Shown here piece by piece: positions 1 to 48,805 of a stretch of DNA of 48,805 nucleotides; the stretch's first letter is position 1, and each line of letters opens with the position of its first letter. This stretch comes from Oscillospiraceae bacterium. Lineage in GTDB: Bacteria; Bacillota; Clostridia; Oscillospirales; Ruminococcaceae. The stretch lies in assembly GCA_009783695.1 (NCBI GenBank), contig WRCY01000012.1, positions 1 through 48,805 of the forward strand. The letters run 5' to 3'. The notes under the pieces were generated by a model. The model was given only the letters and a program-made list of their open reading frames with translations, was not told the origin of the DNA and made no database searches. The translations under genes and the position numbers were made by a program.

Positions 1-232
1 CAGGGAACGGAAAGTATCGTTTTCCCCGATTTTGAATTACTTATTTTCAAATTCTAATAAAGCCTTTTCGTTGCGGGCAGGGAACGGAAAGTATCGTTTT
101 CCCCGATTTTGAATTACTTATTTTCAAATTCTAATAAAGCCTTTTCGTTGCGGGCAGGGAACGGAAAGTATCGTTTTCCCCGATTTTATATTACTTATTT
201 CCAAACTTTATATCTCTTGTTTCCTTTAATTT
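1..232 (-). repeat. Tandem leader repeat, 77-bp period, locus C
   Basis: Two full 77-bp units and a diverged third unit lie in tandem. The core CGGGGAAAACG, read on the minus strand, falls at 18-28, 95-105 and 172-182. Each unit starts with a TTTGAAAATAAG-like block and carries a weak inverted repeat after the core (GGAAA paired with TTTCC). The array lies downstream of the minus-strand promoter at 245-273, so it should form the 5' UTR of a gene left of the window. The first two units are identical over 77 bp and the third differs in the A/T block. It belongs to the same family as the leaders at 3147, 28204, 32968, 39321, 42108, 42400, 44278 and 46121. Its function is unknown. Confidence 0.85.
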
Positions 233-244
233 ATCCGTCTAATT

Positions 245-273
245 ATTATACTATAACTAATATAGTTTGTCAA
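245..273 (-). promoter_or_regulatory. Sigma-A promoter reading left into leader C
   Basis: On the minus strand TTGACA (268-273) and TATAAT (245-250) are separated by 17 bp. The spacer holds the perfect palindrome AACTA-TAT-TAGTT, a possible operator. The promoter overlaps the 3' end of ispE. Confidence 0.8.
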
Positions 274-1060
274 GTACAGGTTTAGTTATAAATTTTTCCG
301 TATAATTCAACCTCAGAAACGCTTTTTCCGCCGCTTTCATGTCCGCAAACACCCCGAAAACCGCACTCCCGCTGCCGGTGAGGCTCGCCGCTGACGCGCC
401 GAGGTCTGCGAGCTCCTGTTTTATCCGGGCAATTTCGGGATTATTATACAGAGCTTCAAAAATATTATAGTAATCCTTAAATTCTGCCCGCGGAATCGGA
501 TTCGCTGCATAAATCCCGTATGCTTTTTTTGATGAACACTCGAAACCCGGTTTCACAACTACAAAAACGCAGCCGGGAAGCGGATACGTTTCAATAATTT
601 CGGTGCCTCTGCCGCCGCACAGCGCAAAGCCTCCGTATATGCAAAAAGGTACGTCGGAGCCTATTTCTGCGCCCATTTCGAGCAATTGCTTCAAGCTAAA
701 AGGTTTGCCGAGCAGTTCATTTAATCCCCGCAGCACCGCCGCCGCATCTGTGCTGCTGCTGCCGAGCCCCGCCATGGCGGGGATTTTCTTTATAATTTCA
801 ATCGTTATCTGACGCCTTACGCCGAGCCGCTCAAGGAACAGCGATGCGGCTTTGTAAGCTGTATTCCGCTCATCTGCCGGTATATTCGGGTCGGAGCATA
901 CAAGTTTTATGCAGTCGCCGGCGCTTATTGAAATCTCTGCATCATCAGCCAAATCAATAAGGCACATGGTCGTCAGAATCTCGTGATAACCGTCTTCCCG
1001 TCTGCCGAGAATGTCGATAAAAAAATTGAGCTTTGCGTAGGCTTTAACGTTTAATTTCAC
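257..1060 (-). CDS. ispE: 4-diphosphocytidyl-2-C-methyl-D-erythritol kinase
   Basis: This is the GHMP-family kinase of the MEP isoprenoid pathway. It phosphorylates the 2-hydroxyl of CDP-methylerythritol with ATP in the cytoplasm. The 267-residue length is close to the family norm. The N-terminus carries AYAKLNFFIDILGRREDGYH, typical of IspE, and the GHMP ATP loop AGLGSSSTDAAA lies near residues 96-107. A C-terminal LTGSGSAVFG motif is also present. It is the last gene of a minus-strand run and starts 17 bp after the aminotransferase stop. A promoter for the next gene to the left overlaps its 3' end. Identification is by motif reading only, but these motifs are diagnostic. Confidence 0.95.
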   Translation of the reverse strand: MKLNVKAYAKLNFFIDILGRREDGYHEILTTMCLIDLADDAEISISAGDCIKLVCSDPNIPADERNTAYKAASLFLERLGVRRQITIEIIKKIPAMAGLGSSSTDAAAVLRGLNELLGKPFSLKQLLEMGAEIGSDVPFCIYGGFALCGGRGTEIIETYPLPGCVFVVVKPGFECSSKKAYGIYAANPIPRAEFKDYYNIFEALYNNPEIARIKQELADLGASAASLTGSGSAVFGVFADMKAAEKAFLRLNYTEKFITKPVLDKLY

Positions 1061-1076
1061 ATAAAACCTCTTTATT

Positions 1077-2270
1077 TTAGATTAGCTCGTTCAAAAATTC
1101 CTCAATCCGAGCGAACGCATCGGTTAAATGTTTCAGCGAGTATGCATAAGAAACACGGACAAAACCCTCGCCGCTCGCGCCGAACGCAGTCCCGGGAACG
1201 ACCGCCACGCGCTTGGCTTTAATCAACCGTTCGCAGAATTCCTCGGACGTGAGCCCTGTCGATTTTATGCACGGGAAGACGTAAAACGCGCCCTCAGGAT
1301 TGAAGCAGGTAAGCCCCATATCGTTGAAGCTTTTTACGCAGAGCCGCCGCCGCATATCATACTCGTTAACCATGAATTCAATATCGCTGCGCACTTCCGG
1401 CGAGGACAGCGCGGTAATCGCAGCATACTGGCTCGTTGTGGGGCTGCACATGATTGCATACTGGTGAATCTTCAAAATCTGCGTCAGTATCGGCTCCGGC
1501 CCCGAAACCCAGCCCAGCCGCCAGCCGGTCATCGCGAAAGCCTTTGAGAATCCGTTTATTACAATCGTCCGTTCACGCATACCCTCAAGCGAGGCAATTG
1601 AAACGTGTTTGTTTAAATCGCTGCCCCCGTAAGTAAGCTCGGCGTAAATTTCATCGCTGATTGTTATAATATTTGTTCCGCGTAAAACTTCCGCGATTTT
1701 TTCAAGCTCGCCGCGCCGCATTACGCCGCCGGTCGGATTATTCGGGAACGGCAGGATTAACGCCTTTGTTTTCGGAGTGATTGCCGCCTTTAAAGCTTCT
1801 GGGGTAAGCTTGAAATTATCCTCAACCTTCGTCACAATCGGCACGGAAACGCCGCCCGTAAGTTCCACAATGGGCGAGTAGCAGACAAAGCACGGCTCGG
1901 GCACGAGCACCTCATCGCCGTTGTTTACGAGCGCGCGGATAGCTATGTCGATTGCCTCCGAGCCTCCCACAGTCATGACGATTTCGTTCTTCGGGTTGTA
2001 AGTCACGCCGATTAGATTCTGCATATATTTGCAGACCTCGTCACGAAGCTCCGCCATTCCCGAGTTCGAGGAATAGCGGGTATGTCCTGTTTCAAGCGAC
2101 AGAATCGCCTTGCGGCGAATCGCCCACGGGGTTTTAAAGTCCGGCTCGCCTACAGACAGCGAGATTACATTGTCCATAGTTGCGGCGATGTCGAAAAATT
2201 TTCGTATACCTGAAAACTTCACGTTCTTTACTTTATCGGATAATATTTTTTCATAATCTAAGTTATTCAC
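1077..2270 (-). CDS. PLP-dependent class I/II aminotransferase
   Basis: A 397-residue fold-type I aminotransferase of the aspartate aminotransferase/PatA kind. Visible features are the substrate-arm region SVGEPDFKTPW, the NNPTGG motif, SDEIYAELTY, and the Schiff-base lysine in NGFSKAFAMTGWRLGW. The C-terminal arginine region GFVRVSYAYS binds the substrate carboxylate in this family. The start overlaps the Lrp stop by 4 bp, so the two are translationally coupled. Pairing with an Lrp/AsnC regulator suggests an amino-acid-responsive unit. The exact amino donor and acceptor cannot be read from sequence. Confidence 0.92.
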   Translation of the reverse strand: MNNLDYEKILSDKVKNVKFSGIRKFFDIAATMDNVISLSVGEPDFKTPWAIRRKAILSLETGHTRYSSNSGMAELRDEVCKYMQNLIGVTYNPKNEIVMTVGGSEAIDIAIRALVNNGDEVLVPEPCFVCYSPIVELTGGVSVPIVTKVEDNFKLTPEALKAAITPKTKALILPFPNNPTGGVMRRGELEKIAEVLRGTNIITISDEIYAELTYGGSDLNKHVSIASLEGMRERTIVINGFSKAFAMTGWRLGWVSGPEPILTQILKIHQYAIMCSPTTSQYAAITALSSPEVRSDIEFMVNEYDMRRRLCVKSFNDMGLTCFNPEGAFYVFPCIKSTGLTSEEFCERLIKAKRVAVVPGTAFGASGEGFVRVSYAYSLKHLTDAFARIEEFLNELI

Positions 2271-2761
2271 GGAGAAACAAGGCTCCTTTCATCGTCAGCG
2301 TCAGAGGGGAAGAGCGCGCCCTTTTCCTTAAAACGCTGCAGAATAAAATGCGTAGCCGTCGATAAGACGCCGTCCATAACGGCAAGATGGTCGGATACAA
2401 ACAAGGCGACTTCGCGGAAGTTATCGCACTTGACGGTCACCGCCAGGTCATACTGCCCGCCGCTCATAAGCTGAACATTCACAACTTCACGGTTCTGCGC
2501 GATTTTGTTTGCGATTACACCATATCCGCTTTCAAACTGCGGCGAAACTTTCAAGCTAATAATCGCCGTAACGGCGTTGGGGTCATGCTTTTCCTCGTTG
2601 ATAATCGCTGAGAAGCCGATGAGAATCCCCTCGGCTTCAAGTGCGGCGATTTCTGCCGCGACCTGCTTTGCCGCAATGCCGAGCATTGCCGCGATTTGCT
2701 CATCGGAAAGGCGGGCGTTCCCGCGAAGAATATGCAGTATTTTACTCCGAATGTTATCCAT
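2267..2761 (-). CDS. Lrp/AsnC family transcriptional regulator
   Basis: A 164-residue regulator with an N-terminal winged helix-turn-helix (LSDEQIAAMLGIAAKQVAAEIAALEAEG, about residues 18-45, given here in part) and a C-terminal RAM/AsnC ligand-binding domain (about 65-145). Family members bind amino acids and form octamers that wrap DNA. It overlaps the PsiE-like gene upstream by 8 bp and the aminotransferase downstream by 4 bp. It therefore sits inside a tight operon and may control the aminotransferase or itself. Its ligand is unknown. Confidence 0.9.
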   Translation of the reverse strand: MDNIRSKILHILRGNARLSDEQIAAMLGIAAKQVAAEIAALEAEGILIGFSAIINEEKHDPNAVTAIISLKVSPQFESGYGVIANKIAQNREVVNVQLMSGGQYDLAVTVKCDNFREVALFVSDHLAVMDGVLSTATHFILQRFKEKGALFPSDADDERSLVSP

Positions 2762-3146
2762 TTTTTTGTTCTCCCTCCGGTTTTTTGTTTACTAAAAATT
2801 TCTTAGCGGCGAACAAACCTCCGATTGCGATTACGCCGACCAGCAGGTCTACCGTACGCTCGTGATATATGACGGTTTGCCGCGCGATTGCAAAGAGCAG
2901 TACGTCAATGACTGTTTCCGGTGTTAACCTGAACAGCATTTTCGTGAACTCAACGCCGATTACAAGTGCGAAAGCCGTAGAAAGGATTTGCTCAAAATCC
3001 ATGGGAATAATGATAATGTCAAGCTCCATAATTATGAAAACCGCTTCAATAATTTTGATTGCGATTACAATGAACAAGAGCAGCGCAATCGCTACCTCAA
3101 ATATTTTCACGATTTTATCAAGATGTTTTAATTTAATTGTTTTCAT
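2754..3146 (-). CDS. PsiE-like small integral membrane protein
   Basis: A 130-residue protein with about four hydrophobic segments (near residues 15-35, 40-60, 75-95 and 103-120). It resembles the phosphate-starvation-inducible PsiE family, including the tail pattern IARQTVIYHE...LLVGVIAIGGLFAAKKFLV. I chose the ATG at 3146 because GAAGGGA lies about 11 nt upstream. A longer reading from a TTG at 3173 would run through the ribosome binding site. It is the first gene of the lrp-aminotransferase-ispE operon and is preceded by a duplicated leader repeat. Function in this family is poorly known. Confidence 0.75.
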   Translation of the reverse strand: MKTIKLKHLDKIVKIFEVAIALLLFIVIAIKIIEAVFIIMELDIIIIPMDFEQILSTAFALVIGVEFTKMLFRLTPETVIDVLLFAIARQTVIYHERTVDLLVGVIAIGGLFAAKKFLVNKKPEGEQKNG

Positions 3147-3300
3147 GTTTTTATTAAGTCCCTTCTTCACCAACGGGAAATTAAATGTCCGTTTTCCCCG
3201 ATTCGATTTTATTTATTTTCAAACTTGTTTTATTAAGTCCCTTCTTCACCAACGGGAAATTAAAATGTCCGTTTTCCCAATTAAATATTTTATTTTAAAA
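3147..3300 (-). repeat. Duplicated leader repeat, 79-bp period, locus B
   Basis: Two units with 79-bp spacing precede the PsiE-like gene. The proximal core CGGGGAAAACG is at 3190-3200 and the distal degenerate core TTGGGAAAACG is at 3270-3280. Each unit ends in GAAGAAGGGACTTAATAAAA, so the ribosome binding site is part of the repeat. In the proximal unit CGGG(G)AAA can pair with TTTCCCG about 12 nt later. The core lies 43 nt before the chosen start codon, matching other loci. The distal copy has decayed in its A/T block. Confidence 0.85.
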
Positions 3301-3359
3301 CTTTTTCTCCTCGCCGAACGCACAGCGCGCCAAAAGAATTTCCCGTCACGGACAGGTAA

Positions 3360-4169
3360 TTACAGTTCAATAAATATAGGTTTCCTTTTCTCAAAGTAGG
3401 CAATTCTCTTAAAGCCCGCCGCTTTCGCGATTTCGGCGCCCTCCTTGAAGTTTGCGGCGATGTCGCAGGTTCTGTGCGCGTCCGAGCCGATGGTGATGAT
3501 TTCGCCGCCGGCTTCCCGGAACATCTTCACGTATTCAAGCTCGGGGTCTGCTTTGCCGTAATTCTGTCTGCGAATCCCGCCGGTATTGATTTCAAGCCCT
3601 ATACCGCGTTTTGCGGCAGTAATGCATATATCACGTATAATATCAGCATATTCTGATAAGTTGACAACAATTCCGTCCCGTCCCGTAATGTACCGCAGCG
3701 GATAAGTCAGGTGTCCTATTACATCTATGTTGCCTTTTTCCGCGAGTTCAAGTATTTCCCCGAAGTAAAGCCGAAGCAGCTCCCGCGGGTTGGTTTTGTG
3801 ATAATCAAGGTAGTAGCAGTCCTTATAACCCGGCACGACGTGAGCCGAACCGATTACGAAATCAAGCTTTAAATCTTTGATTAGGCTTTCCGCGAGTTCC
3901 GGCTTTCGTAAATACTGCCCGATTTCCGCCCCGAAGCCGAGGTTGATTCTTCCCTTGTATTCTTCTTTCAGCGGAGGGATTTCAACGGCGGCGACGGGGA
4001 TAAGCGTACTTTGCCTGTAATACGTGTTCCGGTAGTCGTCAACGTCGATGTGCTCTGTGAAAGTCATCGCGGTCAGTCCGAGCCGGGCTGCTTGTTCAGC
4101 CATTTCGCGCGGGGTGTTCTCGCCGTCAAACGAAAAAGATGAGTGTACGTGAGTGTCAATAATATTCAT
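3360..4169 (-). CDS. PHP-domain phosphatase, histidinol-phosphatase-like
   Basis: A 269-residue PHP-superfamily metallohydrolase. Metal-ligand motifs are visible: DTHVHSSFSFDGE at the N-terminus (HxH), TFTEHID near residue 38, a VIGSAHVVP segment, DVIGHLTYPLRY and a C-terminal ITIGSDAHR. This set and the length match HisJ/HisK histidinol phosphatases, which make L-histidinol. Other PHP phosphatases cannot be excluded because no other his gene is nearby. It has its own promoter at 4178-4206, arranged back-to-back with the promoter of the ACT-UPF0210 operon. Confidence 0.85.
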   Translation of the reverse strand: MNIIDTHVHSSFSFDGENTPREMAEQAARLGLTAMTFTEHIDVDDYRNTYYRQSTLIPVAAVEIPPLKEEYKGRINLGFGAEIGQYLRKPELAESLIKDLKLDFVIGSAHVVPGYKDCYYLDYHKTNPRELLRLYFGEILELAEKGNIDVIGHLTYPLRYITGRDGIVVNLSEYADIIRDICITAAKRGIGLEINTGGIRRQNYGKADPELEYVKMFREAGGEIITIGSDAHRTCDIAANFKEGAEIAKAAGFKRIAYFEKRKPIFIEL

Positions 4170-4177
4170 AATAGTAT

Positions 4178-4206
4178 ATTATAACACAAACTTGCTTTAA
4201 TTGCAA
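4178..4206 (-). promoter_or_regulatory. Promoter of the PHP phosphatase gene
   Basis: On the minus strand TTGCAA (4201-4206) and TATAAT (4178-4183) are 17 bp apart. It overlaps the plus-strand promoter at 4192-4220, so the two should compete or share control. Confidence 0.7.
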
Positions 4207-4220
4207 GAATATGTTATAAT
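4192..4220 (+). promoter_or_regulatory. Promoter of the ACT-UPF0210 operon
   Basis: TTGCTT (4192-4197) and TATAAT (4215-4220) have a 17-bp spacer. Transcripts from here would carry the hairpin string at 4233-4364 in their 5' UTR. A second TATAAT at 4374-4379 has no matching -35 box. Confidence 0.7.
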
Positions 4221-4384
4221 AAAATCACACACCCAAACGTAAAACGTTTGGCGCACGCTTTGCGGGCGGTTTCGGCAAAGCCGAAACGGTGATTTTATTT
4301 CAACAATAATTCGGCACGTTCGTGCCGTCGGCGGTTTTACCGCCGCAATCGCCTGCGGCGATTGAAATTATGTTATAATAAAAT
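4210..4384 (+). repeat. Hairpin string in the 5' UTR of the ACT gene
   Basis: Five perfect short palindromes follow each other. They are 4233-4251 (CCAAACGT-AAA-ACGTTTGG), 4269-4287 (GTTTCGGC-AAA-GCCGAAAC), 4312-4327 (CGGCACG-TT-CGTGCCG), 4329-4345 (CGGCGGT-TTT-ACCGCCG) and 4346-4364 (CAATCGCC-TGC-GGCGATTG). Four loops are triplets. The first two hairpins sit inside a longer inverted repeat (AATAAAATCAC with GTGATTTTATT). The block is bounded by a 16-bp direct repeat, TATGTTATAATAAAAT, at 4210-4225 and 4369-4384. That looks like an insertion that duplicated the -10 region. No coding potential is seen. Confidence 0.8.
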
Positions 4385-4406
4385 ATCAAAATCTTGGAGG
4401 TAATAA

Positions 4407-4676
4407 ATGAGAGCCGTTATAACCGTCATCGGAAAGGACACGGTGGGCATTTTAGCGAAAGTCACAGGTGTATGCGCCGCCGACAACGTCAACGTCATGG
4501 ATGTGACGCAAACAATAATGCAGGACTTGTTCGCGATGACCATGCTCGCCGATATAAGCCGCTTGCAGGGCGGCTTCGGCGCGTTTTCAGACAAGTTAAA
4601 AGCCCTTGGTGCCGACTTGAATCTGCAGATTCACGTTATGCACGAAGATATTTTTAATTCGATGCACAAAGTGTAG
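4407..4676 (+). CDS. ACT domain protein, UPF0237 family
   Basis: An 89-residue single ACT domain (beta-alpha-beta-beta-alpha-beta) of the UPF0237 group. It starts MRAVITVIGKDTVGILAKV, a classical ACT opening with the glycine that lines the ligand site, and continues NVNVMDVTQTIMQDLFAMTM. ACT domains commonly bind amino acids and regulate a partner. The start is supported by TTGGAGG about 8 nt upstream. It is 14 bp from the UPF0210 gene, a pairing conserved widely in bacteria and archaea, so the two probably act together. The ligand is unknown. Confidence 0.92.
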   Translation: MRAVITVIGKDTVGILAKVTGVCAADNVNVMDVTQTIMQDLFAMTMLADISRLQGGFGAFSDKLKALGADLNLQIHVMHEDIFNSMHKV

Positions 4677-4690
4677 AAAGGATTGCATAA

Positions 4691-6067
4691 ATGCTGAATA
4701 ATTCCGACATATTGGAAACCATAAAAATGATACAGGAAGAAAACCTCGACATCCGCACGATTACTATGGGGATTTCGCTTCTTGACTGCATCGACCCCGA
4801 TATTGACAAAGCATGCGCTAAAGTTTATGATAAGATTGCAAAAACGGCAGAAAATCACGTAAAAGCAGGCGAGGAGCTCGAAAAGCGCTACGGAATCCCG
4901 ATTATTAATAAGCGGATTTCCGTAACGCCGGTTGCGATGATTTCCGCCGCATCAAAAGGCAATCCCGTTCAGTTTGCTTTGGCTTTGGACAAAGCTGCAA
5001 AATCTACGGGTGTAAATTTTGTAGGCGGGTATTCCGCCTTAGTCCATAAAGGCTTTTCTGCAGGGGATTTGGAACTTATAAAGTCGATTCCTGACGCGCT
5101 TTCGCAGACAGAGCGGGTGTGCAGCTCGGTTAATATCGGCTCTACCCACGCGGGCATAAATATGGACGCGGTGAAGCTTATGGGTGAAATTATCCTCGAA
5201 ACCTCGGAAAAAACTGCCGCCGGACGTGATTCGTCCAACAAGATTCATTGCTTCGGCGCGGCAAAAATTGTTGTTTTTTGTAATGCGGTTGAGGATAATC
5301 CGTTCATGGCGGGGGCTTTTCATGGAACCGGCGAGCCCGATGCCGTCATTAACGTAGGCGTAAGCGGGCCCGGTGTGGTTCGGGCGGCGGTAGCGAAAAT
5401 GCAAAATGCAACAATAGATGAAATCGCCGAGCAAATCAAGCGCACAGCGTTCAAAATCACGCGTATGGGGCAGCTTGTCGGCGCCGAGGCTGCAAAAATG
5501 CTCGGCATACCTTTCGGAATAGTGGACTTATCGCTCGCGCCGACCCCGGCTGTCGGCGACAGCGTGGCGTATATTTTAGAGGAGATGGGGCTGGAAAAAT
5601 GCGGCGCCTACGGCACAACGGCGGCGCTTGCCCTGCTCAACGACGCGGTTAAAAAAGGCGGCGTAATGGCTTCGTCGCACGTCGGCGGGCTGTCAGGCGC
5701 ATTCATTCCTGTTTCAGAGGACGCGGGAATGATACGAGCCGTTCTCGACGGCGCTCTGACCCTCGAAAAGTTAGAGGCAATGACGGCGGTTTGCTCGGTC
5801 GGGCTTGATATGGTTGTTGTCCCGGGCGACACGCCCGCTGATGTGATTTCCGCGATTATTGCAGACGAAGCCGCAATCGGCATGGTCAACAGCAAAACCA
5901 CGGCAGTACGGATAATCCCCGCAATTGGCAGACGGGAGGGCGAGGTTCTTGATTTCGGCGGGCTGTTCGGGAGCGGGCCGGTTATGGCGGTAAATAAGTT
6001 TTCACCGAATAAGTTTATTTCACGCGGCGGACGGATTCCTGCGCCGCTCCAAAGCTTAAAAAATTAA
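4691..6067 (+). CDS. UPF0210 (DUF711, PFL family) protein
   Basis: A 458-residue cytoplasmic protein of the UPF0210/DUF711 family, often labelled PFL family because of its resemblance to the glycyl-radical fold. Recognisable stretches include [46 protein letters not shown] and the C-terminal [18 protein letters not shown]. No glycyl-radical loop with an activating partner is seen here. The function is not established. It follows the ACT protein by 14 bp with AGAAAGGAT as ribosome binding site. Length matches the family. Confidence 0.92.
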
Positions 6068-6076
6068 AGTAAACAC

Positions 6077-6105
6077 TTGACATTGTTAGTATTTTGGAAT
6101 ACAAT
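6077..6105 (+). promoter_or_regulatory. Promoter of the zinc-ribbon membrane protein
   Basis: TTGACA (6077-6082), a 17-bp spacer and TACAAT (6100-6105) lie 35 bp before the start at 6140. It sits just after the UPF0210 stop codon. Confidence 0.8.
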
Positions 6106-6139
6106 GGTAGTATAAACTGCATTTTTTAAGGGGACGTAC

Positions 6140-6703
6140 ATGAAAGCACCGGGCAAAAATTTTATAAAGATTCCGAGTATTTTTTACATTATAGCCGGCG
6201 CGGGCGCATTATTAATAGCATTATTCGGTATGGACATAATACGTGATTTAGGTAACTTCGGCAACACATCGCGCGGGTTCTATGTATACTGGGGTGTAAT
6301 AGGTACTTTTTATCTTGTTATGGGGATTATGGGTATAAAATTCTGCAACAGCACTCATAAAACAACGGCGCTTATCGCTCTCGCCGTTTTTGATATGCTT
6401 ATAGTGGTTTCCAATATGTATGTGCATTTCCCGGCATTGGACAGCAGTTTGGGAAATGCAGTTACGTTTAAATTTGACTTCTCGTTTATTACGCTCCTGG
6501 GATTTGTCCTGCCCGCCCTGTATTTAATAGGCGCGATTAAAAATAAGAATTACGTGAACCCGACGACACAGTATTACTCATACGATGATAACCTGCGCTC
6601 AAATTATAACCCGCTTCCGATAGCCACCTGGACCTGCGTAAAGTGCAAAGTACTGAACGAAATGGACGCGAATTTCTGCAAGGGCTGCGGCGGTCATAGG
6701 TAA
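6140..6703 (+). CDS. Four-helix membrane protein with C-terminal zinc ribbon
   Basis: A 187-residue protein that I cannot assign to a named family. Four hydrophobic segments are visible near residues 10-30, 47-68, 75-95 and 113-135. They are followed by a hydrophilic tail ending in WTCVKCKVLNEMDANFCKGC. That tail is a CxxC...CxxC zinc ribbon of the RanBP2/double-zinc-ribbon kind, predicted cytoplasmic. The gene stands alone with its own promoter and a shared terminator at 6717-6748. AAGGGGAC gives a plausible ribosome binding site. A sensing or scaffolding role is only a guess. Confidence 0.7.
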   Translation: MKAPGKNFIKIPSIFYIIAGAGALLIALFGMDIIRDLGNFGNTSRGFYVYWGVIGTFYLVMGIMGIKFCNSTHKTTALIALAVFDMLIVVSNMYVHFPALDSSLGNAVTFKFDFSFITLLGFVLPALYLIGAIKNKNYVNPTTQYYSYDDNLRSNYNPLPIATWTCVKCKVLNEMDANFCKGCGGHR

Positions 6704-6716
6704 ATGAATTGACTAT

Positions 6717-6748
6717 AAAACGGACGATTGTTAAATTGTCCGTTTTTT
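6717..6748. terminator. Bidirectional rho-independent terminator
   Basis: AAAACGGAC (6717-6725) pairs with GTCCGTTTT (6738-6746), and a T-run follows. It lies between convergent genes and touches the stop of the WYL regulator, so it likely serves both. Confidence 0.85.
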
Positions 6749-7665
6749 CATAAATAAAACCCCGCAATTTTCTGTGCGCGTTCCTTTATTATTTCCTTTA
6801 CGTGCGCGGGCTCAACGACTCTCACCGCCGCGCCGAACGACAGAATATAGCCGTAGACCCACTCGTCCTCGGGGAAATTCAACGTGACTGAATATGTGCC
6901 GTCGCCGTTGTCGACGAGAACCTCATCGTCATAATCGTCGCAGAGCCGGTAAAGCGCTTCCCCCGTGAACTCCAGCACCAAGCGGATACAAGGCTTCTCT
7001 TTTTCCGGCTCGGCAGATTTGCTTTCAACAATATGCAGTTTTTTACGGTCGAACTCTTCGTTTGTGATTCGCACGCTTTTAATGCGGGAAATCCTGAAAG
7101 TTCTGTAGTCGTTTTTGGCAAGACAGAAGCCCCACAAATACCACGCCTGCGACTTGAAAATAAGGCGCAGCGGCTCGATTTTGCGGTGGCTTTTTTCATT
7201 TGAGGCATTGATATAATCAACCTCAATCACGCGGCTTTGTAAAATCGCCGCTTTTATGTCAGAGAATTTATTTCCTTCGTTCGGGTTGCTGCCCCATGGC
7301 GAGAAATCTACGGAAATCCAGTCGGAATCGACTTTCTTAAAAATACCGCCGAGCTTTTCAAGAATAGAATCTATTTCGGGGTAACGCGTAGCCTCGAGCG
7401 TCTGCAGCCCGAGCAGGACACTGTCGAGAGCGGCGCGCTCGCTGCCCGAAAGCACGGCGCGGTTCACGGTATAGTCCTCAAGAATTGAAATGCCGCCGTT
7501 CGCCCCCTGCGAGCTGTAAACAGGCACGCCGGACGCAGAAAGCACATCTATGTCGCGGTAGATTGTCCGAGTTGAAACACCGAAACGCTCGGCAAGCTCA
7601 GCTGCGGTTACAGTTTTTTTGTTGAGCAGAATCGTGGTTATTTCTAAAAGCCGATTTAATTTCAT
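6748..7665 (-). CDS. WYL-domain helix-turn-helix transcriptional regulator
   Basis: A 305-residue YafY/DeoR-type regulator. The N-terminal HTH_11 domain spans about residues 5-60 (LAERFGVSTRTIYRDIDVLS, followed by the wing GANGGISIL). A WYL domain follows at about 140-210, with the signature reading KSQAWYLWGFC, and then a WCX C-terminal extension. WYL domains bind nucleotides or other ligands and control stress or defence genes in several systems, but no such target is visible here. It appears monocistronic. Its 5' UTR would hold the hairpin string at 7692-7838. The palindrome at 7868-7889 overlaps its promoter and may be an autoregulatory site. Confidence 0.93.
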   Translation of the reverse strand: MKLNRLLEITTILLNKKTVTAAELAERFGVSTRTIYRDIDVLSASGVPVYSSQGANGGISILEDYTVNRAVLSGSERAALDSVLLGLQTLEATRYPEIDSILEKLGGIFKKVDSDWISVDFSPWGSNPNEGNKFSDIKAAILQSRVIEVDYINASNEKSHRKIEPLRLIFKSQAWYLWGFCLAKNDYRTFRISRIKSVRITNEEFDRKKLHIVESKSAEPEKEKPCIRLVLEFTGEALYRLCDDYDDEVLVDNGDGTYSVTLNFPEDEWVYGYILSFGAAVRVVEPAHVKEIIKERAQKIAGFYL

Positions 7666-7691
7666 GTTTCATCAAATCCTTTCTTCAGCTA

Positions 7692-7950
7692 ATATAGTTG
7701 ATTAACTTGAAAAACCGCTTTGCGGTTTTTCCGACAAGCAAAGCTTGCCGCTCGTACTTTAAGCGCGTAATCAACTATATAATCAAATTAAGCTGCTGCG
7801 CGGCGACCGCCGCACATTGAAAATGCTAACGCATTTTCAAGTTAATTGATTATAGTATATCACATGAATATGACAACCGTGTGTCATATATGAAAATATA
7901 TTATTATAATCAATTAACTTCAAAAATGCGTTAGCATTTTTCAAGTTAAT
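7692..7950. repeat. Nested palindrome cluster upstream of the WYL gene
   Basis: Three modules are seen. Module 1 is bounded by a perfect 13-bp inverted repeat (7692-7704 with 7768-7780) and contains AAAAACCGC-TTT-GCGGTTTTT (7710-7730) and CAAGC-AAA-GCTTG (7735-7747). Module 2 is bounded by TATAATCAA (7778-7786) and TTGATTATA (7846-7854). It contains GCGGC-GACC-GCCGC (7800-7813) and GAAAATGC-TAAC-GCATTTTC (7819-7838). Module 3 is ATTAACTT...AAGTTAAT (7913-7950) around AAAAATGC-GTTA-GCATTTTT (7922-7941). Modules 2 and 3 share sequence in opposite orientation. Modules 1 and 2 fall in the predicted 5' UTR of the WYL gene. Confidence 0.8.
7849..7889 (-). promoter_or_regulatory. WYL gene promoter with overlapping palindrome
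   Basis: On the minus strand TTGTCA (7871-7876) and TATAAT (7849-7854) are 16 bp apart. A perfect palindrome, ATATGACA-6 nt-TGTCATAT (7868-7889), covers the -35 box and is a good operator candidate. Confidence 0.6.
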
Positions 7951-7954
7951 CGGT

Positions 7955-7988
7955 TAAAAATAAAAACGGCGGAGGAAACCCTCCGCCG
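7955..7988 (-). terminator. Rho-independent terminator of the GH8-lipoprotein operon
   Basis: On the minus strand a 9-bp GC-rich stem (7967-7975 with 7980-7988) is followed by a T-rich tract. It lies 19 bp beyond the lipoprotein stop codon. Confidence 0.9.
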
Positions 7989-8007
7989 CCTATGTTCTAT
8001 TAAATAT

Positions 8008-9009
8008 TTATTCTGCCAGCAAAATTGTGAAGCAGTCCATGTAAATCGCTTGTGAATTGGGATGACCGCCCTTTGTTTCAAGATAGACGTACATTTCTTC
8101 ATAAAACAGTTTTACAAACTGGGTCGTGCCGCGCAGCAGCACCCAGCCGTCGTCGTTTACGTGTGCGAGCGGAATATTGCTTTGCCCGTCTTCTTCAGGA
8201 TGTTTCTCACTTCCGTCGTCATTCACTACGTAAAGGTGCGCGGGCAGCCAGTATTTTGATAATAAATTTTCGTCACCGTCATAGTCGCCCCACTGACCGA
8301 ATTCCGTGCCGTCAAGCCCTCTGACTTCGCGTGACAGCAGAATTCTGCCCGGGTCTGCGTCTTCGGACATTTTTACCCAAACGAAACATTCGTATGCGGT
8401 TTCATTATCGGGGAGCAGGTCAAATAAATCAAGAATCGCGCCCGCCCATTCGTGAGCCATGTTGTCAGACAGCAGGCTCGAGTTACCGTGAACCGCGTAA
8501 TCGCTTGAAATTTCAAGAACCTGAGGCCCGTAGTGCTCCATAACGGTGGTGTTGATTCTTGTATCGCCGACCATCGGGTTTATTGCCCTTTCAGAGTCCC
8601 AGCGGCGCTTCCATATGCTGTCACAACCGGGGTTTTGGAAATTACAAGCCACTTCCAGCATATCGCAGGTGCAGATTTCTGAATCATCTTCAAAGCTGGT
8701 AGCGTAAACAACCCTGTTCATATCATAGCTGAAAGGAACATAATCGTTGAAGTCGGGCCAGGGGCCTGTATAACCGGAGTTGTCGAAAATGATGGGGTCG
8801 GGCTGCGGCTCGTCTTTTTCACCTTCGGGGTCAGCCGGGGTTTCGATTTCGGGGTCGCCGGCAGGGTCAGGGTCGTCCGCGGGGTCTGAGGGTGTTTCAC
8901 CACCTCCGTTAACGGGGGGGGCGGGTTCGTCTGCTCCGTTACAGCCGACAAACGCAAGTACCATAAACATCGCAAGCATAACGCACAAAAGTTTCTTTGC
9001 CATTTTCAT
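8008..9009 (-). CDS. Secreted lipoprotein, probable carbohydrate-binding module
   Basis: A 333-residue lipoprotein. The signal peptide ends in the lipobox VLAFVGC (Cys about residue 23). A low-complexity Pro/Asp/Glu linker follows to about residue 70. The remaining ~250 residues look like a beta-sandwich resembling CBM4/9/22-type modules (YATSFEDDSE start, W-rich, a YAVHGNSSLL element, an YECFVWVKM strand and a final IYMDCFTILLAE strand). Family assignment is inference. It follows the GH8 gene by 14 bp with AGGAGG before the ATG. It may present xylan fragments or sense the substrate at the cell surface while GH8 acts inside. Confidence 0.7.
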   Translation of the reverse strand: MKMAKKLLCVMLAMFMVLAFVGCNGADEPAPPVNGGGETPSDPADDPDPAGDPEIETPADPEGEKDEPQPDPIIFDNSGYTGPWPDFNDYVPFSYDMNRVVYATSFEDDSEICTCDMLEVACNFQNPGCDSIWKRRWDSERAINPMVGDTRINTTVMEHYGPQVLEISSDYAVHGNSSLLSDNMAHEWAGAILDLFDLLPDNETAYECFVWVKMSEDADPGRILLSREVRGLDGTEFGQWGDYDGDENLLSKYWLPAHLYVVNDDGSEKHPEEDGQSNIPLAHVNDDGWVLLRGTTQFVKLFYEEMYVYLETKGGHPNSQAIYMDCFTILLAE

Positions 9010-9023
9010 GAATCCTCCTAAAA

Positions 9024-10205
9024 TTAAATATATATTTTATAGTTTCCGCCGAGAGCTAAAAACGCGAAGATGTAAAGAAAATTATCATAATATCTTCGCT
9101 GTCCTTTTCTGGGCGGTGTATTCCAAAACCGCTCGGCGAACGTAAGCCTTTGTTCTCCCCGTGCCGCGAGTGACGCCGTGGCGTTTGCCGCGAGCAGCCC
9201 TACGGGGTGCAGGGCGGGGAAGTCGATTACAGTGCCGTCGGTTTTGTAAACCTTGTCTTTTGTGCAGCTGCCGATGGCTGCTTCCATGAAAAACTTTTGA
9301 ATTCTGTCGGCGGTTTCCCTGTTCCATTCATCGGGCGCGAACCATTCATGGTCGAGAGCTATGTTCATCGCTACACGATACGCATCGCTGAAGAAAGTAT
9401 CATGCCCCGGGTGCTCGGACTTATCGGGGTTGTTGCGCTCGGCATAAGGCGTGCCGTCATAGTATGAGTATTCGGGTGCAAGCCCCGTGACGGGATGGCA
9501 GGCGGTTTTTAAGTATTCGCGGCTCGCCGCTGCCGCCGCTTTCCAGAAGCCGCGGTCTTCTTCATATGACTTCAATGCGAAAAGCTCGTAAAAATGCGGC
9601 AAATGATAGGACGGGTCGGTCATTTCCAGCCCGGTGATGAATTTAATCAGCTTATTCCCGGGATTCCACATCGGCTGCGGACCGGGAGGATTAGCTATAC
9701 AGTCGGGGTGGTTTTCGCCTTTATGAATACATTCACGAAGCAGCTCCCGCGCTTCGTGCGAGTAATTAAAAATCCCCTCGCCGTCGCCCCATCTTGCACA
9801 GGCGAAAAGCAGCGCCATCGCGAAAAATTCCTCGCCGTCGGGTGCGGGCCCATCGCTGTTCTTGCCGCCGCAGGGCAGCATCGACCAGTAGAAATAGCCT
9901 TTGTTCCAGCCCTCTTTTATGTACATATAAGTCCTCGCCCACTTCCAGATGCGGTCGAAGTCCTCTTTCCTGTTCATCTGCACGAACACCATCATTGCGT
10001 AGGACATCCCCTCGGTTCGCACATCGTTATTGCCGGTGTCCATGACGTAGCCCATGTCGCCGCTTTCGTTAATAAAATAAATCTTCTCCCCGCCGAAGAA
10101 AATCTCCTCAAACACCTCGTTCAGGCGGCTCTCTATCTCAGCTTCGGACTTGCCGAGCTCCTTAAAAACATTGCTGTATGTACCCGTGTGAAAAGCTCCG
10201 TTCAT
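9024..10205 (-). CDS. GH8 reducing-end xylose-releasing exo-oligoxylanase
   Basis: A 393-residue glycoside hydrolase family 8 enzyme, closest in pattern to Rex enzymes that remove xylose from the reducing end of xylo-oligosaccharides by inversion. The general acid is the Glu in VRTEGMSYAMM (about residue 65), and the base is probably the Asp in FFSDAYRV. No signal peptide is present, so it acts in the cytoplasm. I placed the start at the ATG at 10205 because GGAG sits 6 nt upstream. A longer in-frame TTG start would consume that site. It has a strong promoter and forms an operon with the lipoprotein downstream. Confidence 0.88.
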   Translation of the reverse strand: MNGAFHTGTYSNVFKELGKSEAEIESRLNEVFEEIFFGGEKIYFINESGDMGYVMDTGNNDVRTEGMSYAMMVFVQMNRKEDFDRIWKWARTYMYIKEGWNKGYFYWSMLPCGGKNSDGPAPDGEEFFAMALLFACARWGDGEGIFNYSHEARELLRECIHKGENHPDCIANPPGPQPMWNPGNKLIKFITGLEMTDPSYHLPHFYELFALKSYEEDRGFWKAAAAASREYLKTACHPVTGLAPEYSYYDGTPYAERNNPDKSEHPGHDTFFSDAYRVAMNIALDHEWFAPDEWNRETADRIQKFFMEAAIGSCTKDKVYKTDGTVIDFPALHPVGLLAANATASLAARGEQRLTFAERFWNTPPRKGQRRYYDNFLYIFAFLALGGNYKIYI

Positions 10206-10230
10206 TGTTTTCTCCAATTAGTTTTACACA

Positions 10231-10259
10231 ATTATAGCATAACATTTCCATAAAGTCAA
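10231..10259 (-). promoter_or_regulatory. Promoter of the GH8 operon
   Basis: On the minus strand TTGACT (10254-10259) and TATAAT (10231-10236) have a 17-bp spacer, 26 bp before the chosen start. Confidence 0.8.
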
Positions 10260-10294
10260 TGCATATTAGTTAATTGTAACCAAATTGAAACAAT

Positions 10295-10315
10295 CCCCTC
10301 CGTATAAGGGAGGGG
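10295..10315 (-). terminator. Probable terminator hairpin after the sleB-like gene
   Basis: CCCCTCC (10295-10301) pairs with GGAGGGG (10309-10315) three bases past the stop codon. The downstream T-run is weak on the minus strand, so termination is less certain. Confidence 0.5.
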
Positions 10316-10317
10316 GG

Positions 10318-10995
10318 TCATGCCGCGAATCTGTGTGCGCCGATTGTGGTTGTAACCGGGCGAGCATGCAGAAAAGCATTGCTTGTTTTCCGGGGGTTGA
10401 AAAAATAAACCGCACCGCCCGTCGGGTCCCAGCCTGCGAGCGCGTCGCGTGCCGCCGCATACGCCGTCTGCGATACAGGCTGCTCAAACTGTCCGTTCCA
10501 TACAGCGGAAAACTCCCCGCTCTGGTAGATTACTCCCGCCAGAGTGTCGGGGAACGACGGGTGCGCAACCCTGTTCATAATTACCGCGCCCACCGCAACC
10601 TGCCCGGAATACGGCTCGCCGCGCGCCTCCGCCGAGATAATCCGCGCGAGCAGATTTATATTTGCATCGCTTGCCTCGGGGGTTCTGCCGGTGCGGGGAT
10701 TCACCCCGAGCAGCTCAAGCGTCGCCATATCGGCGATTCCTGTCGCGGGGAGCCCGTGACTCTGCTGAAACCGCCCGACGGCGGCCTCGGTCTGCGAGCC
10801 GTAATAGCCTGTAACCTCGCCGTAAAAAAGCCCCATGCCCCCCAGCATTTGCTGTATCGCCTCAACTTCACTGCCGCGCATACCGTAAGAAGCGGAGATT
10901 TCCACGTGCCGGGCGGGGATAAATTTTTGGTTAATTCCCGCTAAAAACGCGCCGATGATGAGCGTCAGGAGCCCTATTTTAAAGAAAGAATTCAT
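10318..10995 (-). CDS. sleB: SleB/CwlJ-type spore cortex-lytic enzyme
   Basis: A 225-residue germination enzyme. An N-terminal hydrophobic segment (about residues 5-22) serves as signal or anchor. A peptidoglycan-binding domain 1 spans about 36-95 (GMRGSEVEAIQQML...GYYGSQTEAAVGRFQ). The hydrolase domain follows (LLARIISAEARGEPYSGQVA), containing the Glu expected to be catalytic in this lytic transglycosylase family, and VGAVIMNRV. SleB degrades cortex muramic-lactam peptidoglycan during germination. No ypeB partner lies next to it. With spoIIP nearby this shows the host makes endospores. SleB and other CwlJ-like hydrolases are hard to separate, so the symbol is tentative. Confidence 0.85.
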   Translation of the reverse strand: MNSFFKIGLLTLIIGAFLAGINQKFIPARHVEISASYGMRGSEVEAIQQMLGGMGLFYGEVTGYYGSQTEAAVGRFQQSHGLPATGIADMATLELLGVNPRTGRTPEASDANINLLARIISAEARGEPYSGQVAVGAVIMNRVAHPSFPDTLAGVIYQSGEFSAVWNGQFEQPVSQTAYAAARDALAGWDPTGGAVYFFNPRKTSNAFLHARPVTTTIGAHRFAA

Positions 10996-10998
10996 AAG

Positions 10999-11040
10999 AA
11001 AACCCGCTATCTTATTTTTGATTAGGATTAGCAGGTTTTT
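10999..11040 (-). terminator. Hairpin between the small lipoprotein and sleB
   Basis: On the minus strand AAACCTGCT (11030-11038 region) pairs, with one mismatch, with AGCGGGTTTT (10999-11008). The stem ends a few bases before the sleB start codon. It may terminate the lipoprotein transcript or attenuate sleB. Confidence 0.5.
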
Positions 11041-11052
11041 AAGATTTATGCG

Positions 11053-11511
11053 TTAGTCTGTTTTAACAAACCTTAAGTATCCATCACGATAATAAGTTAT
11101 CGACACAAAATAAGTACATTCGTAATCACCCTTAAAATCAATTGCAAAATTACCTCCGGGGAAGGAATGGTCGATGTTTACGAGTAGAATACAAATAGCA
11201 GTGCTTTGTTCTGTATAAAAAACAGTCAAAAGAAGGTTTTCGTTATTAACAATTGAATATGTCCGCGATTCTAACTCAGAGAATTCCGGAAAAAAAGCAA
11301 GCGAAATCTCTAATTCACCACCGGGTTTAATTTCAAAGTACATCTGGGGGTCTTCTTCAACTTCATACCTACCAATTAATTTTTCGGCTATTTCATTTGT
11401 TGTGATGTATGTTGCGGGACTTTTTACAATAGTATTTTCATTTTTAGCCATATCGCTTGTACAACTCGAAGCAATTAGGACGGAAATTAATAAAATAAAC
11501 ATTTTTTTCAT
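11053..11511 (-). CDS. Small lipoprotein of unknown function
   Basis: A 152-residue lipoprotein that I do not recognise. The signal peptide MKKMFILLISVLIASSC ends in a lipobox Cys at about residue 17. The mature part is mostly predicted beta-strand (for example YFEIKPGGELEISLAFF, then FAIDFKGDYECTYFVSITYY). The gene is visibly more AT-rich than sleB and spoIIP on either side, sharing this with the upstream M23 gene. It follows that gene by 9 bp, so they are cotranscribed. An immunity role against the M23 peptidase is a hypothesis from order, location and lipoprotein type only. Confidence 0.6.
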   Translation of the reverse strand: MKKMFILLISVLIASSCTSDMAKNENTIVKSPATYITTNEIAEKLIGRYEVEEDPQMYFEIKPGGELEISLAFFPEFSELESRTYSIVNNENLLLTVFYTEQSTAICILLVNIDHSFPGGNFAIDFKGDYECTYFVSITYYRDGYLRFVKTD

Positions 11512-11520
11512 ATAATTACC

Positions 11521-12237
11521 CTACCAATTAAAAAACTCGCGTGGATTTTGCAAAACATTGTTATGTGTTACACCAAAATGAAGATGAACGCCATCAGAAA
11601 GCCCTGTATTCCCCATTGTACCAATTTGTATTCCGGCATCAACAACATCGCCATCTTCTACGAACATTTCATTTAAATGTAAATAAGTTGTAACCGTATT
11701 TCCGTCTAGAGAAGTAATACTTACAGCTGTACCAGTTGAAGTTCCGCTTATGTCTTTAACTGTACCGCCCATAACAGCATAAACGGGGTCGTTGGTTCCT
11801 CTTGTTTCCGGGAGTAAATCTACTCCGCTATGCAAAATAATACTTCCGTCATCTCTTGTTCCATGTGCGCCGCAGTCGCAATGAAAAACGCAATTTCCAA
11901 ACTTCATATTTGATGTTGGCTTAGCTATTGCAGGGATTTTTTCTTTAACTGGTCTCTGAGGTTTAGCCGGGTATGATTTACCGTTATAATCCCCGTCTAC
12001 CGTCTCAATCTCGCACTTACAATTCGGGTGAAGCGGCGGAAAATTCTTTCCTGCAGCAGCATCAGAAATCTTAAAAACTTTTCCATCTAATTCCGAACAT
12101 CTTTTACAAATATTATTACCTGTTATTAAAAATCTATAGTACTCGTAACCCTTTAGTTCTTTTTTCCATAATAACACACGATTATTAAAAAGTCTACTGC
12201 TTTCTTCAAAATAATCTTTTGGTTGCTTTTTTTCCAT
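11521..12237 (-). CDS. MuF-like motif fused to M23 metallopeptidase domain
   Basis: A 238-residue protein without signal peptide. Residues about 35-80 carry a Cys motif typical of the end of phage Mu gpF-like head-morphogenesis domains (CKRCSELDGKVF, then NFPPLHPNCKC). After a Pro/Lys-rich linker, residues about 135-230 form an M23/LytM domain with zinc ligands in LHSGVDLL and VHLHFGV. M23 enzymes cut peptidoglycan cross-bridges. I chose the ATG at 12237 because GGAGGAC is 7 nt upstream. The upstream extension lacks support. No phage genes are near. MuF domains are known from phage-borne polymorphic toxins, which makes the adjacent lipoprotein interesting. The MuF part here is only a fragment. 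Confidence 0.75.
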   Translation of the reverse strand: MEKKQPKDYFEESSRLFNNRVLLWKKELKGYEYYRFLITGNNICKRCSELDGKVFKISDAAAGKNFPPLHPNCKCEIETVDGDYNGKSYPAKPQRPVKEKIPAIAKPTSNMKFGNCVFHCDCGAHGTRDDGSIILHSGVDLLPETRGTNDPVYAVMGGTVKDISGTSTGTAVSITSLDGNTVTTYLHLNEMFVEDGDVVDAGIQIGTMGNTGLSDGVHLHFGVTHNNVLQNPREFFNW

Positions 12238-12308
12238 TGATTTGTCCTCCGGTAAATATAGTTTATCTACATTATACCGGAGGAGCTGCATGCAAAACAA
12301 TGAAATAT

Positions 12309-13505
12309 TTAATCAACAAGCGACAGCAGCGCCTCCGCCATACTCCTGCCAATCAATGTCCCCGTATACTTCGCCTCCTCAAGCGTATTCCCATGGGTGC
12401 CGATTTCAATCAGCAGAGAGCCGGGCGTAAGGTGCTGGTTATACTGGCTGTACTGGAAAAGTACGGGGCGCGTGATTCCGGGGTAATCGTGCTCCATATG
12501 TTGCTGGAAAAGCGACGCCAGCCTGAAATTATGTAGGTAGTACGGTATGTCCCAGGTTCCGTCGTCAGCTGCGGATATAATCATAACCTGCGCTGCGTCA
12601 TGCCCATCAACCTGCGTCACCGGTGCAACCCGCGAGCCATCGCCTGTTTCGATTGCATCCCTGTGCACATCAAGCACTATTTTGATTGACGGATAAGCTT
12701 CAAGGACTTGCTGCACGGTCTGCTGGCTTCTCGCATAGGCGCCGTTGAACACGGGATAATCATGTACTGTTCCGTCGTGAATTACCGTAATCCCCGCCTC
12801 CGCGAAGCTTTTCGCCATCTCCGCGCCGACCGCGACTATGTTTTTATCGGAATCAAGGCTGCGCCCGTAATAGCTCGCATCGAAAAAGTCAAACCCGCAT
12901 GGTTGAAACGCCTCAGTCGTGTGAGTGTGCATAATCAGCACCTCCGGTTCGCCGTTCAGCTCAAGCTTTATTTCGGGCGGCTTTCTGCTCTGGGCGAGGA
13001 CAAAATCGCGGTCCAGTTCGGTTTCGTTGCGTACCTGCCCCGCCAGCGCCAAGTTAATAAAGCCGACATTGGGGCCGTAGGTAAGCTTTACGATTCTGCC
13101 GTCAACCATGGTGAAATTAAGCGGCTCCTCCCGCACTTCGGTTATATTAAGTGAAAGCACCTGTGCGGCTGCCGGCGTGTCGCCGGCGGCAATTCCGTCA
13201 GACCAAAAACTGTTTGAATACATATCTTGATCGGCTGGCGGTATTCTTTGCGGGATAATTTCAATGCCGTGTTCTGCCGGCTTGTATAAAAGCAGCGCGG
13301 AGCTGCTCATTTCAAGGATTGCGCTGCTGCTTAGTCCGTATTCTCTCTCTTCATAAGCTGTGATTTCATCCTCCCACAGGGAAACAAAGACCCCGCTGTT
13401 GCCGCCGACAAAAGCGGCAAGCGGCGGCGAAACGAGCACAGCAATGAGTCCGGCGGCGATTTTAACGAGCGCGGACTTAACCCGCTTTCTGTTTTTCTTT
13501 TGCAT
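12309..13505 (-). CDS. spoIIP: Stage II sporulation protein P
   Basis: A 398-residue peptidoglycan hydrolase of the SpoIIDMP machine that thins septal peptidoglycan and drives engulfment. It has amidase and endopeptidase activity. An N-terminal membrane segment lies near residues 11-33. The SpoIIP catalytic domain occupies about 190-390. Visible motifs are VLIMHTHTTEAF, KIVLDVHRDAI and LLIEIGTHGNTLEEA, with His and Glu residues typical of zinc amidases. The usual gpr neighbour is absent. It starts with GAAAGGACAGGAC upstream and is divergent from the AGCS transporter gene. Confidence 0.94.
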   Translation of the reverse strand: MQKKNRKRVKSALVKIAAGLIAVLVSPPLAAFVGGNSGVFVSLWEDEITAYEEREYGLSSSAILEMSSSALLLYKPAEHGIEIIPQRIPPADQDMYSNSFWSDGIAAGDTPAAAQVLSLNITEVREEPLNFTMVDGRIVKLTYGPNVGFINLALAGQVRNETELDRDFVLAQSRKPPEIKLELNGEPEVLIMHTHTTEAFQPCGFDFFDASYYGRSLDSDKNIVAVGAEMAKSFAEAGITVIHDGTVHDYPVFNGAYARSQQTVQQVLEAYPSIKIVLDVHRDAIETGDGSRVAPVTQVDGHDAAQVMIISAADDGTWDIPYYLHNFRLASLFQQHMEHDYPGITRPVLFQYSQYNQHLTPGSLLIEIGTHGNTLEEAKYTGTLIGRSMAEALLSLVD

Positions 13506-13555
13506 ATCTTGTCCTGTCCTTTCATAATCTGGTACTAATTATATGAGAGGACGAG

Positions 13556-14878
13556 GTGGTTTATGTTGTGCTGAGAATGATAGATTTCCTGAACGAAAAA
13601 TTAGTCTGGGGCCCTCCCGCGCTCGTCCTTTTTCTCGGAACGGGCATATTTTTCAGCGTAAAACTCGGCTTTTTTCAATTAAATTTGCTTCAGATTTTAA
13701 AGCAGACGCTTCTCGGTAAGAGCAAAACCCCCGACGGCAAGACGCTTTCGCCGCTGCAAACGCTGACCTCCACCCTTGCCGTAACCCTCGGTACAGGCAA
13801 TATCGTCGCGCTCGGTACTGCAATCGCTTTCGGCGGGGCGGGCGCGGTATTCTGGATGGTGGTGTCGGCTTTTTTCGGCATGGCGACGGCGTATGCGGAA
13901 ACTTACACAGGCATGAAGTTCCGCCGAACCAAGCCCGACGGAACGAAATTCGGCGGTGCTTTTTATTATATCGGGGCAGTGCTGGGCAGTGGCTGGGCGA
14001 AGTTTTTTGCACTCTGCTGTATACTCGCAAGCCTCGGCATGGGCAACATGACGCAGATGAACGCGCTCGCTGTCTCGCTTGAGCGCGGCTTCGGCGTGCC
14101 CCTGTGGACTTCGGGGCTGATGGCTATGGCGCTTGTGGGACTGCTCGTTTTCGGCGGAGCCGTAATGTTCGGGCAGGTCACGGAGAAGGTGATTCCCGCG
14201 CTGTCAGTTATTTATATATTAGGCTGCCTTGCGGTGATTTTTGTGAACCTTGACGAAGTGCCCGGCGCGCTTCTGCGGATTGTGCAGGAGGCGTTCAGTG
14301 TACGGGCTGTCGGCGGCGGGGTTTTAGGAACGGCGCTTATCCGGGGGATGAGCTGGGGGTTTCGGAGGGGGATTTTTTCTAACGAAGCCGGGCTCGGCAC
14401 AGCCGTCATCATCAACTGTATGTCCTCGGAGGAATCCGCGTCGAAGCAGGGAATGTGGGCTTCGCTCGCTGTTTTTATCGACACTGTCATCATCTGCGTT
14501 TTGACCGCTCTTGCGATACTTGTCACCGGCGCGGATAAAATAGGCGGCGACGGAGCGACATTTGCGTCGGCGGCGTTCGGGAGCGCGTTCGGCGCGTATG
14601 CGGATATGTTTTTGTCGGCGTGTATCGCGCTGTTCGCAATCGCGACTGCTTCGGGCTGGTCGCTGTTCGGCTCGGTCTGCGTCGAATATCTGTTCGGGAA
14701 ACGCTTCATAAAGCCGTTCGCAGTTGTTTTCACGCTCTGCTGCTTTGTCGGAGCTACGGCAAGGCTTGAGCTCATATGGGGGCTCGCTGATATTTTTAAC
14801 GGGCTCATGGCTGCGCCGAACCTGATTGCACTGCTGCTTTTCGGATTTCGGCGGAACTTTCTTAAAATGCGGGATTAA
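13556..14878 (+). CDS. Sodium/alanine symporter family protein (AGCS)
   Basis: A 440-residue membrane transporter of the alanine-or-glycine:cation symporter family, which imports small neutral amino acids with Na+. About ten to eleven hydrophobic helices are present. Family signatures include GPPALVLFLGTGIFFSVKLG near the N-terminus, LAVTLGTGNIVALGTAIAFGG, and GFRRGIFSNEAGLGTAVI in the second half. The start is uncertain. GTG at 13556 has GAGAGG 5 nt upstream, while GTG at 13568 and ATG at 13577 are possible. The gene is monocistronic and precedes the TetR promoter. Confidence 0.92.
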   Translation: MVYVVLRMIDFLNEKLVWGPPALVLFLGTGIFFSVKLGFFQLNLLQILKQTLLGKSKTPDGKTLSPLQTLTSTLAVTLGTGNIVALGTAIAFGGAGAVFWMVVSAFFGMATAYAETYTGMKFRRTKPDGTKFGGAFYYIGAVLGSGWAKFFALCCILASLGMGNMTQMNALAVSLERGFGVPLWTSGLMAMALVGLLVFGGAVMFGQVTEKVIPALSVIYILGCLAVIFVNLDEVPGALLRIVQEAFSVRAVGGGVLGTALIRGMSWGFRRGIFSNEAGLGTAVIINCMSSEESASKQGMWASLAVFIDTVIICVLTALAILVTGADKIGGDGATFASAAFGSAFGAYADMFLSACIALFAIATASGWSLFGSVCVEYLFGKRFIKPFAVVFTLCCFVGATARLELIWGLADIFNGLMAAPNLIALLLFGFRRNFLKMRD

Positions 14879-14900
14879 AAATATTTTTTAAGTTTAGTAC

Positions 14901-14948
14901 TTGACAGGAGGGAAAGCTCTTGCTATAATAGATACATGATGTATGTAT
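14901..14948 (+). promoter_or_regulatory. TetR gene promoter and candidate operator
   Basis: TTGACA (14901-14906), a 17-bp spacer and TATAAT (14924-14929) are followed at once by the palindrome ATACAT-5 nt-ATGTAT (14932-14948 read on the minus strand). The site lies at the expected transcription start, fitting autorepression. Confidence 0.8.
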
Positions 14949-14963
14949 GAGGATGTGTGAATC

Positions 14964-15611
14964 ATGCCCAGAAACAAGTATCCCGAAGAAACTGTTAAGA
15001 AGATTTTAGATGCAGCTTTGAAGCTGTTTCTGGAAAAAGGCTACGAGCAGACCACAATTCTCGATATTGTCGCCGAGATGAAGGGGCTGACGCGCGGCGC
15101 ATTTTATCATCATTTCAAGTCAAAGGAAGATGTCCTCGAAGCTGTGACAGAGATGATTTTTTGTGAATCCAATCCCTTTGAAAAGGTTAAGCAGGAAAAA
15201 GGACTCAGCGGCTTGGGTAAGATAAAATTGGCATTGAAATACAGTTCTGTTCAGGGTTATGTTGACGAGAGAGCAATTGCTTTAAATAAAATAGCTATAC
15301 CTTTGCTGTCGAATCCGCGCTTCTTGTCGGAACAAATTAAATCTACCCGGTATATAGCCGGCTTTGTTGAAGCTTTGATTGAAGAGGGTATGGCGGACGG
15401 TTCCATAGCGCGCGGAAACGCTAAGTTTTTGGGAGAATTGTTCATGCTGCTTTTCAACGTTTGGATAGTTCCGTCTATTTTTCCCTGCAGCCTTGAGGAA
15501 GCGTGGGAAAAAATCTTAATCATTAAAAAAACGTTTGAAGCGCTTGGGCTTCCGGTTATTGATGAGGAAATGCTGGAGAGTTTGCAAAATGTTGTAATTG
15601 CATACGAGTGA
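14964..15611 (+). CDS. TetR/AcrR family transcriptional regulator
   Basis: A 215-residue regulator. The N-terminal TetR helix-turn-helix spans about residues 10-56 (ALKLFLEKGYEQTTILDI, then GLTRGAFYHHFKSKEDVL). A variable helical ligand domain follows. It lies directly upstream of an ABC export pair and has operator-like palindromes both before (14932) and after (15628) it. The likely role is a drug- or metabolite-responsive repressor of itself and the transporter. The start has GAGGATG upstream. The ligand is unknown. Confidence 0.93.
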   Translation: MPRNKYPEETVKKILDAALKLFLEKGYEQTTILDIVAEMKGLTRGAFYHHFKSKEDVLEAVTEMIFCESNPFEKVKQEKGLSGLGKIKLALKYSSVQGYVDERAIALNKIAIPLLSNPRFLSEQIKSTRYIAGFVEALIEEGMADGSIARGNAKFLGELFMLLFNVWIVPSIFPCSLEEAWEKILIIKKTFEALGLPVIDEEMLESLQNVVIAYE

Positions 15612-15627
15612 TTTTTTATTTATATAA

Positions 15628-15648
15628 ATACATACATTCATCATGTAT
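15628..15648. promoter_or_regulatory. Second TetR operator-like palindrome
   Basis: ATACAT (15628-15633) and ATGTAT (15643-15648) repeat the arms and much of the interior of the 14932 site, but the spacer is 9 bp instead of 5. It lies between the TetR stop and the ABC promoter. Confidence 0.6.
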
Positions 15649-15668
15649 AAATAAAATTTAAAAAGTAC

Positions 15669-15718
15669 TTGACATGACGTAGTAATTGTGATATTATTAA
15701 ATTAGATTTACTACGTCA
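15669..15718 (+). promoter_or_regulatory. ABC exporter promoter inside a perfect inverted repeat
   Basis: TTGACA (15669-15674), a 17-bp spacer and TATTAT (15692-15697). The inverted repeat TGACGTAGTAA (15675-15685) and TTACTACGTCA (15708-15718) places one arm in the spacer and the other at the start of transcription. Its sequence differs from the ATACAT/ATGTAT sites, so a second regulator may bind. Confidence 0.8.
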
Positions 15719-15772
15719 CGCGTACATCGTTACATGAAGTAGAGTGTAAAGCTCGTATCTTTCCTTTTTTAG

Positions 15773-15794
15773 GTTGCATAATCTAAAATGCAAC
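15773..15794 (+). other. Hairpin in the ABC exporter 5' UTR
   Basis: GTTGCAT (15773-15779) pairs perfectly with ATGCAAC (15788-15794). It lies about 75 nt after the promoter and 92 nt before the start codon. No T-run follows, so it is not a standard terminator. The rest of 15719-15885 is A/T-rich without an evident gene. Confidence 0.5.
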
Positions 15795-15885
15795 TTGAAA
15801 TTGACAAAAGGCAAGCCGGAATTGGTTGTTCTTTTGATTTAAAATTATTAGAATAAAAAATATAAAAATTAAAAAGGAGAAACTT

Positions 15886-16647
15886 ATGGAAAACATCATT
15901 TCCGTATCGGGCCTGAGAAAATCCTTCAAGAGCCTCGAAGTTCTGAAAGGCGTCAGCTTCGATATCAAAAAGGGCAGTATTTTCGCGCTGCTCGGCAGCA
16001 ACGGCGCGGGTAAAACCACAGCTGTACGGATTCTTGCGACATTATCAAAGCCCTGCGGCGGGAAAGCCGCTATTTGCGGCTACGATGTGTTGAAACAAGC
16101 CGATGAGGTACGCGGCTGCATAAGCCTCACGGGGCAATTTGCGGCGGTGGACGAATCGCTGACAGGCAGGGAAAACCTGCAGTTAATCGGGCGGCTCCGC
16201 AGACTGCCGGACACAAACCGAAGGGCCGACGAGCTGCTTACGGCGTTTGACTTGGAAGACGCTGCAAAACGCCTCGCGAAGACCTATTCGGGCGGGATGA
16301 GGCGGCGGCTGGATATTGCGATGAGCCTTATGGGAAGCGCGAAAGAGCGGCAGGTTATTTTCCTTGACGAGCCGACGACAGGGCTCGACCCGCAGAACCG
16401 AATCGCCATGTGGGACATGGTGAAAAATCTCGCAGGCGAGGGCGCGACGGTGTTCCTAACCACGCAGTACTTGGAGGAAGCCGAGTATTTAGCCGATAAA
16501 ATCGCGATTCTGCACGAGGGTGTAATCATCGCGGAGGGAACGCTTGAGGAGCTGCGTAAAATGTTCCCGCCCGCTAAAAAGGAATATATCGAAATACAGC
16601 CGACGCTTGAGGAAATATTCTTGAAAATTGTAGGAGGTGCACAGTAA
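15886..16647 (+). CDS. ABC transporter ATP-binding protein, DrrA-like
   Basis: A 253-residue ATPase of the drug/daunorubicin export (DrrA/CcmA) class. The Walker A GSNGAGKTTAVRIL is near residue 38. The ABC signature reads TYSGGMRRRLDIAMSLMG, the Walker B VIFLDEPTTGLDP, and the switch histidine position reads TTQYLEEAEYLADK, where a Gln replaces the usual His as in many DrrA proteins. The C-terminus ends early, compared with the ~310 residues common for DrrA. AAGGAG precedes the ATG. Its stop overlaps the start of the permease gene. Confidence 0.92.
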   Translation: MENIISVSGLRKSFKSLEVLKGVSFDIKKGSIFALLGSNGAGKTTAVRILATLSKPCGGKAAICGYDVLKQADEVRGCISLTGQFAAVDESLTGRENLQLIGRLRRLPDTNRRADELLTAFDLEDAAKRLAKTYSGGMRRRLDIAMSLMGSAKERQVIFLDEPTTGLDPQNRIAMWDMVKNLAGEGATVFLTTQYLEEAEYLADKIAILHEGVIIAEGTLEELRKMFPPAKKEYIEIQPTLEEIFLKIVGGAQ

Positions 16648-17402
16648 TGCGGGTAGTTTCTAATTCATGGACGATGTTCAAGCGTTGTCTTTTGACGTCT
16701 TTGCGTAACCCCGAAAATATTGGAGCGGCAATTTTTGTGCCGGCAATCGTTATGTGGCTGTTCGGGATTTTATTCGGAAGCGTCATGGATGTGGGTGATT
16801 ATAATTACATAGATTTTATTGTGCCGGGGATTATTCTGCAAACAGTGGCGCAAGCCGTCACATCAGTGGCAATCAGTGTTAACAATGATATGCACAAGGG
16901 CATTATCGACCGTTTCCGTTCGATGGATATTTCAAAATCGTCCGTGCTGACCGGTCATGTGCTCTCTGCGATTGTACGCAATATGATTGCGACAACAGTG
17001 GTAATCGGCGTTGCGTTCGCAATCGGCTTCCGCCCGTCTGCGGGCTTTGTCGACTGGCTGATAATTGTCGGCGTTCTTATTCTTTATATGCTGGCGATTA
17101 CATGGATTGCAGTTATTTGCGGGTTAATCGCAAAAACCCCTGAAAGTGCCGGCACGATGCCGTTTCTGTTGTTCGTGCTGCCGTATATCAGCTCGGGGTT
17201 CGTGCCTGTTGAAACAATGCCCAAGGCGCTTAAGGTGTTCGCTGAAAACCAGCCTATGACGCCGATTATAGATACTATGCGTGCGCTTATGCTGAATCAG
17301 CCGGTGGGCAATAACCTGCTGCTGGCGCTTGTCTGGAGCGCGGGTATAATAGTGGTGACGTTTACGATTGCGGTGCAGGTTTACAAGAGCAAGCAAAAAT
17401 AA
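16647..17402 (+). CDS. ABC-2 type transporter permease, DrrB-like
   Basis: A 251-residue integral membrane permease with six hydrophobic segments, of the ABC-2 (DrrB/NodJ) family. The conserved central region reads FRSMDISKSSVLTGH, and a later VLPYISSGFVPVETMP matches the family. The ATG shares one base with the stop of the ATPase gene, giving coupled translation. Together they should form an exporter (two ATPase, two permease subunits). The TetR neighbour suggests export of a toxic compound. The substrate is unknown. Confidence 0.92.
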   Translation: MRVVSNSWTMFKRCLLTSLRNPENIGAAIFVPAIVMWLFGILFGSVMDVGDYNYIDFIVPGIILQTVAQAVTSVAISVNNDMHKGIIDRFRSMDISKSSVLTGHVLSAIVRNMIATTVVIGVAFAIGFRPSAGFVDWLIIVGVLILYMLAITWIAVICGLIAKTPESAGTMPFLLFVLPYISSGFVPVETMPKALKVFAENQPMTPIIDTMRALMLNQPVGNNLLLALVWSAGIIVVTFTIAVQVYKSKQK

Positions 17403-17406
17403 GCGC

Positions 17407-17435
17407 TTGACAAAAAAGCGGGTTTGTGTTATTAT
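17407..17435 (+). promoter_or_regulatory. Promoter of the amino-acid ABC importer
   Basis: TTGACA (17407-17412), a 17-bp spacer and TATTAT (17430-17435), 52 bp before the start of the binding-protein gene. Confidence 0.8.
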
Positions 17436-17486
17436 TATCGTATTAGTACGCTAAAGCAATTCATACGAAAAGAAAGGGACACAATA

Positions 17487-18338
17487 ATGAAAAAGGCAGT
17501 AAAATTATTAGCACTCGCTTTAACACTGGCAACGCTCGCATCGCTGATTCTGACCGGCTGCAGCAAGGAAGAAACCGAGAATGACGGCAACGGCGGGGCG
17601 ACCCCTGCGGAAACTGTTTTAATCGGCATCACGAACTATGTTCCGATGAACTTCAGGGACGCGGACAACAACTGGACGGGCTTTGAAACCGAGTTCGCAC
17701 AGGAAGTCGGTAAAATCCTCGGCTATAACGTTGAGTTTATTGAAATCGACTGGTCCGCGCTGATTACCGAGGTAAACTCCGGAACCGTGGACGCAATATG
17801 GAACGGCATGTCGGTGATTCCCGAACGCGAGGATGCGATGGACATTTCCACACAGTATATGAGAAACCGCTCTGTTATGGTAGCGCGTGCGGAAGACGCG
17901 GCTAAATACACGACGCCCGGGGGCGCAGCGGACGCGATTATAGTTGTTGAAAACGGCAGCGCAATGCAGAGAATCGTGAGCGGTGAAAACAGCCACGAGT
18001 TCTTCGATACGCTCCAGAACAACGTTACTCCGGTTGAAACGCAAATCATGTCGCTCATGGAAGTTCTCGCCGGAACGGCGGACATCGCGGTCGTCGACTA
18101 TGTTAAGGGCGGAAGCCTGCTAAGTTCGGGCACAGACTACGACGGGCTCGTGATTGTCGACTACCTCTTCCCGCAGAACAACTTCGGCATCGGGCTTCAA
18201 AAAGGCAGCAATGATGCGGATGGTGCGAAAATCAGATTGGACGACCTCAACGCTGCAATCGGGCAGCTCATGGACAGTGGCTGGCTTATGGAGCTCGCGG
18301 TGAAATACGGGCTCGGCGAGCTGCTGATAGTTGGTTAA
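17487..18338 (+). CDS. Polar amino acid ABC transporter, substrate-binding lipoprotein
   Basis: A 283-residue extracellular solute-binding protein, family 3. The signal peptide ends with lipobox SLILTGC (Cys about residue 25). The mature domain begins VLIGITNYVPMNFRD and continues GFETEFAQEVGKILG and NGMSVIPEREDAMDIS, all typical of glutamine/cystine/polar amino acid binders. I chose the ATG at 17487, with AGAAAGGGAC upstream. A reading from 17424 would put the promoter -10 inside the coding sequence. It is the first gene of a three-gene importer operon. Confidence 0.93.
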   Translation: MKKAVKLLALALTLATLASLILTGCSKEETENDGNGGATPAETVLIGITNYVPMNFRDADNNWTGFETEFAQEVGKILGYNVEFIEIDWSALITEVNSGTVDAIWNGMSVIPEREDAMDISTQYMRNRSVMVARAEDAAKYTTPGGAADAIIVVENGSAMQRIVSGENSHEFFDTLQNNVTPVETQIMSLMEVLAGTADIAVVDYVKGGSLLSSGTDYDGLVIVDYLFPQNNFGIGLQKGSNDADGAKIRLDDLNAAIGQLMDSGWLMELAVKYGLGELLIVG

Positions 18339-18344
18339 CAGGTT

Positions 18345-19199
18345 GTGAAAAGAATTATTCAAAATATAATCAGTACGGGTAAGCAGGGCAGAATTATTTC
18401 TGCCCTGCTTATGGTTTTTTTATGCTTTTTGATTGTCGGAAGCTTTGCGGCAAACGCCGCCGGTACATATGAAGCTGCAGACGAAGAACCTTTCATGGGC
18501 TCGCTGCAGCAGGGGGATTTCACGCTTCCATCGGACAACGAGGAGCCGCTCGCAAGGTTCCGCAGAATTACGCTCGACTTGCTCGACGGGTTCAGATTAA
18601 ACATAGTGATATTCTTTGTGACGCTTGTACTCGCACTGCCGCTGGGCATGGTCGTTACGTTCGGGCTTATGTCGAAGCTTGCGCCGCTGCGCAGCTTTTG
18701 CAAAATTATAGTCTGGATTGTCCGCGGTTCGCCGCTCATGCTTCAGATTTTTATAGTGTTTTTCGTCCCGGGGCTGCTTTTTGACACGCCGATGCGCGAC
18801 AGGATGCTCGCGGCTTTAATTGCATTCGTAATTAATTATTCGATGTTCTTCGCCGAAATCTACAGGGGCGCGCTCGAGAATATGCCGAAAGGGCAGTTTG
18901 AGGCGGGGAAGGTTCTCGGATTGTCGAAAGTAAAGGTTTTCTTTCATATTATTCTTTTTCAAGTAATTAAAAATTCAACCGCCGCGATAGGAAACGAAGT
19001 TATAAACCTTATAAAAGACACGTCTTTGGCGAGGGTGGTCGCCGTGAGCGAAATACTCATGCGGGCACAGGGATACGCGAATCTCGGCATGATATGGCCG
19101 CTGTTCTACTCGCTGGTGTTTTACCTGGCGGCGACGGCAATCATCACGCTTTTGTTCGGGCGTTTTGAAAGGAGGCTGAAACGTGCTACAGGTGAGTAA
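18345..19199 (+). CDS. Polar amino acid ABC transporter permease, extended N-terminus
   Basis: A 284-residue permease. The core (about residues 75-280) is a standard HisMQ-type domain (TLDLLDGFRLNIVIFF, then VWIVRGSPLMLQIF, and the EAA loop GQFEAGKVLGLSKVKVFF). The first ~70 residues are extra. They contain a hydrophobic segment with an ALA-type end (FLCFLIVGSFAANAA) and an acidic linker, looking like a signal or extra helix. The GTG start at 18345 has only a weak ribosome site and lies 7 bp after the binding protein. The gene overlaps the ATPase gene by 17 bp. Confidence 0.9.
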   Translation: MKRIIQNIISTGKQGRIISALLMVFLCFLIVGSFAANAAGTYEAADEEPFMGSLQQGDFTLPSDNEEPLARFRRITLDLLDGFRLNIVIFFVTLVLALPLGMVVTFGLMSKLAPLRSFCKIIVWIVRGSPLMLQIFIVFFVPGLLFDTPMRDRMLAALIAFVINYSMFFAEIYRGALENMPKGQFEAGKVLGLSKVKVFFHIILFQVIKNSTAAIGNEVINLIKDTSLARVVAVSEILMRAQGYANLGMIWPLFYSLVFYLAATAIITLLFGRFERRLKRATGE

Positions 19200-19788
19200 T
19201 TTATGCAAGTCTTTCGGTACGGTTAAAGCCGTTGACAACGTGAGCTTCACGCTTGAAAAAGGGCAGACGCTCGCAATCATCGGGCCGTCGGGCGGCGGGA
19301 AATCTACAATTCTTAGGCTGCTCAACGGGCTTGAACAGCCCGACAATGGCAGTATTTTAATCAACGGAAAAACAAGCGGCACGTTCGGGCTTGTTTTTCA
19401 GGATTATAATTTATTTCCGCAGTATACAGTGCTCGGGAACATAACCCTCGCGCCGAGGCTGCTCAAAAAAGATTATTCGCACGCCGAGGAGATTCTCGAA
19501 AAAGTTGGCTTGCTTGAAAAGAAAAACAATTATCCGTCGCAGCTGTCCGGCGGACAGAAGCAGCGCACGGCAATAGCCCGCGCGCTCATGCTCGAGCCTG
19601 ACATACTGTGCTTTGACGAGCCGACAAGCGCGCTCGACCCGAAGCTGACAGAAGAAATCGTGGATATTCTTAACGAGATGAAAGGCAAGCACACAATTAT
19701 AATCGTAACGCACGACATGGACGTTATGCGCGGGGTTGCCGATAAAACCGCAGTTATGGACGGCGGGAAGCTCCGGTGGGACGAATAA
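19183..19788 (+). CDS. Polar amino acid ABC transporter ATP-binding protein, short form
   Basis: A 201-residue ATPase. It has Walker A GPSGGGKSTILRLLNG, Q-loop GLVFQDYNLFPQYTVLGNI, signature QLSGGQKQRTAIARAL, Walker B ILCFDEPTSALDP and switch VTHDMDVMR. It ends shortly after the switch (VMDGGKLRWDE), about 40 residues short of the usual 240-residue GlnQ-type proteins. The core between Walker A and the Q-loop is also compact. All catalytic motifs are intact, so it should be functional. The start is GTG inside the end of the permease gene. A terminator follows 12 bp after the stop. Confidence 0.92.
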   Translation: MLQVSNLCKSFGTVKAVDNVSFTLEKGQTLAIIGPSGGGKSTILRLLNGLEQPDNGSILINGKTSGTFGLVFQDYNLFPQYTVLGNITLAPRLLKKDYSHAEEILEKVGLLEKKNNYPSQLSGGQKQRTAIARALMLEPDILCFDEPTSALDPKLTEEIVDILNEMKGKHTIIIVTHDMDVMRGVADKTAVMDGGKLRWDE

Positions 19789-19799
19789 GCAGCAAAAAC

Positions 19800-19827
19800 A
19801 AAAAGGCACCGCTGAGGATGCCTTTTT
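19800..19827. terminator. Bidirectional terminator between importer and VWA gene
   Basis: AAAAAGGCA (19800-19808) pairs with TGCCTTTTT (19819-19827). It lies 12 bp past the importer stop and 4 bp past the VWA stop on the other strand. Confidence 0.9.
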
Positions 19828-19830
19828 ATT

Positions 19831-20940
19831 TTAGTCTATATCGTCCAGCTCATATAAAATACGAGTTCCGCCGATTAGTTTACGGTTGACGGATGTTGAT
19901 TGAACAAATACGCAGTATTCGCGCTTTTTATCCGCATAAACCTTGTCGTTTGACCCCTTGCCCGCAATCTGGGGCGGCAGCTTTAAATACTCGCGAACCT
20001 GCGCCCCGGTATAAAGGTCGCGGGTTTCTTTATCCTCAAGTATAACCTCCTTATACTGCTGTACCGTTTCAGCTTTAGTCAGTTCATAAAAAGTGCGTCC
20101 TTTTTTAAATTTAATCCCGTTAAGCTCAACAAAATCGCGGATTGTACAGTTCTCGGGCACTTCGATAATTTGAAAGCGCCCCTCGGGCACAGGAACCAAG
20201 CCGTCAGCCTGAATGCTTTTTGCGGTTTGAACACTTATTTCCTGCCCTGTTATCGTTTGAATGTTACGCGCCATTGTGCGGCTGATTTTACCGTTGTCAC
20301 GCAGAATGGTTACAAACTGATTGACAGCCTCCTCTCCCATTAGCCCGTAATATGACATCTTTATAATGTCAAGTATTTCATGGAACTGACCCAGGACAAG
20401 ATACTTGCCGCCGGTCTTTGCCGCAAGGGTTTCATAGAACTTCCTTGAACCGGTTCTTATTTCCGGCAGCGCGTGAATGGCGTATATCTGCACACTCATA
20501 TCCGCCAGCAGTCCGGTTTCGTTCTTCCAGTCGATGGTGTTGGTGTGGCTTTCATATTTGTAGCCGATTTTATGGGGATTGGCGTCTCCGATTATAATAA
20601 AGATTTTTATGCGTCCCGCTTCCCAGGAGAATTCCGTCCGCGCTGTTTTTAGTGCAAGCTCATAACATTCATCTGCGTCGCCGCCGTATGTATCTTTGGT
20701 TTCCCGGACAAACCGCACGAGCTGAGCCGTGTCCTTTGTAAAGTCAACCGCCCGTATGGTGTACGGATTGTCCTTATCGCAGTAGTCGCCGTGAGCGATT
20801 ATCCCAATCCGAATGTCAGCATCCAGGATGTGTATTTCTTTAACAAAGGACTCTATGTTTCTGCGTACCGCTCCAATAACCTGCGCCATGCTGCCCGTTG
20901 TGTCATAAGACATTAATAAGTCGAGCTTTAACTCAGACAT
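19831..20940 (-). CDS. VWA-domain protein
   Basis: A 369-residue protein without signal peptide. An N-terminal von Willebrand factor A domain covers about residues 1-200. Its metal-ion site reads LMSYDTTGSM, a DxTxS-type variant of DxSxS. Further conserved positions are GIIAHGDY and the threonine/aspartate region TYGGDADECYELAL and IIIGDANPHK. The remaining ~170 residues are not recognised. They contain a segment (FKKGRTFYELTKAETVQQYKE, cited in part) that may bind a partner. It stands alone, so no AAA or chaperone partner is next to it. The likely role is protein-protein contact in the cytoplasm. Confidence 0.8.
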   Translation of the reverse strand: MSELKLDLLMSYDTTGSMAQVIGAVRRNIESFVKEIHILDADIRIGIIAHGDYCDKDNPYTIRAVDFTKDTAQLVRFVRETKDTYGGDADECYELALKTARTEFSWEAGRIKIFIIIGDANPHKIGYKYESHTNTIDWKNETGLLADMSVQIYAIHALPEIRTGSRKFYETLAAKTGGKYLVLGQFHEILDIIKMSYYGLMGEEAVNQFVTILRDNGKISRTMARNIQTITGQEISVQTAKSIQADGLVPVPEGRFQIIEVPENCTIRDFVELNGIKFKKGRTFYELTKAETVQQYKEVILEDKETRDLYTGAQVREYLKLPPQIAGKGSNDKVYADKKREYCVFVQSTSVNRKLIGGTRILYELDDID

Positions 20941-21025
20941 AATTAAACCTCATATTACATTTTTTTCTTAATTATATTAACTCGTCAAGAAAAAAATGCA
21001 ATATGAGAAAATATCCTGTCAAAAC

Positions 21026-21182
21026 TTATCCCGTATAATAGTCAATAGTTGAATTAACTTTGACGGCAATTTTGTCGGCTCTGCGCCGCCCGAAGATTGC
21101 CATGAAAGCTGCGTTTTTATTGAAGTGATATTCGTATAGCGAGGCGAGTTCCGCATCGCGGCTGATAAAACGTTTTATTGCT
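21026..21182 (-). pseudogene. Remnant of an AAA ATPase N-terminus
   Basis: On the minus strand a short open stretch reads KRFISRDAELASLYEYHFNK and then FMAIFGRRRADKI, ending at TAA (21026-21028). This resembles the start of the archaeal/bacterial AAA_14/DUF234-like ATPases (pattern FIxRExEL...VVIYGRRRxGKT). The phosphate-loop Lys/Thr is lost and nothing of the rest is visible. No start codon or ribosome site is seen. The surrounding 20941-21236 holds no other gene. Homology is by eye. Confidence 0.55.
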
Positions 21183-21236
21183 TAAATCACCACGCAAGTA
21201 TAATAAATATCATGCGAACCCAGTCTGCAAAAGAAA

Positions 21237-21260
21237 AAAACGCCTTGTTAAAGGCGTTTT
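21237..21260 (-). terminator. Terminator of the tRNA cluster
   Basis: AAAACGCCTT (21237-21246) pairs with AAGGCGTTTT (21251-21260). On the minus strand it follows tRNA-Gly by 8 bp and ends in a T-run. Confidence 0.9.
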
Positions 21261-21268
21261 ATTTTTGA

Positions 21269-21341
21269 AGCGGAATACGAGGCTCGAACTCGCTACCTCC
21301 ACCTTGGCAAGGTGGCGCTCTACCAAATGAGCTAATTCCGC
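21269..21341 (-). tRNA. tRNA-Gly (GCC)
   Basis: The 73-nt cloverleaf folds fully: acceptor GCGGAAT/ATTCCGC, D-arm GCTC/GAGC, anticodon arm CCACC/GGTGG with loop TTGCCAA (anticodon GCC), T-arm with TTCGAGC, discriminator U. CCA is not encoded. It is last in the Val-Asp-Phe-Gly transcript. Confidence 0.97.
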
Positions 21342-21366
21342 ATATACAATTGTTAATTATACATCA

Positions 21367-21439
21367 TGCCTCCGAGCGGAATTGAACCACCGACACGTGG
21401 ATTTTCAGTCCACTGCTCTACCGACTGAGCTACAGAGGC
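21367..21439 (-). tRNA. tRNA-Phe (GAA)
   Basis: A 73-nt cloverleaf with acceptor GCCTCTG paired to the 3' strand CGGAGGC (one wobble), anticodon loop CTGAAAA (anticodon GAA) and a T-loop TTCAATT. CCA is not encoded. The spacer to tRNA-Asp (21440-21528) is low-complexity and holds short repeats of CAATTGTCAA. Confidence 0.96.
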
Positions 21440-21528
21440 GCAACACCAGTTGGTAGCTGATAACTGATGGTTGACAGTAAGGTTTTGCTGACTGCCGATT
21501 ATCAATTGTCAATTGTCAACTGTCGTCC

Positions 21529-21602
21529 CGATCCGGAAGGGACTCGAACCCTCGACCTCCAGCGTGACAGGCTGGCGTTCTAACCAACTGAACTACCGGA
21601 CC
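21529..21602 (-). tRNA. tRNA-Asp (GTC)
   Basis: A 74-nt cloverleaf with acceptor GGTCCGG/CCGGATC, D-arm GTTC/GAAC, anticodon arm CCAGC/GCTGG with loop CTGTCAC (anticodon GTC), T-arm GAGGG/CCCTT and discriminator G. Confidence 0.97.
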
Positions 21603-21626
21603 ATATCGCAAGGTTTTGCGGTGGAC

Positions 21627-21699
21627 TGGGAGTAACAGGGCTCGAACCTGTGACCCCCTGCTTGTAAGGCAGATGCTCTCCCAGCTGAGCTATACTCCC
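21627..21699 (-). tRNA. tRNA-Val (TAC)
   Basis: A 73-nt cloverleaf with acceptor GGGAGTA/TACTCCC, D-arm GCTC/GAGC, anticodon loop CTTACAA (anticodon TAC), T-loop TTCGAGC and discriminator A. It is first in the tRNA transcript. Confidence 0.97.
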
Positions 21700-21743
21700 G
21701 TTTTTGAAACCTTGCATACTGTCATTTAGTCGACAGCTATTAT

Positions 21744-21772
21744 ATTATACACTTTTGAATATGCCTTGTCAA
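21744..21772 (-). promoter_or_regulatory. Promoter of the tRNA cluster
   Basis: On the minus strand TTGACA (21767-21772) and TATAAT (21744-21749) are 17 bp apart, a perfect consensus suited to stable RNA. It sits 45 bp before tRNA-Val. Confidence 0.88.
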
Positions 21773-21853
21773 GTGTTTATAAGAAAAAAGTTTTAATTAT
21801 TTCAATTTTCCATTTTTGTAATAAATTGCATAAAGAAAAAGCCCGATTTTACC

Positions 21854-21882
21854 TTGACAAACAAAGGATTTTTTGGTATCAT
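21854..21882 (+). promoter_or_regulatory. Promoter of the CAP-domain gene
   Basis: TTGACA (21854-21859), a 17-bp spacer and TATCAT (21877-21882), 68 bp before the start codon. Confidence 0.8.
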
Positions 21883-21950
21883 ATGTTTAGCACAACTAAC
21901 TAATCTGGCAGAAAAATCCGGTGTAAAACCGAAAATTATTGGAGGATAAG

Positions 21951-23042
21951 ATGAAAAAAACTCTTAGACTGACATTAATAACGGGCATAATCTTCACTTT
22001 ACTTATTTCTGCAACAGGTCTCACGGCGTCGGCATCGTGCCCGCTGACAAGCCTCTTTAACAGAGGTTCAGGCAGTCCGTTCGGGAATTTCGCCTCATTC
22101 TTCGGCGGAGGCGGCTCGAACAGCAACGCAGGAAGCTGTCCGATTTCCAAGTTCTTCGGGAATAACATGAACTTCTTCAACAAAGGAAGCAATAGCAGCA
22201 CAAACAATTCCTGCTTTCCCTTTAACAACACGGCGAATAATTCCTGCACAACCAACAATTGCAGCACAAATAATAACTGCACAACCAATAACTGCAATGC
22301 AAACAACAGCTGCACAACAAACAACTGCGTAATCAACAACTGCACAGGCAGTAATTGTTTACCCGCAGATAACTGCACAACTAACAACTGCATAATAAAC
22401 GACTGTAAAGGCAGTAATTGTTTACCGGCAGATAACTGTACAACTAACAACTGCATAATAAACGACTGTAAAGGCAGTAATTGTTTACCGGCAGATAACT
22501 GTACAACTAACAACTGTATAATCAATAACTGTACAGGCAGCAATTGTTTACCCGCAAACAACTGCCCGCCCGCGAATAACTGCACAACTAATAACTGCCC
22601 TCCCGCGAATAACGACTGCAGCGTAAACAACACCTGCCCGCCCGAGCCCGACAAACCCGCGGAACAGCCGCCTCAAGTTTGCTCTACATATGCCGAGGAA
22701 GTTTTAAAATACGTCAACGAAGCGAGAACGAGCAGAGGGCTTTCCGCACTCAAGCTTGATGAAAACCTCTGCGCCGCTGCTGAAGTGCGCGCAACGGAAG
22801 TCCTCCGCCGCTTCTCGCACACCCGCCCCGACGGAACAAGCTGCTTCACGGTTCTCCGCGATTTCGGCATTGGTTACAGAATCTGCGGCGAAAACATCGC
22901 CAAGGGCTTCAGAGATGCGCAGTCTGTGGTAAATGCGTGGATGAATTCTTCCGGACACCGCGCAAATATCCTGAACCCGAGCTACACGCACATGGGCGTA
23001 GGCAAGGACGGCACAGGCTGGGGACAGTTGTTTATCGGTTAA
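21951..23042 (+). CDS. Secreted CAP-domain protein with Cys/Asn repeat region
   Basis: A 363-residue exported protein. A signal peptide of about 29 residues ends TGLTASAS. Residues about 85-235 are a Cys- and Asn-rich repeat with Cys every 4-5 residues (units such as NNCTTNNC, CKGSNC and CLPADNC). The C-terminal ~125 residues are a CAP/SCP-PR1 domain (YVNEARTSRGLSALKLDENL, then HTRPDGTSCF, GENIAKGF and AWMNSSGHRANILNP), similar to YkwD-type proteins of spore formers. I chose the ATG at 21951, with GGAGG 5 nt upstream. The Cys repeats could cross-link or bind metal at the surface or spore coat. This role is inference. Confidence 0.9.
   Translation: MKKTLRLTLITGIIFTLLISATGLTASASCPLTSLFNRGSGSPFGNFASFFGGGGSNSNAGSCPISKFFGNNMNFFNKGSNSSTNNSCFPFNNTANNSCTTNNCSTNNNCTTNNCNANNSCTTNNCVINNCTGSNCLPADNCTTNNCIINDCKGSNCLPADNCTTNNCIINDCKGSNCLPADNCTTNNCIINNCTGSNCLPANNCPPANNCTTNNCPPANNDCSVNNTCPPEPDKPAEQPPQVCSTYAEEVLKYVNEARTSRGLSALKLDENLCAAAEVRATEVLRRFSHTRPDGTSCFTVLRDFGIGYRICGENIAKGFRDAQSVVNAWMNSSGHRANILNPSYTHMGVGKDGTGWGQLFIG
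22305..22556 (+). repeat. 63-bp coding tandem repeat
   Basis: Four units with exact 63-bp spacing (unit starts at 22305, 22368, 22431 and 22494). The third and second are nearly identical. Each codes 21 residues with four Cys. The reading frame is preserved throughout. Recent amplification within the CAP gene is likely. Confidence 0.88.
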
Positions 23043-23056
23043 TATTATAAAGTAAT

Positions 23057-23088
23057 AAAAAATCCCGCTGTGAAAAGCGGGATTTTTT
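23057..23088. terminator. Bidirectional terminator
   Basis: AAAAATCCCGCT (23058-23069) pairs with AGCGGGATTTTT (23076-23087). It separates the convergent CAP and GGGtGRT genes. Confidence 0.92.
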
Positions 23089-23111
23089 ATTTTATAATCA
23101 ATTTGAGTTTA

Positions 23112-24158
23112 TCAGACTTTAAATGCCTCTGATATTGCCACCGCGCAGGCTACAGTCGCGCCCACCATCGGATTGTTGCCCATGCCGATGAGTCCCATCA
23201 TCTCAACGTGCGCCGGAACGCTCGAGCTGCCCGCGAACTGCGCGTCGCCGTGCATGCGCCCCATTGAGTCGGTCATGCCGTAGGAAGCGGGTCCCGCCGC
23301 CATGTTATCGGGGTGCAGGGTTCTGCCTGTGCCGCCGCCGCTTGCAACCGAGAAGTATTTCTTATCGTGTTCCGTCGCCCACTTCTTGTAAGTGCCCGCG
23401 ACAAGGTGCTGGAACCGCGTGGGATTCGTGGAGTTGCCGGTAATGCTTACTTCCACGGACTCATTCTTCATTACAGCTACGCCCTCGCAGACGTCGTCGC
23501 AGCCGTAGACTTTAACTTTCGCCTTGTCGCCGTCCGAGAAAGCGACTTCCTTCACAATTTTCAAATCATCGGTCGGAATGTCATACTCTGTTTCAACGTA
23601 GGTGAAGCCGTTGATTCTCGATATAATATAAGCCGCGTCCTTGCCCAGACCGTTGAGGATTACGCGCAGCGGCTCTTTGCGTGCCTTGTTTGCGGTTCTT
23701 GCAATGCCGATTGCGCCCTCTGCCGCTGCAAAGCTCTCGTGCCCGGCGAGGAAACAAAAGCATTTATTATCTTCTTCAAGCAGCATCGCACCTAAGTTCC
23801 CGTGACCCAGACCAACATCGCGGTTCTCCGCGACAGAGCCGGGAATGCAGAACGCCTGCAAGCCTATGCCGATTATAGCCGCAGCCGCGGAAGCCGCGGA
23901 GCCAAAATCGCCTAAGGCGGATATATCACCTTTTGATTGTTCCAGTTTTTTTACGGCAATCGCAGTGCCGAGCGTGTATGCCCAAACTGCGTTTTCAAAT
24001 GCAATAGGCTGCACGCCTTTTACGATTTCGGCAACGTCAATGCCTTTTTCAAGACATAAATCCCGCGCCGCCTCAAGGTCGGCGATGCCATATTCTTTTA
24101 AACAAGCGTCGATTTTGCCTTGTCTTCTGTTTTGCCCTTCAAATTTTATATTACTCAT
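23112..24158 (-). CDS. GGGtGRT-family protein
   Basis: A 348-residue protein named for its signature, here SGGGTGRTLHPDNMAAG near residue 275. Other recognisable parts are the start MSNIKFEGQNRRQGKIDACL and the C-terminal SSVPAHVEMMGLIGMGNNPM. The biochemical function is not known to me. The gene is 3 bp downstream of an iron-sulfur scaffold-like gene. The family is regularly paired with that partner in anaerobes, which suggests a joint role in Fe-S or redox chemistry. No signal peptide is present. Confidence 0.9.
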   Translation of the reverse strand: MSNIKFEGQNRRQGKIDACLKEYGIADLEAARDLCLEKGIDVAEIVKGVQPIAFENAVWAYTLGTAIAVKKLEQSKGDISALGDFGSAASAAAAIIGIGLQAFCIPGSVAENRDVGLGHGNLGAMLLEEDNKCFCFLAGHESFAAAEGAIGIARTANKARKEPLRVILNGLGKDAAYIISRINGFTYVETEYDIPTDDLKIVKEVAFSDGDKAKVKVYGCDDVCEGVAVMKNESVEVSITGNSTNPTRFQHLVAGTYKKWATEHDKKYFSVASGGGTGRTLHPDNMAAGPASYGMTDSMGRMHGDAQFAGSSSVPAHVEMMGLIGMGNNPMVGATVACAVAISEAFKV

Positions 24159-24161
24159 GCT

Positions 24162-24854
24162 TTACTCCTCTCTCGGGTCAATGTACCCCGCCGCATCGCT
24201 GTATCTGCCGTATGTGCCTATATTCGCTTTATAAGCTTCGTCGGGGCTCTTGCCGTGCCGTATATCCTCAAGCATTTTCCCGACCTTTAAGAACTCGTAG
24301 CCGATAATCTCTCCGTTTTTGTCGAGGGCGAGCTTGTTAATGTAGCCCTCCGCCATCTCCATGTAGCGCACGCCTTTCGCCTGTGTCGAAAATATAGTTC
24401 CCACCTGCGAGCGTAAGCCTTTGCCGAGGTCTTCAAGCCCTGCGCCGATTGGCAGTCCGCCCTCGGAGAACGCCGTCTGGCTGCGCCCGTAAATAATTTG
24501 CAGGAACAGCTCCCTCATCGCAACGTTAATCGCATCACAGACGAGGTCTGTGTTCATGGCCTCGAGAATTGTCTTCCCGGGCATGATTTCCCCCGCCATC
24601 GCCGCCGAATGCGTCATGCCGGAGCAGCCCAGCGTTTCAATCAGCGCCTCCTCGATAATGCCGTTTTTGACGTTCAGGGTCAGCTTGCAGCAGCCCTGCT
24701 GCGGCGCGCACCAGCCCACGCCGTGCGTCAGCCCGCTGATGTCCTTGATTTCGTACGCCTTTGTCCACTTTCCCTCTTGAGGAATAGGCGCGGGCCCGTG
24801 AGAGGCACCCTTTGCTACCACGCACATTTGTTCTACTTCGTGTGAATATAACAT
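24162..24854 (-). CDS. Iron-sulfur cluster assembly scaffold-like protein (NifU/IscU N-type)
   Basis: A 230-residue protein resembling the NifU N-terminal scaffold. Cysteines appear in VGWCAPQQGCCKLTL and ETLGCSGMTHSAA, comparable to cluster-ligand positions of IscU proteins. It is longer than IscU (about 130 residues). The C-terminal half, including GKSPDEAYKANIG, is particular to this subfamily. It is the first gene of an operon with the GGGtGRT gene, driven by the promoter at 24893-24921. GAAAGGACAAG precedes the start. Confidence 0.85.
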   Translation of the reverse strand: MLYSHEVEQMCVVAKGASHGPAPIPQEGKWTKAYEIKDISGLTHGVGWCAPQQGCCKLTLNVKNGIIEEALIETLGCSGMTHSAAMAGEIMPGKTILEAMNTDLVCDAINVAMRELFLQIIYGRSQTAFSEGGLPIGAGLEDLGKGLRSQVGTIFSTQAKGVRYMEMAEGYINKLALDKNGEIIGYEFLKVGKMLEDIRHGKSPDEAYKANIGTYGRYSDAAGYIDPREE

Positions 24855-24892
24855 TCGCTTCTTGTCCTTTCATGTAATTTACTTGTCCTATA

Positions 24893-24921
24893 AGTATAGC
24901 ATGAAATTTCTGACAAGTCAA
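24893..24921 (-). promoter_or_regulatory. Promoter of the scaffold-GGGtGRT operon
   Basis: On the minus strand TTGACT (24916-24921) and TATACT (24893-24898) are 17 bp apart, about 39 bp before the start codon. Confidence 0.75.
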
Positions 24922-24997
24922 TAAATCCAAGTGTAACTATTTAATGTAAATTCATTCGTCACTATGCACAGGTATTTGTATTTTGAGCTGAAAACTA

Positions 24998-25026
24998 TTG
25001 ACAAATAAAATAAACTGTGATATATT
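24998..25026 (+). promoter_or_regulatory. Promoter of the surface protein gene
   Basis: TTGACA (24998-25003), a 17-bp spacer and TATATT (25021-25026), followed by a 70-nt A/T-rich leader and GGAGG before the start at 25097. It may also drive the glycan locus downstream. Confidence 0.78.
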
Positions 25027-25096
25027 TAACATTAAGCAGATAAAATTCAAACAGTTTTATTTGCACACATAACTAATTATTTTTGGAGGAAACCTT

Positions 25097-26284
25097 ATGA
25101 AAACCAAGACGAGGAAGATGCCGGTTATGGCATTTATTATCAGTGTACTTATGCTTACGGCGCTGATTCCTGTGGGAACAGCTTTCGCAGCGGAAGAAAC
25201 ATTTAACGCACAGTTTGCCGCGCAGCTTGACGACGGCTTCAGAACGGACAGCGGTCTTGAAGCTGTGAACGGCTGGGAGCTCGGCGACATGGCGGCGGCG
25301 ACTTTCGGAATAGGCGAGGAAGCCATAATTTCCATTACCTTTGACGGCCCTGTGAAGTTTGACCAGAACTACGCGGCTATTGAAACTAACGTTCCTTATC
25401 CGGAGTTTACCGCCGCGGTCACCTCCTTTAAGCTTGACGGCGCCGAAATTCCGATGGGCGCGGCGTTCATCAACGACGAGGGTATGGAAAAAGGCAGCAC
25501 TCTGCGGCTCACGATTTGCAACAAATGGAATTCCGACATAGATGTGCAGCCTTTGGATGTCGGCGAGCTTGATGAGTTCACGACAATCGAAATTACATTT
25601 ATCGTCACCGAGGCAGGTGAAGATGCCGGTGCAGCCGTTGTTGAAGCCGTTCCTGTGGCTGCTCCTGTCGTTACCGGAGGAAACGTAATCATCGGCGGAA
25701 CTTTCTATGACGAAGAGGGCGAAATGGATTGGGTCAGATTCGACGAATTCCCGACCGCGTTTACGGTAGGCGCGCCTTTTTCTGTGGCAGTTGACCTCGG
25801 CAGCGAAACAAACACGCACGGTGAAGCGTCCTGGGGCTACGTATTGGCTGTCCAGACCGACATGGACATATCTGCTTCCGGGCTCGACGCTTACATAGAG
25901 AGAATCACGATTGACGGCGAAAGAAACGTTATGTTCAATGAAGAGAACATCGAAGTCAGCAACGAGCGCGGCGAGGGCGGAATCCGCATTACACTCACCA
26001 ATGGCTGGGCAGCTGACCCGGTGGTTTTATCGCACGAAAGAATCGGCGAGTTCTCTAAGCTTGAGGTTGTAATGGCGTTCGTGGAATACGGCGCTCCCAG
26101 ACCCGACTTCAGTGCGTTTGCGCTTGCTCCCGCCGGTGATGCGGCAGACGATGCGGCCGCGGTCTCCGCGGAAGCTGCCGACGGCGCTGACGATAGCGGC
26201 TTCCCGATTAGGATAGTGCTTATTATTATCGGCGTGGTTTTAGTTGTCTGTGTAATTTTCATAATTATAAAAAGAAAGAAATAA
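25097..26284 (+). CDS. Surface protein with two beta-sandwich modules and C-terminal anchor
   Basis: A 395-residue protein. The signal peptide ends PVGTAFA (about residue 31). Two similar modules follow, about residues 70-175 and 225-340. Both have a strand pattern ending in an LTxxNxW motif (RLTICNKWNSDI and RITLTNGWAADP) and a final strand before a linker (TIEITFIV and LEVVMAFV). The Ala/Asp-rich linker leads to a transmembrane helix (IRIVLIIIGVVLVVCVIFII) and the tail KRKK. No sortase motif is seen. The same module recurs at the C-terminus of the neighbouring GH5 enzyme. I infer carbohydrate binding at the cell surface. Confidence 0.75.
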   Translation: MKTKTRKMPVMAFIISVLMLTALIPVGTAFAAEETFNAQFAAQLDDGFRTDSGLEAVNGWELGDMAAATFGIGEEAIISITFDGPVKFDQNYAAIETNVPYPEFTAAVTSFKLDGAEIPMGAAFINDEGMEKGSTLRLTICNKWNSDIDVQPLDVGELDEFTTIEITFIVTEAGEDAGAAVVEAVPVAAPVVTGGNVIIGGTFYDEEGEMDWVRFDEFPTAFTVGAPFSVAVDLGSETNTHGEASWGYVLAVQTDMDISASGLDAYIERITIDGERNVMFNEENIEVSNERGEGGIRITLTNGWAADPVVLSHERIGEFSKLEVVMAFVEYGAPRPDFSAFALAPAGDAADDAAAVSAEAADGADDSGFPIRIVLIIIGVVLVVCVIFIIIKRKK

Positions 26285-26302
26285 ATTATTTATTGTACAT
26301 AA

Positions 26303-26324
26303 GGGCGACCATGCAAGGTCGCCC
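26303..26324. repeat. Short perfect palindrome between surface protein and GH5
   Basis: GGGCGACC (26303-26310) and GGTCGCCC (26317-26324) enclose a 6-nt loop. It could be an extragenic palindromic element or a weak terminator. No T-run follows on the plus strand. Confidence 0.65.
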
Positions 26325-26355
26325 CTGCGTTCATGTATGAAAGGAATATTTTGGT

Positions 26356-28200
26356 ATGAAACTGCTTCGTAAATCTTTGCTGTTAGTTCTTCTCTCGCTC
26401 GTGATTCTGCTCGGCGCATGCAGCGAAAAAAGCGCAGAGCGCGACAATCCCGACGACCCCGGGCTCACAATCGGCGAGCTCCGCGCAATGCCGATTACAG
26501 ATTTGACCGCGCTTGAGATGGCGCGCATCATGGGTCACGGCGTAAACCTCGGAAACACCATGGAGGCCTGTGACAGCTCGGAACGTATTCCCATGCGTGA
26601 AACGAGCGTTTATGAAACCATGTGGGGGAATCCCGTTACCACGCGGGCAAGCATCGATGGCATGAAAGCCGCAGGCTTCTCGACTCTGCGTGTCCCCGTT
26701 GCATGGACTAACGCAATGAACTTTGCGGTCAATAACGAGCTTGACTATGAAAACTGGGACTTTACAATCGACCCGCGGTACTTAGACCGTATTGAGGAAA
26801 TAATCGGTTATGCAATAGACGCGGGTATGATTGTTATCGTAAACAATCACTGGGACCACGGCTGGTGGAGCATGTTCGGGCATCCCGAGCAGGAAATACG
26901 CGACCTCGCAATGGAAATTTATACGACAATGTGGACGCAGATAGCCGAAAGATACAACCATTTCGACGGGCGGCTGGTGCTTGAGTCGGCGAACGAAGAG
27001 CTCGGCAACCGTCTCAACGACAGGACGCCGTTTACCATGATTGACGGCGTCATGACGCCGGGCACGCTCACTGAAGACGAGTGCTACGAAATGACGACAA
27101 AAATCAACCAGACATTCATCGACACAGTGCGGGCAACAGGCGGTAATAACGCCGAGCGTTTCCTGCTTGTCAAGGGTTACAACACGGACGTTATCAGAAC
27201 TATGGACGACAGATACGTTATGCCTGTTGACCCAGCGAACAAGCTCATACTCGGTGTACATTACTATACCCCGTGGGGATACTGCGGCGATCAGGCGGGC
27301 GTAACCGCTTGGGGAACAACTGCCGAAGTCGAGGAAATGAATAATCTTCTCGGTATGCTCTCAAAGTTCACCGAACAGGGCTACGGGATTCTGCTTGGCG
27401 AGTGGGGCGTTCTTGACAATGTCGGCGACGACAGATACAGCTTCTTCACAAACTTCCTTGCACTTTCCGACAAATACGGCTACGCGACTACTTTATGGGA
27501 TACGGGCGGCTTGTATTGCAGAACTGCGTATCAAATCAAAGCCCGCCGTGACGACGACCCTGCGATTGATAAGATAGCAGCGCTGTTTAAGTCGCTGTGC
27601 GTGGAAACGCGCGCAGATATGACAATTACTGAAATTATTGCATATGCTGAAACTGTTCTCGCTGCGAATCTCACTCGTGCGGCAGACAGACCGATGTTTG
27701 AATACACTGCAGATGAGGCGTACGCCTGGATAATGTTCAACAGCAGCTCCTGGGATATGGAATACAGCGTGGGCGACATATACAGACCGGAAAGGATTGC
27801 TGCCGGTATTGTACCTACCGACGCTGAGATTACCGGCGCGGGCACTTATACAGTGGCTCTCGACTTCACAGGCACCGAAAACGGTCACGCTGCGGGAATA
27901 GCGTTCTCCGCGCTGGCAATCATGAACGGCGAAACCCTGTGGCCCGGCTATATAATTGAGTTTACTGAAGTGCTGATTAACGGCGAACCGGCAGTAATTA
28001 CGGGAGAGCCTTACACCACTAATGACAACCCCACCACCACAAGGGTAAATCTTTACAACGAATGGGTCAGCAGCATAGACACTGAAGCGGGAAGAACCGT
28101 CAGCGGGCACTTTGACGACGCTACGGCGAGCCCTCTTATCAGCTACATCTCAGCGCCGATTGAAACGCTTGTTATTACGTTTGATTTCTACGAGAGATAA
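26356..28200 (+). CDS. GH5 endoglucanase/xyloglucanase lipoprotein
   Basis: A 614-residue secreted lipoprotein (lipobox LLGAC, Cys about residue 22). The GH5 barrel covers about residues 45-420. Features are the opening GHGVNLGNTMEACD, the LRVPVAW strand, VNNHWDHGWW, the acid/base Glu in ESANEELG (about E214), HYYTPWGYCG, and the nucleophile Glu in LLGEWGV (about E349). The pattern fits GH5_4, a subfamily rich in xyloglucan-active endo-beta-1,4-glucanases. The C-terminal ~120 residues (about 490-612) repeat the module of the surface protein, including RVNLYNEWVSSI. It begins a run of transport and glycosidase genes. Xyloglucan specificity is inferred from the locus. Confidence 0.9.
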   Translation: MKLLRKSLLLVLLSLVILLGACSEKSAERDNPDDPGLTIGELRAMPITDLTALEMARIMGHGVNLGNTMEACDSSERIPMRETSVYETMWGNPVTTRASIDGMKAAGFSTLRVPVAWTNAMNFAVNNELDYENWDFTIDPRYLDRIEEIIGYAIDAGMIVIVNNHWDHGWWSMFGHPEQEIRDLAMEIYTTMWTQIAERYNHFDGRLVLESANEELGNRLNDRTPFTMIDGVMTPGTLTEDECYEMTTKINQTFIDTVRATGGNNAERFLLVKGYNTDVIRTMDDRYVMPVDPANKLILGVHYYTPWGYCGDQAGVTAWGTTAEVEEMNNLLGMLSKFTEQGYGILLGEWGVLDNVGDDRYSFFTNFLALSDKYGYATTLWDTGGLYCRTAYQIKARRDDDPAIDKIAALFKSLCVETRADMTITEIIAYAETVLAANLTRAADRPMFEYTADEAYAWIMFNSSSWDMEYSVGDIYRPERIAAGIVPTDAEITGAGTYTVALDFTGTENGHAAGIAFSALAIMNGETLWPGYIIEFTEVLINGEPAVITGEPYTTNDNPTTTRVNLYNEWVSSIDTEAGRTVSGHFDDATASPLISYISAPIETLVITFDFYER

Positions 28201-28203
28201 GAG

Positions 28204-28351
28204 TTTGAAAACAAATAAATCCGACTCGGGGAAACATTGTTTTCATTCCACTTTTTTGAGGAAAGGACTTAATGAGAACAAGTTTAAAAATGAATAAAAC
28301 CGAATCGGGAAGAACGTTGTTTTCATTTCACTTTTGTGAGGAAAGGACTTA
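28204..28351 (+). repeat. Duplicated leader repeat, ~80-bp period, locus A
   Basis: Two units stand between GH5 and the permease gene. Cores are at 28227-28237 (CGGGGAAACAT, diverged) and 28306-28316 (CGGGAAGAACG). Both units end in GAGGAAAGGACTTAATGA, so ribosome site and ATG are duplicated together. The second unit's ATG (28352) starts the permease. The sequence after each core forms the inverted repeat GAA(A/G)AC...GTTTTC in the better copies of the family. The first unit begins 3 bp after the GH5 stop, so the element is intercistronic. Confidence 0.85.
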
Positions 28352-28352
28352 A
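28272..28352 (+). CDS. Possible 26-residue leader peptide coupled to the permease
   Basis: Because the leader is duplicated, the first copy's ribosome site and ATG also open a frame. It runs from ATG 28272 for 26 codons (MRTSLKMNKTESGRTLFSFH, then FCEERT) and ends at TAA 28350-28352. That stop overlaps the permease ATG by one base. If the permease start is used, the identical signal before 28272 should be used as well. No function is known. It may be only a by-product of duplication. Confidence 0.45.
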   Translation: MRTSLKMNKTESGRTLFSFHFCEERT

Positions 28353-29812
28353 TGAAAATAATTATGACGGAAAAGGCGCGTAATTGGGCAGTATTGGTGA
28401 TTATACTGCGGGTATTTATACTTTGGGTATGCCTGGCGGCGTTCTTGCCAATCCTTAATCCCGCGCGGGTAAGCGAATTAATATCCGAAAACTATTCGCT
28501 GTTCACCTGCGCTGTTTCACCCTCGGCGACAAGCTCGCACTTTGAGCGCGCCCTGCTGCCGAGAAACGCCCATTGGGGACTTGAACAATCGACAGTTTCC
28601 ATCATATATAACGGGGCGTTTGTCGCGGGGCTCGCTATAATCGGGCTCGGCACTGCGGCGTGCTTCAGTCTGGGGAATATAAAAATGCGCCGCTTCGGTG
28701 CAATGATTTCGGCGGGCTCAGCTGTTTTGGGAATCGCGGGCGTTACAATCCTGCGCTCTACATACGGAATTCTGGCTTCTATTAACGAGCCCGAGCGTGT
28801 CCGCCCGATGATACCGGGCGGTATTACCGCGTTTTACATCATGTTCGTGCTCGTTATAATACTGTCCGCCGCCGTCTTTCTCGTGCTCCCGAAGCCCGAG
28901 AAAGGCACGCGCATGGCGATGGACGCAAAATACAGGCTGTTTCTGATGATGCTGCCGTTTTTGGTGTTGGTTGCACTGTTCGCCTATCTGCCGCTTTTCG
29001 GCTGGCGCTACGCGTTTCAAAGCCCGGTTGAGCTTGAAAACTCCGACCCGTTTTACTGGTTCAAGTTCCTTTTCACCAACCGCGGAGTCCGCATGGATAT
29101 ACCGCGGGTGATGACAAACACTTTCGCAATGAGCGGAATCGGAATAGCCACGGCATGGCTTCCGATGGTGTTCGCCGTTTTCCTTGCCGAAATGAAAGCT
29201 AATAGACCAAGGCATGTGGTTCAGACGCTCACCACAATCCCGAACTTTATAAGCTGGATACTCGTTTACAGCGTGGCTTTCGCGATTTTCTCAACGGAGG
29301 GATTCTTTAACTGGATGCTCGCGAATATAGGCGTCATTGAATCCCTACCGGGGCCCGCCCATCTGATGGACAGCAGACATATCTGGCTCAAGATGTGGTT
29401 GTGGGGAACGTGGAAAGGACTCGGCTGGAGCGCGATTATTTACATCGCGGGCATTTCAAGCATCGACCCGCAGCTTTATGAGGCCGCGACGGTTGACGGC
29501 GCGGGGCGCTTCCGGCGAATGTGGCATATAACAATTCCGGGCCTGCTATCGACGTTCTTTGTGCTTTTATTGCTGTCGATTGCCAATATATTATCAAACG
29601 GCATGGAGCAGTACTTCGTCTTTGAAAACCACATGAACAGGGGAACGATTGAAGTGCTGGATTTATACATATACAACACAGGAATCGGCTCAAACTCTCC
29701 AAATATACCGCTCGCAACCATAGTCGGGATGTTCAAGACCATCATCAGCGTGACGCTGCTGTTTACTGCGAACAGAGTTTCCAAGTGGCTGCGCGGCGAA
29801 ACGATAGTGTAG
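28352..29812 (+). CDS. LplB-type sugar ABC permease with 4-helix N-terminal extension
   Basis: A 486-residue permease. Residues about 190-485 are the usual LplB/YtrP-type binding-protein-dependent transport domain (YRLFLMMLPFLVLVALFAYL; EAA loop LYEAATVDGAGRFRRMWHIT). Typical LplB proteins have about 310 residues. The extra ~175 residues carry about four hydrophobic segments (near 13-33, 85-107, 113-135 and 160-180) and an acidic/polar loop. The partner permease has a comparable extension. It lies downstream of leader A and 11 bp before the partner. It likely imports oligosaccharides released by GH5. Confidence 0.9.
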   Translation: MKIIMTEKARNWAVLVIILRVFILWVCLAAFLPILNPARVSELISENYSLFTCAVSPSATSSHFERALLPRNAHWGLEQSTVSIIYNGAFVAGLAIIGLGTAACFSLGNIKMRRFGAMISAGSAVLGIAGVTILRSTYGILASINEPERVRPMIPGGITAFYIMFVLVIILSAAVFLVLPKPEKGTRMAMDAKYRLFLMMLPFLVLVALFAYLPLFGWRYAFQSPVELENSDPFYWFKFLFTNRGVRMDIPRVMTNTFAMSGIGIATAWLPMVFAVFLAEMKANRPRHVVQTLTTIPNFISWILVYSVAFAIFSTEGFFNWMLANIGVIESLPGPAHLMDSRHIWLKMWLWGTWKGLGWSAIIYIAGISSIDPQLYEAATVDGAGRFRRMWHITIPGLLSTFFVLLLLSIANILSNGMEQYFVFENHMNRGTIEVLDLYIYNTGIGSNSPNIPLATIVGMFKTIISVTLLFTANRVSKWLRGETIV

Positions 29813-29823
29813 GGGGGATGAAT

Positions 29824-31152
29824 ATGAAAACAATGATTCGCCGAGAATGGACTTTTCTTAACCGCCCTAAAGCATTTTGGATAACATCAGCAGGTGCAGC
29901 AGGGGTATTAATACTTTCTTTGTTTAATTGGGTTGATATTGGTTTCGGCGTCAAATTTAACTTATTTAACGTATGGGGAAAGTTAGATGATAGCGGATTA
30001 AATTTCCTTTTGGGGTGGTCACAAAGATTCCAAAATGTTAAAACCTTTTTGTCAGCACTTTTAATCATATTAATAGTATCATTTGTCTTATTGATAATTT
30101 CATTAATTAAATACCAATCAAAAAAGCGATTAATACTTGTTAATTTAGGTTTTGGATTAGTCGCTGCAGTTCCGCCGGTATTTATAACTTCAGTATTAGT
30201 TACCTTTCAAGGGGAAGGGATTGAGGGATTAACCATTTTTCCTTTTTTAGTTTTTGCCGTGGCTTTCATTGCAATAGTTTTAAATGGCTATACTTTTGAA
30301 ATACTTAACGGATTATTCTTTGCTCTGTTTACATTAATCTGCATTTTCCCCTTTTATTATCTGTTCATCAATACTATCAGCGATAATAACCTGGTGGCGG
30401 TAGGGCGAATCAACATCTTTCCGCAGGGTGTACATCTGGGGAACTATGCCGCGCTGCTCGGCGTTAATGAAATCGGCAGAGCCGCGTTCATTTCAATCGC
30501 GCGCACAATCATCGGAACTGTTACGATGGTTCTCGCTTCCGCGTTTGTGGGGTATTTGGTGACAAAGAACGCAATGCTCGGGCGCAAGTTTATTTACCGT
30601 TTTATCATCATCACCATGTATTTTAACGCGGGGTTGATTCCGTGGTTTGTGAACATTCAGATGCTTGGGCTTACTAATAATTTCTGGGGCTATATTATTC
30701 CCGCAATCGTTCAGCCGTTCAACATTATACTTGTTAAAACATACATTGAATCAATACCGAAAGAGCTTGAGGAAAGCGCGTTCATGGACGGCGCGGGGTA
30801 TTTTACCACGTTCAGGAAAATTATTTTCCCGCTCTGCAAGCCGATACTTGCGACCATATCGGTGTTCGGCGCAGTGGGGCACTGGAACTCGTTTATGGAC
30901 TCCATTATTCTTATGGGCGGCGAGCCGCGGCTTTATACCCTGCAGCATCGTCTGTACCTGTATCTGCGAACCAATGCGTCTGACATCGAAACGCGCATGA
31001 GAGAGGGCTCGCTGAACATGGAAAGCGTGATTGACAACCGCGTCATATCGCTCACAGTTGCAATGGCGACGATTGTTCCCATTATACTTGTTTATCCGTT
31101 TATGCAGCGGTATTTTCAAAAAGGGTTAATGCTCGGCGCAGTTAAAGGCTAA
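29824..31152 (+). CDS. YtcP/LplC-type sugar ABC permease with 4-helix N-terminal extension
   Basis: A 442-residue permease. Residues about 160-440 form the standard YtcP-type domain (LFTLICIFPFYYLFINTISD; EAA loop LEESAFMDGAGYFTTFRKII). The first ~155 residues add about four hydrophobic segments not usual for this family (near 20-37, 73-97, 104-127 and 137-157). The first ~540 bp of the gene are visibly more AT-rich than the rest and use codons such as TTA and ATT, changing abruptly near 30360. I chose the ATG at 29824, with a G-run 6 nt upstream. A longer frame lacks a site. Confidence 0.9.
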   Translation: MKTMIRREWTFLNRPKAFWITSAGAAGVLILSLFNWVDIGFGVKFNLFNVWGKLDDSGLNFLLGWSQRFQNVKTFLSALLIILIVSFVLLIISLIKYQSKKRLILVNLGFGLVAAVPPVFITSVLVTFQGEGIEGLTIFPFLVFAVAFIAIVLNGYTFEILNGLFFALFTLICIFPFYYLFINTISDNNLVAVGRINIFPQGVHLGNYAALLGVNEIGRAAFISIARTIIGTVTMVLASAFVGYLVTKNAMLGRKFIYRFIIITMYFNAGLIPWFVNIQMLGLTNNFWGYIIPAIVQPFNIILVKTYIESIPKELEESAFMDGAGYFTTFRKIIFPLCKPILATISVFGAVGHWNSFMDSIILMGGEPRLYTLQHRLYLYLRTNASDIETRMREGSLNMESVIDNRVISLTVAMATIVPIILVYPFMQRYFQKGLMLGAVKG

Positions 31153-31173
31153 AATATTATTCAGGAGGGTTTT

Positions 31174-32886
31174 ATGAAAAGGAAAATTTCATTTTTTCTG
31201 GCATTGATGATGATGCTTTCACTGTTTGCGGCGTGCGGCGGCGAGGGTGCAGGCAGCAGGGAAGACGGTATCGCCGGCGACAGCGGCGGTTTAATCGACA
31301 TAACGATTTATTCGCAGACTGCAAACTCCGCCGGGATTCAGGGCGGCTGGGCAGGGCAGATTCTTGAAGAGAAATTCGGCGTCAGGGCTATAATTGTAAA
31401 CGACCTGGACGGGACTTTCGCTACGCGTATGGCAAGCGGGAACCTCGGCGATATCGTTATATTCGGCAGTGACGGTAACCAGTATCAGCAGGCAGTGTCC
31501 GAGGGTATGCTTTTCGACTGGGAAGAGGACGATTTGGTGCAGACATACGGACCGTATATTTATGCGAACATGCCGTATGCACTGCAGAAAAACAAGGATA
31601 TATCGGGTGGTACGCTCTACGGCTTCGGCTTTGACGTGGCGGTGGATGCCGACGACCACGTCGCGCACATTTATTACCCTTATCTGCGCTGGGACTTATA
31701 TACCGAGCTCGGACGTCCCCCTATTAACACATTGGAGGATTTTATTCCTGTTTTAGCGGCGATGAAAGAGCTTGAGCCGTTCACGGAAGACGGGCGCACG
31801 ACCTACGCTGTTTCTTCTTTCAAATGCTGGGACGAGGATATGGTTATGATGGTTAAGTCCACCGCCGCTCTCTACGGCTGGGAGGAGTTCGGGCACGGGC
31901 TTTACAACGTCATAACGCAGGAGTTTCAAAATTGCCTCGAACCGGACGGCTGGTATATACGCAGCCTGAAATTCTATAACACGCTGTATCAGATGGGGCT
32001 CTACGACCCCGACTCCATGACGCAGACGTTTGACGACGCGACGATGAAATACAGAAACGGCGTTTCGTTCTGGAACATCTTCACCTTTGTCGCGGAAGAC
32101 TTCAATAAAACTGAAACCTTAGAGGCGGGCAGGTCAATGCAGTGCGTACCCGCGGCAGACCAGCTTAATCTTGTGGAGGGACTTAATGTTTACGGCAGCA
32201 GCAGGGTCTGGACAATCGGCGCGCAAACCAGCTACCCGGAGCTGTGCATGGAAATAATCAACTGGCTCAGCACGCCCGAGGGTGTACTGACATACAACTA
32301 CGGACCGCAGGGCGTAACCTGGGACTATGATGAAGACGGAAATACCTATATGACAGAAGTCGGTTATATCTCGCGTGAAGATAAAAGAGTTCTTATTACC
32401 TATAACGGCGTTGAGCAGGCGTACAAAGACGGCGAGTTTCAGCATAACAACACTACGTTTACCCGCGATGCCGTGAACCCGGAATCTGCCGCGGGCGATA
32501 CATTTAATCAGGAACACTGGCTCAATACTATCCGGGATAAGCCCGTCACGCCTATAGAGCAGTCATGGCGCGATTGGGCGGGGGGCGTCGTCACGGCAGA
32601 TGAGTTCCTTAGAAATCAAGGGCACGTGGCTGTTTCAATAGGCACGCCGTTCGCAAAGGCGAGGCGTGATTCCGCTTTGGATATGACCTGGGAGCAGGTT
32701 AGAGTAGCGATAAAAGAAGGCTCGTGGAAAGCGATTTATGCGGAGAGCGACGAGGAGTTCGAGGAGGCTGTTGCTCAGATGATACGTGATGCATATGCTT
32801 ACGGCTTTGAGCAATGTACCGAATGGACCATGGGGCAGGCTCAAATCCGCAGAGAGCTTGAAGACAAAGTAAGAGCAGGACAATAA
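31174..32886 (+). CDS. Sugar ABC transporter substrate-binding lipoprotein (LplA-like)
   Basis: A 570-residue extracellular solute-binding protein with lipobox SLFAAC (Cys about residue 21). Its length and partner permeases fit the LplA/YtcQ group of family 1 binding proteins, which bind oligosaccharides. Recognisable stretches are IVNDLDGTFATRMASGNLGD (start of the binding fold) and YPELCMEIINWLSTPEGVL near residue 355. CAGGAGGG precedes the ATG 22 bp after the permease stop. No ATPase gene is in the locus, so a shared MsmX-type ATPase encoded elsewhere is expected. Confidence 0.92.
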   Translation: MKRKISFFLALMMMLSLFAACGGEGAGSREDGIAGDSGGLIDITIYSQTANSAGIQGGWAGQILEEKFGVRAIIVNDLDGTFATRMASGNLGDIVIFGSDGNQYQQAVSEGMLFDWEEDDLVQTYGPYIYANMPYALQKNKDISGGTLYGFGFDVAVDADDHVAHIYYPYLRWDLYTELGRPPINTLEDFIPVLAAMKELEPFTEDGRTTYAVSSFKCWDEDMVMMVKSTAALYGWEEFGHGLYNVITQEFQNCLEPDGWYIRSLKFYNTLYQMGLYDPDSMTQTFDDATMKYRNGVSFWNIFTFVAEDFNKTETLEAGRSMQCVPAADQLNLVEGLNVYGSSRVWTIGAQTSYPELCMEIINWLSTPEGVLTYNYGPQGVTWDYDEDGNTYMTEVGYISREDKRVLITYNGVEQAYKDGEFQHNNTTFTRDAVNPESAAGDTFNQEHWLNTIRDKPVTPIEQSWRDWAGGVVTADEFLRNQGHVAVSIGTPFAKARRDSALDMTWEQVRVAIKEGSWKAIYAESDEEFEEAVAQMIRDAYAYGFEQCTEWTMGQAQIRRELEDKVRAGQ

Positions 32887-32905
32887 ACCGCGCAGTTAAT
32901 GAAAT

Positions 32906-32930
32906 GGGGCGGGGGTTTAATCCCTGCCCC
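32906..32930 (+). terminator. GC-rich hairpin after the binding-protein gene
   Basis: GGGGCGGGG (32906-32914) pairs with CCCTGCCCC (32922-32930) with one mismatch. Only a weak T-run follows, so it may stabilise the 3' end of the transporter mRNA or partly terminate it. Confidence 0.5.
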
Positions 32931-32967
32931 TAATTAGCAAAAGACTTATGATTTCCCCGTTTTGAAG

Positions 32968-33324
32968 CGGGAAAACGAAGCATTAAAAAGAACACTTTAA
33001 AGAAAGGACACACAAAAACCTTACAATTATCCGTGGTGAAACGGGGAAAACGAAACACTAAAAAGAGCACTTTTAAAGAAAGGACTCACAAAAACCTTAC
33101 AATTATCCGTGGTGAAACGGGGAAAACGAAACACTAAAAAGAGCACTTTTAATGAAAGGACTTACAAAAACCTTACAATTATCCGTGGTGAAACGGGGAA
33201 AACGAAACACTAAAAAGAACACTTTTAAAGAAAGGACATACAAAAACCTTACAATTATCCGTGGTGAAACGGGGAAAACGAAGCATTAAAAAGAACACTT
33301 TTAAAGAAAGGACATATATAAAAT
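32968..33324 (+). repeat. Five-copy leader repeat, 76-bp period, locus D
   Basis: Cores lie at 32968-32977, 33042-33052, 33118-33128, 33194-33204 and 33270-33280, with 76-bp spacing (75 for the first pair). Units 2-5 share CCGTGGTGAAACGGGGAAAA, where CCGT and ACGG can pair around GGTGAA. Each ends in an AAGAAAGGAC ribosome-site sequence, but only the last is followed by a start codon (33325, 44 nt after the core). Units differ by single bases (for example AAAG versus AATG). There are no unique spacers, so this is not CRISPR. It lies between the binding-protein and GH31 genes. Confidence 0.9.
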
Positions 33325-35628
33325 ATGAAATTTACTGAAGGTTACTGGCTTCGCAGTGAAGATGCGAATGAAATGTACGCAATGCAGGTTTACAGGGTCG
33401 AGGCGGAAGCTGATACTATGCGCATAATCTGTCCCTCCCGTCCGATTATGAACCGCGGGCAGTCCGTGGACGTGCCGACGCTCACAATTGAATTTACATC
33501 TGTAAACGAGAATACAATCGGCGTAAAATGCCGCCATTTTGAGGGTTACAACGGCAGGGAGCCGGAGCTTGAAAAAAACATCTCGCCCTGCCCTGTCGAT
33601 ATTAAAATCACGGACAAGGAAGCGGTCATGACAGCGGGTAAGATGACCGTCCGCGTGAACCGCGAAGAATTCGGTTTCACTTTTGAAGCGGGCGCCGGAG
33701 AGTCCGGTGCCGGGAAAGTACTGACTTCCTGCGGCTTCCGCAATATCGGCTACATGAAGTACGGGCGCAAAAAATCCACCATGCTGCCCAAGGAAAACTA
33801 CCTGCTCGCTGACTATAAGCCCTACATGGTAGCGGAGCTGTCGCTCGGCGTAGGCGAGTGCGTTTACGGGCTCGGCGAGCGGTTTTCCGCGTTCGTTAAG
33901 AACGGGCAGAGCATAGATATTTGGAACGAGGACGGTGGCACGTCGTCGCAGATTTCGTATAAAAACGTGCCTTTTTATATGACAAACCGTAATTACGGCG
34001 TCTACGTTGACCATACCTCGAGCGTTTCTTTCGAGGTCGCGAGCGAGAAGGTGTCATACACCGGCTTCTCAGTTCCCGGCGAGGAGCTGCGCTTCCATGT
34101 TATCTACGGCGAAACACCCGCGGAAATCATGACGAGTTATACAAGCGTAACGGGGCGCCCCGCGCTGCCGCCCGCATGGTCGTTCGGGCTGTGGCTGTCG
34201 ACATCGTTCACAACCGACTACGATGAGAAAACCACGTCAAGCTTCATAGACGGTATGGCACAGCGCGATATACCGCTCAGCGTTTTTCATTTCGACTGCT
34301 TCTGGATGCAGGCGCTGCGCTGGTGCGAAATGGAGTGGGACAGCGGGGTTTTCCCGGATGTGCGCGGTATGCTGAAGCGTTATAAAGAGGAAAAAGGGCT
34401 TAAAATCTGCGTCTGGATTAACCCTTATATAGCGCAGGGAACGAAGTTTTTCCGCGAGGGGCTCGAGAACGGTTATTACCTCATGCGCGCAGACGGCAAG
34501 GGTGTAAAACAAATGGACCACTGGCAGCCCGGAATCGGAATTATCGACTTCACGAATCCCGCCGCCGCAAAGTGGTATACCGATAAATTACGCACGCTGC
34601 TCGATATGGGCGTGGACTGCTTCAAGACCGACTTCGGCGAGAGGATTCCGATTGACGTAAAATATTATAATAACGCTGACCCCGTCGGTATGCACAATTA
34701 CTACTCGCATATTTACAATGAGTGCGTGTTTAATCTGCTGAAAGAAGTCCGCGGCGAGGGTGAAGCCGTGTTGTTCGCACGCAGCGCGCATGCGGGCGGG
34801 CAGATGTTCCCCGTGCACTGGGGCGGTGATAATTCCGCAAACTTCCCGTCAATGGCGGAATCGCTGCGGGGCGGGCTGTCGTTTGCGATGAGTGGGTTCT
34901 CGTTCTGGAGCCATGATATCGGCGGATTTGAAATGACCGCGACCGCCGACGTTTACAAACGCTGGATAGGCTTCGGCGCGTTTTCAACGCACACAAGGCT
35001 TCACGGTTCAGGGAGCTACCGCGTGCCATGGGCTTACGACGACGAGGCGAGCGAGGTTTTAGCGTATTTTATTAAGTTAAAGTGCAGCTTAATGCCGTAT
35101 TTGTTTGCAATGGCTGTGAAAGCGCACAAGACGGGTATTCCCGTCATGCGTCCGATGAGTTTTGAATTCAGCTCCGACCCCGCCTGCGACTACCTTGACA
35201 GGCAGTATATGTTCGGCGACAGTCTGCTCGTCGCGCCCGTATTTGATGAAAGCGGGGAGGTTAATTATTATTTGCCCGAAGGTATTTGGACGCATTTGTT
35301 AAGCGGCGATGTACGCGAGGGCGGGCGCTGGTATACGGATAAATATGATTATTTTTCAATGCCGCTTTACGTTCGTGACGGCACGGTTCTGCCGATGGGT
35401 AGCGTTGATAATCGTCCCGATTATGATTATGCAAACGGCGCAAATTTGAAAATTTATATGTCAAAGGATGGAATTGCACAGTGTACTATTCCTGATGTAA
35501 ATGGCAACGATGCAATTACGATTAAAGCACACCGCGACAATTTCACGATTACAATTGAATTGCCAAATAAACCTTCTAAGATTATTATGGTAACTAAAGA
35601 GGAACATGTTGTGGAAGTAAAATTATAG
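33325..35628 (+). CDS. GH31 alpha-xylosidase
   Basis: A 767-residue glycoside hydrolase family 31 enzyme similar to YicI/XylS alpha-xylosidases, which remove xylose from the non-reducing end of xyloglucan oligosaccharides. The nucleophile is the Asp in FKTDFGERIP (about D436), and the acid/base is the Asp in VHWGGDNSANF (about D502). Other features are LGERFSAFVKNGQ and SHDIGGFE. YicI-type xylosidases share the KTDFGE context rather than the WxDMNE of alpha-glucosidases. No signal peptide is present, so it is cytoplasmic. It is preceded by the five-copy leader D and followed by GH3 after 8 bp. Confidence 0.92.
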   Translation: MKFTEGYWLRSEDANEMYAMQVYRVEAEADTMRIICPSRPIMNRGQSVDVPTLTIEFTSVNENTIGVKCRHFEGYNGREPELEKNISPCPVDIKITDKEAVMTAGKMTVRVNREEFGFTFEAGAGESGAGKVLTSCGFRNIGYMKYGRKKSTMLPKENYLLADYKPYMVAELSLGVGECVYGLGERFSAFVKNGQSIDIWNEDGGTSSQISYKNVPFYMTNRNYGVYVDHTSSVSFEVASEKVSYTGFSVPGEELRFHVIYGETPAEIMTSYTSVTGRPALPPAWSFGLWLSTSFTTDYDEKTTSSFIDGMAQRDIPLSVFHFDCFWMQALRWCEMEWDSGVFPDVRGMLKRYKEEKGLKICVWINPYIAQGTKFFREGLENGYYLMRADGKGVKQMDHWQPGIGIIDFTNPAAAKWYTDKLRTLLDMGVDCFKTDFGERIPIDVKYYNNADPVGMHNYYSHIYNECVFNLLKEVRGEGEAVLFARSAHAGGQMFPVHWGGDNSANFPSMAESLRGGLSFAMSGFSFWSHDIGGFEMTATADVYKRWIGFGAFSTHTRLHGSGSYRVPWAYDDEASEVLAYFIKLKCSLMPYLFAMAVKAHKTGIPVMRPMSFEFSSDPACDYLDRQYMFGDSLLVAPVFDESGEVNYYLPEGIWTHLLSGDVREGGRWYTDKYDYFSMPLYVRDGTVLPMGSVDNRPDYDYANGANLKIYMSKDGIAQCTIPDVNGNDAITIKAHRDNFTITIELPNKPSKIIMVTKEEHVVEVKL

Positions 35629-35636
35629 AGGCAACT

Positions 35637-37700
35637 ATGAATAAAATTGAAATATTGTTAACCCGGTTAACGCTCGAAGAAAAAATCGGCATGATTCACG
35701 GGGCGGGGATTTTTGAAACTGCGGGCGTACCGCGGCTCGGAATCCCCCCGCTGAAATTTTCCGACGGGCCCATGGGCGTGCGAAATGAATTTATGCGCGA
35801 CCGATGGGTTCCCTGCGGTAAAAATGATGCAATTACTTATCTTCCGAGCGGCGGGGCGCTTGCGGCGACATGGAATGTTGAACTCGCATATAAACAAGGG
35901 CAGGTGCTCGGCGCGGAGGCGCGCGGACGCGGCAAAGACGTGATTCTCGGGCCCGGCATAAACATAAAGCGAACCCCGCTTTGCGGGCGAAACTTCGAGT
36001 ACATGAGCGAAGACCCGCACCTGATTGCACAAATCACAGCACCTTTAATCCGCGGGATTCAAGAAAGCGACGTTGCGGCATGCGTGAAGCATTTTGCGGT
36101 GAACAATCAGGAAACAAAGCGTATGACAATTGATGTGAAGATTGATGAAAAGGCGCTCCGCGAGATTTATCTTCCCGGCTTCGAGGCGGCTGTCAAAGAG
36201 GGGAAAACCCATACCGTGATGTGCGCGTACAACAAGTTCCGAGGGCATTATGCGGGGCACAGCACGGAGCTGCTCGACAGGATTCTGCGCGACGAATGGG
36301 GCTTTGAGGGTGCTGTCGTTTCTGACTGGGGGGCGGTCCACGATACCGAGGAAGCCGCGAAAGCCGGCATGGATATTGAAATGTCATACACGTCCGACTT
36401 TGACGATTATTATTTTGCGAAGCCGCTGCTCGCTGCCGTTTGTGACGGCAGGGTGAGCGAAGCCGACATTGATAAAAAAGTGCTTAACGTACTGCGATTA
36501 ATGGAAAAATTAAATATGTTTTCCGGCAATCGCAAGCGCGGCTGTTATAATATTCCCGAACACCGAAAAGCTGCGTATAATGTTGCAGCAGAGTCGATAA
36601 TTCTGCTCAAAAACGAGGGAAATCTGCTTCCGCTTAATGCAGAAAAGCTTAAAAAGCTGTTGATTGTCGGCGATAACGCGGCACGTTTTCATGCCGAAAT
36701 CGGCGGCAGCGCGGAGCTTAAAGTATTGTATGAAATTCACCCGCTGCTCGGTATAAGCGGGCGGCTCGGCGGCAACTGCGAGGTGACATATGCGCGGGGT
36801 TATGCGGCGGAAACGTATGAGCTTTTCGACCCGAACACGCACGACATTTCACCGGAGCTCAATAATGTTATAATCTATCCTCCGAAGCCCGATGAAGATT
36901 TACGCGAAGAAGCAATAAAACTTGCGGGCGAGCACGAAAACGTAATCTTCATAGGCGGCTTGAACCATTTGCAGGACCGCGAGTGTTTTGACCGTGAGGA
37001 CATGATTCTGCCGTACCGGCAGGACGAGCTGATTGAGCGGCTGCTCGCAGTGAATCCGAACATGATTATTGTAATGCATGCGGGTTCACCCGTTGATATG
37101 AGCCGCTGGGCAAACCGTGCAAAAGCAATCATGTGGAGCTATTATGCGGGCTGCGAGGGGGGACACGCGCTCGCGGATGTGCTGCTCGGAGGCTTAAATC
37201 CGAGCGGGCATCTGCCCGAAACATTCGCCGTGAAGCTCACTGATTATGCCGCACATTCAATCGGCGAATTCCCGGGCGGCGAGGATGGAAAAGTGCGCTA
37301 TTTAGAGGGGGATAAGGTCGGTTACAGGCATTTCGACGCTGCGGATATTGAGCCGCTGTTCCCGTTCGGGCATGGGTTGTCGTATACGCAGTTTGAGTTA
37401 TCGGAGTTTAAGGTTTACAAATACGACATCTTCGGCTCACACATCAGCTGTAAAGTTGAAAATATCGGGAATTGCGATGGTAAGGTAACTGTGCAATTAT
37501 ATGTAGGGGAAAATCTGCGTGTTTTCAAAAAAATTACCCTCTCATATGGAAAGCAAGAAACGCTCAAGTTCACGCTTACCCCCGCCCACTTTGCACATCA
37601 TGACGGTGAAAAGTGGGTTGCACCGCTCGGAAAGCATGAAATCCGAATAGGATTTTCTTCTCGCGACATCAGATTAAAAGGAACGGTTAACTATGAATAA
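35637..37700 (+). CDS. GH3 beta-glucosidase
   Basis: A 687-residue family 3 beta-glucosidase, signal-less. The N-terminal barrel includes EEKIGMIHGAGIFETAGVPR, the KHFAVNNQE motif and the nucleophile Asp in VVSDWGAVHD (about D230). The alpha/beta sandwich domain follows, and the fibronectin-like C-terminal domain contains PFGHGLSYTQFELS. It should remove unsubstituted glucose from the end of xyloglucan or cello-oligosaccharides after GH31 action. It starts 8 bp after GH31 and overlaps the GH29 gene by 8 bp, so translation is coupled. Confidence 0.93.
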   Translation: MNKIEILLTRLTLEEKIGMIHGAGIFETAGVPRLGIPPLKFSDGPMGVRNEFMRDRWVPCGKNDAITYLPSGGALAATWNVELAYKQGQVLGAEARGRGKDVILGPGINIKRTPLCGRNFEYMSEDPHLIAQITAPLIRGIQESDVAACVKHFAVNNQETKRMTIDVKIDEKALREIYLPGFEAAVKEGKTHTVMCAYNKFRGHYAGHSTELLDRILRDEWGFEGAVVSDWGAVHDTEEAAKAGMDIEMSYTSDFDDYYFAKPLLAAVCDGRVSEADIDKKVLNVLRLMEKLNMFSGNRKRGCYNIPEHRKAAYNVAAESIILLKNEGNLLPLNAEKLKKLLIVGDNAARFHAEIGGSAELKVLYEIHPLLGISGRLGGNCEVTYARGYAAETYELFDPNTHDISPELNNVIIYPPKPDEDLREEAIKLAGEHENVIFIGGLNHLQDRECFDREDMILPYRQDELIERLLAVNPNMIIVMHAGSPVDMSRWANRAKAIMWSYYAGCEGGHALADVLLGGLNPSGHLPETFAVKLTDYAAHSIGEFPGGEDGKVRYLEGDKVGYRHFDAADIEPLFPFGHGLSYTQFELSEFKVYKYDIFGSHISCKVENIGNCDGKVTVQLYVGENLRVFKKITLSYGKQETLKFTLTPAHFAHHDGEKWVAPLGKHEIRIGFSSRDIRLKGTVNYE

Positions 37701-39096
37701 GCAGGAATATTTAGAGCGCATTGACTGTTGTATTCAAAACGGTCAATATAAAGCCGACTGGAACTCGCTAAAAAATATGCCTGTTCCCGAGTGGTACCGC
37801 GCCGCCAAGTTCGGAATCTTTATTCACTGGGGTTTATACTCAGTTCCTGCATTTAACAACGAGTGGTACTCGCGCAATATGCACATCAAAGATTCGCCCG
37901 AATATAAACATCATACTGCAACCTACGGTATGCACGAGAACTTTGGGTACAGGGACTTTATCCCCATGTTCAAGGGCGAAAAATTCAATGCGGGTGATTG
38001 GCTTGACTTGTTCGCAGAGTCGGGTGCGAAATATATAATGCCCGTTGCCGAGCATCATGACGGTTTTCAAATGTACAAGTCAGCCCTTTCAAGCTTCAAC
38101 GCCTTTGAAACGGGGCCGAAGCGCGACGTTCTCGGCGAACTGAAGCTCGCTGCCGAGCAACGCGGAATCAGGTTCTGCGCGTCCTCTCACAGAATTGAAC
38201 ACTGGTGGTTCTTAAACGGCGAAGCGCATTTTGACCAGCACGATTTATACCCGCCCGCCGAGTACACGCCGAGCAGGGAATTCATGGACGACTGGCTCGT
38301 GCGGACAGCAGAGCTCATCGATAATTACAGACCTGCTGTGCTTTATTTCGACTGGTGGGTTCAGATTGCCGCAATGAAGCCCTATCTCAAGAAAATCGCA
38401 GCGTATTATTATAACCGCGGACTTGAATGGGGCACGCCTGTCGCGATTAATTACAAGCATGACGCATTCGCGTTCGGCTCGGCTGTGCTTGACATTGAGC
38501 GAGGACAGTTCGCCTCGGCGAAGCCTTATTTCTGGCAGACCTGCGCAAGCGCCGCAACAAATTCGTGGTGTTATACGGCAAGCAATCATTATAAAACAAG
38601 CAGTTCTATTCTGTGCGATTTGGTTGACATTGTCAGCAAAAACGGCTCACTGCTGCTCAACATCGGGCCTAAGGCGAGCGGCGAAATCCCCGAGGAGGAA
38701 GTAAAAATTCTGCGCGAAATAGGCGCCTGGCTCGCCGTAAACGGCGAGGGGATATACGGCACAAACAGCTTCCGCACTTTCGGCGAGGGTCCCACGCAAA
38801 TCAAAGAGGGGCATAACACAGACGGCACGGAAAAGCAGTTCACGGGCGAGGATATACGCTTTACGCAAAGCGGTGCAAATCTTTACGCAATAATTTTGAA
38901 GTATCCCGAAGACGGAGTTATACGCATCAAATCACTCGCCGAGCGCTCACCGGATTTTTCAGGGATTATCAAGAGCGTAGAAATTTTAGGTTTTGACGAA
39001 AAGCCGAATTATAAGCGGGATGAAAAAGCACTCACGCTTAAAACTAAAAACGTTTTAAGCGGGAATCCTGTGGTATTTAAAATTGAAATTAATTAA
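37693..39096 (+). CDS. GH29 alpha-L-fucosidase
   Basis: A 467-residue family 29 fucosidase without signal peptide. Visible features are the start of the barrel WYRAAKFGIFIHWGLYSVPA, the VAEHHDGFQMY motif, the nucleophile Asp in VLYFDWWVQI (about D220), and the KNGSLLLNIGPKASGEIPEE segment. A C-terminal beta-domain follows. Fucose occurs on the side chains of many plant xyloglucans, so the enzyme fits a xyloglucan pathway in the cytoplasm. GH95 enzymes are the more common choice for that linkage. It ends the operon, with its stop overlapping the convergent small gene. Confidence 0.92.
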   Translation: MNKQEYLERIDCCIQNGQYKADWNSLKNMPVPEWYRAAKFGIFIHWGLYSVPAFNNEWYSRNMHIKDSPEYKHHTATYGMHENFGYRDFIPMFKGEKFNAGDWLDLFAESGAKYIMPVAEHHDGFQMYKSALSSFNAFETGPKRDVLGELKLAAEQRGIRFCASSHRIEHWWFLNGEAHFDQHDLYPPAEYTPSREFMDDWLVRTAELIDNYRPAVLYFDWWVQIAAMKPYLKKIAAYYYNRGLEWGTPVAINYKHDAFAFGSAVLDIERGQFASAKPYFWQTCASAATNSWCYTASNHYKTSSSILCDLVDIVSKNGSLLLNIGPKASGEIPEEEVKILREIGAWLAVNGEGIYGTNSFRTFGEGPTQIKEGHNTDGTEKQFTGEDIRFTQSGANLYAIILKYPEDGVIRIKSLAERSPDFSGIIKSVEILGFDEKPNYKRDEKALTLKTKNVLSGNPVVFKIEIN

Positions 39097-39320
39097 AGGT
39101 CGTCCGCGTCCTGTACGGGCTTTTCGTTTTTATTGACAGGCACGCCCGTGTAAGAGCCGTTGGGGTCCGTGTCGCGCGCAACCATATCGGCAATCATCTC
39201 ACGCGGCTTTTTCATTACGGTGTCGGTTTTTTTAGCGTCAGAAATCGCGCACATGTCATAAGGCGACATTGACTCGATATTTCGTGGCATGAGTGTTGGG
39301 TTTCTGTGTTTCTTTTTCAT
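39093..39320 (-). CDS. 75-residue protein of unknown function
   Basis: A small hydrophilic protein that I do not recognise. The sequence starts MKKKHRNPTLMPRNIESMSP and contains YDMCAISDAKKTDTV and a final DADDL. It has no signal peptide or membrane segment. I chose the ATG at 39320, 46 nt after the core of leader E, because GAAAGGACTTA lies upstream and the longer frame runs through the leader itself. Its 3' end overlaps the GH29 stop by 4 bp. Having a full leader and a clear ribosome site argues that it is a real gene. Confidence 0.65.
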   Translation of the reverse strand: MKKKHRNPTLMPRNIESMSPYDMCAISDAKKTDTVMKKPREMIADMVARDTDPNGSYTGVPVNKNEKPVQDADDL

Positions 39321-39410
39321 GATTATTTCATTAAGTCCTTTCTTCACAAAAGTGGAATGAAAACAACGTTTTCCCCGATTCAATTGTGTTTATTTTCAAA
39401 CTTATTCCTT
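39321..39410 (-). repeat. Leader repeat, single copy, locus E
   Basis: A complete family member on the minus strand: AGTTTGAAAATAAAC, then ATTGAATCGGGGAAAACG (core 39367-39377), the inverted repeat GAAAAC-GTT-GTTTTC, then ATTCCACTTTTGTG and GAAGAAAGGACTTA. It is close to copy A2 (28300-28351) along its whole length, although the genes downstream are unrelated. Confidence 0.88.
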
Positions 39411-39462
39411 TCCGGTTTATCAATATTGTTTGTAGTTTTAATTAAATTAGAGGAAGAAAAAA

Positions 39463-39996
39463 ATGGAAATACGCGACCATGACTTTTTTTATAAAACCGC
39501 GCTTGAAGCGGCTCCTCTGCTTGTAGGAAAGCTGCTTTGCCGCAGGTTTGAAGACGGCGGAATATTAAAACTGCGCATAACCGAAACCGAGTGTTATATG
39601 GGTGAGGAGGATAAGGCATGCCATGCAAGCAAAGGCAAAACCCCGCGCACTTCGGTTTTGTACGAAGCGGGCGGGATTTATTACGTGTATTTAATTTACG
39701 GCATGCACTGGCTGCTGAATGTGGTTTTCGGGCAGAAAGACATTCCGCAAGCCGTATTAATCCGCTGCTGCGAGGGATTTGAGGGTCCCGCGCGGCTGAC
39801 GAAAAAATTAAGTGTTGACAAATCATTCAACCGTGAAAGTGTGATTGATTCAAATGAGCTCTGGCTTGAGGACGACGGCTACAAGCCGGAATTGATAACG
39901 CTTGCGCGGGTGGGAATTGATTATGCGGGAGAATACTGGAAAAATATACCATGGAGATTTAAAGACGCTAAAAACCTTTCACCGAAACATCAGTAA
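39463..39996 (+). CDS. DNA-3-methyladenine glycosylase (AAG/MPG family)
   Basis: A 177-residue base-excision repair enzyme that removes alkylated purines such as 3-methyladenine and hypoxanthine. Signatures are ITETECYMGEEDKACHASKG (with the catalytic Glu), RTSVLYEAGGIYYVYLIYGM and the LNVVF strand with the PQAVLIR segment. It is slightly shorter than the ~195-residue norm. The start has GAGGAAG upstream. It is divergent from the 75-residue gene, and its 3' end overlaps the convergent lipoprotein gene by 29 bp. Confidence 0.92.
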   Translation: MEIRDHDFFYKTALEAAPLLVGKLLCRRFEDGGILKLRITETECYMGEEDKACHASKGKTPRTSVLYEAGGIYYVYLIYGMHWLLNVVFGQKDIPQAVLIRCCEGFEGPARLTKKLSVDKSFNRESVIDSNELWLEDDGYKPELITLARVGIDYAGEYWKNIPWRFKDAKNLSPKHQ

Positions 39997-40483
39997 ACGA
40001 AACTTTAAGCTGCCTGCCCGGAACATCAAGAGATACGGGAAGCCCTGTTCTGTCGAGCTTTAAAACATAAGTATCGCCGTCGGTTCTGCCCGTGATTTCA
40101 ACCCAATCTTTACCTGTTGTAACAGTTACGCCGTCGCCTTTGAACGCGCTTTCAAGCGCACAGAGCATCATGAACGCAGTGACGTTTATGTCGGGCGGTG
40201 CGTCGCCGTAATCAACCGAAAAACCCGCATAAGATATAGACATTTCGAGCGGCGTGTAGACGATTTCAACGCCCTGTAAAGCATACGGCTCAGTCAGCGT
40301 CCCGCTCCATTCATCGGGGGCAAGACGGGTGAACTGCGCGGTGGAGGAGCTGCCGTTGTATTCCAGCGCGGCAGTGAACGAATACGACCTGTCAAAATCA
40401 AGGGTATCGGGGTTTACGTTTCCGTTGCAGGCAGTGCAGACAAGTGCAATAACTGCTAAAACAATCAAACTGAATTTTTTCAT
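39968..40483 (-). CDS. Lipoprotein of unknown function
   Basis: A 171-residue lipoprotein with signal peptide MKKFSLIVLAVIALVCTACN (Cys about residue 19). The mature part looks like beta-strands alternating with short helices (YSFTAALEYNGSSSTAQF; DTYVLKLDRTGLPVSLDVPG). It may resemble lipid- or cofactor-carrier folds of the LolA kind, but I cannot assign it. I chose the ATG at 40483 because GGAGG lies upstream and the longer frame has no signal peptide. It is last in the pgm-nnr operon and overlaps the glycosylase gene at its 3' end. Confidence 0.75.
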   Translation of the reverse strand: MKKFSLIVLAVIALVCTACNGNVNPDTLDFDRSYSFTAALEYNGSSSTAQFTRLAPDEWSGTLTEPYALQGVEIVYTPLEMSISYAGFSVDYGDAPPDINVTAFMMLCALESAFKGDGVTVTTGKDWVEITGRTDGDTYVLKLDRTGLPVSLDVPGRQLKVSFTDVSVKGF

Positions 40484-40550
40484 AAAAAAGCCTCCGTTAA
40501 TTAATAATGACAGAGGCCGGCAGGACATCATGCGCGTTATCCTGCGGAAT

Positions 40551-42107
40551 TCACATCAAGCTCTTCATCACGACCGGCAGAATCTCCGCAATATCCCCCG
40601 CCATAATCCCCGAAAGCGCAACCGTTTTCGCGAGCTCGTCGGCAGTAAGTCCATGCAGATAAACGCCGAGCATCGCCGCCTCGAGCGGTCTTACTCCCTG
40701 CGTGATAAAAGAGGCAATCATACCCGTCAGAACATCGCCCGAGCCCCCTTTTGCCAAGCCGGGGTTGCCCGTGATATTGATGAAAACCCGCCCGTCGGGA
40801 GCAGCTACGACCGTATTTACGCCCTTTAGTACCGTGACTGTGTTCCACTTTTTTGAGAAGTCGCGGGCGTGTCTTATGCGGTCGGATTGAATCTCCTCGA
40901 CGGACATGCCGGTAAGCCTGCTGAACTCCAACGGGTGCGGCGTAATTATCCGAAGCCTGTCATTTTCCTCTAAGACATTTATATTAAGGCTCAGCAAATA
41001 TATTCCATCTGCATCTAAAATAACAGGACAATTGCAGTTTTTGAGCACAACCTCTACCATTTCCCAGACGTGCTGGGTAATGCCGAGCCCGCAGCCGAGC
41101 GCAACAGCGTTAAACGCGAAACCCGCAAGCCTGCTCTTTACGGTTTCCGCTGATTCGCCGTCCGCGAAGCCGTCAGCGTCCGCATAAAGCGGCAGGTACG
41201 TCGCCTCGGGAACTGCTGAGGCAATCGCACGGCAGACTTCACGCACGCTTGCAAGCGTGACAAGTCCCGCACCGCACTTAAGCGCGGCTTTGGTGGAAAG
41301 CAGCGCGGCGCCGATACACTGCTCGCTTCCAGCAATATTAAGCAGCCTGCCGTAATTGCCCTTGTGCGAGCTTTTTTTACGCGCCGGAATCTGCTTAAGA
41401 ATATCCTCGTCTATGAATACGCCCTCATATTCTTCGTAGCAGTCGTCGGGGATTCCTATGTCGAGCAGCACCAAATCCCCACACGAATCAAAAGCCGGGT
41501 GTGAGAAAAGTCCTTTCTTCGCTGCGCCGAGCATGAAAGTGACATCGGGAAGAAACGCCCGCTCTGCCATTTCGCCCGTGGTGGAGTTAATGCCGCTCGG
41601 GACGTCAACGGATATTTTAAGCCCCTCAAAGCTCGTGTTTATGAAGCGGAAAAGCGCAGCCAGCCGCGGCTCAAGCTCACCTATAAAACCTGTTCCGAAC
41701 ACGCAGTCGACGACCACATCGCAGTTGGTGAGCGCCTGCTTGACTACGTCCTCGCGGTGGGTGTAGAGCGCGGTGTCAAGGGCGACACTTTCGCTGCCGC
41801 CATGCACGCAGTACTTGGTATAATTTTCCCGGGCACAGGCGGAGTTCGGCAAATCCGTCACGAAAATGCAGAGCACCATTCCGCCGTTTTCGCGGATTTT
41901 ATGCGAGAGGACAATCCCGTCACCGCCGTTGTTTCCGCGCCCGCACAAGACGACGAAAGCTTTGTCTTTTACGTCGCCGAATATATGCACAAGCTGCCTG
42001 TAGCAGGCGGCGCCCGCGTTATCCATGAGCGCAGAGAAAGTAATCCCCTTGCGGTCGGCGTTCTGCTCCGCTTTTTTCATTTGTGCCGCAGTGACAATAT
42101 ATTTCAT
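40551..42107 (-). CDS. nnr: Bifunctional NAD(P)H-hydrate epimerase/ADP-dependent dehydratase
   Basis: A 518-residue metabolite-repair enzyme. The N-terminal epimerase (YjeF_N, about 1-215) shows MDNAGAACYRQLVHIFG, the VLCGRGNNGGDG loop and VDVPSGINSTTGE. The C-terminal dehydratase (about 225-515) shows AALKCGAGLVTLAS, VILDADGIYLLS and the ADP-site GNPGLAKGGSGDVLTGMIAS. It restores damaged NADHX/NADPHX. The start is probably ATG 42107, with GGAAGGAC upstream. The frame stays open through the proximal leader to an ATG at 42191, giving a possible 546-residue form whose extra 28 residues come from the leader. Confidence 0.94.
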   Translation of the reverse strand: MKYIVTAAQMKKAEQNADRKGITFSALMDNAGAACYRQLVHIFGDVKDKAFVVLCGRGNNGGDGIVLSHKIRENGGMVLCIFVTDLPNSACARENYTKYCVHGGSESVALDTALYTHREDVVKQALTNCDVVVDCVFGTGFIGELEPRLAALFRFINTSFEGLKISVDVPSGINSTTGEMAERAFLPDVTFMLGAAKKGLFSHPAFDSCGDLVLLDIGIPDDCYEEYEGVFIDEDILKQIPARKKSSHKGNYGRLLNIAGSEQCIGAALLSTKAALKCGAGLVTLASVREVCRAIASAVPEATYLPLYADADGFADGESAETVKSRLAGFAFNAVALGCGLGITQHVWEMVEVVLKNCNCPVILDADGIYLLSLNINVLEENDRLRIITPHPLEFSRLTGMSVEEIQSDRIRHARDFSKKWNTVTVLKGVNTVVAAPDGRVFINITGNPGLAKGGSGDVLTGMIASFITQGVRPLEAAMLGVYLHGLTADELAKTVALSGIMAGDIAEILPVVMKSLM

Positions 42108-42267
42108 ACTTTCAATAAGTCCTTCCCTTACCGGCGCGCTTTTAAGCAACGTTTTCCCCGATTCAGCAGCGCTTGAAAGAGGCCCTTGCATACCCCTTAT
42201 ACCGGCACGCTTTTAAGCAACGTTTTCCCCGATTCAGCAGCGCTTGAAAGAGGTTCTTGCATACCCC
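42108..42267 (-). repeat. Duplicated leader repeat, 71-bp period, locus F
   Basis: Two units lie between the 43-residue gene and nnr. Cores are at 42150-42160 and 42221-42231, 71 bp apart. Both read GAATCGGGGAAAACGTTGCT. The A/T block typical of other loci is replaced by ATGCAAGAACCTCTTTCAAG-like sequence. Only the proximal unit ends in the GGAAGGAC ribosome site. The core is 42 nt before the nnr start. Confidence 0.85.
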
Positions 42268-42399
42268 TTATTTTTTCTTCTTTTTATCGATAACCGTCAG
42301 CACGATTAAAACTGCCAGCGCGACCGCGGCGACTGCGACCCCGACACCGAGCCCTACGCCGGTAGCGGGGTTCATGTCCATAATTGCTGCTTCAATCAT
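42268..42399 (-). CDS. 43-residue single-pass membrane peptide
   Basis: A short gene: MIEAAIMDMNPATGVGLGVG followed by a hydrophobic Val/Ala helix (VAVAAVALAVLIVLTV), then DKKKKK and TAA. One transmembrane helix of about 25 residues with a positive tail is clear, so the tail should face the cytoplasm. The start at 42399 has GAAAGGAC upstream and stands 40 nt after the core of leader G. It lies between pgm and nnr on the same strand. I do not recognise the family. A small helper subunit, toxin-like peptide or membrane regulator are all possible. Confidence 0.72.
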   Translation of the reverse strand: MIEAAIMDMNPATGVGLGVGVAVAAVALAVLIVLTVIDKKKKK

Positions 42400-42478
42400 T
42401 TTCTTAAGTCCTTTCTTCATAAAATCGGAATGAAAACAACGTTTTCTCCGGTTTTATTTATTTTAACCTGTTTGACGT
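42400..42478 (-). repeat. Leader repeat, single copy, locus G
   Basis: The unit begins 5 bp after the pgm stop. The core has one change (CGGAGAAAACG, 42440-42450), followed by the inverted repeat GAAAAC-GTT-GTTTTC, ATTCCGATTTTATG and GAAGAAAGGACTTAAG. It leads into the 43-residue gene. Confidence 0.85.
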
Positions 42479-42483
42479 GCTTT

Positions 42484-44277
42484 TTACTTGAAAAACCTGA
42501 ACATTTCGGCTGCAAGTTTTTCGCGAATCGTTTCCGCCTCCTGCTGCGTCTTGCCTACTGTCGTGTAATAAACTTTAATCTTGGGTTCCGTTCCCGACGG
42601 GCGCACGACAACGGTTGCGCCGCCGTCAAGCCCGAATATAACCATGTTGGTTTTCGGCAGGTTGATTGAGGTTTCCGCGCCGCTCGCAAGGTCAAGCTTC
42701 ATGCCCGACTCAAAGTCGCTGAACGTCATGACTTTAATTCCTGCGATTTTGCGCGGGTAGTTTTCAGGAGCGCGCAGCCCCTTCATTATTTTTCCCATTT
42801 TTTCCATGCCGGAGGCGCCCTCAAAGGCGAAATTATCGACAGAATCATTAAAAACGCCGTATTTTTCGTACATGTTTGCGCGCGCCTGTATGAGCGAAAT
42901 GCCTTTTGAGCGGTAAAACGCCGCCATCTCGCAGATAAGCATAGACGCGACAACCGCGTCCTTATCCCGCACATACGTGCCCGAAACATAGCCGTAGCTC
43001 TCCTCGAAGCCGTAGAGAAAACGTTCCTCCCCGCCTGTCTTTTCAAGCTCCGCGACCACGCCGCAGATGTTCTTGAAGCCGGTGAGCGTGGTTATTATTT
43101 CAACGCCGTACTCCCTGCCGACTTCCTCGGTTAAGGTCGTTGTGACGATTGATTTCACAGCAATGGGATTTGCGGGCATAGTGCCTGTTGCGATGCGTTC
43201 CCGCGCGATGTATTCAAGCAGCATGACGCCGGTTTCGTTGCCCGAAAACAACACATAATCGTCCCCGTCAGCACCGCCGTCTTCGGCAGTGCAGGGAACT
43301 GCAATTCCTACTCTGTCACAGTCTGGGTCGGTGGCGAGCAACAGGTCGGGCTTCACCTCTTTGCATAGTTTTAGCCCGAGCTCCAGCGCTTCCTTGAACT
43401 CGGGGTTCGGATACGGGCAGGTCGGGAAGTTACCGTCGGGGTGTTCCTGCTCCGGCACGACGGTGATGTTGGTAATGCCTATATCGCTGAGAATCCGGCG
43501 CACGGGTTTATTCCCAGCGCCGTTGAGCGGCGTAAAGACGACTTTTAAGCCCGCTTCAAGGCTGGATTCAGGGTGAATCGCCTGCTTTTTAACCTCATCG
43601 TAATACGCTTCTGCGACCTCGTCTTCAATGTAGCTGACCAAGCCGCGTTCAAGCGCGGCTTCAAAGTCCAGCGACTTTATACCGTTGAAAATATCGAGCT
43701 TGCCGCAGATTGCAAGCACGGCGTCGGCGACCTCCGAGCCGATTTGGCAGCCGTCCGCACCGTAAGCCTTGTAACCGTTGAACTTAGCGGGATTGTGGCT
43801 TGCGGTGACGTTAATGCCCGCGTCGCACTTCAGGTACCGCACTGCAAAGCTCAGCATCGGCGTCGGCATAAGCTCGCGGTACATATGCACTTTTATGCCG
43901 TTTCCGGCGAGCACTTCCGCGGCTGTCCGAGAGAAGTAGTCTGATTTTATTCTGCTGTCGTATGCAATCGCCACGTACGCCGGTGCAAGGGGGGTATTTC
44001 CGTTTTCGCAAACGGAGGACTTGCATCTTCTTTGTTCATTAATATAATCAGCGAGCCCCTGCGTGGCTTTTCTGACCGTGTAATAGTTCATGCGGTTAGG
44101 ACCTGCGCCGATTACGCCGCGAAGACCCGCCGTGCCGAATTCAAGCTCGCGGTAGAACCTGTCGAGTATAGCGTCACCGTCGCCCTCAATTTCGCGCAGT
44201 TCCGCAATTAAATCGGGGTCGGACTTGGCGTTTTCGCACCATAATCTATAGTTTGCGTTTAATACTTCACAATTCAT
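42484..44277 (-). CDS. Phosphoglucomutase (alpha-D-phosphohexomutase family)
   Basis: A 597-residue enzyme that interconverts glucose-1-phosphate and glucose-6-phosphate (or the mannose pair). Motifs are FGTAGLRGVIGAGPNRMNYY, the phosphoserine loop VTASHNPAKFNGYKAYG, the metal loop LATDPDCDRVGIA, the sugar loop YGFEESYGYVSG, and the phosphate-binding VVRPSGTEPKIKVYY. Length and order match PgcA/YbbT-type enzymes of Bacillota. It should channel glucose-1-phosphate from the nearby GH94 phosphorylase into glycolysis. It is driven by the promoter at 44386-44414 through leader H and heads the pgm-43aa-nnr-lipoprotein run. Confidence 0.95.
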   Translation of the reverse strand: MNCEVLNANYRLWCENAKSDPDLIAELREIEGDGDAILDRFYRELEFGTAGLRGVIGAGPNRMNYYTVRKATQGLADYINEQRRCKSSVCENGNTPLAPAYVAIAYDSRIKSDYFSRTAAEVLAGNGIKVHMYRELMPTPMLSFAVRYLKCDAGINVTASHNPAKFNGYKAYGADGCQIGSEVADAVLAICGKLDIFNGIKSLDFEAALERGLVSYIEDEVAEAYYDEVKKQAIHPESSLEAGLKVVFTPLNGAGNKPVRRILSDIGITNITVVPEQEHPDGNFPTCPYPNPEFKEALELGLKLCKEVKPDLLLATDPDCDRVGIAVPCTAEDGGADGDDYVLFSGNETGVMLLEYIARERIATGTMPANPIAVKSIVTTTLTEEVGREYGVEIITTLTGFKNICGVVAELEKTGGEERFLYGFEESYGYVSGTYVRDKDAVVASMLICEMAAFYRSKGISLIQARANMYEKYGVFNDSVDNFAFEGASGMEKMGKIMKGLRAPENYPRKIAGIKVMTFSDFESGMKLDLASGAETSINLPKTNMVIFGLDGGATVVVRPSGTEPKIKVYYTTVGKTQQEAETIREKLAAEMFRFFK

Positions 44278-44362
44278 ATTCCAACTATGTCCTTTCTTGA
44301 TAAACGCGGTATGAAAACAACGTTTTCCCCGATTCGCGAGGATGTTGTTTTAAATTAAACCT
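44278..44362 (-). repeat. Leader repeat, single copy, locus H
   Basis: On the minus strand a TTTAAAACAAC block precedes GCGAATCGGGGAAAACG (core 44321-44331), the inverted repeat GAAAAC-GTT-GTTTTC, a locus-specific ATACCGCGTTTATC and AAGAAAGGACATAG before the pgm start. It sits wholly within the 5' UTR made from the 44386 promoter, showing the element is transcribed. Confidence 0.87.
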
Positions 44363-44385
44363 CACACGTTTATTTAATATATATT

Positions 44386-44414
44386 ATGATACCAAAAATT
44401 ACCTGATATGTCAA
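44386..44414 (-). promoter_or_regulatory. Promoter of the pgm operon
   Basis: On the minus strand TTGACA (44409-44414) and TATCAT (44386-44391) are 17 bp apart. It begins at the comM stop and gives a 5' UTR of about 100 nt containing leader H. Confidence 0.85.
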
Positions 44415-45943
44415 TTACCCCGCCAGTATTTCTTGTCGAGGCTTCTGTATTGGATTGCCCGCGATATATGCCGCTTTTCGATTAAATCCTTATTATCAAG
44501 GTCCGCAATCGTTCTCGAAACCTTGAGAATCCTGTCGTAAGCGCGCGCGGACAAGCCGAGCTTGAAAAAAGCGTTCTTCAGCATCTCTGCCGCGTCGGTT
44601 GCAAGCTTGCAGATTTCCTGCAGGCTGCTCGTCGGGATATCGGCGTTGGATTTAATCGACGTCCCTGCATACCGCCGCGCCTGGATTTCCCGTGCCGCCT
44701 CAACACGGCGAAGCACATCGGCAGAGGGCTCGCCTTTCCCTTTATCGGTGATTTCGGTATAGCTGACGGGCGCTGCCTCGATTTGGATATCAATTCTGTC
44801 GAGCACAGGCTGGCTGATTTTACCGAGGTAATTCTGAATTTTGAGCTCGTTGCAGGAGCAGGACTTGGTAGGATGCCCGAAGTTTCCGCAGGGGCACGGG
44901 TTCATCGCGGCGACGAGCATGAACTTGCAGGGGTAGCTCGCGCTTCCTTTTGCGCGGCTTATGTTGATTTCGCCGCTCTCAAGCGGCTGGCGCAGTGTTT
45001 CAAGCGTTCGGCGGTCGAACTCCGGCAGCTCGTCTAAAAAGAGTACGCCGTTGTGCGCGAGGGAAATCTCGCCCGGCATAGGAACCGTGCCGCCGCCTGC
45101 GAGTCCGGGGGCGGAGGTTGTATGTGACACGCTCCGAAAAGGTCTTGTCGTCACCAGCGGATTTCCCATGTCCAAAATGCCCGCAACCGAATGAACCTGC
45201 GTGGTTTCGATGCTTTCTGCAAAGCTCATACGCGGCATAATCGACGGCAGCCGCTTGGAAAGCATGCTTTTGCCTGTTCCGGGCGTGCCGATGATTAATA
45301 TGTTGTGAAAGCCCGCCGCCGCGACTTCAAGTGCGTTCTTGACGTTTTCTTGTCCTTTCACGTCGGCGAAGTCGGGCAGCTCAGTGGTGTGGTGTTCGTC
45401 GGGAATGAACGGTTTCTGTGCTTCTATACAACTTTTATTCATAAGGTGCAGGGCGAGCTCGCGGATATTACGCACGGCGAAAACCTGCATCCCTTCCGCA
45501 ACGCTTGCCTCGCGGGCGTTTGCGGCCGGCAGGAAAATCTTACGAATACCGTGTTTGCGGGCGGCAATCGTCATTGTCAATGCGCCGTGAACGGGGTTTA
45601 TGTCGCCGCCGAGCGAGACCTCCCCGATAAAGGCGCAGTCTTTCACATCTATTTTAATTGCGTCATGAGCGGCAAGGACTGCCGTAAGAATCGTGAGGTC
45701 GTAGAGCGAGCCTATCTTTTTAACAGAAGCGGGCGTGAGGTTTATAACGGTGCAGCGCGGCTTAACGGCGATACCCGCATTTTTGAGCGCCGAGCGGATT
45801 CTGAGACGGCTTTCCTGAACCGACATGTCGGCGAGCCCTACTATATCAAAACTGGGCACGCTCCCGCCCGATGTGCTTATTTCGGCAGTGACGGGGAAAG
45901 CGTTCATACCGAAAAGCCCCATGCCGTTAATTCTTGCGAACAA
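44411..45943 (-). CDS. comM: YifB/ComM family Mg chelatase-like AAA+ ATPase
   Basis: A 510-residue protein. The N-terminal ChlI-like domain (about 20-145) precedes the AAA+ core with Walker A IIGTPGTGKSMLSKRLPSIM (about residue 217) and Walker B GVLFLDELPEFDRRTLE. A CNPCPCG-type cysteine cluster follows (MNPCPCGNFGHPTKSCSCN), and the C-terminal Mg_chelatase_C domain contains SARAYDRILKVSRTIADL. ComM homologues act as DNA branch-migration helicases during natural transformation. The role in this organism is inferred. GAGGTG precedes the ATG. Confidence 0.93.
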   Translation of the reverse strand: MFARINGMGLFGMNAFPVTAEISTSGGSVPSFDIVGLADMSVQESRLRIRSALKNAGIAVKPRCTVINLTPASVKKIGSLYDLTILTAVLAAHDAIKIDVKDCAFIGEVSLGGDINPVHGALTMTIAARKHGIRKIFLPAANAREASVAEGMQVFAVRNIRELALHLMNKSCIEAQKPFIPDEHHTTELPDFADVKGQENVKNALEVAAAGFHNILIIGTPGTGKSMLSKRLPSIMPRMSFAESIETTQVHSVAGILDMGNPLVTTRPFRSVSHTTSAPGLAGGGTVPMPGEISLAHNGVLFLDELPEFDRRTLETLRQPLESGEINISRAKGSASYPCKFMLVAAMNPCPCGNFGHPTKSCSCNELKIQNYLGKISQPVLDRIDIQIEAAPVSYTEITDKGKGEPSADVLRRVEAAREIQARRYAGTSIKSNADIPTSSLQEICKLATDAAEMLKNAFFKLGLSARAYDRILKVSRTIADLDNKDLIEKRHISRAIQYRSLDKKYWRGN

Positions 45944-45965
45944 ATTAACACCTCATTTCTCTTTA

Positions 45966-45994
45966 ATTTTACAATTTTTTCCAGTTTTTGTCAA
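45966..45994 (-). promoter_or_regulatory. Promoter of comM
   Basis: On the minus strand TTGACA (45989-45994) and TAAAAT (45966-45971) have a 17-bp spacer, 23 bp before the start codon. Confidence 0.75.
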
Positions 45995-46047
45995 CCCTAT
46001 ACATGTTGCACAAAATATCTTCGCAAACTTTGTGTAAAAAACCGCCC

Positions 46048-46076
46048 TTGTGCAATAATTAATTCCATGCTATCAT
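46048..46076 (+). promoter_or_regulatory. Promoter of the GH94 gene
   Basis: TTGTGC (46048-46053), a 17-bp spacer and TATCAT (46071-46076). It gives a 5' UTR of about 105 nt that contains leader I. Confidence 0.7.
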
Positions 46077-46109
46077 TGCATTAGGCAAAAATTTACAATA
46101 CATAAAAAC

Positions 46110-46218
46110 GGAGGAATAAAACTTGAAACTAAATCCTCGTAAACCGGGGAAAATGCTGTTTCAAAGCACTCAAGTGCAGAAAGGATACGATGAATATGAA
46201 CTACGGCTATTTCGATGA
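46110..46218 (+). promoter_or_regulatory. Leader I with possible upstream ORF
   Basis: The core is a variant, CGGGGAAAATG (46145-46155), followed by TGTTTCAAAGCACTC and CAGAAAGGATA before the GH94 start. GGAGG (46110-46114) stands 8 nt before a TTG at 46123 that opens a 31-codon frame to TGA at 46216-46218, overlapping the GH94 start in another frame. The TTGAAA...GGGGAAAA spacing matches other loci. Translation of this frame is unproven. Confidence 0.6.
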
Positions 46219-48586
46219 GAAAAACAAGGAATACGTCATAACCCGCCCCGATACCCCCGGGCCTTGGGCAAACTACCTCGGCTCGCCGCTTTACGGCGCG
46301 ATAATTTCCAACAATGCCGCAGGCTACAGCTTCGTGAAGAGCGGCGCAAACGGGCGCTTGTCCCGCTTCCGCTTCAACAGCGGCTCCAACGACATGCCCG
46401 GACGCTACATTTACATCAGGGACAATGACGGCGGTGATTTCTGGAGCGCGTCGTGGGCGCCCGTGTGCAAGCCGCTTGATACTTTTAAAGCCGAGTGCCG
46501 CCACGGAACCGCGTACACGCAGATTTCCTCCGAGTACAGCGGAATAAAGGCGGAAACCGTCTACTTCGTTCCGCACGGCGCAGAGTATGAGGTTTGGCGC
46601 GTAAAAGTTACCAACGGCAGCGATAAAGCGCGCAGTCTGTCCGTGACCGGCGTTGTTGAGTTCACCAACCATCCGAATTATGAGCAGGACCAGGTGAATC
46701 TGCAGTATACGAAGTTTATATCACGGACCTATTTTAAAGATAGTTTTATCAAGCAGGTACATAACGAAAACTTTAAAGACCCGCGCAATGAACGTTTCTT
46801 CGGGCTTGCGGGTGCAAAGGTAGACAAATACTGCGGCGACAGAGACGCTTTTATCGGCAAGTACCGCAATTACGGTAACCCGGTCGGCATCGAAAAGGGG
46901 CTCTCCGGCGACCTGAACTACTGCCTGAACTCCTGCGGCGCGCTGCAGACAGAATTATCGCTCGGCGCGGGCGAAAGCGCGGAGTTCTGTTTTCTGCTTG
47001 CCGGAAAACAGGAAGCGGAAGCTGTAGAGCTTATAACCCGCTATTCTGATATCAAAAACGCAGACGCAGAGCTTGAAAAGCTTAAAAGCTACTGGCATGC
47101 GAAGCTTAATAATCTCATTGTCAAAACTCCCGACGACAAGTTCAACAACATGGTAAACGTCTGGAACGCCTACCAGTGCTTCATTACTTTCATCTGGTCG
47201 CGCGCGGCGAGCTTCGATTACTGCGGGCTGCGCAACGGCTTCGGCTACCGCGATACCGTGCAGGATATTCAGGGCATAATCCATCTCTCTCCCGACATGG
47301 CAAAGGAGCAGATTAAATTCATGCTTTCCGCGCAGGTGAGCAACGGCGCGGGACTGCCTCTTGTAAAATACACACACAATCCCCCGCATGAAGACAAGCC
47401 CGGCGACGCTTCCTACGACAACGAAACAAAGCACGATTCCTACCGCGCCGACGACGCGCTGTGGCTGTTCCCGACGGTTTACAAGTACATCACCGAAACA
47501 GGCGACATGGCGTTTCTTGACGAAATTGTTCATTATGCCGATAAAACTGAACAAGGAGAGGGCGGCACGGTCTACGGGCACTTAAAACGCGCGGTTGATT
47601 TCTCGATGAACAACCTCGGCGGTCACGGTATGCCTGCGGGGCTTCACGCCGACTGGAACGATTGCCTGCGCCTCGGAAAGCAGGGAGAAAGCATCTTCGT
47701 GGCATTCCAGCTTGTATATGCAATTAAACTTTTGAAAATATTCACAGAGTATAAAAACGATAATAAATACCTGGAGTATTTAAATGAAATAGGCGGCAAG
47801 CTCTCTGAAACGCTCGGTAAATGCTGGGACAGCGACCGCTGGATACGCGGCTACCGCGAGAACGGCGACATCATCGGGCAGAAAACCGACCCTGAAGCTT
47901 CGATGTGGCTCAATCCGCAGTCATGGGGGATTATCTCCGGCTTCTCGTCAGACGAGCAGGCGAAGACCTCTATGGATAGCGTTTACCGTGAGCTCAGCAC
48001 GCCTTACGGAATACAGGTTATGAACCCGCCCTACGCTAACCACGCATTCGACGGCGCGCTGATGGTCTGCTTCAACGGTTACGTTAAAGAAAACGGCGGC
48101 ATTTTCTCGCAGCCGCAGGGCTGGGCGATTCTTGCGGAATCGCTGCTGGGACGCGGAAACCGCGCTTTTGAGTACTGGCGGAATTCAAGCCCTGCCTATA
48201 TGAACGACGACGCGGATAAGAGAATCTTAGAGCCCTACGCGCACGGGCAGTTTACGGAGGGCAAGGGAAGTCCGTTCGCGGGACGCTCGCACGTGCACTG
48301 GCTTACCGGTACGGCGTCGACGGTCATGGTCGGCTCGGTTGAGGGGATTCTGGGACTGCGTCCCGAGATAGGCGGTTTGGTAATCAACCCGTCAATCCCG
48401 TCGGAGTGGAAAGAGTTTGAGATGAAGAAAACATTCCGCGGCAGGGAGCTTAACGTTAAAATAAACAACCCGAACGGCGCGGAAAGCGGAGTGAAGAGCG
48501 TAACCGTAAACGGCACGAAAATCAACGGTTTGTTGATTGAAGAAGGGATTTTGAAAGCGCAGAATGATGTTGTGATTGAGATGTAA
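46190..48586 (+). CDS. GH94 cellobiose/cellodextrin phosphorylase
   Basis: A 798-residue inverting phosphorylase that splits beta-1,4-glucosyl disaccharides with phosphate to glucose and alpha-glucose-1-phosphate. Length and the opening MNYGYFDEKNKEYVITRPDT fit cellobiose phosphorylases. Features are GLRNGFGYRDTVQDIQG, the catalytic region HADWNDCLRLG (about D488/D491) and WLTGTASTVMVGSVEGILGL. No signal peptide is present. The start could be 46190 or the ATG at 46196. The nearer one leaves only 4 nt after AAGGA, so 46196 may be the better choice. Product glucose-1-phosphate would enter metabolism through the phosphoglucomutase. Confidence 0.93.
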   Translation: MNMNYGYFDEKNKEYVITRPDTPGPWANYLGSPLYGAIISNNAAGYSFVKSGANGRLSRFRFNSGSNDMPGRYIYIRDNDGGDFWSASWAPVCKPLDTFKAECRHGTAYTQISSEYSGIKAETVYFVPHGAEYEVWRVKVTNGSDKARSLSVTGVVEFTNHPNYEQDQVNLQYTKFISRTYFKDSFIKQVHNENFKDPRNERFFGLAGAKVDKYCGDRDAFIGKYRNYGNPVGIEKGLSGDLNYCLNSCGALQTELSLGAGESAEFCFLLAGKQEAEAVELITRYSDIKNADAELEKLKSYWHAKLNNLIVKTPDDKFNNMVNVWNAYQCFITFIWSRAASFDYCGLRNGFGYRDTVQDIQGIIHLSPDMAKEQIKFMLSAQVSNGAGLPLVKYTHNPPHEDKPGDASYDNETKHDSYRADDALWLFPTVYKYITETGDMAFLDEIVHYADKTEQGEGGTVYGHLKRAVDFSMNNLGGHGMPAGLHADWNDCLRLGKQGESIFVAFQLVYAIKLLKIFTEYKNDNKYLEYLNEIGGKLSETLGKCWDSDRWIRGYRENGDIIGQKTDPEASMWLNPQSWGIISGFSSDEQAKTSMDSVYRELSTPYGIQVMNPPYANHAFDGALMVCFNGYVKENGGIFSQPQGWAILAESLLGRGNRAFEYWRNSSPAYMNDDADKRILEPYAHGQFTEGKGSPFAGRSHVHWLTGTASTVMVGSVEGILGLRPEIGGLVINPSIPSEWKEFEMKKTFRGRELNVKINNPNGAESGVKSVTVNGTKINGLLIEEGILKAQNDVVIEM

Positions 48587-48603
48587 AAGAGAAAGGATTA
48601 TTT

Positions 48604-48805
48604 ATGAACAGAATTGCAAACGATTTTAAAATGCAGATGATTGACTCGGCTATTCCTCTGCATGAAAGAAAAGCAAAATCGGAGAAAGAAGAGCGTGAGC
48701 TGACATTTGAGGAAAAGCTCAAAAACGCTGTGATTTCTCATGTTACCGGTGCGGATTTATCAGGAAATGAAGAAGATACAGAAGCAACAGCGTTGACCGA
48801 GGAGC
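48604..48805 (+). CDS. Partial CDS, hydrophilic protein of unknown function
   Basis: An open frame starts at ATG 48604 after GAAAGGATTA and runs off the window end, giving 67 residues. It reads MNRIANDFKMQMIDSAIPLH, then is rich in Lys/Glu (KSEKEERELTFEEKLK) and ends acidic. A helical or coiled-coil start is likely. It is 17 bp after GH94 on the same strand. I do not recognise it. Confidence 0.6.
   Translation, partial: MNRIANDFKMQMIDSAIPLHERKAKSEKEERELTFEEKLKNAVISHVTGADLSGNEEDTEATALTEE

Follow-up and report, generated by a model that had tools for sequence, protein, structure and literature searches.

The leader that is repeated before unrelated genes in the window (the whole stretch of 48,805 nucleotides that was analyzed) is probably a miniature mobile element, some 80 nt long, which inserts by preference into the gap that separates the Shine-Dalgarno sequence (SD) from the start codon. 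An insertion into this gap should normally cripple the gene, and a spare SD brought along by the insert would avoid the harm. The window is contig 12 of a draft genome (G000, 2.23 Mb, 94% complete). The genome contains 342 exact matches (186 + 156) to the core of the leader, CGGGGAAAACG, against 2 for the reversed pattern, which shows that the repetition is real. Within the window there are 12 exact core matches, and 53 with up to two mismatches, compared with 22.2 expected in shuffles. The sequence-only model R1, which was built from 61 non-redundant units, gave 19 matches in the window at E<=0.1: 18 units in nine arrays, the same numbers of cores and loci as in the preliminary description, and one weak remnant (Table 1). 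The leaders H, G and F, which that description had placed before pgm, the gene of a 43-residue peptide and nnr, are confirmed. The window also has, at 22236-22613, tandem repeats of 15-63 bp that are nested and contain ACAACTGCA/ACAACTGTA motifs.

A sample of 448,805 bases of the same genome, consisting of the window and 400 kb of further stretches (L009-L028), gave 227 R1 matches at E<=0.1 and 216 matches at E<=0.01 with an HMM. These stretches were partly picked for containing matches, and exact cores are about 1.5x denser there than genome-wide. Extrapolation through the exact cores, of which the sample holds 105 of 342, suggests a genome total of about 700 units at about 450 places. Of these 105 exact cores, 79 are intergenic, although 89% of the sample is coding.

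Table 1. Units, arrays and neighboring genes in the window
Feature	Position	Strand	Remarks
Unit H, before pgm	44284..44358	-	left block, core 44321-44331, SD GAAAGGAC
Unit G, before 43-residue gene	42399..42466	-	core variant CGGAGAAAACG at 42440-42450
Unit F1, first of two before nnr	42201..42246	-	
Unit F2, before nnr	42110..42175	-	
pgm	42484..44277	-	PGM_PMM domains I-IV
43-residue gene	42268..42399	-	between pgm and nnr; likely membrane peptide, hydrophobic (from translation)
nnr	40551..42107	-	YjeF_N + Carb_kinase
Unit E	39326..39406	-	commonest subtype; SD-like GAAAGGA 2 nt before left end
Unit I, before GH94 gene	46116..46194	+	
Array D, before GH31 gene	32941..33322	+	five units of about 76 nt
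Array C, before transport permease gene	28199..28357	+	two units
Array B, before 129-aa ORF without Pfam match	3149..3306	-	two units
Array A	10..210	-	three units, last one cut by contig end
Weak remnant, before 305-aa ORF	7667..7701	-	SD half only, no core

Boundaries and position of the unit

The unit is bounded. Its left end is AAGTTTGAAAATAA, the core is flanked by a variable stretch on the left and a variable middle on the right, and after GAAGAAAGGACTTAATGAAAAT comes the start codon; an SD of its own, GAAAGGAC, stands at its end just before the start codon. Among 98 arrays, 71 have a recognized SD and start (two of them being core matches inside genes), and in 63 of these 71 the first base of the core lies 51-56 nt before the start codon, in accordance with the 34-46 nt given earlier when the distance is measured from the core end. 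Tandem units are most frequently spaced by 76 nt (14/40). The edges were examined on 62 unlinked pairs with at least 58/68 identical bases: on the left, identity drops from 0.92 at -25 to 0.60 at -27 and 0.37 at -28, and at the right edge it is 0.87 at +52 but 0.40 at +55, so that outside about -26..+53 dispersed near-identical units are without common flanking homology. Because unlinked copies can be as much as 68/68 identical, tandem duplication is not their only source. Some features count against a mobile element. No terminal inverted repeats were seen by eye, the ends AAGTTTGAAAATAA and TTAATGAAAATAA being alike directly and not inversely, no target-site duplication was seen by eye in clean junctions such as L118 and L069, and G000 gave no match to the mobilizing enzymes searched (Y1_Tnp, RVT_1 and IS110 DEDD).

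Arrays end at a gene start in 158 of 170 cases from several species, compared with 36% of random positions and 23% of intergenic positions in G000. Left ends close to the consensus are present in 46 of 87 first units, and in 38 of these 46 an SD-like word occurs no more than 18 nt away, as it does at 17% of 5000 random positions; the other eight have none. In 29 of the 38 the word is situated at 2-9 nt and in nine at 12-14 nt; seven of these nine follow an earlier unit and two do not. When flanks were compared with empty orthologs, 36 of 130 comparisons, which reuse sites across species and are not independent, were recognizable (>=17/30 bases). The TTG of the unit falls within -3..+5 nt of the native start codon in 24 of them and at another offset in 12, and the cleanest flank (L118) has 29/30 bases and offset 0. 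As judged from these alignments, the old SD lies on the left of the unit and the start codon on its right.

Filled and empty sites

Most sites that are filled in G000 are empty in relatives. No unit was found in the orthologs from G023 (23/23), G017 (15/15), G020 (14/14), L118 (15/16), G074 (13/14) and G012 (23/33), where the counts refer to orthologs found in sampled loci, those of G012 and G074 being partly picked for matches. An SD word is present within 18 nt of the start in 19 of the 23 empty sites of G023 and in 22 of the 23 of G012; three of the latter and two of the former resemble SD halves and may be remnants or native SDs. The reciprocal situation was also observed: G012 (L069) has a unit after GGGAGGAA at a site that is empty in both G000 and G023, and of four G074 sites three have no unit in G000, one of these three perhaps holding a remnant. 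Upstream of unit H there are a promoter-like TTGACA..TATCAT and an older SD-like GTGAGG; in G023 this promoter-like stretch also precedes pgm, and between it and the start there is GGAGGG but no unit. The 43-residue gene of G023 runs directly into nnr, array D corresponds there to a plain SD and ATG, and at the site of unit I the order GGAGGAATAAAAC, TTG has its counterpart in GGAGGAATTTTAC, ATG. On the evidence of these alignments, the relatives show that the leader is an insertion. Sequence related to the 43-residue gene is found at the same place in G023 and G012.

Several shared sites hold different subtypes (e.g. L011 18570 and L012 10218), so a gene start may have received the element on two occasions. 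Of twelve comparisons of shared sites, those with a core match in the copy of G000 (seven) were scored, with identities of 84/84 in the SD, 66/77 in the core, 121/154 in the middle, 115/182 in the left part and 94/133 in the upstream flank. The core being more alike than the left part speaks against a mobile element. In G000, 12 of 62 SD halves before gene starts have no core-like word upstream according to the core pattern used, at least three of them being one-base core variants and some perhaps native SDs. This, together with the 84/84 at shared sites, makes the SD the best-kept part of the unit.

The proposed course of events is as follows. Moving as DNA, the element would shift the native SD about 80 nt upstream upon insertion, and as its last part consists of an SD of its own (GAAAGGACTTA) and a brief A-rich spacer next to the start codon, the gene would stay translatable, presumably from the new SD. 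The old SD would then be free to decay, while the SD of the element would become the ribosome-binding site (RBS) of the gene under selection and the rest of the element would drift. Arrays would arise by local tandem duplication and sometimes by a second insertion.

No start is nearby in 12 of the 170 arrays, two of which lie at stretch or contig ends, the others being partial or unexplained apart from two convincing copies at gene ends. The first is found in hpf (S30AE family), where the unit comes after the last codons (ACA AAG GAT, ..AAAGGAT) and provides the stop codon, followed by a terminator-like hairpin; hpf has no unit there in five relatives, and in G023 such a hairpin comes after the stop codon. 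The second comes after GGGAGGAAAA (TGG GAG GAA AAA) of a small gene without Pfam match and before a terminator-like hairpin, and a paralog of this gene in G000 has no unit. Both terminators were read by eye. Since neither copy precedes a gene start, an SD-like word alone seems enough as a target, and the target may be the SD word itself. One rather doubtful idea on how this could work is that the element targets via the SD, for instance by an anti-SD-like guide pairing or through the 16S rRNA tail on the initiating ribosome. Wherever an SD is exposed, a false one at a gene end included, the element would then land as far from it as a start codon would stand. This would, if true, add a new principle to the ways in which mobile DNA is targeted. 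A half unit in L012 (minus strand, sense ~6190-6400) adjoins a stretch like the 3' end of the upstream gene and is apparently a local duplication at a gene end.

The same two copies bear on another explanation, namely that the leader is a strong RBS cassette spread by leader recombination and kept for raising or evening translation, with no dedicated mobile element involved. It would account for the complete conservation of the SD segment at the scored shared sites, and the likeness within arrays suggests local duplication. However, the copies after hpf and the small gene give no gene a new RBS, and the shared homology needed for homologous conversion is missing outside the edges of the unit. 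We regard this explanation as unlikely.

Distribution in the genus and search for a mobilizing enzyme

Model matches at E<=0.001 were found in 13 of 71 genomes of the genus, with at least 77 in G000, 69 in G074, 67 in G006, 65 in G012, 59 in G020, 31 in G050 and 29 in G052; the remaining six have at least three, at least two and, in four genomes, at least one match. Loci from G003, G006, G020, G049, G050 and G052 have the same unit anatomy and the single match of G023 is a unit before a gene, while the matches in G004, G015 and G083 do not look like units. Of 80 loci around secY, L185, L118, L119, L138, L153 and, weakly, L150 gave matches at E<=0.1. In the secY tree G000 is grouped with the unit-poor G023 (99/87), so losses in G023 would be needed. 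A tree of 17 genes places G000, G023 and G012 nearly in a trifurcation (85/81 with protein, 83/81 with DNA), which is compatible with loss in G023 as well as with gain in G000 and G012. Phage, plasmid and viral collections gave no match to one 81-nt query of the common subtype or, for the viral scan, to one exact pattern.

Two other repeats were met in these genomes. In G020 (L071, L072), several genes among the ribosomal protein and secY orthologs are preceded by another insert, unrelated to the unit and placed between an SD-like GAAAGG and the ATG. It carries inverted repeats rich in GC (..GTGCCGC ... GCGGCAC/GCGGCAT..), and a stem there could bring the SD and start together. In G023 and G017 (L085, L040) palindromic repeats like GTAGGGGACGCC..GGCGTCCCCTAC precede genes; these belong to a different family.

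As regards a mobilizing enzyme, Y1_Tnp has no match in G000, G012, G074, G006, G050 and G052 and one weak match in G020, while matches are present in the unit-poor G014, G009 and G019. RVT_1, the reverse transcriptase that a group II intron or another retroelement would need, was not found in G000, G006, G020, G050 and G052; it is present in G012 and G074 and in the unit-poor G023, G017, G014 and G013. The DEDD transposase of IS110, an element guided by a bridge RNA, is found in five of seven unit-rich genomes (G074, G006, G020, G050 and G052) as opposed to two of nine unit-poor ones (G017 and G010), which makes it a lead for the mover, though it is absent from G000 and G012. The negatives in G000 are not final because its assembly is incomplete, as given above. 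With regard to an autonomous parent, no long copy was noticed among the partial model matches in the 449 kb sampled.

RNA structure and comparison with known systems

The preliminary description had proposed control by a trans-acting small RNA or RNA-binding protein that recognizes the core in many mRNAs. As a regulon, this would mean that the factor controls translation and that the units are kept for regulation. What stands is the modular unit before many unrelated genes at a fixed distance. The near-invariant core, whose conservation is overstated since detection is biased towards it, and its near-constant spacing to the start codon (63 of 71 arrays) would fit such a regulon. So would L012, a 20 kb region of G000 with genes for SecY, L2, L22, L6, L14, L30 and IF-1, which has 24 matches and 15 of 17 arrays ending at a gene start, meaning that many genes of the ribosomal protein region carry the unit.

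No RNA fold stood out clearly. RNAalifold gave 0 pairs on 61 units and 0 on 42 units from more species, i.e. no consensus fold; a separate script run with different settings folded the 42 units weakly (-3.3 kcal/mol). The hairpin between core and middle, GAAAAC-GTT-GTTTTC, is present in some units, but the pairing said to be preserved with different bases is not borne out, since shuffled partners equal or beat it in 465 of 500 cases. This hairpin shows no covariation, and a conserved RNA structure is not supported. The hairpin pairs in 78.8% of cells compared with 40-68% for versions slid by 1-3 columns, which a nearly invariant core would give. Complementarity between left block and middle, which is weak, is better within units than between them (9 of 1000 permutations were as good, and 5 of 2000 in the first set), with a mean p of 0.044 over 30 clusters and of 0.51 over 9. 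A three-helix fold was suggested by one subtype, and on a set enriched for this subtype its covariation score was met by 13 of 500 shuffles; family-wide support is weak and is gone with the 9 clusters. Folding is on average slightly better than in shuffles (mean z -0.91 over 61 units), 4 of 16 single folds having z below -2, the lowest -3.56, and 14 of 61 with a simpler shuffle. The likeness of the core at shared sites and the weak complementarity could point to some RNA function.

Other observations weigh against the regulon as an account of the whole pattern, which it explains poorly. The units are lineage-specific insertions that G023 lacks at all the orthologous sites compared, some cores have disappeared or changed without loss of the SD, two units precede no gene start, and the SD halves without a core match (12 of 62, with the one-base variants and possible native SDs included) weaken the case for a regulator that binds the core. 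A regulon is thus quite improbable, and a mobile element that brings its own SD is the reading we prefer.

It is also unlikely that the unit encodes a peptide. A coupled leader peptide, with a short ORF running from TTG over the core to a stop over the SD, was considered since the commonest subtype has such an ORF (TTG..SGKT..ERT-stop) overlapping the SD, in the frame that stays open the longest towards the 5' side (median -40, against -18 and -2 for the other frames). Against it, an in-frame start is missing from 67 of 132 core matches, the 62 near-identical pairs have identities of 0.880/0.878/0.884 at the three codon positions with no third-position excess, and one-base indels separate some copies, which makes this explanation very improbable. 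Most genomes compared are draft assemblies with short contigs, but an assembly or binning artefact can practically be dismissed, as eight further genomes of the genus (G012, G074, G006, G020, G050, G052, G049 and G003) have units of the same anatomy next to unique genes.

If the leader is indeed a mobile element, the 450 places estimated by extrapolation in one genome, many gene starts of the ribosomal protein region included, amount to a natural experiment on the replaceability of ribosome-binding sites, and raise the question of how a mobile element could recognize an SD. They also warn against taking every leader that is repeated before unrelated genes for a regulon. In a literature search, mostly of open-access journals, we found no recognizable description of this element or of insertion targeted to the SD.

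The unit shares its 5' leader position with riboswitches and ribosomal protein leaders of Rfam, and some copies precede ribosomal protein genes; it differs from them in the lack of a consensus fold and in preceding many unrelated genes. As had been said of named riboswitches and leaders, no Rfam family matched where tested, with only tRNAs in the window at gathering score and nothing at E<=5 over L027:5500-6700. REP/REPIN elements, which are moved by RAYT, i.e. IS200-like transposases, are likewise hundreds of short, dispersed, mainly extragenic units without a gene of their own (PMC3116915). Unlike them, the present units have an SD as their last element and occupy the gap between SD and start, without a Y1_Tnp match in G000, and in place of an imperfect palindrome as core they have no clear common palindrome and the weak complementarity of left block and middle. 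MITEs are short non-autonomous insertion units in many copies. The units resemble them in length and copy number and differ in that terminal inverted repeats and target duplication were not seen by eye and that no autonomous parent was noticed in the 449 kb. The small dispersed repeats of cyanobacteria are reportedly very small mobile repeats as well, with an unknown mover, and to our knowledge they are not tied to gaps between SD and start codon, as the units described here are.
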